Position numbers and translations under genes: made by a program
Shown here: positions 1-36,727 of the stretch, in pieces
Layout of the letters: each line of letters opens with the position of its first letter
How positions within the stretch are numbered: position 1 is the stretch's first letter
The notes under the pieces: model-generated
The model's input: only the letters and a program-made list of their open reading frames with translations
Told to the model about the DNA's origin: nothing
Databases searched by the model: none
Source of the DNA: a virus
DNA length: 36,727 nucleotides
IMG/VR virus record: IMGVR_UViG_3300020172_002273
Location: 1-36,727 of that record
Strand: one strand, 5' to 3'

Positions 1-185
1 GACGTTTGATTATATGGTGAATGGATATATCTAACTGTTTCATAATTTTCTGTTGGATTGATAATTTCATATAAAATTTCCTGTTCCATTTGTTCGGCAC
101 TATCAGTCCAACCTAAATCAGTTTTAAACATCTGATTAGATGGAATGATAATACTTTGGTCATTATTTTTAGCTAAAATTTTCAT
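1..185 (-). CDS. Start of an unrecognised protein, cut by the window edge
   Basis: An open frame starts with ATG at 185-183 and runs off the left edge, giving about 61 N-terminal residues (begins MKILAKNNDQSIIIPSN). One base separates this ATG from the TGA of the preceding 590-aa gene (TGATATG), so the two are probably translationally coupled and co-transcribed. There is no signal peptide, membrane segment or family motif in the visible part; it is polar and rich in Glu, Asn and Ile. Its place at the end of a baseplate gene run (gp25, gp6, two large structural proteins) suggests another tail or baseplate component, but that rests on position alone. Confidence 0.6.
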   Translation of the reverse strand, partial: MKILAKNNDQSIIIPSNQMFKTDLGWTDSAEQMEQEILYEIINPTENYETVRYIHSPYNQT

Positions 186-186
186 A

Positions 187-1959
187 TCAACACTTAAATT
201 TGTTTACATTTTTAACTAAATCCTGTTTATTAGTGTAAATGTTTTCATTTCGTAAATAGAAATTAATATCTGTTTTGACATAGTGGATATTATTAATAAA
301 TGGGTAATTTGTTCCAAACCCATCGGGGTCTATAAATCCGTGGTCATATAAATCTCTCCATTTCCACAAAGATTCATCTTCAAAATATTTTGCATTCTGT
401 GGTAAACCATATACTTGATTTGTTTTGGATGTTTCAATATATGGTGAAAGTTGTCTCAGTTTAATTCTATGGTGCGGTTGATAAAATAGACCATACATAT
501 TAGTCATTGAACCTCCTGAAAACGAAACTGTCGAACCCGATTGTCCATAATCAAAGACAAATAATGGATTTGAAAATCTGTGAAATGATTCACTTATAAT
601 CCTTTCTCTTAATTCACCTCGGTTATATTCAACAAATGCCCCATGTAAAATTGTGTTTAATGGTAAATCGGTTCCACCGGTAAAATTATAGGTTGTGCTT
701 CCTGTCCCTAAAGTAATTGTCTTTGAAAATCCTGTTGTTGTGATTGAGGTTTCTGTTGACCCCGTTCCGTTAAAATGTGCGTCCACCCAAGTATCATGAA
801 AATTAAATTTCCAACCAACTTTAGGTGGATATTCAAAATAACCGTTTCTATTTGATAGGATTGTTGTCACATAAACATCTGTAGGTAAATAACCTAAATT
901 ATTTGTTAACCCTGTTAGGGTAAATGGTTGTTTGAAATCATAAATCAAAGATTCCATCATGTTTCTTTCAACCAAAACATCTGATTCTCCCGCACTATTT
1001 TCCAATAAGAGTTTTCTTTCGTTTTCCCATATTGAAGATTCAAAACCTATTTTATCTAAAATATAATCTTCTCTCTCGGTTAATGTTTTATGTTTGTGAA
1101 CATAATAACTCGAAGTTGAGCCTGATATGTCATTTCTGTTTGTGCATCTTTTACCGAACACCACAGTTGATAATGTTGTCCCTGATGACATTTCAGATTT
1201 AGAAACTTCAAGTATATATTTTTCAGAATCATATATAGAATCACCAACACTAATTATTGAAAAGGTTCTACCACTAACGGGTATGGAGTTATTTAATGTC
1301 CCCCCACTTATCGTTATAAATTCACCCGAAGACATACCGTGTTCTACAGGGCTGGTTAATTTGAAAGAGTCTCCCGTGTCCTCAACTCTGAATGGTATAC
1401 CATCACCACTTACAAAACTAAAAACGGTGTTACCGCTCAAAGTATATTTCATGGGGTAGTTTGAATCTTGTCCATAGACATAGGATAGGTAGATGTTCCA
1501 ATTGTGATATGGTGCGTCAATACTTGATATCGGTACGTGTTGTGTTTCACCTGAATAGGTTACACTTGGTGTGTATAGAGTGAGTGAGGATATGGTTTGG
1601 ACCGGATTTACTTGTCTAAGAACATCTTTTCTTAAAAACGCAAATTCTTGATACGGTAAAAATCCTGTAAAATCATTATTACTTCCGTCCCCAACTAAAT
1701 ATAAATTTTTCAAAAGAGGATTGTACTCTGAGGTACCACTATAAAGATTACGGAAAACCATTTTTAATTTTCCGTGGATTTTGTAGTTATTGCTTTCGTT
1801 TCTTTCCTTATTAAATAATTCTGCATTACTTAATATAATGGTTCTGTCGCCTTCCCTTAACAGATTTTCAGTTTCATCTAAACCAACGCGAATTGTTTGG
1901 TCTTGATTAATTGAACCAAAAAATTTTTTAGAGGGTAATATAATTCTTTTTTTATCCAT
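187..1959 (-). CDS. Structural protein of the baseplate cluster, family not recognised (590 aa)
   Basis: I do not recognise a family. The 590-aa product has a mixed N-terminal region (residues 1-110), then a Ser/Thr/Gly-rich, probably beta-rich stretch (about 120-290) with blocks such as SGEFITISGGT, then a more ordered region with charged helices (about 290-350) and aromatic-rich beta segments to the end. No signal peptide, membrane segment or catalytic motif is visible. The start overlaps the stop of the 1380-aa gene by one base (TAATG), so it is coupled to it. After gp25, gp6 and the 1380-aa protein it occupies the place where T4-like phages carry further wedge proteins (gp7, gp8, gp9, gp10). 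A wedge or fibre-connector role is therefore an inference from position. Confidence 0.75.
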   Translation of the reverse strand: MDKKRIILPSKKFFGSINQDQTIRVGLDETENLLREGDRTIILSNAELFNKERNESNNYKIHGKLKMVFRNLYSGTSEYNPLLKNLYLVGDGSNNDFTGFLPYQEFAFLRKDVLRQVNPVQTISSLTLYTPSVTYSGETQHVPISSIDAPYHNWNIYLSYVYGQDSNYPMKYTLSGNTVFSFVSGDGIPFRVEDTGDSFKLTSPVEHGMSSGEFITISGGTLNNSIPVSGRTFSIISVGDSIYDSEKYILEVSKSEMSSGTTLSTVVFGKRCTNRNDISGSTSSYYVHKHKTLTEREDYILDKIGFESSIWENERKLLLENSAGESDVLVERNMMESLIYDFKQPFTLTGLTNNLGYLPTDVYVTTILSNRNGYFEYPPKVGWKFNFHDTWVDAHFNGTGSTETSITTTGFSKTITLGTGSTTYNFTGGTDLPLNTILHGAFVEYNRGELRERIISESFHRFSNPLFVFDYGQSGSTVSFSGGSMTNMYGLFYQPHHRIKLRQLSPYIETSKTNQVYGLPQNAKYFEDESLWKWRDLYDHGFIDPDGFGTNYPFINNIHYVKTDINFYLRNENIYTNKQDLVKNVNKFKC

Positions 1960-4900
1960 TATTCTGATGAAGGAAATGCGTCTTTAGGGCCAAATAATTT
2001 TATGAACTTATCGATTGCGGTTTTACCGGGTCTTAATCCAAAATAAAATAAGAAAGGTGTTGATAATATTTGTTTATTTCCCGTATAATTTACTTCTGTT
2101 GGTTTTAATATAAAATCAACATCAAAATTCCAAGATTTTGATGTCCATCCTCCTGTATCGCCAACTCTAATCCATAGTATTCCTGTAAGAGGAACCAAAG
2201 TTGTTCCTGAGGTGATGTGTAAAACAGTAAACCCTTCCTCTTGATTATTATAATTTAAGTGTACATCTGTTGTGTCTTCCACGTCAAACGTGTCGTCATT
2301 TACGTCCGCACCAACAATTGTGAAAGTGTCTCCACTATATGTTTTAGTCATGGGGAAAAGAAGGTAATCATACGTACTATCACCCGAAAACGCGTAGTTA
2401 TAAGACATTCCTTGTAATCTTTGAGCGGCAACCGTTGCGTAGTCCCAAGATTGTCCATTTCCCTCACCAAATCCTTGTCCCTTTTTGTCCCAATAAAAAA
2501 ATGGTACAATTTGTGATGATTCGGTTAATCTACCGGGTTCATTTAAACAAACTCTAACTCTATACCCATCATCATCAAAAACAAAATTTATCGGCATCGG
2601 ACCGTTTAAAGTTCCTAACTGAGACCTAAACAAATTCACATATTCATCGGGGTCAAGAATTACCGGATTGTATTGTCCGTAATATCTATTTTGTAAATCA
2701 AATTCCTCGATACCAACTTCATTACTTATCGAAATGAGTTGTAAAACATCACCATTTAATATTTCTTTATTCGTATTAAATGGATAGCTTGATGTGTACC
2801 CTGTATTAGAGAAAAAATCTTTATAACCATAATCGTTATTAGTGTCTAATCTATAGTTAATGTAGAGTCCCAACATTTCTTTAAAACTTTGATATGATGT
2901 TGGTCCAATATTTCTAACAACGGAACAGTTTGGGTCCAAATTTGGGTCTACACATATCTCTTTTATAAATTCGTCTCGAGGACCCAAATCCATTACTGTG
3001 GTTGGGTGTCTTAAGGTACTGAATTGATTTCCAGCGGATATTGTTTTTTGAAAAATGGATAAAGAACTATTCCATTTTGTAGACCTATAATAAAATCTTT
3101 TTACCGCGGAGTTAGATGTTTTTTCTTTTACTTTATAATAAACTAAATTTTCACAATAATTTGTTCTTCTGACGTTTAAATCCAATTCTTCCTCGTTGTC
3201 CCATCGTACTTTAGCTTTAAATGGGAACAAATACAATGAACCACCTAACCAATTATCAAAAAATGAATAATTTACAATACCCTCACAGAATACTTTGTTT
3301 ACTAATTTTCTTCGAGCATACTCCCTAATTAAGGTTCTCTGCGTGTTCCAATTTTCAGTATTAGCGGCAGGTATAATGCTGTAAACACCAAATCTAAATT
3401 CTGAAAACCCACTTCTGGTTGTACAAGATGCACATGGATTCAATGTGGCACCTGTAACATATGCGGATTGACCTACCGCCATCAAACCAGATGATGTACA
3501 AGATGTTCCCGCAACCGCAATAACTTCACTTGTATCATCATAATTTGCGGTAACTCCCGTTGCGCAATATGTTAAATTTACGATACCACTATCGTCGTAA
3601 ATTGTGTTTTGTGATAAACATCCTTCAGGAAGAGATGTGGAATCAAATGTGCTAGTTGATGAACCTGTCAGTGGAAAATGGTTATCATAAATTTCATAAG
3701 TAAAACCTGTCCAAACATAATCTTTAGGTATCGACAAATCATTCCAAACCAACCATCCGTTTACATTTGCACTATCTCTTCCTAATAATCCGGTGGTTGC
3801 TCCACAAGTATAAGTACCCATTAATAGTTGAGTTGTTAGACCTGTTGTCAATCCACTTAATGCCATTAAATCAGAAGATTGTGCATATGCGTGTGGTAAA
3901 TAAGAAATTAATTTAACGTAATATGTTCTACCGGTAACCGCGCCTGTTATAATATTACTATGTATTGTTGATAATGATTGACCATATGGTCCATATGTCG
4001 AATAAGAGGTCAATCCACTCGTTGGATTTTCGCTTAAAAAATATTCGTTTATTCCACTATCATAATCACATATAAAAATTTCAGTGTCATTAGTATCACA
4101 ATCTCCAACGTCACTTGCTGTGTTTATTCCAGAAACTAAAGATAATGAACCTGTTCGCAAACACACTCCCGTCACGGATGAACCACTAAATGGTATTGAT
4201 AGGTTTGTTAAAACACCTGTGGTACAGTCAACATATTGATAAACACTAGTTGATGAAGCCGGCACCCCAAAATCGTAAGTATCACAATTAACTAATAAAG
4301 TCAATTTGTCTCTCACTGCAGTTCCTTGACCAATTTTATTATAAAGTGTGGATGGGTCTGACGATGTGTTTATTGTTGCACCACTAATCTCAACCTCATC
4401 ACAAGATTCACACTCAGGGTAGACAACAGTGCTCAAATACACTGTACCTAATCTCTGAAGTGGTTCAATAACTTTCGCGTCCATCCAATTGAATGGGGAC
4501 CAATCAATAATTGTTACCCCCAAAGCTCGAATATAAATTCTAAATTCATATAACGCTTGAAACGGTACTATTATAACTTGTAACGCCTGAACAAATGCAG
4601 TATATATAACTCTTTCGAATGCGTTTAAAATTATCGCAATTAAAATGGCGAAACTAAACTTTTTCCATGCGTAATTTATTGGTGGAGTTACAACAGTTGA
4701 TTCACAATCCTCTTCAATTTTGGGTGCGATATCTTTTATACCCAAAAAATTATCTTTATTTCCTTTAAAATGTCCACCCATATAAGATGAAACCGAATAT
4801 ACTTTATTGTATGTAAATCTAAAAAAATAATCTTCGGGAAAATAACTATCAAATGTTTGGTTAAAAATTACTGAAGTGTTTGTTGCTGACGATGGATAGT

Positions 4901-6101
4901 CGTCCCAATTCAATGAAAACGCATATGATGCATCTATGTCATTGGAATATTCTCTAATGTTTGGCACCAAATAACTTCCAACATATCTAACTCTTGCCAA
5001 ATTTTGGTTTTTACCTGAAATTCTAAATCTATAACAAGAACTCGTTGGGATACCTTTATTGGGGTCATTCGTGATTTCCGTTTCACCAAATTCATTTGTG
5101 TAAACATACTCCATATTCATTGGTAAGGGTATTACGAATGAACCGTCTTCATCAATTTCTTCTTGAAATTCGTATGTTTCTAATATTGGTCTACCTAATG
5201 AATCTTTATTTGATGTGAATCGAATCATTTCAACTTCCGCAGCAAACGTTGTTAAATCACATTTTCGACCCATATCTTTTCTTGGTGTACAGTTCTTGTT
5301 GAGCGTGTTAACTCCCTTGTCTGAATATATTGAACCTAATAGATACGCTTTAGGTTCAATTTTTACACCTTTACTTGATAAGTCAAAATCCGTTCTTGTA
5401 ATTCCGATTTCACACAAATCTTCGTTACCCCAAAAAGGATAAACTTCAACTGTTTGATTGAAAGAAACAACTTGAGGTAAAGTATCTAAATCATTAGAAG
5501 ATTTAAAAGTGTAACTATTTTTAAATTTATCAACCCCCAATCCTTGTCTAATAAAATCATCTGGTCTCAATGAAAAACATCCGATATCTGATAAATCGAC
5601 ATCAACATGAACCAATTGTGTCCCAACAGGGACACCCCATATCATAAAATCACCGGCATCATTAGTTTTAACTGTGTATTTGTAATATTTTTCGTAAACT
5701 TCAAGAATTTCTTCTCTTGTCAATATATCTTTTTGGTCAGGGAATGTTCCTGTTGGTTCATGACCACCGTGTTGTTTTCGTGACGGTAATAGATTATATC
5801 TATAACCATTTTCATTTTTATCTTCAACTACGGTAAATGGATATAATGCTGACACCACAGGGTCCTGTGAATCTTGTTCCGATATGGGTATAAAAATTGA
5901 AACTCTTGCGTTCGGAACACCGAAACCGTTATTAACAAATATTCTACCGCAGACAACGCCATAATCTGCACACATTGAAGAATACGCTTCGGTCTGTGTA
6001 AATTTAAGAGATAAAATCTCCAATAAGTCAAAGTCATTTTTTAATTCAACTACAACTTTTTGGTCTTTACCTATATTTGTGGAAATTCTGTGTTTCTGCA
6101 T
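1959..6101 (-). CDS. Giant baseplate-cluster structural protein, possible gp7 positional counterpart (1380 aa)
   Basis: Large protein directly downstream of the gp6 homologue, the position of gp7 (about 1030 aa) in T4. Sequence similarity to gp7 is not evident to me. Residues 45-75 (VVCGRIFVNNGFGVPNARVS) look like a carboxypeptidase-regulatory or transthyretin-like beta sandwich. Another such beta region appears near 250-330. Residues 482-520 form an unusually long hydrophobic stretch (FAILIAIILNAFERVIY...), odd for a baseplate protein. From about 560 to 900 the protein is rich in Ser/Thr/Gly and in cysteines, including CESC near 564 and CASC near 890, and looks like inserted beta modules. 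The C-terminal third returns to charged, aromatic sequence. The start is the ATG at 6101, preceded 5 nt upstream by TATTTATA rather than a Shine-Dalgarno. The assignment as structural is fairly safe; the exact role is not. Confidence 0.75.
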   Translation of the reverse strand: MQKHRISTNIGKDQKVVVELKNDFDLLEILSLKFTQTEAYSSMCADYGVVCGRIFVNNGFGVPNARVSIFIPISEQDSQDPVVSALYPFTVVEDKNENGYRYNLLPSRKQHGGHEPTGTFPDQKDILTREEILEVYEKYYKYTVKTNDAGDFMIWGVPVGTQLVHVDVDLSDIGCFSLRPDDFIRQGLGVDKFKNSYTFKSSNDLDTLPQVVSFNQTVEVYPFWGNEDLCEIGITRTDFDLSSKGVKIEPKAYLLGSIYSDKGVNTLNKNCTPRKDMGRKCDLTTFAAEVEMIRFTSNKDSLGRPILETYEFQEEIDEDGSFVIPLPMNMEYVYTNEFGETEITNDPNKGIPTSSCYRFRISGKNQNLARVRYVGSYLVPNIREYSNDIDASYAFSLNWDDYPSSATNTSVIFNQTFDSYFPEDYFFRFTYNKVYSVSSYMGGHFKGNKDNFLGIKDIAPKIEEDCESTVVTPPINYAWKKFSFAILIAIILNAFERVIYTAFVQALQVIIVPFQALYEFRIYIRALGVTIIDWSPFNWMDAKVIEPLQRLGTVYLSTVVYPECESCDEVEISGATINTSSDPSTLYNKIGQGTAVRDKLTLLVNCDTYDFGVPASSTSVYQYVDCTTGVLTNLSIPFSGSSVTGVCLRTGSLSLVSGINTASDVGDCDTNDTEIFICDYDSGINEYFLSENPTSGLTSYSTYGPYGQSLSTIHSNIITGAVTGRTYYVKLISYLPHAYAQSSDLMALSGLTTGLTTQLLMGTYTCGATTGLLGRDSANVNGWLVWNDLSIPKDYVWTGFTYEIYDNHFPLTGSSTSTFDSTSLPEGCLSQNTIYDDSGIVNLTYCATGVTANYDDTSEVIAVAGTSCTSSGLMAVGQSAYVTGATLNPCASCTTRSGFSEFRFGVYSIIPAANTENWNTQRTLIREYARRKLVNKVFCEGIVNYSFFDNWLGGSLYLFPFKAKVRWDNEEELDLNVRRTNYCENLVYYKVKEKTSNSAVKRFYYRSTKWNSSLSIFQKTISAGNQFSTLRHPTTVMDLGPRDEFIKEICVDPNLDPNCSVVRNIGPTSYQSFKEMLGLYINYRLDTNNDYGYKDFFSNTGYTSSYPFNTNKEILNGDVLQLISISNEVGIEEFDLQNRYYGQYNPVILDPDEYVNLFRSQLGTLNGPMPINFVFDDDGYRVRVCLNEPGRLTESSQIVPFFYWDKKGQGFGEGNGQSWDYATVAAQRLQGMSYNYAFSGDSTYDYLLFPMTKTYSGDTFTIVGADVNDDTFDVEDTTDVHLNYNNQEEGFTVLHITSGTTLVPLTGILWIRVGDTGGWTSKSWNFDVDFILKPTEVNYTGNKQILSTPFLFYFGLRPGKTAIDKFIKLFGPKDAFPSSE

Positions 6102-6106
6102 TCTTC

Positions 6107-6114
6107 TATAAATA
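6107..6114 (-). promoter_or_regulatory. TATTTATA motif before the 1380-aa gene
   Basis: Minus-strand TATTTATA ends 5 nt before the ATG and lies inside a short inverted repeat TTCTA-TTTA-TAGAA. The same word precedes several other structural genes. It is either a late-promoter element or a translation-start element; the sequence does not decide. Confidence 0.35.
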
Positions 6115-6153
6115 GAAAATTATGGATTTCCAGAAAAATAAATAAAAATTAAA

Positions 6154-7986
6154 TTAGAATGTAGTCGTTCCTAATGTTTTAACTCTAACTTTAATATCTT
6201 TTTGTGGAAATCTTATCTGATATATTTGATTAGATTTCATATAAATGGTTGAATCCGCTTGAGAAATCTCTTTAGTGTTTGAATTTACATATGACTGAGC
6301 AACTTCTGATGATGAATATTCACCACCAACGTTGTTAAATACTCGAATATCTACAGCGTTAACCACACCATTTACCTCACCGATTGTTCTATACAAATCA
6401 CCAACAAATAATGGGTCTCCCATTTTTCTTTTTTCAATCGAAAAGTAATTTACTGTGTTTTCAATAATTGTCCTTACAATATCTGTTTGATTACCATTTT
6501 TATCAATAACAACGTCAACTTCTAAAGTAAAATCAACAACCTCACCACTTTCAACTTCCAAGAAATCATTTACCATTCTATATTCAGCTAAATAACTTAA
6601 AATATTGTTTTTTAAAGTGTTTGAAACAGTATCGATTAAATTACCATTTTCATCATAAGAAAGTAATTTAATTTTTATTTTATTATCTTCTTCCATCACA
6701 TTAACTTTGGCGGGTGCTCCGTAAGTTGATGGCATTGTTTCGATTAATGATTTGTAATCGTTTAAGGTTACTGCTCTGTTTTGTGCTGAGAAATTATATG
6801 CAATCATATTCCTGACCTCTTCAATCGTAGGTTGGTCAGCACCACCTACAGCAGGTGTTACGTTTGTTACTATTAATGAATTTTGTACCTGAACATTAGT
6901 GTTTGAGTTTGGTCCATTCACAACAAACTCAACACTATCAACACTTGTGATAATATCAACACCGATGTTACTATCTTGTCCCCCACCAATCCTATACTTT
7001 ATGAATAATGTAGTGTTTGATTTAGGTAGTGCACCAAGTGATAAGTTGTTTAAATAAGTACCTAAACTAACTCTTAAATTCCCTTGGTTGTAATTATCTA
7101 AATTATCTAATGGATTTACATTACCAGAACCAAATGTTACTGAAAAATAATTTTCAGGAGTATACTCAGTGATAAATTTATTTGTTACAGGAATATATGT
7201 TCCTGATATGAAATTTTCCGTATCTGACGCACTTGTGGGGTCGGGAACGAAAACTTTGTCTTGAATTAAAGACTTAACTTCGTACCATTTGTTTTCTGAA
7301 CCTAAAAATTCAGAGTTAGTTGGGTTGTTTACAAAATTGGTACCGTCTTTATGGATTACCCCACTTACTCCCAAAACATTTTGTTCGGGTAGGAATAATT
7401 TTAAAAATGGTTTTTGGTCAACTTCTGTTATAACTTTTCTGAATATTCTTGTAACACCATTTACCACCGCCTCTCTTTTTACAATAGAATAAGAAATCAA
7501 TCTATTATTACCATCAAAATTTGGAATTTTTAATCTATTTGGTTCACCTCTTTTATTAAATGGATTAGAAAAATCAATATCGTCAATTGTTTCAAAAACT
7601 TGTCCTCCACCCGATACTTGTGCTCCCGATTTAATTGTACCTAAATAACGTTCATCTTCTTTGTCCCCTCTTACGGGTACTTGTATTGTGAAATCACATA
7701 ATGCAACGGATGGCCTGTTACCTGGTATTCTCATCCCATATGTTTTAGCAATATGGTACAATGATTGTCTTTGTTGTGCAAAATCCAACATTGTTTCTTG
7801 CCAAACTCTATCAATATGAAAATGTAAATTATCGGTAACCGCGGCGTTCAAATCTAATAAAACAGAATATATTGACGCGTCGTTTGTATTCCTAATTAAG
7901 TCGGGATAATACTCTCTTGTTAAATTAACTAATTCCTGTCTTAAACTAGCGAAATCTCTGACAGCATATGATATTTTTTTTGCCAT
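6154..7986 (-). CDS. 6: Baseplate wedge protein, T4 gp6 / baseplate J-like
   Basis: A 610-aa homologue of T4 gp6 (660 aa), the wedge protein that forms the ring holding the baseplate together and belongs to the baseplate J-like family. The N-terminus (residues 8-100) has the typical helical region RDFASLRQELVNLTREYYPD with NDASIYSVLLDLNAAVTDNL. The middle is beta-rich. The gp6 signature GGADQPTIEEVRNMIAYNF followed by AQNRAVTLNDYK lies near 383-414 and marks the start of the conserved C-terminal core, ending in a small alpha/beta domain. The gene starts one base after the stop of gp25, with no Shine-Dalgarno, so the two are co-expressed. The gp25-gp6 order is the usual one in T4-like phages. 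Identification is strong. Confidence 0.92.
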   Translation of the reverse strand: MAKKISYAVRDFASLRQELVNLTREYYPDLIRNTNDASIYSVLLDLNAAVTDNLHFHIDRVWQETMLDFAQQRQSLYHIAKTYGMRIPGNRPSVALCDFTIQVPVRGDKEDERYLGTIKSGAQVSGGGQVFETIDDIDFSNPFNKRGEPNRLKIPNFDGNNRLISYSIVKREAVVNGVTRIFRKVITEVDQKPFLKLFLPEQNVLGVSGVIHKDGTNFVNNPTNSEFLGSENKWYEVKSLIQDKVFVPDPTSASDTENFISGTYIPVTNKFITEYTPENYFSVTFGSGNVNPLDNLDNYNQGNLRVSLGTYLNNLSLGALPKSNTTLFIKYRIGGGQDSNIGVDIITSVDSVEFVVNGPNSNTNVQVQNSLIVTNVTPAVGGADQPTIEEVRNMIAYNFSAQNRAVTLNDYKSLIETMPSTYGAPAKVNVMEEDNKIKIKLLSYDENGNLIDTVSNTLKNNILSYLAEYRMVNDFLEVESGEVVDFTLEVDVVIDKNGNQTDIVRTIIENTVNYFSIEKRKMGDPLFVGDLYRTIGEVNGVVNAVDIRVFNNVGGEYSSSEVAQSYVNSNTKEISQADSTIYMKSNQIYQIRFPQKDIKVRVKTLGTTTF

Positions 7987-7987
7987 G

Positions 7988-8440
7988 TTATATATTAATA
8001 ATTATAAAATCTGAGGAAACAAATGGTTCATTGTTTATATCATAATCAATTCTCACTTTAGCGGTGTACGGTTTAGTGGAATAGTCGGACACTCTAAATA
8101 GTCTTGAGTCTTCATCTTCTTGTGGACTAATTGGTTCTTCAGGGTCTTGGTCGGCGGGAGTTACTCTAATTGATTTTATTTCTAAATTTGGAATATAATC
8201 TCGAACTGAAGTTCTGATTTCATCTTCAATCTGTCCCCATGTAACCGCGTCGTTTGGTTCAAAAATAAATTCAAACAATCTGGTACCAAAATCGGGTAAA
8301 TAATATCTCGAACCTTTCCTTGTTAATAACAAGTGAATTAGGTTTGCACGAATCTCTCTTTCGGGTGTTTCGGTCATAACCAAAAAATCACCTTTTGGAC
8401 TAATTCTGAATGGAAAGTCTATACCATATGTAATCGCCAT
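7988..8440 (-). CDS. 25: Baseplate wedge protein, T4 gp25 / GpW-like
   Basis: A 150-aa member of the gp25/GPW family, the small wedge subunit related to the sheath-initiating proteins of contractile injection systems (T4 gp25 is 132 aa). The core is visible: residues 18-55 with RANLIHLLLTRKGSRYYLPD, then FGTRLFEFIFEPNDAVTW and a helix GQIEDEIRTSVRDYIPNLEI. The family's usual EPR at the end of this helix reads IPN here. A charged loop DPEEPISPQEDEDSRL near 100-115 is an insertion relative to the short family members. It is the first gene after the nrdA terminator and has a TATATTTAT element just before its ATG, so it probably opens the wedge transcription unit with gp6 directly behind. Confidence 0.92.
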   Translation of the reverse strand: MAITYGIDFPFRISPKGDFLVMTETPEREIRANLIHLLLTRKGSRYYLPDFGTRLFEFIFEPNDAVTWGQIEDEIRTSVRDYIPNLEIKSIRVTPADQDPEEPISPQEDEDSRLFRVSDYSTKPYTAKVRIDYDINNEPFVSSDFIIINI

Positions 8441-8444
8441 ATCA

Positions 8445-8453
8445 ATAAATATA
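8445..8453 (-). promoter_or_regulatory. TATATTTAT motif before gp25
   Basis: Minus-strand TATATTTAT ends 4 nt before the gp25 ATG (followed by TGAT ATG). It lies just downstream of the nrdA terminator, where a new transcription unit would have to begin. It matches the motif ahead of other structural genes; there is no Shine-Dalgarno. Confidence 0.4.
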
Positions 8454-8475
8454 ACTAAAGAAGAAATACTAATAA

Positions 8476-8503
8476 ATAAAAAATCCCAACCGAAGTTGGG
8501 ATT
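8476..8503 (-). terminator. Rho-independent terminator after nrdA
   Basis: A perfect 9-bp stem AATCCCAAC / GTTGGGATT closed by a TTCG tetraloop in the stabilising C(UUCG)G context, followed on the minus strand by TTTTTTATTT. It lies about 90 bp after the nrdA stop and about 35 bp before the gp25 start, separating the replication/RNR module from the wedge genes. Confidence 0.9.
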
Positions 8504-8509
8504 GTATAT

Positions 8510-8543
8510 TGTTTGGATTTTTTGCTCCTTTTATGACCAAACA
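8510..8543 (-). other. Second hairpin after nrdA with an AAAGGAG loop
   Basis: A 7-bp inverted repeat TGTTTGG (8510-8516) and CCAAACA (8537-8543) encloses a 20-nt loop that reads ATAAAAGGAGCAAAAAA on the minus strand. It lies in the nrdA 3' UTR just before the terminator hairpin. The loop carries a Shine-Dalgarno-like AAAGGAG but no start codon follows in a usable position. It may protect the 3' end of the mRNA; function unknown. Confidence 0.4.
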
Positions 8544-8592
8544 AAGTAGATGAATAGACGTGTTATGTAATTTCTCATGGAGCCACCTACAG

Positions 8593-11022
8593 TTACGAAC
8601 CACAACCTTCACATTCAAAAGGTGAATCTGTTGGTCTTGATGGGTTAACCATCTCTACCACTTCCTCCTCTTGATTATTTTGGTTGTATGAAGCACTTTG
8701 TACCTCTTTGGTTTCAACTGTGGGTTTCGCTGTTGAGGTATCAATACCTAAACCTTTTAATGGGTCAACAGCCGCTCTGGTTCTAAGATAATACATACCA
8801 GTTTTCAAACCAAGTTTCCACCCATACAAATGGGCCGCCAAAACTTTGGTTTTGTTTGCATTATCAATAAATAAATTTAATGATTGCGATTGGTCAATAT
8901 ATATTGACCTGTTTGCCGCCATGGTTAATATTCGTTTTTGTGACATTTCCCAAACTGTTTTGTAAACTTCTTTTACATCAACAGGTATTTCAGGGATGTT
9001 TTGTACCGAACCATTTTCCATGATTAATTTTTTCTTTAATTCATCTGACCACAAACCTCTTTCAAGTAATTCATTAACTAAGTGTTTGTTGATTACGATA
9101 AACTCACCACCCAAAGTTCTTCTTGAGTATAGGTTTGATGTAAATGGTTCAAACGCTTCGTTATTACCGAGGATTTGCGCGGTTGACGCGGTTGGCATCG
9201 GAGCAACCAATAAAGAATTTCTAACACCGAATTTTACGATTTCTTTTCTTAATGATTTCCAATCCCATCTACCACTTGTGTCTTTGTCCGTTTTACCCCA
9301 TAATTCGTATTGGAAAATTCCTTTTTCTATTGGAGACCCAACAATAGTTTCGTATGGACCGTGAACTTTTGCTAAATCTTTTGATGATGTTAAAGCGGCA
9401 AAGTAAACGGTTTCAAATATTTCCACTTGTAATTGGTCCGCTTTTTCACTTTCAAATGGTAAATCCAACATACAAAAAACATCGGCTAAACCTTGAACAC
9501 CTAAACCAACTGGCCTATGTCTCATGTTTGAATTTTTTGTTTCCTCTGTGGGGTAAAAATTCAAATCGATAACGTTGTTTAGGTTTTTTACTACTTGATA
9601 AACATACTCATAAAGAAGTTCGTGACTAAACTCTTTGTCGATAATGTATTTTGGTAATGCAATCGATGCGAGGTTACAAACTGCTTGTTCGGTTGGACTT
9701 GAATACTCAATAATTTCAGTACACAAGTTTGAAGATTTAATTGTACCTAAGTTTTTTTGATTTGATTTGTAATTGGCCGCATCTTTATATAACATATAAG
9801 GGGTGCCAGTTTCAATTTGTGCGGTCAAAATCGCGTCCATTAGCTTTCTCGCTTTCACCACTTTTCTTGCCCTACCTTCTTTTTCATATCTCTCATAGAG
9901 TTCAGTAAACTCTTGAGTGAAAGAAAATGGGTCGTCATAAACGTCTGATAATCCTGGCGCTTCGTCAGGTGAAAACAAAGACCAATCCCCATCTTCCTCA
10001 ACCCTTTTCATAAACAAGTTTGGTGTCCACATTGCCAAGAACAAATCTCTCGCTCTCATTTCTTCTTTACCGTGGTTTTTTCTCAAATCAATAAATTCAA
10101 ACACGTCTGAATGCCATGGTTCAAGATAAATTGCAAAAGAACCTTTTCTTTTTCCTCCTTGGTTAATCCACCTTGCAACTTCATTGTAAGTTTTCATCAT
10201 CGGAAGTAAACCATCGGATTCACCTCCTGTTCCCTTAATATAAGAACCTTTAGCCCTAACATCATGAACGTGAAGACCAATCCCCCCTGCCCATTTAGAA
10301 ATCTTAGCAACGTCTTTAATTGTATCAAACAAACCATCAATGTCATCGCCTTTATTTCCAATTAGGAAACAAGATGACATTTGTGGTCTACGGGTACCAG
10401 CGTTGAATAAAGTGGGTGTTGCATGTGTATAAAAATGTTGAGACAAATCATCGTAAATTCTCAATGCCATTTCTAAATCGCCATTACAAATACCCACAGC
10501 AACTCTCATATACATGTATTGTGGTCTTTCAACAATTCTTTGACCAATCTTCAAAAGGTAAGAACGTTCAAGAGTTTTGAATCCAAAATAATCAAAATCA
10601 AAATCTCTTTCTTGCACAACGGCACCATCTAAGGACTCTCTATTTTGAATTACAAATTGATAAACTTCATCTGAAATTAATGATGATTCTTTACCTGTTT
10701 TTGGTTCATTAAAAGAATAAAGTTCTTTGATACATTGGGAGAACTTTTTTGGTGTGGTTTTATGTAGGTTTGATACCGCTAATCTACCCGCTAATTTTGC
10801 GTAATCGGAATGGGTGGTAACCATAGACGCAGCCGTTTCTGCCGCTAAAGTATCTAATTCAGTAGTTGAAATACCGTCATAGATTCCTTGAGTCACCTTA
10901 AGTGTTACCAGTGTCGGGTCAATGTACTCTAAATTTAAATCATCACAGAAATATTGAATTCTTCTGGTGATTTTGTCATATCTCATTTCTTCCAATGAGC
11001 CGTCTCTCTTTTTTACTTTCAT
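8593..11022 (-). CDS. nrdA: Ribonucleoside-diphosphate reductase large subunit, class Ia, eukaryote-like
   Basis: Catalytic subunit that reduces ribonucleoside diphosphates to deoxyribonucleotides, supplying dNTPs for phage replication; 809 aa. An N-terminal ATP-cone (VKKRDGSLEEMRYDKITRRI, residues 3-22) is present, so ATP/dATP activity control is likely. Active-site residues are visible: Cys218 in SSCF, Asn432, Cys434 and Glu436 in NLCTE, Cys449 in AVCN, and the paired tyrosines 744-745 in GMYYLRTR. The C-terminal CEGC (804-807) is the redox-active cysteine pair. From memory, the sequence is much closer to the human RRM1 type than to E. coli NrdA, including the shared ending CGS; this NrdA subclass is also found in Bacteroidetes. 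The gene begins 7 bp after nrdB. A start at MKVKKRDG is well supported. Confidence 0.97.
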   Translation of the reverse strand: MKVKKRDGSLEEMRYDKITRRIQYFCDDLNLEYIDPTLVTLKVTQGIYDGISTTELDTLAAETAASMVTTHSDYAKLAGRLAVSNLHKTTPKKFSQCIKELYSFNEPKTGKESSLISDEVYQFVIQNRESLDGAVVQERDFDFDYFGFKTLERSYLLKIGQRIVERPQYMYMRVAVGICNGDLEMALRIYDDLSQHFYTHATPTLFNAGTRRPQMSSCFLIGNKGDDIDGLFDTIKDVAKISKWAGGIGLHVHDVRAKGSYIKGTGGESDGLLPMMKTYNEVARWINQGGKRKGSFAIYLEPWHSDVFEFIDLRKNHGKEEMRARDLFLAMWTPNLFMKRVEEDGDWSLFSPDEAPGLSDVYDDPFSFTQEFTELYERYEKEGRARKVVKARKLMDAILTAQIETGTPYMLYKDAANYKSNQKNLGTIKSSNLCTEIIEYSSPTEQAVCNLASIALPKYIIDKEFSHELLYEYVYQVVKNLNNVIDLNFYPTEETKNSNMRHRPVGLGVQGLADVFCMLDLPFESEKADQLQVEIFETVYFAALTSSKDLAKVHGPYETIVGSPIEKGIFQYELWGKTDKDTSGRWDWKSLRKEIVKFGVRNSLLVAPMPTASTAQILGNNEAFEPFTSNLYSRRTLGGEFIVINKHLVNELLERGLWSDELKKKLIMENGSVQNIPEIPVDVKEVYKTVWEMSQKRILTMAANRSIYIDQSQSLNLFIDNANKTKVLAAHLYGWKLGLKTGMYYLRTRAAVDPLKGLGIDTSTAKPTVETKEVQSASYNQNNQEEEVVEMVNPSRPTDSPFECEGCGS

Positions 11023-11029
11023 ACTCTAA

Positions 11030-12007
11030 TTAAAAATCTATGTCGTCAAATGATGTATCCATATCTTCAATAGATACGTTATTGTTTACTCCCGCTTTTT
11101 GATATTCCGCAACCCTTTTTTCGAAGAAGTTTGTTTTTCCTTGAAGTGCAATGTTTTGCATAAAATCAAATGGATTCTCAACGTTATAAACTTTAGAACA
11201 ATTTAAAGACATTAACAATCTGTCCGTTACAAATTCTAAATATTGAGACATTAAATCCGAGTTCATACCTATCAATTTTACAGGTAGTGCCTCTAAAATA
11301 AATTCTTTTTCAATTTCTAAAGCCCCACAGATAATGTCTTTAATTCTTTTTTCACTGAGTTTATTCTCGATGTGATTATTAAATAAATGACACGCAAAAT
11401 CACAGTGCATTCCTTCATCTCTTGAAATAAGCTCATTTGAAAAGGTTAAACCAGGCATTAAACCACGTTTTTTGAGCCAGAAAATAGAACAGAATGAGCC
11501 AGAAAAGAAAATACCTTCCACCGCGGCAAACGCTATGAGTCTTTCGGCGAATGTTCCTTTCTCAATATATTTTAGTGCCCACTCAGCCTTTTTCTTTACC
11601 GCCGGTATAGTGTCAATTGCGTTGAATAATTTACTTTGTTCTTGTTTGTCTTTGATATATGTGTCAATAAGTAATGAATATGTTTCACTGTGAATGTTTT
11701 CCATCATGATTTGAAATCCATAAAACATTTTCGCTTCGGTATACTGAACCGCGTTAACAAAATTCATTGCAATATTCTCATTCACAATACCGTCAGATGC
11801 TGCAAAAAAAGCCAACACATTTTTTATAAAATGTTGTTCATCTCCGTTTAGTTTATTTTCCCAGTCATAAATGTCTTGCGCTAAATCAATTTCTTCCGCA
11901 GTCCAAAAACACGCTTCTTGTTGTTTGTAGTACTTCCAAATGTCGTGGTGTTCGATTGGAAAAAGGACAAAACGTCCTGGATTTTCTTTTAAAATCTTCT
12001 CTATCAT
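11030..12007 (-). CDS. nrdB: Ribonucleoside-diphosphate reductase small subunit, class Ia, eukaryote-like
   Basis: Radical-generating beta subunit, 325 aa, partner of the NrdA encoded just downstream. The di-iron ligands and radical tyrosine can be placed: Asp72 (ASDG), Glu103 and His106 (ENIH), Tyr110, Glu164 (VEGIFF), Glu198 and His201 (RDEGMH). Long stretches such as [19 protein letters not shown] and [10 protein letters not shown] resemble the eukaryotic R2 protein very closely. The C-terminus ends in an acidic, aromatic tail (DTSFDDIDF), the type of tail by which R2 docks onto R1. There is a 14-bp gap after the helicase gene and a 7-bp gap before nrdA, so all three are in one operon. No Shine-Dalgarno is seen. 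Nothing is truncated. Confidence 0.97.
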
Positions 12008-12021
12008 GGTGATAATAATTA

Positions 12022-13398
12022 TTAGTTTCGGTTTAAAGTTTCTTGTCTTTTAATGAACGCATCTTTTATTCTTTCAGAATTGTTCTTTTGTTTTTCTTCC
12101 TTGTGACCAAGGAGAGTTGTTTGAGACTCAGTATCAATGACTAATAGTCTATTATCAAACTTACAGTTTTGCCATATAATACCGTCACGACCGATTCTTG
12201 ACTTAAGTAATGTCATAGTCGCTAAATTGTGTTCTTTTTGTTCAATAGTTTTTCCTATAGAAAGAATCACGTGTGCAATTTGAGCCTTTTTGATTGACCC
12301 ACCCATTTGGTCACTATTTACAACCTCGGATGAAATTGATTCTCGGTTACCTTGAGTGGCCGTCCATATTACAATCCCAAATTCACTCGTCATTGACTCT
12401 AAACTTCTCATTACTGAACCTTCACCTTTCCATTCCTCACCAAAATTTGATTTTTCGGGACTAATACAATCTACATAGTCAATCACCAATAAATCAATTT
12501 TATTCCCTTCAGAAATTCTTTTTCTTAATCGAGATTTTATTTCAGATATAGTTACCGAATCACTTGGTAATTTTAAGATGTCCAAACTACCTTTACTTTG
12601 ACTCTGTACTTGAACAATTTTTTCTTTTACAAAATCTTTGTTTTCGGGTTGTTCATCAGGAGCAACACCGGACCATATTGTGTAATGTTTCTTTTTGATG
12701 TTATCGGGGTTATCTTCAAAGAAGATTTGAAGAACGTTATATCCGTGAAGATATGCTGTATTTGAGAAAAGAGATAGAATGGTGGTTTTACCCGTACCGG
12801 TTGGTGCAAGAATAACACCCAACTCACCGACACCTAATCCACCTTTTAGTGCAGAATCTAATCCTTCAATTCCGGTAGGTATTGGTTGTCTATTATCCTT
12901 TTCTAAAGCGGCGTCGATATTGTGGAACACATCCATAGATTCCTCGGGAGGTAATCCAACTTGAAGTGCTTTTTGAATAATACCCTCTATTTTGTGGTAC
13001 TCTTGAAATTTACCGTTTTCAATAATCGCGGTCACCATTTTGAGTTCTTTCTTTAAATTCTGTTGTTTACAGAAATTCAAAGCCTCCTCTCTAACCATAG
13101 GGTCTTCTTTGGTGTTTTCTTTGATATCATGGATGGTATCTAAGTGAATCCTGGCGGATTCTTGGGAACCTAATTCCAAAATTATTGTTTGAGACAAACT
13201 TTGGTAATCAGGTATATTTCCGTATTTCTGATAATATTCTTTTATGTGAGCAGTAATGAAACGAAAAGAACTATTATCAAAATATTTGCTATCGATTACG
13301 TCAATAATTTGCTCACCGTATTTTTTATCTTCAATAATTGATTTAATTAACGTTTGTTGAAATGACGCACCGAGGAATCCAAAATTTTTTTCTGACAT
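12022..13398 (-). CDS. 41: Replicative DNA helicase, DnaB / T4 gp41-like
   Basis: A 458-aa hexameric helicase of the DnaB/gp41 superfamily (T4 gp41 is 475 aa), which unwinds DNA ahead of the phage polymerase. The N-terminal part (1-150) is the helical domain that in this family contacts primase. The RecA-like core follows: [20 protein letters not shown] at 175-194, Walker [10 protein letters not shown] at 198-206, Walker [11 protein letters not shown] at 301-310, a TATQGNRES segment (346-354) in the sensor region, and GGS at 366-368. A C-terminal stretch [10 protein letters not shown] fits the arginine-finger region. It lies between the unknown 147-aa gene and nrdB. No separate primase (gp61) gene is recognisable in the window. 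Confidence 0.93.
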
Positions 13399-13411
13399 AG
13401 TTTTTAATTTA

Positions 13412-13855
13412 TTATAATTGGTAGTTTAAATAAGTTGTTTCCAAATCTCTAGATGATAAAATATCGGTTAAATCCGACAAGTATCTCTTTAAATATGGAC
13501 GAATGTCTACCGTGTATCTTACCTTTGGGTGGAAGATATCCGCGGGAAACATCCTTTGAATAAATACATCGTCACCCATCTTAATCTCCAATAGGAAATA
13601 CTCTTTTTCGTTTTGTTCTTCGGTTTCTGCAACCTCTAAACCGTAAAAATAATCACGATTTTCGTGTAGATAATCCAAAGTTTTTGTTTTCAAATCACTA
13701 CTAATATCATCACAAATATTTTTTATGTAGTAATGTAAATCCATGGAACGTCGCGACTTAGAATTATGTTCCCTAACGTTAAAGAAACGTTGACAAATAA
13801 TGTTTCCTTCTAATGTTAAAAGGAATTCAAACTTGGTTACTTCTTGGTTACTCAT
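13412..13855 (-). CDS. Conserved-looking unknown protein of the replication module (147 aa)
   Basis: I do not recognise a named family. The protein is 147 aa, soluble and charged, with two beta-rich segments (FEFLLTLEGNIICQRFFNVR at 9-28 and EYFLLEIKMGDDVFIQRMFP at 85-104) that resemble each other (each has an FLL or IQR/CQRFF pattern), separated by a helical region. This suggests an internally duplicated fold. It overlaps the RNase H gene stop by 8 nt and lies 13 bp before the helicase gene, so it is translated with the replication proteins. A role as an accessory replication or recombination factor is a guess from context only; it does not look like gp40, gp59 or gp61. Confidence 0.75.
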   Translation of the reverse strand: MSNQEVTKFEFLLTLEGNIICQRFFNVREHNSKSRRSMDLHYYIKNICDDISSDLKTKTLDYLHENRDYFYGLEVAETEEQNEKEYFLLEIKMGDDVFIQRMFPADIFHPKVRYTVDIRPYLKRYLSDLTDILSSRDLETTYLNYQL

Positions 13856-14870
13856 TGTCTTTGATTTTAATTAATTTTTTATTTTTTTCTTTTCTTGTTA
13901 ATCTTAAAAATGGATTGAGAAAGTTTATCCACGCATCGTCCGATTTTGGTAACAGTAAGAATATACCATCCTCCATCATCATCTTCATGGTGTTCTTGTA
14001 TGAACGACCCTCTGGGTCAATCAAATCATTTATTAGTGAGTTTATTGAGTCTCTTGCATCTTCAGTTAAGAAAGGATTCTCAAGACTTACAATACGACTA
14101 TTGACATCAAAAAATTCTTCACCTAAAACTCCGTATTTGGTTACTCCGGTCAAAAGATTTTTTACCAAACGATTATCATTGTCTTCCTCAAATAGATTAT
14201 TGAATCTATTGAGAATAAAATCAATACTTATCTCTTCTGTTTTAATCTCGGGAACCATTGTTATCAACCTACGTACACCCAAATTTTTAATGCCCGCAAT
14301 ATTATCAGACGGGTCTCCACATATCATTTTGACCAACTTTATGTTCTGTATAAGAATCTGTTCGTGGTCATAGACAAACATATCATTTGGTTGATACATT
14401 TTGCTATGAGATGGATTAAAGAGTTTGGTATTTTCTGAAACCAATTGTGTTAAATCCCCATCAGAAGAAAAAATTATTTTATTTTCTTTAGGTGAGTTTT
14501 GGGTATAATATGCTATCGAATCATCCGATTCACAGAATTCATATTCTCCTTGTCTAACAAAGAGTTCTTCTAAGTATTGTTTGATTCTATTTCTTTGTTT
14601 GCCATAAGAATGTAATTCTTCTTCTGACCTAATCCGAGATTTACGATTTTCTTTATATTGGTGGTAGAACCTTTTTCTAGTGATAGACCCATCTTGGCCA
14701 TCCCAAAAAACAACAATTTTATCTAATCGATGAATTTCAATTGTTCTTCTTAATGTGTTGATAAAATGATAAATCCCACCAATATGTTCTCCCTTATAAA
14801 AGTGATTTTTTAATCCAAAAAAACCAATAGTAAGTAAATTATCACCATCTACTAATAATACATTAGACAT
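13848..14870 (-). CDS. rnh: RNase H / 5'-3' exonuclease of the FEN-1 family (T4 Rnh-like)
   Basis: A 340-aa flap-endonuclease-family nuclease similar in size and layout to T4 RNase H (305 aa), which removes RNA primers and adjacent DNA from lagging-strand fragments. Metal-binding and catalytic motifs are visible: LLVDGDNLL (5-13), VVFWDG (53-58), the helical-arch segment KRFYHQYKENRKSRIR (66-81), ESDDSIAYY (114-122), SSDGDLTQLV (135-144) and GDPSDNIAGIKNLG (185-198), the last entering the helix-three-turn-helix DNA-binding region. The C-terminal part (200-340) is helical with a basic end. It sits directly after uvsX and before the unknown 147-aa gene. Identification is strong; whether it has flap or only exonuclease activity cannot be told from sequence. 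Confidence 0.92.
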   Translation of the reverse strand: MSNVLLVDGDNLLTIGFFGLKNHFYKGEHIGGIYHFINTLRRTIEIHRLDKIVVFWDGQDGSITRKRFYHQYKENRKSRIRSEEELHSYGKQRNRIKQYLEELFVRQGEYEFCESDDSIAYYTQNSPKENKIIFSSDGDLTQLVSENTKLFNPSHSKMYQPNDMFVYDHEQILIQNIKLVKMICGDPSDNIAGIKNLGVRRLITMVPEIKTEEISIDFILNRFNNLFEEDNDNRLVKNLLTGVTKYGVLGEEFFDVNSRIVSLENPFLTEDARDSINSLINDLIDPEGRSYKNTMKMMMEDGIFLLLPKSDDAWINFLNPFLRLTRKEKNKKLIKIKDNE

Positions 14871-14901
14871 TAATCATCACTCTTATAGGGTTAAACAAAA
14901 A

Positions 14902-15900
14902 TTAATCTTCTTCTTCGTAATCGTAAGTTGTTGATTCTGCTAAATCAAAATCGCTAACACCCAATTTCTCTTTCCAAAAATTTGAATGTTCTTTTTTATA
15001 CGTTTCTAACGCTTCTTTGGTGTCTGAAATGTATCCGTTATGAACTACAATAACTTTACCGTCTTTATAACCTAAACCGTTAACGTGGTTTTTAAGGATT
15101 GAAATTTTAGTTCTAACTGCATATGCAATCTTTCTACCATCTTTAACTGCGTCAATGTGGTTGATTCCTGATTTCTTTTGATTTCCGAAAAGGAAAACTA
15201 ATGCTGACGCTAACCAAAGAGCTTCACCACCTTTCGCTTTAATTTCAGGTTGACCAAATGGATTATCAGGTAATTCAACCCATGGCTGATTAACCACCAC
15301 CATTGTCAAGTAATATGGATTTTCTTTAGTTGGGTAATCTTCCTTTTTTGATTTTGTAATTCTCGCGTGAATACCCATACCTATTTTGTCAGAGAGTACA
15401 CTTGCGTTGTGTTGTTTACCACCTTTACCATCAAAGGTCATTTTACAAGGTATCGAACCAATAGAATCCCAACAGAATAAAATATGTCTCGGAATTTCAC
15501 CTTTTTCATGAGCTTCAATAACTTCGTTCATAAAATCAGTTGCTTGTTCGATGTATTCAAATGAATCGTTAAAAATGAAATCACCGACCCATTCTCCATC
15601 AGAGTTTTTCTCGGCTTGGAATCCTAGTTCAAGAGCATGTTCCCATTTCCATTTTCTTTCGGTTATGATTAAGACTGGTAAATGACCTTTCTTTTGTGCG
15701 TCAACCGCGGCTAAAATCATTGCGGTTGTTTTTGATGAGTTAGTATGTCCTAAAAACATATTAATGTTACCCATCACAGGACCTGGTAGCCCACACGCAT
15801 TATTAAACGCTTCACCACAGTAATAAAAATTCTCGTCCTTGTATTTTGTTTTAGTGGAGAATTTGGATATATAATCGAATTCTTTTTTCTTGATTGCCAT
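14902..15900 (-). CDS. uvsX: RecA-like recombinase, T4 UvsX-like
   Basis: Strand-exchange ATPase for recombination-dependent replication and repair, 332 aa from the ATG at 15900. An in-frame ATG at 15945 would add 15 residues, but it lies inside the terminator hairpin of the upstream gene, so the downstream start (MAIKKKEFDY) is preferred. The Walker A motif is GHTNSSKT (51-58), with Ser in place of the usual last Gly, as T4 UvsX also deviates there. Walker B is around HILFCWDS (139-146). NQPW near 204-207 and KAKGGEALW (221-229) fit the L1 and L2 DNA-binding loop regions. The C-terminus ends in an acidic tail (YDYEEED), typical for RecA-family regulation. It follows the gp32 gene with a terminator between. 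Confidence 0.93.
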   Translation of the reverse strand: MAIKKKEFDYISKFSTKTKYKDENFYYCGEAFNNACGLPGPVMGNINMFLGHTNSSKTTAMILAAVDAQKKGHLPVLIITERKWKWEHALELGFQAEKNSDGEWVGDFIFNDSFEYIEQATDFMNEVIEAHEKGEIPRHILFCWDSIGSIPCKMTFDGKGGKQHNASVLSDKIGMGIHARITKSKKEDYPTKENPYYLTMVVVNQPWVELPDNPFGQPEIKAKGGEALWLASALVFLFGNQKKSGINHIDAVKDGRKIAYAVRTKISILKNHVNGLGYKDGKVIVVHNGYISDTKEALETYKKEHSNFWKEKLGVSDFDLAESTTYDYEEED

Positions 15901-15921
15901 TGTATGAATAATATTTTTAAT

Positions 15922-15968
15922 TAAAAAAGAAGAACTTGGGCACAATATCTATGTATGTACCCAAGTTC
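15922..15968 (-). terminator. Terminator between the gp32 gene and uvsX
   Basis: A 9-bp stem GAACTTGGG (15960-15968, read on the minus strand) and CCCAAGTTC (15932-15940) with a 19-nt loop, followed by TTCTTTTTT on the minus strand. It starts just after the gp32 stop. It would let the gp32 mRNA be made in excess over the downstream genes, with read-through feeding uvsX. Confidence 0.85.
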
Positions 15969-15975
15969 ACTTTAA

Positions 15976-16830
15976 TTAGAACGGTAAATCATCGTCCCCT
16001 TCAGCGTCTTCTTGTGGGTCAAATTCGGGGGTTGAGGTCTTTACGGGAGCAACGGGTTTGGACATTTGAAACTCTTCTGTCGAGTTTGAAACATACTTAC
16101 CTGTGGTGGTATCCCATCTTGGGACTTCACCTTTAGCAACCATTTCTAAATATTCTTCTGGTTTTTTAGAGTATACATCACCCCAAACCAACTCGTCATT
16201 CAACCAAGTTTGTGCCACATCATTATCGGTATGTAGTGGTGATTGGTCCTCGGGAATTATTGAGGTGATACTTGTGTACTCTCTACCATTACCCGCTTTG
16301 GTAAGATTCAAATTGATAATCAAATCCCTACCTTTTTGTGGGTCGGTAATATCTCCTTTGTTTTTGAAAAGAGGGTAAATTTTGTCCAATACACCTTCAC
16401 TCTTAGTGTTGTGCTTGAATCTCCAAAATTTTACACCGTCTTGTTCTCTTTCTCTATCGATTACTTTGACAATATAAAATTTACGTGAGCGATACTGACG
16501 AGCTAAAACCTTGTCTTGTTCGTCTCCAGTCATCATAAGACCTTCGTAGACCTCGTTCAAGGGTGAACGTTTTCCGTCTTTACTTGGGTCATATAATTTA
16601 ATCCAATTACCGTCGACTTGTACTTCATGAAAGTACGCCTCTTTGAACGGTGAACCACCATCGTCAGATGGGAGTATTCTAATTCTTCTTTCACCACTTC
16701 TTTCACCTTTTGGTAACAGGGTGGTAAAATACTTTTTCATTCTATCCTCTTGGGATACCTTGTTTGCACTGCCGCCCGCGGCTTGTTTGTTTTTTTCGTA
16801 CTGTGCTAGTACTGATTCTACTGTTGACAT
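15976..16830 (-). CDS. 32: Single-stranded DNA-binding protein, T4 gp32-like with a bacterial SSB-type tail
   Basis: A 284-aa gp32-family protein (T4 gp32 is 301 aa), which coats ssDNA and organises the replisome. The N-terminal basic part carries KYFTTLLPKGERSGERRIRI (33-52), and the OB-fold region has the gp32-like pattern FHEVQVDGNWIKLYDPS and QYRSRKFYIVKVIDRER. There is no cysteine in the whole protein, so the zinc-binding site of T4 gp32 is absent. The C-terminus is acidic and ends in DDDLPF, the tip by which bacterial SSB recruits partner proteins. The gene has its own promoter (16853-16883) and a terminator at each side, consistent with high, separate expression. No Shine-Dalgarno is present. 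Confidence 0.92.
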   Translation of the reverse strand: MSTVESVLAQYEKNKQAAGGSANKVSQEDRMKKYFTTLLPKGERSGERRIRILPSDDGGSPFKEAYFHEVQVDGNWIKLYDPSKDGKRSPLNEVYEGLMMTGDEQDKVLARQYRSRKFYIVKVIDREREQDGVKFWRFKHNTKSEGVLDKIYPLFKNKGDITDPQKGRDLIINLNLTKAGNGREYTSITSIIPEDQSPLHTDNDVAQTWLNDELVWGDVYSKKPEEYLEMVAKGEVPRWDTTTGKYVSNSTEEFQMSKPVAPVKTSTPEFDPQEDAEGDDDLPF

Positions 16831-16850
16831 ATTATTTGTTTTTAAATTGT

Positions 16851-16866
16851 TAGAAATGTATTTCTA
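16851..16866. promoter_or_regulatory. Palindrome overlapping the gp32 promoter -7 box
   Basis: TAGAAATGTATTTCTA is a 7-bp inverted repeat (TAGAAAT / ATTTCTA) with a 2-nt centre. It covers the whole predicted -7 element and ends 20 bp before the gp32 start. The position is that of a repressor operator; in T4, gp32 is autoregulated at the mRNA level, so an RNA hairpin role is also possible. No binding protein is known from the window. Confidence 0.45.
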
Positions 16867-16883
16867 TGTAAAGTATAGACAAA
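16853..16883 (-). promoter_or_regulatory. Bacteroidetes-type promoter for the gp32 gene
   Basis: On the minus strand TTTG (16883-16880) is followed after 19 nt by TACATTTC (16860-16853), a 7 of 8 match to the Bacteroidetes -7 element TAnnTTTG with accepted spacing. It lies just after the upstream terminator and 23 bp before the gp32 ATG. This is the clearest host-type promoter in the window. Confidence 0.6.
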
Positions 16884-16918
16884 AAAAGTCAGATTACAAA
16901 ATCTGACTCTTCTTTTTT
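16881..16918. terminator. Bidirectional terminator before the gp32 gene
   Basis: A perfect 9-bp stem AGTCAGATT (16887-16895) and AATCTGACT (16900-16908) with a 4-nt loop, flanked by a run of seven T on the minus strand and a TCTTTTTTT run on the plus strand. It ends the structural transcript after the 124-aa gene and insulates the gp32 promoter, whose TTTG box partly shares the T run. Confidence 0.9.
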
Positions 16919-16937
16919 TAAAAAATATTTTCGAGGG

Positions 16938-17312
16938 TTACTCTAAAGTTAAAAGATACAACAATTTGTTCAAAGAACCAAGTATCTCATCCCTTAAGTT
17001 TAATAGGTCCGTATCTTCGGTCTCATCTAAATCCATAGAAAACTCAATAAGAGCTTTGGTACAAACCTTAATCATATCAGTCGGGTTGATATCGGTCAAG
17101 TTTACCATTTCGATTGACTTTGTGTCATCTTCTAAAGTAAATCTACCATATTTACCCATTGATATCTCAACAAACTCATCTATAAGGTCATTTAAAGTAT
17201 CATAAGTCTTACCAAACGCCTCGTGTCTGGCGATTCCTTTTGTTTGCCAATGAAATATTCTTAATTGAATTTGTAAACCAACTAAAAAGTTTACTTTAGT
17301 ACTTAAATTCAT
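16938..17312 (-). CDS. Small helical phage protein, ferritin/Dps-like pattern (probably DUF5856-type)
   Basis: A 124-aa, probably all-helical protein. Residues 12-40 read GLQIQLRIFHWQTKGIARHE and AFGKTYDTL, a pattern recalling the first helix of Dps and other ferritin-like proteins (helical with HW and a following His). From memory it matches a small family (DUF5856) that occurs in T4-like phages; I cannot confirm this here. MGKYGRF near 52-58 is also part of that pattern. Ferroxidase ligands are not complete enough to claim iron binding. It overlaps the preceding 214-aa gene by 17 nt, so translation is coupled. A terminator follows 20 bp after its stop, which makes it the last gene of the structural transcript. 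Confidence 0.7.
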   Translation of the reverse strand: MNLSTKVNFLVGLQIQLRIFHWQTKGIARHEAFGKTYDTLNDLIDEFVEISMGKYGRFTLEDDTKSIEMVNLTDINPTDMIKVCTKALIEFSMDLDETEDTDLLNLRDEILGSLNKLLYLLTLE

Positions 17313-17940
17313 CTTCTTCTGTTTCTCCGTTGAATGTATCCTTTATCATATCGGTGGAATAATTGTCAATATCTTGTTTGGTTAAAACATATTCATTTTT
17401 ACCACTTTGTTCCATTTCAGATTGTTTTTGTGAGAAAAATTGTTGTGGGTTTAGATTGAACGGATATGAATCAAGTGAACGCATCTCTAATTTTTCTTGA
17501 GGTGTTTTTTCTTTCATCATATCGACCTTGTTACCTAACTCCTCAATTTTATTCATTACCGCGTCCATTTGTGATAATTTTTGTTCCAAGTCGGTTAACT
17601 TATCAAATACGGTATCCATTTTACTTACCACACCACTATTGTCTGATTTAGTATCATCTAAATCTTTTTTAATTGATTTTGTCATGTTTACTAAATCTGT
17701 AATATCGATTTCTTCCGTGTCTTCAGACGGTGGAGCACCCGCCGCTGGCTCCATAGGTGTAGCACCCGCTACCGGGTCGGCTGGCGGAACATTTGGGTCC
17801 GCGGGTGGTACGTTAGGGTCAACAGGTGCGGCGTCGACTGGTGGTGGAACATCTCCCTGTTCCAATAAAGTAGTTGTGTATTTATTAATCGCGTTATATC
17901 TCGCGAGTTCTTCCATAAGTGTTTTTTCTAATTTTTTCAT
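17296..17940 (-). CDS. Unrecognised protein with Pro/Ala-rich linker and coiled coil (214 aa)
   Basis: No family recognised. Residues 1-28 form a helix-like start. Residues about 30-75 are a low-complexity Pro/Ala/Asp linker made of repeated VPPADPN-type units. A long predicted coiled coil follows (about 80-145, with KMDTVFDKLTDLEQKLSQMD and similar heptads). The C-terminal part has SYPFNLNPQQFFSQK and an acidic end (NGETEEDEFKY). The layout of anchor, flexible linker and coiled coil suggests a scaffolding, chaperone or connector protein, but this is inference. The gene starts 2 bp after the 68-aa gene and overlaps the 124-aa gene by 17 nt, so the three small genes form one translational unit behind the giant hub gene. 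Confidence 0.7.
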   Translation of the reverse strand: MKKLEKTLMEELARYNAINKYTTTLLEQGDVPPPVDAAPVDPNVPPADPNVPPADPVAGATPMEPAAGAPPSEDTEEIDITDLVNMTKSIKKDLDDTKSDNSGVVSKMDTVFDKLTDLEQKLSQMDAVMNKIEELGNKVDMMKEKTPQEKLEMRSLDSYPFNLNPQQFFSQKQSEMEQSGKNEYVLTKQDIDNYSTDMIKDTFNGETEEDEFKY

Positions 17941-17942
17941 AG

Positions 17943-18149
17943 TTAGTCTTGTAAAAGTTGTCTACCGTCTTCGGTTATAAATTTTTTATTTATTCTTTCA
18001 ACTATACCATCTTTAGACCTGATTACGTAACATTCACCAGTTTGAAGGTCGCATTCTTCTCTTTCCATCCCGTCTCTCGAAACAGATTTTACTTGTTTTG
18101 GATTGTCCATATAGTTATCCAAAGTTTTATTTAATTTTTCGTTGTTCAT
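17943..18149 (-). CDS. Small unrecognised protein (68 aa)
   Basis: A 68-aa, highly charged protein with no family I recognise. The centre (REECDLQTGECYVIRSKDG, residues 31-49) has two cysteines eight apart in a probable beta hairpin; the ends look helical. It is the first of three tightly linked small genes and starts 45 bp after the 2003-aa hub gene. Two bases separate it from the 214-aa gene. The reading frame is supported by the tight spacing and by codon use like its neighbours. A TATTTATA motif lies 12 nt before the ATG, where no Shine-Dalgarno is seen. Confidence 0.65.
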   Translation of the reverse strand: MNNEKLNKTLDNYMDNPKQVKSVSRDGMEREECDLQTGECYVIRSKDGIVERINKKFITEDGRQLLQD

Positions 18150-18161
18150 GGTATTTTCTTA

Positions 18162-18169
18162 TATAAATA
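18162..18169 (-). promoter_or_regulatory. TATTTATA motif before the 68-aa gene
   Basis: On the minus strand AGATATTTATATAAG lies 12 nt before the ATG. It shares the GATATTTAT core with the sites ahead of the sheath and tube genes, and the distance would allow a short leader. Confidence 0.4.
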
Positions 18170-18194
18170 TCTAAAAAAGTGGAAAACTTATATT

Positions 18195-21100
18195 TTAATC
18201 CATTTTAAAGTAGACCACATCTCCATCGTACAATTTTAATTCTGACATTAGTTTTGATGACATACCCATACCTATTGTGGTTGAATTTGGTCCGACAGCG
18301 ATAGGTCCCTCAACAACTATTGACCCAACGGATTTATCTAGTTGATAACTTGGGTTTACGGTCAACGTCGTATTTGTTTTAGGGTTTTTAAATGTTGTTT
18401 TTGCGGTTTTGATAATGTCAATCGTTATACTCCTTGATAATTGGAAATACGTATTGAAAAATTTATAATTTGAATCTTTAACATCTGACCAAGCGATACC
18501 GTTTGCGATGTTAAATCCTTGTGCATCTTCTATTGGGTATTTTTCACCACCCATCTTATAGACAACAGTTCTCAACCATTCTTCATTACCATTTTTAACT
18601 TTTTGAATCAAACGAGTTTCATTGTATCCATTATATGGTACCCCGAATCTATTGATACCAACTTCTTGAATTACCGATTCGCCTTGCACTAATTTACCTT
18701 GTCTATCTGTCACATAAGGAACCCCTTGATAGATTACATTTTCTTGACTATCGGGACCCACATTTCGTTGTTTAATTTTTGCAATAGCTTTAGATTGAAT
18801 CTTATCAAATAAAACTCTGTAACTTGCAACAAAGGAATCTTTAGGGTCAGGTAGAGATGTGTATGGAATTCTTGTTCCTGAAAAATTCGTTGATATCGTG
18901 TTGGCCCTAATATTATGTGAAACCTCGGTAATCCAATATGAACCTCTAAACATAGGAATGTTTTTAAGATAGAAAAACATTGTAGGTTGTATCATAACAT
19001 TACCCATAGCGGTAACACCACATTTATATGATGCTTGTTTGTAATAATCGAATAAACTAACATCAACATTATGTACACCCGCACCCGATGCGGACCTTGA
19101 TAAATCCTCCAAAACTTGAAAGGATTCTGAGGAATTTTTAAGACTTGATTGGTCTAAAGTAACCCCTTTGAAAACCCCTTGATTTTGGTCACCAAAACTT
19201 ACTTCAAACGCAACAACTCTATTTGATTTGGATAAATCATTTTGTGAAAAACCTTCCAATGAGGTGATTAGTAGTGGGTTGTTTGTCTGACTACCAATAT
19301 AAAAACTGTCATCAACAAACTTGTACGCCTTACTGTTTGATAAGTCGGGTCTCTTAGATGTTTGACCAACTAGTTGTATGATAACTTTTGGTGTTGCTTC
19401 CTGATAATCAACTTCTAAAAATGTACCAAATAATGTGGATGCCACTTTTTTGGATGGTGTAATTTTATTTTTATTTGTTAAGTTATTACCATAAAAATTA
19501 ATGTATGCCGGTAGTGCTCTCATATCAAGACCAGTACCTTGTATTATCATTGATATGGCGTTATATAAAGGTACTGAGGAATTTTTCGAATCTAAAAGAG
19601 GTGTAAACTTATCTATATTAAGATAAAATTTATCACCAATATCTCTGTTTGCTTTATCTAAAAATAAAAACTCTTCCAATAACAATCTCTGACCAATAGA
19701 ATTACCGGCAGTCCATTTATCATTAAATGATTTCATGGTGTTATATAGTTCCAATTTTGTTTGTGTCGAATTGTAACCTCTAAACATATCAATACTAGCG
19801 GCAGGATTTGAGGTTGCACTACTTTGTAGTTTTGGAAACTCTTTTATAACTAAAGTCAAGAACAGACTAAGTCTAGCTTCAGCACCATTTGCCACCAAAG
19901 TACCGGAGTCATTTTTTAAAAGTATTGAATTTTTTAAATACGTCCTAAAGGCTTCTTTAGTGTTAACCCCCCCTGATTTTCTATATCCACCATATATTTG
20001 AGCCATGGGTCTGTGACTCTTAATATTATCTTCGGTCAATTTGATGTCCATAGTGCTGAAGAAATTAACGTAGTAGTTATCAATATCTTCACCTATGTAA
20101 AGTTTAATATAGTTCAGATTTGTTGTTGTTAAATCTGCCGAACTAAATGTGTCAGGACTGTAGGTTGAAAGTTCATTTATTTTTGCAAAACCATAATACG
20201 AGTATGGGTCAATTTCTTTAGGGTTAGCCAGTGTAAATTTAATTAAGTTTGAGGAGCTAAGTATGTCTGTTGTAATTGATTCGGTATTATTTTTTTGTCT
20301 TTCTTTTAATGTCGTACCTATCAATGTATCAATATCATTACCATCTGTGTCCTTTTTCTCAACAACAGAAATCTTTTTTAATAAATCCTGAAATTTAGGA
20401 TAACTAACATTTCTAAAAATAATATACGGTATTTCTTCGTTGATTTTTTCACTGGCAAAATCTAAAAAGAAACTTTCAAAATATTCTAATATTTGTGGAC
20501 TAAATGTACCAATTAAATCTAACGCTTTTTTATTGTTAGAAGATAGGGTAAATGTGTTACCTGTGCTTCTAAAATATTCATATGGGGTTGGAAATGTTTG
20601 ACCACTAAAACTTGTTGATAGGGTATCATTCAAATACCAAATAGTTTTAAAACTAAGTTCTTCCGCCAACGTAAAAGTATTGTTGTTGGCAATATTACCA
20701 TATTCATGACCACCCATTGAAGGTAATAATGTGTAGTTCTTATCGGATGTGATGTATTTGGAATTATCCATTACAACGTCCCAATAATTCATTCCACTTT
20801 TTTCTCTAACTCTGTGTAGAAGTTTTCCTGAAGAGCTAGTAGTTGAATAGGATATATTTCCTAAAGAAGAATTATAAGTTGTGTAATCATTCACTACTTG
20901 ACTGTATATACCTTGGTAGAAAGGTTTAATTCCGACATTTGTATTCCCCGAATACGTCACACCTGACGTTGAGCCGGTCGTTGTTGATACTCTCGGTGTA
21001 ATATCAAAAGTTATAAATTCATCATATTCCGCATATATTGTGGCATTCGTTAAACCTGTCAATGGTGTTAAAGAAATTGTGAATCCTGTTGAACTTGTTA

Positions 21101-24100
21101 TGTTTGTAATAATCGTGTTTGGTGATGTTTGACCAGTGCCCGATAATACACTTACCGTCATTCCTGTTTGTAAACCTATAGTGCTTGGTACGGTTACCGT
21201 GGTACCTGTACTATTTGCATTCGTTGATGTGTAGGTTATTAAGGTGCCGTTATTGTCAAAAAGTGTTTTTCCTGTTAGAGGATTTGAAACATAACTTGGG
21301 TTTATACACCCATTAAGAATATCATACCCATCTATTAAATGTGTCTTATACCTGTGATATATTGAACCCCATTTTAATAATAAGTGATAAGGAATAAAGT
21401 GAGTAGATGAAACTTCCCTAAACAAAGATGATGTTAATATCGATTTACCGTCAAATGTTATTTGGTCGTCTAAATCAACAAACGGTAAGGAGTTTAACAA
21501 CAAATATGCAGAACCGGCATATCTTCCTTTTAATGTTGATTTGTTAAAATCAGAATATAATTGATTGTGAAAATATGGTGTATTTAAAATTGAGGTTGTG
21601 TTTCCCGATATTTTAATTGTGTTTGTAAAAAAATCCGTATTACTAGCGGTTGACTTAACCCACGATTTGGAATTTATGGGTGAACAAACAAACCCTTGAG
21701 AACTGTTTATTTTGAGAATACCTTCAAACTTAAAATTTTCTTTTCCAAAACTTTGTTTTCCTAAATAATTAAGATATGTCGATGAGTTAAAAGGATATAT
21801 GTCCGTTCTATATTCTTCGGCTTGATAATCTACTAATATATCATTTAATTCGTCTTCTTTTAAATCACCGGTTGGGTTTGTTGCCCCTTCATCGTATTTT
21901 TCAAATTTAAATGGTTCTTCTAAAATATTTGAAATATAATCTGTTGAAGGTAGTGAATCTCTAAAATAATTGAATTTTTCAAATGGTGAAAGACCGGGAA
22001 TATATCCCGAATATTGAAATTCTACCTTAGGTGTACCATTTGCATTTTTCTCTATAACACCATCTGTTTTTTTTATTGGTGAAGATTGTATGTTTATTAA
22101 ACTACTTACACTTGTTATTTTTTTAGCTAACTCAATTAAATCAGAGTCTTCTGAAATTAATTCTTGAATATTTTTAAATTCTTCTTTAGCTAATTTTTCA
22201 ATCATGGTGTTGTTAAAAGAATCAAACAGTGTCATGTATTTGATTCTTTCATAAAATTCGTACACAAATGATGCGTAACTTTTATCAATAAAAGGTATGT
22301 TTTCATTTATAACATCAATACCCGATAAATCTTCAATCTTTTGATTTTCGGTATTTGAATCGAATACGTAGTTTACGTTATTTCTTGTTGGTTCGTTATG
22401 GACATTGGTTTCAATTCTATTGGTTACGATTTTTATAAATTCTTCAATAAAATCAACTTCGGGCCATAATGTTTTATCATATGATTTTAACTTGTGCACC
22501 AACTCTTCGTCACCCGGATATGCAACAACATTTTGTTTTCCCCCGACTTGTGGTTTTTTAACTTCAGGCCAAGGGTAGATATTTTCACCTTTTGATTCTT
22601 TAGATAAATTTGTAAGGACTTTTTTTCTATTATTTGCTGCCTCGAATGCTTTATTGTGAACATCTTTCATTAATCTTATAAAGACTTCAGCGTTTGCCAA
22701 CAAAACAGCGAACATATTTCTCACTGTTGGTTCAAATCCAAAACCGAATTCTTTACTCTTAATAACCTTATTCATTTCGGTTTCGACATCATCCTCTACT
22801 TTTTTTCTTTGTTCTTCAAACGATTTTCTAATCTGAAATATGTCCTCAAAAATACCATCTATGTGAACAACGACTTTTTTATCGTTTAATACTTTATAAT
22901 AAGAATCGATATTTTTAATATTTCTGATTGAAACTCTTTTAAAATTACCCGTAGTTTCATTTAATAAATCTTGCGTCAATAATTTAGATTTATTCATTGC
23001 ACTGTTGAAACTCACTAAAAAGAGTTCAAGAGCACCAGGTTCTCTTCCAAGTATTTTTTTTGTTTCTGTTTTGTTTTTAGAACTCAAATAAAACCACAAT
23101 TCACTAATCTCTTCATTGTTTGTTGCGGTTTTATTAAACGAAGCATATTCTTGGGATAAGTTCGTTTTTCCCCAAGCTTTAATAGAGTTTTCAAAGTCGT
23201 TAATTATACCGTCTATTTCTTTTATACCAGAAAAGACCTCCATACTTACTTTACTGAAAACTTGTTGTTCTAAAATCTTGTCGAGCGATTCTGCAATATA
23301 TCCAATTTCTTTAAGTGTTCTAACCGGAAATCCCTTAGGTATTAATCCTTTTTGTTCGTATTGTCTATAGACCGATTTTAAAATCGCATAACCTCTTGAT
23401 GATTGAGAGACCCTTTTTTCATAAAGACCAGTTTTTTCATTAAATGTTGCGTTTTTGGTTTCCTCCGTCAAAAACATATATGGGCAGTTGATAATCGCGG
23501 ACAATGGTATGTCGTTTAACCATGCAAATGTTGAACCAACAAATGTTGTTGCTATTTCAAAATTACCGTTTGATTCATTGAACTTTGAAGAAAATTTGGT
23601 CATATGCAGTCTGTATCTGATTGCTTTACCATAATAACCTTTAACGGTTAAATAAAATATTGGCCACGGTAAATGGAAGAAAGCCCTATAAGGTGAATTC
23701 TCGGAAGACTCAAAAAGTGTTTTACCTCTAACGTCAATAAAGTTAATTGATACTTGAGGCACGAAGTTTGCACCCTTAACCGCAATTTCTACCGAGTCAA
23801 TACCAAAAGATTGACCGGTTGGGTCTTTGAATTGGTCTTGTCCAAAAGTAACATCATATCCATCTTTATATGTTGATTCTTGACCTTGAATTGGTTTTGG
23901 GACAAACGCGTCTGTCCAAGTGGTGTCAAAATTTCCATCTCCACTTGCGTTCTTTAAAAAATTCAGATTTCCTTTTGCAATCTGAGTTAGTGTGTTTCCT
24001 ACGTTGTTGTCGGCGATAAGCGTTGTTCTCGGAATTAAATCAGCTTCCAAGTTCACATACATTACTAAGTTTTCCTGTTTGAGACCTCTTGGTTGTACTT

Positions 24101-24206
24101 CACCGTTTGAATCTACAACACTGTTTGGGTCAACATAAATAAGATTGTTTTGGTCAACTTTTACAAGTATGTTTTCATTGTTTGGGTAATCCTTATTGTT
24201 CGCCAT
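18195..24206 (-). CDS. Giant baseplate hub-like protein (2003 aa)
   Basis: A 2003-aa structural protein. Near residues 135-235 a tail-tube-like beta region reads VSINFIDVRGKTLFE, PYRAFFHLPWPIFYLTVKGY and FSSKFNESNGNFEIATTFVG. Around 1715-1780 the block CGVTAMGNVMIQPTMFFYLK then FRGSYWITEVSHNI and STNFSGTRIPY has the pattern of gp27/VgrG/gpD-type hub proteins. Between these lie long helical and variable regions, including a Thr/Ser/Gly-rich insert near 990-1095 (TVTVPSTIGLQTGMTVSVLS), which looks like a separately acquired beta domain. The C-terminus (about 1850-2003) resembles a small beta domain. The gene overlaps the gp53-like gene by 14 nt. T4 gp27 is only about 390 aa, so this is a much enlarged or fused hub; that reading is inference from the patterns named. 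Confidence 0.78.
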   Translation of the reverse strand: MANNKDYPNNENILVKVDQNNLIYVDPNSVVDSNGEVQPRGLKQENLVMYVNLEADLIPRTTLIADNNVGNTLTQIAKGNLNFLKNASGDGNFDTTWTDAFVPKPIQGQESTYKDGYDVTFGQDQFKDPTGQSFGIDSVEIAVKGANFVPQVSINFIDVRGKTLFESSENSPYRAFFHLPWPIFYLTVKGYYGKAIRYRLHMTKFSSKFNESNGNFEIATTFVGSTFAWLNDIPLSAIINCPYMFLTEETKNATFNEKTGLYEKRVSQSSRGYAILKSVYRQYEQKGLIPKGFPVRTLKEIGYIAESLDKILEQQVFSKVSMEVFSGIKEIDGIINDFENSIKAWGKTNLSQEYASFNKTATNNEEISELWFYLSSKNKTETKKILGREPGALELFLVSFNSAMNKSKLLTQDLLNETTGNFKRVSIRNIKNIDSYYKVLNDKKVVVHIDGIFEDIFQIRKSFEEQRKKVEDDVETEMNKVIKSKEFGFGFEPTVRNMFAVLLANAEVFIRLMKDVHNKAFEAANNRKKVLTNLSKESKGENIYPWPEVKKPQVGGKQNVVAYPGDEELVHKLKSYDKTLWPEVDFIEEFIKIVTNRIETNVHNEPTRNNVNYVFDSNTENQKIEDLSGIDVINENIPFIDKSYASFVYEFYERIKYMTLFDSFNNTMIEKLAKEEFKNIQELISEDSDLIELAKKITSVSSLINIQSSPIKKTDGVIEKNANGTPKVEFQYSGYIPGLSPFEKFNYFRDSLPSTDYISNILEEPFKFEKYDEGATNPTGDLKEDELNDILVDYQAEEYRTDIYPFNSSTYLNYLGKQSFGKENFKFEGILKINSSQGFVCSPINSKSWVKSTASNTDFFTNTIKISGNTTSILNTPYFHNQLYSDFNKSTLKGRYAGSAYLLLNSLPFVDLDDQITFDGKSILTSSLFREVSSTHFIPYHLLLKWGSIYHRYKTHLIDGYDILNGCINPSYVSNPLTGKTLFDNNGTLITYTSTNANSTGTTVTVPSTIGLQTGMTVSVLSGTGQTSPNTIITNITSSTGFTISLTPLTGLTNATIYAEYDEFITFDITPRVSTTTGSTSGVTYSGNTNVGIKPFYQGIYSQVVNDYTTYNSSLGNISYSTTSSSGKLLHRVREKSGMNYWDVVMDNSKYITSDKNYTLLPSMGGHEYGNIANNNTFTLAEELSFKTIWYLNDTLSTSFSGQTFPTPYEYFRSTGNTFTLSSNNKKALDLIGTFSPQILEYFESFFLDFASEKINEEIPYIIFRNVSYPKFQDLLKKISVVEKKDTDGNDIDTLIGTTLKERQKNNTESITTDILSSSNLIKFTLANPKEIDPYSYYGFAKINELSTYSPDTFSSADLTTTNLNYIKLYIGEDIDNYYVNFFSTMDIKLTEDNIKSHRPMAQIYGGYRKSGGVNTKEAFRTYLKNSILLKNDSGTLVANGAEARLSLFLTLVIKEFPKLQSSATSNPAASIDMFRGYNSTQTKLELYNTMKSFNDKWTAGNSIGQRLLLEEFLFLDKANRDIGDKFYLNIDKFTPLLDSKNSSVPLYNAISMIIQGTGLDMRALPAYINFYGNNLTNKNKITPSKKVASTLFGTFLEVDYQEATPKVIIQLVGQTSKRPDLSNSKAYKFVDDSFYIGSQTNNPLLITSLEGFSQNDLSKSNRVVAFEVSFGDQNQGVFKGVTLDQSSLKNSSESFQVLEDLSRSASGAGVHNVDVSLFDYYKQASYKCGVTAMGNVMIQPTMFFYLKNIPMFRGSYWITEVSHNIRANTISTNFSGTRIPYTSLPDPKDSFVASYRVLFDKIQSKAIAKIKQRNVGPDSQENVIYQGVPYVTDRQGKLVQGESVIQEVGINRFGVPYNGYNETRLIQKVKNGNEEWLRTVVYKMGGEKYPIEDAQGFNIANGIAWSDVKDSNYKFFNTYFQLSRSITIDIIKTAKTTFKNPKTNTTLTVNPSYQLDKSVGSIVVEGPIAVGPNSTTIGMGMSSKLMSELKLYDGDVVYFKMD

Positions 24207-24519
24207 AATATAGATTATACAATTCTACATTTCTTTTATAATCTTGTAAAGACGTTGTTAAAGGAAATGGTATTCGAATAACAAAATTATCGGGTATTTC
24301 AAACTCAAGACTACCAGCGGTTGGGTTTGCTTGTAAAATCATCCATCCAAATACGGGAGACCCGTAATAATCCTGTGATATTTTGTCTAGTCTGTCTTTA
24401 CCTTTTTTAAAAAACATGTATCTATCCGTTGTTTTAATTGGTATTTCAATACCCGGCACAATCCTAAACTTACCATCTTCCACAAAAAATTGGTATCTAT
24501 CAAAATATTGTCTACTCAT
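24193..24519 (-). CDS. 53: Baseplate wedge protein with LysM-like domain, T4 gp53-like
   Basis: A 108-aa protein matching the conserved core of the gp53 family (T4 gp53 is 196 aa). The N-terminus RYQFFVEDGKFRIVPGIEIP leads into a LysM-like unit: FFKKGKDRLDKISQDYYGSP at 32-51, then VFGWMILQANP and IPDNFVIRIPFP (residues 75-86), the last like the closing strand of a LysM fold. In T4 this protein clamps the wedges to the hub. It overlaps the 1610-aa gene by 4 nt (ATGA) and the 2003-aa gene by 14 nt, so all three are coupled in translation. It is shorter than T4 gp53 but appears complete. Confidence 0.85.
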   Translation of the reverse strand: MSRQYFDRYQFFVEDGKFRIVPGIEIPIKTTDRYMFFKKGKDRLDKISQDYYGSPVFGWMILQANPTAGSLEFEIPDNFVIRIPFPLTTSLQDYKRNVELYNLYYGEQ

Positions 24520-27500
24520 TTAATTTTGTTTTTATAATAATTAAGTTTATCATCAACATCATTAGTTTCTGAGAATATTTTTTTTGCTTCATCAATAATT
24601 GTTTGATTTGTTTCCTCCGCAGTTGATGCAATACCAAATTTGATGTCTTTACCGGTTCTCCTCTTTTTAAATTTTGTTAATTTGAACTTTTTTTCTTCGG
24701 GTTTATTAACAAATTTTTCTAAACGATTTTTTAATTTATTTTTAAGTTGGTTTGAATATAACGACGGGTCTTTCAATTCGTTTATTATAGAATCAATATC
24801 TTTACTATCTGACAGTAACTGCGACATTAAGAAATTAAAATCTGACGATTGGACGGTTGGGTTTAAAAAAGTTATATTTGTTGTTAAATCTTCAAAAAGT
24901 TTTGTGGTGTTTTTATCGATGTAATCAATACAGGTTTCATATTCATCGTATAACATATCAGTAGTAAATCCACTCATAGTGATTGCCTGTACTTTTCCAT
25001 CGGTAACAGTTGCGTCTTTACCATTCTTTATAACGAAATTAACTTTATCTAAATTATTGATTAATTGATTTCTTGCAACATCTAATTCTGAAAATAACGT
25101 TTCAGTCAATTCGTTTATTTTTTCTTCAATTTTTTTAATCAAAAATTTTTTAATTAATTCATTTGTTTGTGTTGCCAATGCTCCCGATAATTCTTTGTCA
25201 AAACCAAACATGTTTACTAAGTAAGTATTCGATGAATCGTTAATAAAAGTAACTAACCCTGTTTTTAATCCGGCAGCATAAATACTAAGTTCTTTTGTCT
25301 TTTTGTGTAATCCGTATAATGTTAAAGTTTTACCGGGTGATGGTGACATAGATGTGTAAACATCATATTGATTAATTGGTCTATAATCACCTTTTAATAC
25401 CATGGTCGTAATGTCTCTACCAAACTTTTTATAGATATTATTATATGTAGATGTAAACTTCGTAAAATAGTTTTCTGTGGAGGTAAAAACAGATTCGACC
25501 AGTGTGGTGTAGTTCATGTTAGTTTGTTCCTTTACTCCCATGAATTGTCCGTCTTTTACATTATTTGTATTTTCGGTTTGTCCGTTTGAATTTATTTTAT
25601 TAGAATATGTTTGATTTAATTTATCTAAAAACTCACGAGTAAATTCTTCCGCCTTTTGTCCCCCAATCGTTTCATTAGTTGATATTGACCTTTCATCGTA
25701 CATTTCGGTATTAGCAAAGAAGTTTGAAGATAACGCGTTTTGTAATCTTTCTACGGGTTTTGAAAGTCCTTGACCCCCAATAAAGTTAATACTTAGTGTA
25801 ACAGTTGCAATCATGGGTTGAACACCAATACCTTCGGGATTTAAATCCCAAAGTATTTGTCCACCGTCATCATATGAAATATTAACATCTCTTATTACGA
25901 TTTTTGAATGGTAGAAATCACCAATTCTAATTACACAAATAGGTGGTGGTCCAAATGAAGTGTTTCGGGCTCTAACGTCTGAATCTTCAGAAATACCTTT
26001 TATTGGTATTGTATCACCAGGTCTAATACACTGAAGTAGGAAAGTTAATCTACTGTTTAACCCTTCAGGTGTTGTAGAGTGAAAAGCTGGATGAAAATAT
26101 TTTAATTTTTCTTTTAATGATGAAAAAACTATAGGGTCGGTGTCTTCTAATTTTTTAAAGTAAAAACATTCAGAAAGAGTTTTAGCAATAATCCTTTTTA
26201 ATGGGTCAATCGCGGGTCTTCTTGATGGTGGTGTAATCGTAGTTTCACCATTTTCTTCAATTCTTGTAACAGGTGTTGGTGTGGGTGTTGGTGGTTTAGG
26301 TTTTTCTGAATTATCATTATAGGACATCTCAACAATAGTTTGCCTACAGAAAAACGCAATCGGTGAGTACACTTTTAAGTCGGGAACTTTAATAAAGTCC
26401 TTATCAATACATTGTTTATCGGGTTGTTCCCCGGTGAATTTTTCACCATAATTAACGGATTCAATTATTATCTTCCCGTCATAATCATAACCAAAAGATT
26501 TAAAATCGTATTCTTTGATTATAACAATTGGTTGTCCGTTTTGAAATATAACTTTATCATTATCTCCGTTATTTTTGTTTTGAATTTCAAATTTTTCGGG
26601 CCATTTCATAGGCGGTTTAGTTGCGGGTGTTGAAGCGAGTCTTTTAAAAACATCTTGTAAAACAGAATGACTTCTTCTCAATGCTAATCTTTCGTTGTAA
26701 TCAGCTGTTGCTACTGACGAACAAGAAGATGAAATACGTATTTTAATATCTTGAGCAGTCTTACCTGATAGTGAATTTTTTATTTCACTTAATTTTGACG
26801 TATATTCATTAAACGCCGTGTCCGCTTCATCAAAGTAATCTCCGATTTTTGTTTTTTGTTCTAAAATATCTTGTGTGGTAATTATTTTTGATTCATCACC
26901 AAAAATGTACGACTTTTCTTTTTTTACTTGTGTATCGGTTTGTGTTAAACCCGTTAATGTATTTAGTGCGGTTTCTAATTTAGTTTCATAATCACCTTTT
27001 CTTAATTTGAATGTATTGTATAAATCACTGTAATCATTAACAGTATCAACATCTAAACTTGGTCCTGGTTTATCATTTTCATATTTTAAATTTATCAAAA
27101 ATGGACCTTTTTTCTGTGAACCAGAACCATTACCTTGTGTGGTCGTGTTTGTTGGTTCGGATTCGACAGGGAACTCTGTAGTGACCTTATATTGTTTTAT
27201 TGTTTCAGGACTTTTCCCATTGTTTAAGAACGCTTGAATTAATTTAATATCATTCGTGTCTAATTGAGCGAACCTTCTTATAAGTTCATAAAAATCTAAG
27301 TCTTCACATCCAGCAAAAAACGCATTAATATAGTTTTCAGATTCTTCATTTGACATTCCTTTAAAATATTCTCTAACCAATAAATTCAAAATACTTGGGT
27401 GGTCAACAACAACCTTGAATGATAATTGACCACTTCTAGATGTGTCTTGGTATGTGTATATTGGTTCAGGTCTACCTAAGAAAGTGTTTTCTTGCCATCT

Positions 27501-29348
27501 AGCTTGGTTGTTTTCACTTATTTTTAAATCGTATGGTGGGAACCACATAACTCTACCTCCGTGTGGCCCTCTTTCACAGAATGGTAAATCACTATAAGTA
27601 AATCCTGGTGTATTTGATGTTTTCCATGCTAAGTTTTCAATAGAAAACATATATTTTTTAGCATAAAATCCATCACCAGTTGGTGACTCAAATATGTTGG
27701 TTGAGTTTTTTGCGCCGAAAGAATTTTTGAAACTATTTTTTGCGTCGTAGTTTCCACTTGACATGGGCGCAATATTGATATTCCATGGTCTACTTTCACC
27801 TCCTAATATACTATCATCAAATTTTCTGATGTTAGCAGTTTTTTTCATGGTGTCAGAATAATTCATATAAGACCTGTCTTTAGTCCAAACTCTACAGTAT
27901 TCTGCACCTGTTTCTTGTTTATATTGGTCAACGAATTTTATTGCGGAACCTCGTGACAACATACTGTCTCCTTCTTTGAAAATTCTACTTGTTTGGTCAA
28001 TAACATTACCGACGTGAGTTCGTGTCGCTTGGCCGTCTTTCGGCATCGAATCTAAAATCTCTTGGGTTTTACCTAATATAGAATCATCTCTAAATCCGTA
28101 TTTTGTTGAAATTGAATTGTTATATGCATCACTTTCTCTTGATTGGAATTCTTTATTCCATAAACCAATTTTATTTTGTGAGTTTTTACTTATCCATGTA
28201 AGTTTACTACTAATTGGTCCTCCTTGTGATATATTTGTTTGTCTTTCAAATAATGACGCTTGAACGGGGTCAAACATAAGACTTAAGTAGTAACTACTTT
28301 TTACCATGTTGTCATTAAAATCAGACATGGTATATTTTACATCCTCACTTCTGTCATCTCCAATGTATGCAACTCCTTTTGGTGCTTCAAGACCTAAAAA
28401 GTTTTTTATTCCTCCCGCAACATTATTTGCAAAATTGAAAAGTTTTGATGATTGTTGAGACCTGGCGGTAGTAGTATAGTTCGGTGCATATGTAGAAAAA
28501 GACAATTGGTCAAATAGAATTTGTTTCTGACCTTCTCCCATATACTCAATCATTAAGTCTGATGGTTTTCTTCCTAATTTTGGTCTTCTTTGAATACCAA
28601 CTAAACTACCTAACACACCTGTAACATCTTGCAGTATTGCCCCCGCTTCTGTTCTTGGTGTTGGTCTGTTTACAATTGGGTTTCTTGGGTTACTCAAATA
28701 GTCACCCGGTATTTCACTAAACGGTAATTCAATACCTGAAACCGTTTGTAAAAAGTCAATACCCTTACCCAATAAACTACTGGCAACTGTAATCTTATAA
28801 TTTTTTTCAATTAGAGGTTCTCTACCTGTGATTAGATTTATTGCTGTCGCTGAGTTACCATCTAAGGCGTCTAAAACCCTTATTCTACCTGAAGTGGCCA
28901 TTTCTAAATTTTGTTGTAATCTGGCTAATACAGGTCCTTGTTTATTTTCTCTAATATTTTGTGTGGCAAATTTCATCAACCTTGAATCATCTTCAAAGTT
29001 TTGACCCGCCATAATACTAACTAAATTAGTTGTTTGAGGTTCAAATGAATTAATATAACCGGCGGATAAAATACCACCGTTTAATTGTGATAACGTTGGT
29101 AATGACGTGTTTGTGTATTCTTCAATAGTACTATTGGGTGGAATGTATAGGTTAATAAAATTTTGACCAAAGTATACCGCCCAATTCGTTTTAACGTCAC
29201 CCGGGTCAACATTGGCAAAATTACTTAGATTTTGAATAGTATAATTTGCATCCGTGAACGTTTGAGGTCCATTCGGTCTATTCAGAGTTTTTGAAATTAA
29301 AAAATCTCTAAATGTTTTTGTAGTATTAAAATCTAAGTAGGTTGGCAT
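24516..29348 (-). CDS. Giant baseplate protein with tail-tube-like domains and an OmpA-like domain (1610 aa)
   Basis: A 1610-aa structural protein after the tape measure. Residues 565-650 (KKYMFSIENLAWK, RGPHGGRVMWFPPYDL, FLGRPEPIYTYQDTSRSG) resemble tail-tube-fold baseplate proteins such as T4 gp48/gp54, and 1138-1195 (IRIGDFYHSKIVIRDV, ISYDDGGQILWDLNP, IATVTLSINFIGG) looks like a second copy. Between them, 868-1010 matches the OmpA C-terminal pattern: IRISSSCSSVATADYNERLA, LRRSHSVLQDV, VNYGEKFTG and FCRQTIVEM, with an insertion of about 60 residues. A PKPPTPTPTP linker follows (1017-1026). The C-terminal third (1200-1610) is helical. ATG at 29348 is preceded by AAGG, one of the few Shine-Dalgarno-like sites, and by TATTTATA. 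A fused gp48/gp54-like tube initiator is the best guess. Confidence 0.78.
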   Translation of the reverse strand: MPTYLDFNTTKTFRDFLISKTLNRPNGPQTFTDANYTIQNLSNFANVDPGDVKTNWAVYFGQNFINLYIPPNSTIEEYTNTSLPTLSQLNGGILSAGYINSFEPQTTNLVSIMAGQNFEDDSRLMKFATQNIRENKQGPVLARLQQNLEMATSGRIRVLDALDGNSATAINLITGREPLIEKNYKITVASSLLGKGIDFLQTVSGIELPFSEIPGDYLSNPRNPIVNRPTPRTEAGAILQDVTGVLGSLVGIQRRPKLGRKPSDLMIEYMGEGQKQILFDQLSFSTYAPNYTTTARSQQSSKLFNFANNVAGGIKNFLGLEAPKGVAYIGDDRSEDVKYTMSDFNDNMVKSSYYLSLMFDPVQASLFERQTNISQGGPISSKLTWISKNSQNKIGLWNKEFQSRESDAYNNSISTKYGFRDDSILGKTQEILDSMPKDGQATRTHVGNVIDQTSRIFKEGDSMLSRGSAIKFVDQYKQETGAEYCRVWTKDRSYMNYSDTMKKTANIRKFDDSILGGESRPWNINIAPMSSGNYDAKNSFKNSFGAKNSTNIFESPTGDGFYAKKYMFSIENLAWKTSNTPGFTYSDLPFCERGPHGGRVMWFPPYDLKISENNQARWQENTFLGRPEPIYTYQDTSRSGQLSFKVVVDHPSILNLLVREYFKGMSNEESENYINAFFAGCEDLDFYELIRRFAQLDTNDIKLIQAFLNNGKSPETIKQYKVTTEFPVESEPTNTTTQGNGSGSQKKGPFLINLKYENDKPGPSLDVDTVNDYSDLYNTFKLRKGDYETKLETALNTLTGLTQTDTQVKKEKSYIFGDESKIITTQDILEQKTKIGDYFDEADTAFNEYTSKLSEIKNSLSGKTAQDIKIRISSSCSSVATADYNERLALRRSHSVLQDVFKRLASTPATKPPMKWPEKFEIQNKNNGDNDKVIFQNGQPIVIIKEYDFKSFGYDYDGKIIIESVNYGEKFTGEQPDKQCIDKDFIKVPDLKVYSPIAFFCRQTIVEMSYNDNSEKPKPPTPTPTPVTRIEENGETTITPPSRRPAIDPLKRIIAKTLSECFYFKKLEDTDPIVFSSLKEKLKYFHPAFHSTTPEGLNSRLTFLLQCIRPGDTIPIKGISEDSDVRARNTSFGPPPICVIRIGDFYHSKIVIRDVNISYDDGGQILWDLNPEGIGVQPMIATVTLSINFIGGQGLSKPVERLQNALSSNFFANTEMYDERSISTNETIGGQKAEEFTREFLDKLNQTYSNKINSNGQTENTNNVKDGQFMGVKEQTNMNYTTLVESVFTSTENYFTKFTSTYNNIYKKFGRDITTMVLKGDYRPINQYDVYTSMSPSPGKTLTLYGLHKKTKELSIYAAGLKTGLVTFINDSSNTYLVNMFGFDKELSGALATQTNELIKKFLIKKIEEKINELTETLFSELDVARNQLINNLDKVNFVIKNGKDATVTDGKVQAITMSGFTTDMLYDEYETCIDYIDKNTTKLFEDLTTNITFLNPTVQSSDFNFLMSQLLSDSKDIDSIINELKDPSLYSNQLKNKLKNRLEKFVNKPEEKKFKLTKFKKRRTGKDIKFGIASTAEETNQTIIDEAKKIFSETNDVDDKLNYYKNKIK

Positions 29349-29354
29349 TTACCT

Positions 29355-29362
29355 TATAAATA
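29355..29362 (-). promoter_or_regulatory. TATTTATA motif before the 1610-aa gene
   Basis: On the minus strand TTCTATTTATAAGGTAA lies directly before the ATG; the motif ends 6 nt upstream of it and merges with a weak AAGG Shine-Dalgarno-like sequence. It shares TTCTATTTATA with the site ahead of the 1380-aa gene. Confidence 0.35.
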
Positions 29363-29376
29363 GAAACATTTTATTT

Positions 29377-31347
29377 TTATCCTCCCATTGGTCGAAAGGT
29401 ATAACTTCCGAACTCGTCCATTATTCCATTTCTAACATCATTAGCGGTGCTCGGACTACTATACATTGCTCTTGTCATTGCATCCGTCATGTTGGAATCT
29501 GATTTAACTGTAACATCAATTTTTTTAGGCGGTTCTGAACCTGAAGTTGTTGGGCTTTTTGACATTGCGTTTAGGTCTTTTAATGCATCCTTCCCCAATA
29601 CTCCTGATTTTTGAAGTTCTTCCATTGAACTCTTTAATGTTCCTTGTGTATTTTTCCCTACCTCGTCAAAAAATTTACTTAATTCAGCACCTTTACCACC
29701 AATCTCAGCTGAGGTTGATGCTTTTAATTTGGAACCTAAGTTATCTTCTAAGTATTTGTCAACGTCCGCAAGTGGTTGTCTAAATCCACCCGCAGCTCTA
29801 ACTTTAGCTAAGGTTAACAAAGCACTTACATCTTTTTGAATATTTTGTGTCGTTGTATATTGGTCACGAGCAATGTCTTCAACAGACATTTCTTCAAACG
29901 CTTTTTGGTTTTCTAACAATCCTTTTGCTAAATCAGGACCTAAAGCATCTAACGCAACTTTTGTTTCCTTAATACCTAATTTATCAGCCAATGATTGTGG
30001 AATATCGATAATCATTTGACCTCCCTCCATTTTGGAAATATTGGTTAAGAACTCTTTTTCTTTTTCATCAATCTGTAATCCTGATGACAATAACGCCGTT
30101 GCCGCTGACGCTCTTTCAGATGATTTAATGGCGGTTTGAGCAAAGTCTTCATAAGACATTCCAAGTTCTTTTGCTAACGCTTTTGCTTTTCTGAGATTAG
30201 CACCTGAAATTTCAAACTTACCCAACTCGGTATTGTATGTTGTTAACGAACCCGCAACACCAATTAAAGCGTCTTGTAATCCGCCAGCGTCATTGGTCGC
30301 CATATACATTAATTTTAGTGGGTCGTTGAAATCACCAATAGCCCCACCAATTGCTTGTAATTCAGCGGACAAAGCAATTGCTCTATCTGGGTCAAACAAA
30401 TCATCCGCTAATCTGAATACATCATTCATGTTAACTTTGAATTCGATTGATTTTTGAACCATTCTTGTTAACCCATCATAACCACCTTTAAAACCATATG
30501 AATTTAATTTACCTATATTTTGGTCAATATCTAAAACCACTTTTCTGGCGTTCAGACCTAATTCCAATGAACTTTTACCGGCTTTATCTATTTGTACAAT
30601 CGCATCTTTCGCACCAATTCCCACTTTATCAAATCCGTCAATAGCACTACCTAATTTATCTAAATCACCGTAAAATGCCCTCGCAGTTTTTTGAGATTCG
30701 ATTAAAACATCCTTACCAAATGTTGTCATTTTACCAGTGTTTTTAACCATGTCAATTGCATAATTTGCAACGTCCTCAAAACCAAAAGCCATTTGTGTCG
30801 CAGCCGGTAGTGTATCGATAATATTGGTTCTAACTTCTCTAGATAATTCACCTGTAACACCTAATTCAGCGTTCACCTGATTTCTTAACTTTACTTCTTG
30901 TTTTAGTATTTGGGTTACACCTTCCATAACTTTACTCAATCCCGTACCAACGAGACCCATTACCATATCACCTGCGTTTTTAGATTCCCTTATAACGTCA
31001 AAAAGACCTTTGGAAACTTCGCTTAATTGAAAAATAGTATCTTGAGTACTTTCAAGTGTGGATGATTGATAACCTAAACTTTGTTGTGATATATCTTGCG
31101 TACCAAGTAATCCTGTTACAGTTGATTGAACAGCACTGGTTACTTTACCAGTTTGACCACCAGTAGATGCGTTTGTTGTTTGTGGTGCACTTGATGAATA
31201 TGCGGTGTATTGATTATCAATATAACTTTTTACATTTGGGTCATTACCATTTATACCCGTATTTTCCTGAAGCACTTTAGCAAAGAACCCATTGTAATCT
31301 TTTCTCGATGCAAGTCTTTTAGCATCATCGGATATTCTAATGTTCAT
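29377..31347 (-). CDS. Tape measure-like tail protein (656 aa)
   Basis: A 656-aa protein with the composition of a tape measure: long helical, Ala/Gly/Leu/Lys-rich segments over residues 80-560, for example IFQLSEVSKGLFDVIRESKN and RKAKALAKELGMSYEDFAQT, and a Gly/Ser/Pro-rich end. A polar, Ser/Thr/Gln-rich linker covers about 45-80. No membrane segment or peptidase motif is seen. It follows the gp26/gp51-like genes, the region where T4 has gp29 (590 aa). At about 0.15 nm per residue the length predicts a tail near 100 nm, close to that of T4. The ATG at 31347 follows the gp51-like stop by 11 nt, which consist of TATTTATAGAT. Confidence 0.82.
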   Translation of the reverse strand: MNIRISDDAKRLASRKDYNGFFAKVLQENTGINGNDPNVKSYIDNQYTAYSSSAPQTTNASTGGQTGKVTSAVQSTVTGLLGTQDISQQSLGYQSSTLESTQDTIFQLSEVSKGLFDVIRESKNAGDMVMGLVGTGLSKVMEGVTQILKQEVKLRNQVNAELGVTGELSREVRTNIIDTLPAATQMAFGFEDVANYAIDMVKNTGKMTTFGKDVLIESQKTARAFYGDLDKLGSAIDGFDKVGIGAKDAIVQIDKAGKSSLELGLNARKVVLDIDQNIGKLNSYGFKGGYDGLTRMVQKSIEFKVNMNDVFRLADDLFDPDRAIALSAELQAIGGAIGDFNDPLKLMYMATNDAGGLQDALIGVAGSLTTYNTELGKFEISGANLRKAKALAKELGMSYEDFAQTAIKSSERASAATALLSSGLQIDEKEKEFLTNISKMEGGQMIIDIPQSLADKLGIKETKVALDALGPDLAKGLLENQKAFEEMSVEDIARDQYTTTQNIQKDVSALLTLAKVRAAGGFRQPLADVDKYLEDNLGSKLKASTSAEIGGKGAELSKFFDEVGKNTQGTLKSSMEELQKSGVLGKDALKDLNAMSKSPTTSGSEPPKKIDVTVKSDSNMTDAMTRAMYSSPSTANDVRNGIMDEFGSYTFRPMGG

Positions 31348-31350
31348 ATC

Positions 31351-31358
31351 TATAAATA
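31351..31358 (-). promoter_or_regulatory. TATTTATA motif before the tape-measure gene
   Basis: Minus-strand TATTTATA fills most of the 11-nt gap between the gp51-like stop and the tape-measure ATG, ending 3 nt before it. If it were a promoter the mRNA would be nearly leaderless, so a translation-start role is just as likely here. Confidence 0.35.
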
Positions 31359-31502
31359 CTATTTAGGAGAGTTTTCCAATTCAAGAATATACTCAACATA
31401 ATATCTACGTATAAAAATTGGCATGGTGATAATGTCACCATAACTAAAACCTTTTTTGATTAAAAACAATATTTCATCTAACTGTCCTTTCTTATATTCC
31501 AT
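31359..31502 (-). CDS. 51: Small baseplate hub assembly protein, T4 gp51-like (47 aa)
   Basis: A 47-aa gene that is easy to miss. It starts at ATG 31502-31500 inside the end of the gp26-like gene (11-nt overlap) and stops at TAG 31361-31359. The product contains FLIKKGFSYGDIITMPIFIR and RYYVEYILEL, a pattern (glycine, aromatic, Asp, then MP and two Arg before paired Tyr) that I associate with gp51-type proteins and with the C-terminal part of tail assembly chaperones. In T4 gene 51 also follows gene 26 and is needed for hub assembly without being part of the finished tail. The overlap suggests coupling or a frameshift-linked pair with the gp26-like protein. Identification rests on motif memory and gene order. 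Confidence 0.7.
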   Translation of the reverse strand: MEYKKGQLDEILFLIKKGFSYGDIITMPIFIRRYYVEYILELENSPK

Positions 31503-32241
31503 AGAAAGGGCGAAAAAACTCCACCCCGAATCCAATTTCTACTTGGACATCTTCTCCTGACGGGGTTTTTACTGTTTTTGTTAAATCAATTCCTGGTTTA
31601 TTTTCTTTTACAAATTTTCTAAAATCTTGAGAGTCTTTAATTGGTAGTCTCTCAACAAAATTGTGAATGTTCATCATATCACGGTTACCCTCAACAGATT
31701 TAATCATCATTTCTAATTGTTTAGTGACAACAGGTGCAACACCTTGACCATTCCAACTCTTTTTTAATTCTTCTAAATCTCTTTCTTGTTTTAGTGTCAA
31801 AAATTTAAAAGTTACTGAGATTTTAGACTTTTCCATAAAGTAAGAATACTCACCATTAGAATCGGATTCTAAATTAAAATCTTTGAATTTTAATTCACTC
31901 ATATCAACAGAAACTGTAAAATCTTTTTCTGTCTTTGGGTCCATTAAATGTAATTTGTATTCAGGACCAAATGCGGTGTTTCTCAAAAATATTAATACCG
32001 CTTGTCTATCTTCTTCAACAATGTCCTCAACTTGAATGTCCTTATCTAAAATTTTTCTTCTTAGTAATTCATCAATTACACCGTTAGTCGCAATTAGGTT
32101 TTGTGCAGATAGTACATTTTCATCCGCGGCGGTTAAATACGCAACTTTAAGTGATTTCTTTTTATTTTGATAATGTATACCTCTTGAAGGTAATTCAACA
32201 ACATCGTACGCAATTGTTGGGTCGACTCTAAATTCTTCCAT
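31492..32241 (-). CDS. 26: Baseplate hub assembly protein, T4 gp26-like
   Basis: A 249-aa protein of the T4 gp26 type (T4 gp26 is 208 aa). The family hallmark is near the N-terminus: VELPSRGIHYQNKKKSLKV at 15-33, followed by AYLTAADENVLSAQNLIATN (34-53) and a helical DELLRRKI. Beta-rich segments follow (85-150), then a helical region (150-215) with LTLKQERDLEELKKSWNG. The LPS-G-Y pattern and the TAADE motif are typical for this group. It lies between the tube gene and the gp51-like gene, as expected for the T4 hub assembly cluster. A terminator and a 99-bp gap precede it, so it likely has its own promoter, although none is clear; an ACTAGT near-palindrome lies 18 bp before the ATG. Confidence 0.83.
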   Translation of the reverse strand: MEEFRVDPTIAYDVVELPSRGIHYQNKKKSLKVAYLTAADENVLSAQNLIATNGVIDELLRRKILDKDIQVEDIVEEDRQAVLIFLRNTAFGPEYKLHLMDPKTEKDFTVSVDMSELKFKDFNLESDSNGEYSYFMEKSKISVTFKFLTLKQERDLEELKKSWNGQGVAPVVTKQLEMMIKSVEGNRDMMNIHNFVERLPIKDSQDFRKFVKENKPGIDLTKTVKTPSGEDVQVEIGFGVEFFRPFYGI

Positions 32242-32281
32242 ATTTTTTTATTTTATAACTAGTATAATTTACAAAAAGTTA

Positions 32282-32316
32282 TAAAAAAAGTAAAGGTCTC
32301 CTTTTGAGAGACCTTT
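32282..32316 (-). terminator. Terminator after the tail tube gene
   Basis: A perfect 9-bp stem AAAGGTCTC / GAGACCTTT with a 7-nt loop, followed on the minus strand by ACTTTTTTTAT. It starts 25 bp after the tube stop and would let tube mRNA accumulate separately from the hub genes, as expected for the most abundant tail protein. Confidence 0.88.
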
Positions 32317-32340
32317 ATTGACAGATTTTTTATTTTTTGA

Positions 32341-32829
32341 TTAGTATACTAATATACATCTATCCATTCTTAACGAACAAGTGATAGATGCAATATCATC
32401 TCTTGAATAATCAAGTTCGTTAAAGTTTAAGTCGGTAATGAAAGTTCCTTGAAGAATCCATTTTTCAACCACAACCCCCGTTGGGTCTAACATTTCTAAT
32501 TCAATATCTTTCTTATATCCAGCCGCGTAACCCATACGACCTGTAACTGATTCAGCGTGTAGACGGAACCACTCCATCAATGCTTGAGCCGCTGAAGGTC
32601 CGATAGGGTCTTTGAAGGTTACTCTTATCTCATTCCATTCAAATCTACCAGCAACGTATGTTGATGTGTTGATAAAAGGAATTGCAACTGAATTAATTTT
32701 TGCACTTGGTCTAGCACTTGATGTTACATACCATTCATTTATTCCCAATGAAGAGGGAAATCTTAATATGAATCGGTTAACTCTTTTCGGTTCGTAAGGA
32801 ACCGGCATTTTCATTAATAAATCTGCCAT
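32341..32829 (-). CDS. 19: Tail tube protein, T4 gp19-like
   Basis: A 162-aa tail tube subunit (T4 gp19 is 163 aa) that stacks in hexameric rings inside the sheath and forms the DNA channel. Family features include the N-terminal KMPVPYEPKRVNRFILRFPS (7-26), the central WNEIRVTFKDPIGPSAAQAL with MEWFRLHAESVTGRMGYAAG (72-111), and the end LDPTGVVVEKWILQGTFITD followed by LNFNELDYSRDDIASITCSLR. These are characteristic of T4-type tubes. It lies just after the sheath gene, separated by a 318-bp non-coding island, and is followed by its own terminator. A GATATTTATA motif is located 41 nt before the ATG; there is no Shine-Dalgarno. Confidence 0.95.
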   Translation of the reverse strand: MADLLMKMPVPYEPKRVNRFILRFPSSLGINEWYVTSSARPSAKINSVAIPFINTSTYVAGRFEWNEIRVTFKDPIGPSAAQALMEWFRLHAESVTGRMGYAAGYKKDIELEMLDPTGVVVEKWILQGTFITDLNFNELDYSRDDIASITCSLRMDRCILVY

Positions 32830-32870
32830 GTCAATATTTGTTTTTTATTTTTTTTATTGTTAATCTTTCT

Positions 32871-32878
32871 TATAAATA
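32871..32878 (-). promoter_or_regulatory. GATATTTATA motif before the tail tube gene
   Basis: On the minus strand AGGATATTTATAAGAAAG lies 41 nt before the tube ATG. It follows a terminator and a long gap, so a promoter is required near here, and the distance suits a normal leader. This is one of the best candidates for a late promoter of the phage. Confidence 0.5.
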
Positions 32879-32952
32879 TCCTGTATATGAAAAAGAAAAA
32901 AAATCTTATTCATTACTTGATAATGTCAAATTTTTTTCGTATTTTTTCCATA

Positions 32953-33019
32953 CTAGTACTAGATGCTAGTAAATATAGAACTAGACTAGATAAACTAGAA
33001 TTAAAATAACTAGAACTAG
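32953..33019. repeat. Cluster of eight CTAG words (ACTAGA/ACTAGT units)
   Basis: CTAG occurs at 32953, 32959, 32966, 32981, 32986, 32995, 33010 and 33016, mostly as ACTAGA or ACTAGT, in 67 bp. Spacings are irregular (5, 6, 7, 9 and 15 bp). CTAG is palindromic and is generally under-represented in bacterial and phage DNA, so the cluster stands out. A ninth copy lies at 32259-32262 ahead of the gp26-like gene. It could be an iteron-like binding array; the protein is unknown. Confidence 0.6.
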
Positions 33020-33097
33020 AATACTGGAACATATACTGGGTAATTTATAATTTTATTTGTTTTATATTTAGTGTTTCCCTGTTTCACACTACAATTG

Positions 33098-33113
33098 TGT
33101 TCCACGTGAAACA
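33098..33113. promoter_or_regulatory. parS: parS-like centromere site, exact 16-bp match
   Basis: TGTTCCACGTGAAACA is identical to the 16-bp parS site first described for Bacillus subtilis ParB (Spo0J), a sequence conserved across most bacterial phyla. An additional half-site TGTTTCAC lies at 33080-33087 in the same orientation as the left arm, 18 nt from the right arm GTGAAACA. No parA or parB gene lies in the window, so any binding would come from the host ParB or from a phage protein encoded elsewhere. The match is seen directly; its function is inferred. Confidence 0.7.
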
Positions 33114-33119
33114 TAAAAT

Positions 33120-33147
33120 AGGGAGGGTTTCCCCTCCCCTTTTTTTA
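33120..33147. terminator. GC-rich hairpin after the sheath gene
   Basis: Stem GGGAGGG (33121-33127) and CCCTCCC (33132-33138) with a 4-nt loop, GAAA on the minus strand. After the stem the minus strand reads TATTTTAT, a modest T tract. The plus strand reads CTTTTTTTATT, a better one. It begins right at the sheath stop, so it probably ends sheath mRNA, but it would also stop plus-strand transcripts coming from the island. Confidence 0.8.
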
Positions 33148-36000
33148 TTAGATATTATCGAATGACGCCCCTGTTGGTGTGATTATGAATTCAACATCGA
33201 TGAATTCAAGAGCCCTTGTAGGTTTGATATAAATTTTACCTCTTAGTGTATTTGCATCAATGTCTTCTGGGTCATTGGATACCGTTACACGGAATTCATA
33301 CAAACCTCTTTCTCTCTTAATTGCGTCCAATATTGGATTTACCAATCTTAAGAACTCGTTACGAACTTGGTCATCGTTTTGTTCAAACAACAACCTTATT
33401 GCTACCGCTGAAATTAATTTTCTCGCTCTTAACAATAATCTTCTTACGTTAATTCTATCCAAAGCTGATTCACGAACTTGAAGTGTTTTGTTACCCCAAA
33501 TTATGGTACCAGTATCTGCAAATGTTGCAATAGGATTAATTCTAGCCTTATAAAGGTCATCTCTCTCATCCAATGTTAATTTCTTGTACGCTTTGATTGA
33601 ATTAACCAAACCTCTTGAATAACCCGCCACCGCGAACCAAGGGAAAGATACATTATCGGTTAGTGCAATGTTTCTCAAAACCTCACCTGTTGGTGGTAAA
33701 TAAAGTTGGGTCGCGTTATCGGCATCTCTCACTTGAATCCAAGGCCAGTAAACCGCTGAATAGTTACTATCAATCGCAACACCATCCAAAGCGTCTATCA
33801 CCTCGTCTGCTGTACCATAATTTGGCGATGATATAACATACAGTGAATCCGCTCTGTCTTCCTCAATCATATCGATTGCATAAGATGTTAATGAACTGTG
33901 GTCGTAAAAGTTAATACCTGGTGTTGCAAAAATGTTTACATCCACCGCTTCAGGGTTTGAGAAAGTGTCGATACCTTGAGTGTAGGCGTAGTAGTCAGAG
34001 TTTCCTGACACCGTACTAAATACACCACCATTATTAGTATTACCACTTGTGTAAGTATTTTTACCAAAGATGAATCCGTCACCATATGTTCTTACGTTTC
34101 TATAGATATCCCAACCATCAAATCCACCATTTGCCGCAAATGTAAATTTACGATAGTTAATGTTTTCTAGTAAATTATTTAAACCTGTTTGACCTTCTAA
34201 ATCATACGATGTAGTTAAGAAGGTTGTTCCTGTAAGGGTAGACGCGTTTGTCGACAAGTGAAAACCTTTTGTTGTTCCGGCCGCCGAAGTTCCTTTGAAT
34301 TTGAATAAGTCTCTGTCGTATGTTACCATACCAACAGGAGTTGCTAAACCGAAATATGTTCTTCTTACTTTATCACCTGAAGATAATATTGGTGTTCCGT
34401 TTGCCTCATATCCTGTAGTTTGACCCGCGGTATAGAAATCTGTTTTATACATTACAGAACCTAAAGTTGATGAACCGAAAGATGTGTTATTTGTGAATCC
34501 TTTGAATCCAGCGGGATATGCGTCTGTTGGGTGATTGTCAGACATCACTAACATTATATAACGTGAACGTAATTCATATTCACCGTCAGAAGTACCCACT
34601 TTTTTAGCTACATAACCTGGTAAATCAGGATTCATTGAACATCTTGAATATTTTTCAAGTACAACTAAGTTTTCATCGGTATCATTGAAGTCACGAACAA
34701 TTAAATCAAATTCACCCGTGTTTACATCAATGTTGATAATTGATATTTTCACTTCATAGTTTGCAGAATCACCATCAGAAACAGTAACAACTTCAAACAA
34801 ATCGGCCACTTCACCACCTCTCACCTCAGAAACAACTGTTGGTGTCATTGGGGTGTCCCAAGAATATTTAAAGTTATTATTTTCAGTTTCATAAACTTCA
34901 GTCAAACTAAGACCTCTAATTAAACCTAATTCATATGCTCTTGCTAAATAATTTGGATATGCTTCATAAACATAAATAGGAATTTCACTTCTTAATCTGT
35001 CGTAGACATCAGAACCAAATACTTTTGTTACGTATTTTGAAGAAGAGGAGTCCATACTACAAGTATATGTTTTAGCTCCACTTGTTGAACCTGTAACATT
35101 AACTGTAAATTCCGCTAACGGGTTTGTTGTAATCCCTGTTCCTGATATTTGGAAATTAACGTTTGATGTGGTTTCTAAAGTCAGAGTCTGACCAACATAT
35201 GAACCTCTTGGTCTAAACGCTAAAACAACCTGACCATCGTATTCTGTATTTAGTGTACTATTGTAAGTGTATTTTGTTACATCAAATTTTGTGGTACCAC
35301 TGTTGTATACAAATAGATAAGAGTATACTTGAGTACCGGCAGTGTTTACTAAAACATTATACCATTCTTTGTTGTTGAAGTTTGACGCATTGTCTAATCC
35401 AGTCAATGGTGAAACTTCTTCCAATGTTGATGTTAGTGATGTTGTACCCGAAGTAGGAACATTACCCATGACAAACCATTGTCCGTGATTTGAGGATGTA
35501 TTACCACTAAAGTTAGATACAATATAATTAGTGATGTAATTACCGTCTACAGATATTTTATCTGATAATTCACTGTAAATTGTACTTGCTGTAATGGTAG
35601 CCGTGGTTGCGGACATAGATAATCCCGTGGTCGTACCACTTAAAGAACCCAAAGTCACCCCACCAATTGTTTGCACACCATAAGTTTTTTGTGGTAAGTA
35701 ACCTGTTAACCCTAATATTCTTGTTACAAATAACTGATTTGATTCCTCTAAATACGCTTTAGCGAAATAAGGTAATTCAAATTTTGGATTGTTGTTACCA
35801 TCTTTCAGTGGAGTTGTTCCCCCAAAATATGACCTAAACTCGTCAAAATTTGTTATTAATACAGGTTCGAAGGCGGGACCTTTTAAGGTTTCACCCACCA
35901 AACCTAATGTGCTCACTCCAACACTTTGTGCTACGAATGTTAAGTCTTTTTCAGATGTGTATACACCTGGAGATACAAAAACTCTATTTGATGTTGCCAT
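33148..36000 (-). CDS. 18: Contractile tail sheath protein, T4 gp18-like
   Basis: A 950-aa sheath subunit, far longer than T4 gp18 (659 aa). The N-terminus FVSPGVYTSEKDLTFVAQSV (8-27) and GLVGETLKGPAFEP (33-46) is the classic sheath start. The C-terminal core is clear: PWFAVAGYSRGLV, KLTLDERDDLYKARINPIAT, IIWGNKTLQ, INVRRLLLRARKLI and LRGKIYIKPTRALEFIDVEF. Residues of about 100-330 are Ser/Thr/Gly-rich beta sequence (SGTTTGLSMSATTATITAS), as are parts near 540-660, and are probably surface domains inserted in the conserved core. It opens the shaft operon. Upstream is a 137-bp divergent region with a GATATTTAT motif about 40 nt before the ATG; there is no Shine-Dalgarno. A hairpin terminator follows directly. 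Confidence 0.95.
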   Translation of the reverse strand: MATSNRVFVSPGVYTSEKDLTFVAQSVGVSTLGLVGETLKGPAFEPVLITNFDEFRSYFGGTTPLKDGNNNPKFELPYFAKAYLEESNQLFVTRILGLTGYLPQKTYGVQTIGGVTLGSLSGTTTGLSMSATTATITASTIYSELSDKISVDGNYITNYIVSNFSGNTSSNHGQWFVMGNVPTSGTTSLTSTLEEVSPLTGLDNASNFNNKEWYNVLVNTAGTQVYSYLFVYNSGTTKFDVTKYTYNSTLNTEYDGQVVLAFRPRGSYVGQTLTLETTSNVNFQISGTGITTNPLAEFTVNVTGSTSGAKTYTCSMDSSSSKYVTKVFGSDVYDRLRSEIPIYVYEAYPNYLARAYELGLIRGLSLTEVYETENNNFKYSWDTPMTPTVVSEVRGGEVADLFEVVTVSDGDSANYEVKISIINIDVNTGEFDLIVRDFNDTDENLVVLEKYSRCSMNPDLPGYVAKKVGTSDGEYELRSRYIMLVMSDNHPTDAYPAGFKGFTNNTSFGSSTLGSVMYKTDFYTAGQTTGYEANGTPILSSGDKVRRTYFGLATPVGMVTYDRDLFKFKGTSAAGTTKGFHLSTNASTLTGTTFLTTSYDLEGQTGLNNLLENINYRKFTFAANGGFDGWDIYRNVRTYGDGFIFGKNTYTSGNTNNGGVFSTVSGNSDYYAYTQGIDTFSNPEAVDVNIFATPGINFYDHSSLTSYAIDMIEEDRADSLYVISSPNYGTADEVIDALDGVAIDSNYSAVYWPWIQVRDADNATQLYLPPTGEVLRNIALTDNVSFPWFAVAGYSRGLVNSIKAYKKLTLDERDDLYKARINPIATFADTGTIIWGNKTLQVRESALDRINVRRLLLRARKLISAVAIRLLFEQNDDQVRNEFLRLVNPILDAIKRERGLYEFRVTVSNDPEDIDANTLRGKIYIKPTRALEFIDVEFIITPTGASFDNI

Positions 36001-36039
36001 TTTTAAATTGTTTGGTTAATTAATTTTATTTCTTTATCA

Positions 36040-36047
36040 ATAAATAT
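36040..36047 (-). promoter_or_regulatory. GATATTTATTG motif before the sheath gene
   Basis: Minus-strand AAAGATATTTATTGATAAAG, with the motif core ending 39 nt before the sheath ATG. It shares GATATTTAT with the tube and 68-aa gene sites. A promoter is needed here because the neighbouring gene runs in the opposite direction. Confidence 0.5.
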
Positions 36048-36122
36048 CTTTGTTTTTAGCAAAGATTTCCTTGATTTTTTTAAAAATGGTACTTATAGAT
36101 ACTAATTTATCTTTTAGTATTA

Positions 36123-36130
36123 ATATTTAT
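36123..36130 (+). promoter_or_regulatory. ATATTTAT motif before the plus-strand gene
   Basis: Plus-strand TTAATATTTATC ends 7 nt before the ATG of the small gene. It is the only copy ahead of a plus-strand gene and keeps the same orientation relative to transcription as the minus-strand copies. Confidence 0.35.
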
Positions 36131-36137
36131 CTTTATT

Positions 36138-36314
36138 ATGAAAAACCCCTCAAAAAATATAAAGGTGAGTGAAAATCATCACCAAATGTTAAAAGAATAT
36201 TGCGACAAAAATGGATTAAAAATTTACAAGGTTGTTCAGAAATGGATTGATGAACTTTGTAAAACAGGAAAGGTGAATGATTCACCTAAGAAAAAAGATA
36301 TCTACGGGGATTAA
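36138..36314 (+). CDS. Small protein with ribbon-helix-helix-like pattern (58 aa), the only plus-strand gene
   Basis: A 58-aa frame from ATG 36138 to TAA 36314. The product has a short basic N-terminus, a probable strand NIKVSENHH (7-15), then two helices, QMLKEYCDKNG (16-26) and IYKVVQKWIDELC (29-41), and a basic tail KKKDIYGD. Strand, helix, turn with Gly, helix is the ribbon-helix-helix (Arc/MetJ/CopG) layout, and small proteins of this look occur in T4-like phages; I know this type only as hypothetical. The strand direction is opposite to all other genes. It is divergent from the sheath and converges on the LamG protein with only 7 bp between stops. A DNA-binding regulator of the neighbouring structural genes is plausible but unproven. 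It has no Shine-Dalgarno. Confidence 0.7.
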   Translation: MKNPSKNIKVSENHHQMLKEYCDKNGLKIYKVVQKWIDELCKTGKVNDSPKKKDIYGD

Positions 36315-36321
36315 CTGAATA

Positions 36322-36727
36322 TTATAAACCGCCAGGTGTTGAAGACGGTGTTGGTGTAACAGTTGGCGTTGGTGTTGGACAAATATAATTTGAAGATGTG
36401 TTAACGTAGTTTGAATACGTTTGTCCACTTGTTAAGGATGTTGTGTAAATTTCAAAACTACCAATTCTGTAATCACCAAATCCTCCGTCACCCATATTTG
36501 TAACATCCTCATGAGCAAGTAAATAGAATAGTCCTGACCCACTATTATAAGGGGCCAATCTATTGAAGGTTACATTACCAGCACTTACACCATTAACATA
36601 TGCGGTTAAAGTTGACCCATCATATGTTATACCAACATAATACCAATTATTAAGTGGTGTCGATATAGATGAAGTAACAATAGTATTTCCTGTAGTAGTC
36701 CATAAACCAAACTTAAGTGTTCCCGAA
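36322..36727 (-). CDS. C-terminus of a LamG/ConA-like protein, cut by the window edge
   Basis: The last 134 residues of a protein whose start lies beyond the right edge; the frame is open up to 36726. The visible part has the LamG/concanavalin-like jelly-roll pattern: KFGLWTTTGNTIVTSS, then NNWYYVGITYDGSTLTAYVN with G following, and later GDGGFGDYRIGSFEIYTTSL. The end is a Pro/Thr-rich tail CPTPTPTVTPTPSSTPGGL. LamG-like domains bind sugars and are common in adhesins and phage tail fibres of Bacteroidetes phages, so receptor binding or virion decoration is likely. The Pro/Thr tail at the extreme C-terminus is unusual, since such stalks normally join two domains. A start at the TTG near 36558 is not supported because the domain clearly extends upstream. 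Confidence 0.75.
   Translation of the reverse strand, partial: SGTLKFGLWTTTGNTIVTSSISTPLNNWYYVGITYDGSTLTAYVNGVSAGNVTFNRLAPYNSGSGLFYLLAHEDVTNMGDGGFGDYRIGSFEIYTTSLTSGQTYSNYVNTSSNYICPTPTPTVTPTPSSTPGGL

Follow-up and report, generated by a model that had tools for sequence, protein, structure and literature searches.

A CTAG word array beside a parS-type site, a possible centromere-like locus in a clade of large Bacteroidota phages

Introduction

The parH locus of TP228 consists of degenerate tetramer boxes with AT-rich DNA between them, and it is coated by the ribbon-helix-helix protein ParG (PMC7308502, PMC5016525). The parS of pSM19035 is made up of contiguous 7-bp heptads, in both orientations, that lie at promoters and are bound by the ribbon-helix-helix protein Omega/ParB (PMC9499535). 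The oriE of phage T4 contains evenly spaced 12-nt iterons that are syntenic in related phages, for which an initiator role has been suspected and never proven (PMC3016281). Large Bacteroidetes phages have also been described (PMC9723584), which resemble the clade studied here in general type.

The locus analyzed here lies in the IMG/VR virus record IMGVR_UViG_3300020172_002273, positions 1 to 36,727 (the window, i.e., the whole stretch of DNA that was analyzed, 36,727 nucleotides). Like parH/ParG, it has short words spaced by AT-rich DNA in a single place and a small ribbon-helix-helix-type candidate protein with weak similarity to ParG; unlike parH/ParG, its words are CYRG (CTAG, CTGG, CCAG, CCGG) with a period of ~15 bp, a chromosomal-type parS adjoins the array, and there is no adjacent ParA-type gene. 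It shares with pSM19035 the short repeats in both orientations, the promoter setting, and a ribbon-helix-helix protein, which in the phage is a candidate binder, but the words are spaced instead of being contiguous 7-bp repeats and no ParA was found in the relatives searched. The 16-bp site pattern is identical to that of the Flavobacteriaceae ParABS system, and a phage ParB-fold protein exists, whereas the phage has one site, degenerate in many relatives, with no ParA detected and with the word array alongside. Finally, short repeats that are regularly spaced and syntenic among related phages recall T4 oriE, but the T4 repeats are 12 nt long, no parS is present there, and origin activity of the phage array is a candidate function. 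In the literature searched, we found no report on a phage parS without its partner, nor on CTAG iterons.

Results

The CTAG cluster of the sheath-tube gap

The features of the region are the following:

32341..32829, minus strand: tail tube gene, 162 aa (PHROG 4542, tail tube; Pfam gp19 sub-threshold)
32871..32879, minus strand: late-promoter motif ATATTTATA of the tube gene (motif concentrated just upstream of gene starts in two relatives)
32916..32941, minus strand: 26-bp block TACGAAAAAAATTTGACATTATCAAG, single copy, always adjoining the array on its tube side
32953..33019, no strand: CTAG core, eight words with AT-rich spacers (counted; kept in relatives)
32953..33040, no strand: full CYRG word array including two ATACTGG words (word positions, relatives)
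33098..33113, no strand: parS-type site TGTTCCACGTGAAACA (sequence match; kept in 33/40 loci)
33120..33139, minus strand: terminator-like hairpin after the sheath gene
33148..36000, minus strand: tail sheath gene, 950 aa (PHROG 23; Pfam Phage_sheath_1)

An earlier note on this DNA had reported eight CTAG words in 67 bp at 32953-33019, and their positions were confirmed (starts at 32953, 32959, 32966, 32981, 32986, 32995, 33010, and 33016). It had also held that CTAG, a rare word, is packed here, and both the window-wide count and the local enrichment agree with this. CTAG is not common throughout the window, which contains 29 copies vs 55 ± 6 in dinucleotide shuffles (~twofold under-representation), and thus it is a rare word except at the cluster. 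The 321-bp gap between the sheath and tube genes, which is 75% AT, contains 8 copies vs a shuffled mean of 0.7 and maximum of 4 (5000 dinucleotide shuffles). Any other 67-bp stretch of the window contains at most 2, and the Poisson probability of the cluster, using the CTAG rate outside it, is ~8e-17. The ninth CTAG that the note had placed at 32259 is indeed there, solitary and outside the cluster. The two ATACTGG words following the CTAG words were located at 33021-33027 and 33033-33039 and are members of the same array. The word class is the broader CYRG, which the note had missed, as it had the ~15-bp period.

The array is kept in related phages

Using the tube protein as query, 80 IMG/VR loci were found, and comparison of the sheath-tube gap revealed the same anatomy and array, rather than unrelated sequence, in nearly all loci with sufficient upstream sequence. 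The order on the coding strand is fixed: sheath stop, terminator hairpin, parS-like palindrome, CCCAGTATA, word array, TACGAAAAA..TTGACA..TCAAG block, ATATTTATA late promoter, and tube ATG. Among 40 non-redundant loci, over which the array counts were taken, the gap contains at least three CTAG in 30 and at least four CYRG words in 36. The distances between CTAG pairs peak near 15, 30, 45, and 60 bp, giving a ~15-bp period with a 6+9 split within the unit; locus L059 has eleven copies with spacing mostly of 14-16 bp. Whole ~15-bp units have been gained or lost between close relatives, in which conservation is 81-86% at word bases vs 33% at spacer G/C and 68% at spacer A/T. Such a pattern, in which words are kept while spacers drift, lends comparative support to the earlier proposal of an array for a putative DNA-binding protein.

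The locus contains the densest 120 bp for CYRG in three relatives of 176-310 kb, one of them complete (G003, G004, and G008). G004 (310 kb) carries a 99-bp terminal repeat and is therefore taken as complete; it has 6 CTAG per 100 bp at the locus, and the next best value elsewhere is 2. The corresponding values in G003 (288 kb) are 9 and 2. Genome-wide, CTAG occurs 146 times in G003 vs 450 expected, and 176 times in G004 vs 305 expected. G008 has just two CTAG at the locus, yet this is the densest CYRG cluster of its contig. A triple CTAG array at the array spacing occurs at this locus only, in each large contig having one. A scan of viruses for regular CTAG repeats mostly returned tandem repeats of unrelated contigs, many resembling coding repeats, and thus regular CTAG spacing alone is not diagnostic.

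In L034, L044, L045, and L077, opposite-strand genes (553, 227-230, and 118 aa) are inserted in the sheath-tube gap. The 118-aa insert looks HNH-like, and the gap is thus an insertion hot spot, perhaps of homing endonucleases.

The parS-type site and the ParB-fold protein

The parS TGTTCCACGTGAAACA is single in the window, ~80 bp from the last CTAG, and G001-G004 each have one copy of the exact palindrome GTTCCACGTGGAAC. The window site matches the 16-bp chromosomal site pattern of Flavobacteriaceae: of 41 Flavobacteriaceae genomes, 36 contain TGTTYCACGTGRAACA in 1-3 copies, and none contains a control pattern. When up to 4 mismatches are allowed, 33 of the 40 non-redundant loci have a parS-like site, usually at 30-33 bp from the first word and at ~60 bp from it in the window's own group; shuffles yield such a site in ~2%. 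Many relatives have a site with a degenerate center, and 7 of the 40 loci have array words and no such site. Thus, the composite locus with parS suggested by the earlier note is supported by the 33 loci with their near-constant distance, but not by the 7 loci with array words alone. A general association of parS and CTAG was ruled out, since the local CTAG density at 126 parS sites, almost all of which lie in contigs of other viruses, was 2.4/kb vs a background of 1.8/kb.

A whole-genome search with PF02195 had suggested that the phage has no ParB. This was ruled out when a weak match to TIGR00180 pointed to a protein of 251 aa, encoded by both G003 and G004, with matches to PHROG 12305 (ParB-like partition protein) and, by Foldseek, to ParB structures:

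L093:900-1655 (G003:220903-221658) and L600:942-1643 (G004): phage ParB-fold protein, ~250 aa (PHROG 12305, Foldseek)

The presence of parS and of the ParB-fold gene was compared in three contigs, one complete; the protein was not found in G008, an incomplete contig with no parS-like site at the locus. A ParA-type ATPase (PF13614) was not found in four relatives, one complete, and tubulin was looked for in these phages and not found.

A small ribbon-helix-helix-type protein

The protein that the earlier note had proposed as array binder is encoded beyond the sheath gene:

36138..36314, plus strand: 58-aa ribbon-helix-helix-type protein, candidate array binder (synteny, fold, families)

Homologues are present in 92 of 96 loci with sufficient sequence, always divergent from the sheath gene, and the gene is single copy in seven large contigs. 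In L045 and L118 the array is present and no ribbon-helix-helix gene was detected. In Microcystis phage Mel-JY01 and Flavobacterium phage immuto, the sheath-tube gap is short, and both the locus and the 58-aa protein are absent; neither a homologue of this protein nor similar intergenic DNA was found among named phages (50,697 records).

AlphaFold models an extended N-terminus followed by two helices (pLDDT 70), and the Foldseek matches are mostly ribbon-helix-helix proteins, each with E above 0.1. Pfam repeatedly gives sub-threshold matches to RepB-RCR_reg, ParG, and Omega for different family members, many of which PHROGs label Arc-like or transcriptional repressor; the family scores are all below the cut-off and the fold matches individually weak. 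Because of its ribbon-helix-helix-type fold and strict synteny, the 58-aa protein is the best candidate binder of the array. Two results weigh against that part of the earlier proposal: its own promoter contains GATA/TATC words and no CTAG words were found there, and a subclade with changed array words has kept the N-terminal strand unchanged. There was no sign of autoregulation of the gene through CTAG words. The GATA/TATC words recur inverted in this promoter (e.g., GATACTAATTTATCTTTTAGTATT), upstream of window 36138 and of its homologues, and are possibly the operator of the ribbon-helix-helix gene itself.

Promoters, host signals, and the 26-bp block

In G003 and G004, the late-promoter motif TATTTATA clusters at 11-30 bp ahead of gene starts. 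These two genomes are also enriched in Bacteroidetes-type promoters (TTTG-N17-23-TAnnTTTG) and show no excess of Shine-Dalgarno sequences, suggesting a host in the Bacteroidota. When carriage in genome contigs was used to look for the host, no tube relative was found.

The 26-bp block lies directly upstream of the tube gene in 70 of 74 newly fetched viral matches. It also occurs, as TACGAAAAATATTTGACATTGTCAAG, in an unrelated family of 60-70 kb phages (TerL PHROG 6681, portal PHROG 6547), at L255 10492, L276 7377, L332 3890, and L601 4347, and L602 matches a shorter core; there it sits between the leftward structural and rightward replication arms.

Discussion

The CTAG cluster may be the core of a single-copy, centromere-like locus in a clade of large, uncultured Bacteroidota phages, a tentative reading to which we assign a probability of about 0.4. 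In its favor, the dense array is unique within whole contigs and is placed between the terminator and the late promoter. Comparison of the relatives points in the same direction: the order is fixed, the parS-to-array distance is near constant within groups, and the words persist through changes in spacers and unit number. The parS equals the Flavobacteriaceae chromosomal site, and the host signals are Bacteroidota-like. The ribbon-helix-helix gene is present in 92/96 loci, whereas two named phages lack both the gene and the locus, and the recurring weak family matches of its product include ParG and Omega, both centromere binders. The ParB-fold protein, in turn, appears to accompany parS, being present in the parS-bearing G003 and G004 and not found in the parS-less G008. 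Against a centromere stand the lack of a detectable ParA-type ATPase in four relatives, the 7/40 loci without a parS-like site and the many degenerate centers, the weak matches of the small protein with its GATA/TATC promoter, and the L045 and L118 arrays without a ribbon-helix-helix gene. By analogy, the locus would best be likened to a type Ib plasmid centromere with a parS of the chromosomal type beside it. That it is a type Ib centromere is not established, since no ParA-type ATPase was found in the four relatives and the small protein is a putative binder. The locus looks like a docking site for DNA-organizing proteins, not an accident.

A replication origin, which the earlier note had offered as an alternative, is rather unlikely; the words would then be iterons that bind an initiator next to AT-rich DNA, a role suspected and never proven for those of T4 oriE. 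Such an origin agrees with a single-copy iterated array with a ~15-bp period in a gap of 75% AT, and the recurrence of the 26-bp block between two gene arms of an unrelated phage family mildly favors an origin or a host-factor site, although that recurrence may be due to chance (~0.2 matches expected by our own estimate). However, strand skew, which is weak evidence in phages, is unchanged at the locus, and the flanking genes are co-directional.

It is unlikely that the array serves the tail tube late promoter as an operator or enhancer to which the small ribbon-helix-helix protein binds. The position ~75-170 bp upstream of this promoter, the Arc-like or repressor names given by PHROGs, and the 70/74 block matches that precede a tube gene would all suit an operator, but the block and the array are absent from other late genes, and an operator gives parS no place. 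In addition, the L034 array is intact though an inserted gene separates it from the tube gene by ~1.7 kb, which argues mildly against a promoter-proximal operator.

An RNA or cruciform hairpin formed by the self-complementary words in the tube leader is improbable. The fold energies of the array are below those of shuffles on average (mean z -2.0), probably because the words are self-complementary. The folds differ among relatives, and thus a consensus RNA fold was ruled out; there is no Rfam match up to E=1, and long head-to-tail arrays (L059, L023) form no single hairpin. The array is also upstream of the late promoter: since it lies between the terminator-like hairpin and the tube promoter, most late transcripts should not include it. 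In the L041/L043 subclade, the words of the two arms changed in concert, which would suit pairing or paired protein half-sites alike. Finally, the P1 packaging site contains clustered palindromic tetranucleotides, as does this single-copy locus, but a packaging (pac-like) site is very improbable, since the G008 terminase gene (9585-11114) is ~47 kb away and the longer contigs examined end elsewhere.

Returning to the centromere-like reading, a dimer of the ribbon-helix-helix protein would coat the array cooperatively, as ParG does on parH, and ParB, either from the host or the phage's own ParB-fold protein, would load at parS. The proteins on both elements could then form one nucleoprotein complex that would position, segregate, or organize replicating phage genomes, possibly via host ParA. 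This complete scheme of a phage centromere, with a coated tetramer array, a host-type parS served by host or phage ParB, and a borrowed host ParA that positions or segregates the genomes, is doubtful. If it were true, large phages apparently without a ParA motor would keep a conserved centromere-like site that uses the segregation language of the host chromosome, and this site would offer a direct handle on the placement and organization of DNA in 200-300 kb phages that have no known tubulin spindle.

Two minor observations were made along with these results. The exact chromosomal-type parS is present in numerous viral contigs that are unrelated and vary in G+C (L465-L583); these may be prophages, contamination, or true phage parS sites. 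In addition, G003:107948-124367 contains a 5473-aa open frame with Thr/Pro/Asn-rich repeats of the TPTNTPTNTVTPT type and a GC skew of ~-0.67.

Follow-up and report, generated by a model that had tools for sequence, protein, structure and literature searches.

The window analyzed here, a stretch of 36,727 nucleotides of viral DNA from a T4-like phage, carries genes for a tail sheath and a tail tube protein on its minus strand, separated by a 318-base non-coding spacer. Within this spacer, the exact palindrome TGTTCCACGTGAAACA is found at positions 33098-33113 of the plus strand, the minus strand reading TGTTTCACGTGGAACA. The region contains the following features:

32341-32829, minus strand: tail tube gene, 162 aa (phrog_4542, E=9.7e-25)
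32865-32879, minus strand: ATATTTATAAGAAAG, conserved in alignments of relatives, candidate promoter of the tube gene
32916-32949, minus strand: block GGAAAAAATACGAAAAAAATTTGACATTATCAAG, conserved in alignments of relatives
32950-33041, no strand assigned: CTAG/CTGG repeat array, iteron-like, separate from parS; eight CTAG in the spacer
33080-33087, plus strand: extra half-site TGTTTCAC in direct orientation, 18 bp from the palindrome start to start
33098-33113, plus strand: parS-like palindrome TGTTCCACGTGAAACA, kept in relatives and identical to host mnmG-flanking sites
33120-33139, minus strand: hairpin resembling an intrinsic terminator of the sheath gene; on the coding strand it immediately precedes the palindrome
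33148-36000, minus strand: tail sheath gene, 950 aa (phrog_23, E=1e-59)

Read along the coding strand, the sheath stop codon is followed by the hairpin (33139-33120), the palindrome, about 270 non-coding bases and the tube ATG. The hairpin is terminator-like on the plus strand as well (33121-33138). A first-pass annotation of this DNA had described the palindrome as an exact bacterial parS site in non-coding DNA, with about 2e-5 exact copies expected by chance. The sequence is indeed present, occurs only once in the window and equals the 16-bp inverted repeat TGTTNCACGTGAAACA that characterizes chromosomal-type parS, the site through which bacterial chromosomes are segregated. It lies between the open reading frames (ORFs) at 32341-32829 and 33148-36000, its non-coding status being assigned from ORFs and not from annotation. 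Our own estimate from base composition, ~1e-5 for the exact 16-mer, agrees with the earlier one; if up to three mismatches are allowed, 0.62 matches are expected by chance (mean of dinucleotide shuffles). The annotation had further placed an extra half-site 18 nt from the right arm. The half-site TGTTTCAC exists, but it is located to the left of the palindrome, 10 bp from the left arm; alignments limit it to the closest clade, in some members of which its orientation is reversed. An accumulation of half-sites along the genome of a 288-kb relative was considered and rejected, as their number hardly departs from that expected under a maximal-order Markov model.

Upstream of the tube gene, the blocks at 32916-32949 (TACGAAAA...TTGACATTATCAAG) and 32865-32879 (ATATTTATAAGAAAG) are as conserved as the palindrome itself. 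The position of ATATTTATAAGAAAG and its resemblance to T4-type late promoters make it a candidate promoter of the tube gene. An Rfam search of the window gave no match at gathering score, and a search for tRNAs in the window found none.

Two protein searches of viral contigs yielded about 160 relatives, and conservation was counted over the 156 loci at which the surroundings of the sheath or tube gene could be read. A palindrome with at most two mismatches to NGTTYCACNNGRAACN was found in 113 of these loci, representing 67 distinct contexts and 39 distinct 16-mers. The first-pass annotation had named absence or mutation at this position in all close relatives as grounds for giving up its reading, and the scan of relatives yields the opposite. 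The usual position is the non-coding sheath-tube spacer, behind the sheath terminator and 234-338 bases before the tube ATG, and an automated scan detected a hairpin followed by a T-rich stretch ahead of the site in 43 of the 67 contexts. In a second lineage (L170-L173, L176, L180, L182, L188-L190, L195), the sheath-tube spacer is devoid of the palindrome and the site is located behind the tube gene instead; in most of the loci inspected it again follows a hairpin resembling a terminator, and in L188 the site lies inside such a hairpin. Part of the family, for example L223, L230, L237, L247, and L255, has no recognizable palindrome. Other late spacers are without it. Searches of the whole records of the 232-kb and 288-kb relatives identified one perfect site each, the sole further place in either record carrying two mismatches and being chance-like; with a looser pattern, a second match elsewhere was found in a few records. 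In one relative with an enlarged sheath-tube spacer (L174), two copies of TTTTTCACGTGGAACA are situated 46 bp apart, ~200-260 bases behind the sheath gene.

The best-kept part of the element is its left half, GTTYCAC, in which position 5 is C or T. The center drifts: the central dinucleotide is GT, GA, AT, AA, GC, or GG, so that many relatives replace CACGTG. Twelve cultured phages of Bacteroidota and Rhodothermota, two of them T4-like, lack the site even when one mismatch is allowed, and it is therefore not a general feature of such phages.

A perfect inverted repeat directly after a terminator, kept in many relatives and with one pair altered on both sides, could also be read as an RNA hairpin, serving as a second part of the terminator or as a processing signal. 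An RNA stem should favor G-U changes. On the coding strand, however, C-A changes are as common as T-G changes or commoner (7 vs. 6 at stem pair 5/12; 9 vs. 2 at stem pair 3/14), and the RNAalifold covariation term of the palindrome is only -0.22. The compensatory and G-U-tolerant changes on the transcribed strand that would mark an RNA hairpin were thus not found. In addition, the palindrome is identical to a chromosomal DNA site, and extra half-sites were identified next to it in both orientations in 10 of 67 contexts by a heuristic scan, an arrangement suggestive of protein binding on DNA. The RNA hairpin reading was rejected on these grounds and is considered very improbable; judged by stem changes without G-U bias, the palindrome behaves as a DNA site.

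Complete partition cassettes are known from phages. In the ten phage contigs searched, which comprise the window and nine relatives of up to 335 kb, neither PF02195 (ParB_N) nor PF17762 (HTH_ParB) gave a match, in line with the earlier remark that no ParB gene is nearby; these records are contigs of unstated completeness, which bounds the negative results for ParB. In the 288-kb relative, host ParB gave no phmmer match and host ParA a single weak one (12.7 bits). The arrangement of a ParABS cassette with ParB encoded in cis was accordingly not found in any of the ten contigs, and a phage-encoded ParB was rejected, as neither the Pfam and TIGR models nor a phmmer search with the host protein detected one; given contigs of this kind, a phage ParB, or a diverged protein sharing its specificity, retains a low probability.

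The protein that reads the site might instead be supplied by the host. NrdB of the phage shares 73-79% identity with NrdB proteins that come mostly from Flavobacteriales genomes, with a few from Cytophagales and others, which suggests Flavobacteriales as the likely host group. A ParB with an HTH_ParB domain was present in all seven such Flavobacteriales-type genomes searched, and GTTYCACNNGRAAC was matched in 101 of 101 sampled Flavobacteriaceae genomes. Hosts have only few sites per genome; among the sites listed for Flavobacteriaceae, most are of the GTTCCACGTGGAAC type with a GT center, and many are paired at a distance of 1.9-2.0 kb. Ten host loci were read: in nine the site lies beside or around the gene for MnmG (gidA), a protein of 620-623 aa whose identity was confirmed by TIGR00136 at two loci, and in the remaining one it adjoins the gene that usually follows mnmG. 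A broader set of Bacteroidota genomes gave the same picture. The phage palindrome thus has the same sequence as the origin-region sites of its likely host, the host group being taken from NrdB similarity.

A minority of Flavobacteriales genomes carry mnmG-adjacent palindromes with CACGAG, CACAAG, or CACGGG in place of CACGTG. Among 398 Flavobacteriales genomes searched, 19 sites with altered centers were found in 15 genomes, and 10 of the 19 (centers GA, AA, and GG) are no more than about 310 bp away from mnmG, compared to ~0.002 expected per site; these comprise two CACGAG, two CACAAG, and six CACGGG. All three centers are common to the phage family and the host mnmG-flanking sites. Of the other two altered phage centers, AT and GC, the chromosomal search covered only GC, which was not found at host mnmG. 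The degeneracy shared by phage and host sites is the main reason for proposing that one protein, host ParB, reads both.

A phage protein that has gone unrecognized and has converged on parS specificity, e.g., a replication initiator acting at an origin in the spacer, would offer a different explanation. The CTAG/CTGG array next to the palindrome could represent iterons of such an origin, or else a regulator array. CTAG occurs with a family median of 4 per spacer compared to 0.22 expected, the array is present in the spacers of most relatives, and in the 288-kb relative the sheath-tube spacer is the only genome position with at least four CTAG per 200 bp. The asymmetric conservation of the palindrome would likewise suit a phage protein. 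However, the array is kept in some lineages without parS and is missing in the lineage that has parS behind the tube gene; because each occurs without the other, array and parS are separable. Moreover, the palindrome shares its altered centers with host chromosomal sites, and no clear switch in GC skew is seen at the site. A replication origin identified by GC skew was rejected for the 288-kb relative, where skew is dominated by a gene for a repeat protein. This gene, at 107949-124367, is an ORF of 5,472 aa with extreme GC skew that consists largely of TPTNTPTNTVTP repeats. Taken together, a converging phage protein appears rather improbable.

The search for parS was extended to viral contigs at large, in the IMG/VR collection. 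Exact TGTTCCACGTGGAACA gave at least 120 matches in viral contigs, compared to 2, 54, 17, and 11 for four control palindromes, three of which have the same base composition; the control TGATCCACGTGGATCA keeps the CACGTG core with changed arms. Matches were clustered by context, edges being left out, before comparison with ORFs. Among the matches listed, a location outside ORFs of at least 120 aa was found for 46 of the 91 parS clusters but for only 1 of the 52 clusters of the pooled controls (Fisher p = 1.2e-10). This enrichment, together with conservation of the phage site in 67 contexts, leaves a chance match without function with a negligible probability, even though some relatives have lost the site.

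Most of the parS-bearing viral loci belong outside of the T4-like family, only two matching its sheath or tube. Chromosomal contamination was tested by tblastn with one Flavobacterium MnmG, ParA, and ParB each, which matched none of the 214 viral loci with parS at E 1e-5. Contamination from close hosts was rejected on this basis; given the Flavobacterium queries, the test speaks to close and not to distant hosts. Among the matches listed, 49 contigs with a parS outside ORFs were 20 kb or longer; none of them passed the TIGR00180 cut-off for ParB, and three gave weak matches. Exact parS sequences outside of genes thus occur, among the matches listed, in many unrelated viral contigs, almost all of them without a detectable ParB.

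The favored explanation, given a probability of roughly 0.6, is that the phage carries a true parS of the chromosomal type but neither a ParA nor a ParB gene, and that a Flavobacteriales-type host supplies the ParB that reads it, most likely for a use in cis. Recruitment of host ParB to the phage's own DNA, which the first-pass annotation had listed as one of several possible meanings, probably takes place and is the most economical reading; its support is good but indirect, consisting of the conservation of the site, its identity with mnmG-flanking sites, the shared degeneracy, and the fact that no phage ParB was found. The four functions that the annotation had put forward for the site, namely positioning, titration, tail-gene control, and a plasmid-like carrier state, are hypothetical. 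In this model, host ParB would load at the phage parS as a CTP-dependent clamp, spread over neighboring phage DNA and link the phage genome to the ParA and nucleoid machinery of the host. Binding, clamp spreading and function in cis are inferred, the likeliest use being the positioning, retention, or organization of the phage chromosome in the cell. A position between a terminator and the next promoter should be where transcription disturbs ParB loading least. Two observations favor the cis role: the site is single-copy in each genome, and it is retained where it has moved to another spacer.

Several observations are at odds with a parS. The central CACGTG is substituted in many relatives, and conservation is stronger in the left half than in the right, a difference that a strictly symmetric ParB site would not be expected to show. 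The site is also missing from some relatives and from the 12 cultured phages, and it is not obvious why a lytic phage would need partition.

If host ParB is recruited, it might also act as a local regulator or roadblock, with clamps spreading in the AT-rich spacer to silence, insulate, or counter-silence a late promoter. In most relatives the site is located upstream of the tube ATG and behind a terminator, and the second lineage has it upstream of the start of the next gene. ParB-type regulators exist in VirB and KorB, plasmid-encoded clamps that load at parS-like sites and act on transcription at a distance (PMC10653881, PMC11790492); no such gene was found in the T4-like phage. However, the downstream gene differs between lineages, and a role limited to the tube gene is made less likely by the lineage in which the site stands behind that gene. 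Furthermore, there is one copy per genome, and other late spacers are without a site. Such a regulatory role is regarded as possible but unlikely. Alternatively, replicated phage genomes could serve as a decoy that titrates ParB off the few host sites and thereby blocks chromosome segregation. Hosts with few sites could be outnumbered by many phage copies, but titration is weakened because relatives carry a single copy per genome, and arrays would make a better decoy; we consider this scenario a poor candidate.

The proposed host ParB recruitment resembles known systems only in part. Chromosomal parS sites (ParB/Spo0J) share the sequence TGTTNCACGTGAAACA and the non-coding location, and the palindrome and its center variants are those of Flavobacteriales mnmG-flanking sites; the phage site differs in being a single copy on a lytic-looking phage, with no ParA or ParB found in cis and a center that often is not CACGTG. 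Phage and phage-plasmid ParABS systems, such as those of P1 and of extrachromosomal mycobacteriophages (PMC7157519), likewise place a partition site on phage DNA, but they have their own partition genes, none of which were found in the T4-like phage. Pseudomonas ParB binds the half-sites GTTCCAC and GTTTCAC in vivo, whereas no such binding was observed for B. subtilis ParB (PMC10419367). These half-sites correspond to the best-conserved part of the phage element; those of Pseudomonas aeruginosa are single half-sites scattered over the chromosome, in contrast to one conserved phage palindrome. In a further study, CFP-ParB assembles on an engineered lambda-parS once the DNA has been injected, and the phage goes on to replicate and lyse the cell (PMC13190303). 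ParB on injected phage DNA is the common element, although both the parS and the ParB of that laboratory reporter were provided experimentally. In the open-access literature searched, partly in excerpt, no earlier description was found of a lytic-type phage that lacks ParB but naturally carries a conserved parS of the host type.

More broadly, it may be proposed, tentatively and at slightly less than even odds, that many lytic-looking phages carry an orphan host parS and use the host ParB clamp, without partition genes of their own, to position or organize their genomes; the T4-like phages of Flavobacteriales, whose site variants would track the sequence changes that host ParB accepts, would be the clearest case. 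If host ParB does load at these sites, phage DNA would be tied to the segregation machinery of the host, which would have consequences for the location of large-phage replication and for the persistence of such phages in slow-growing bacteria, and the phage sites would provide a natural probe of ParB specificity.
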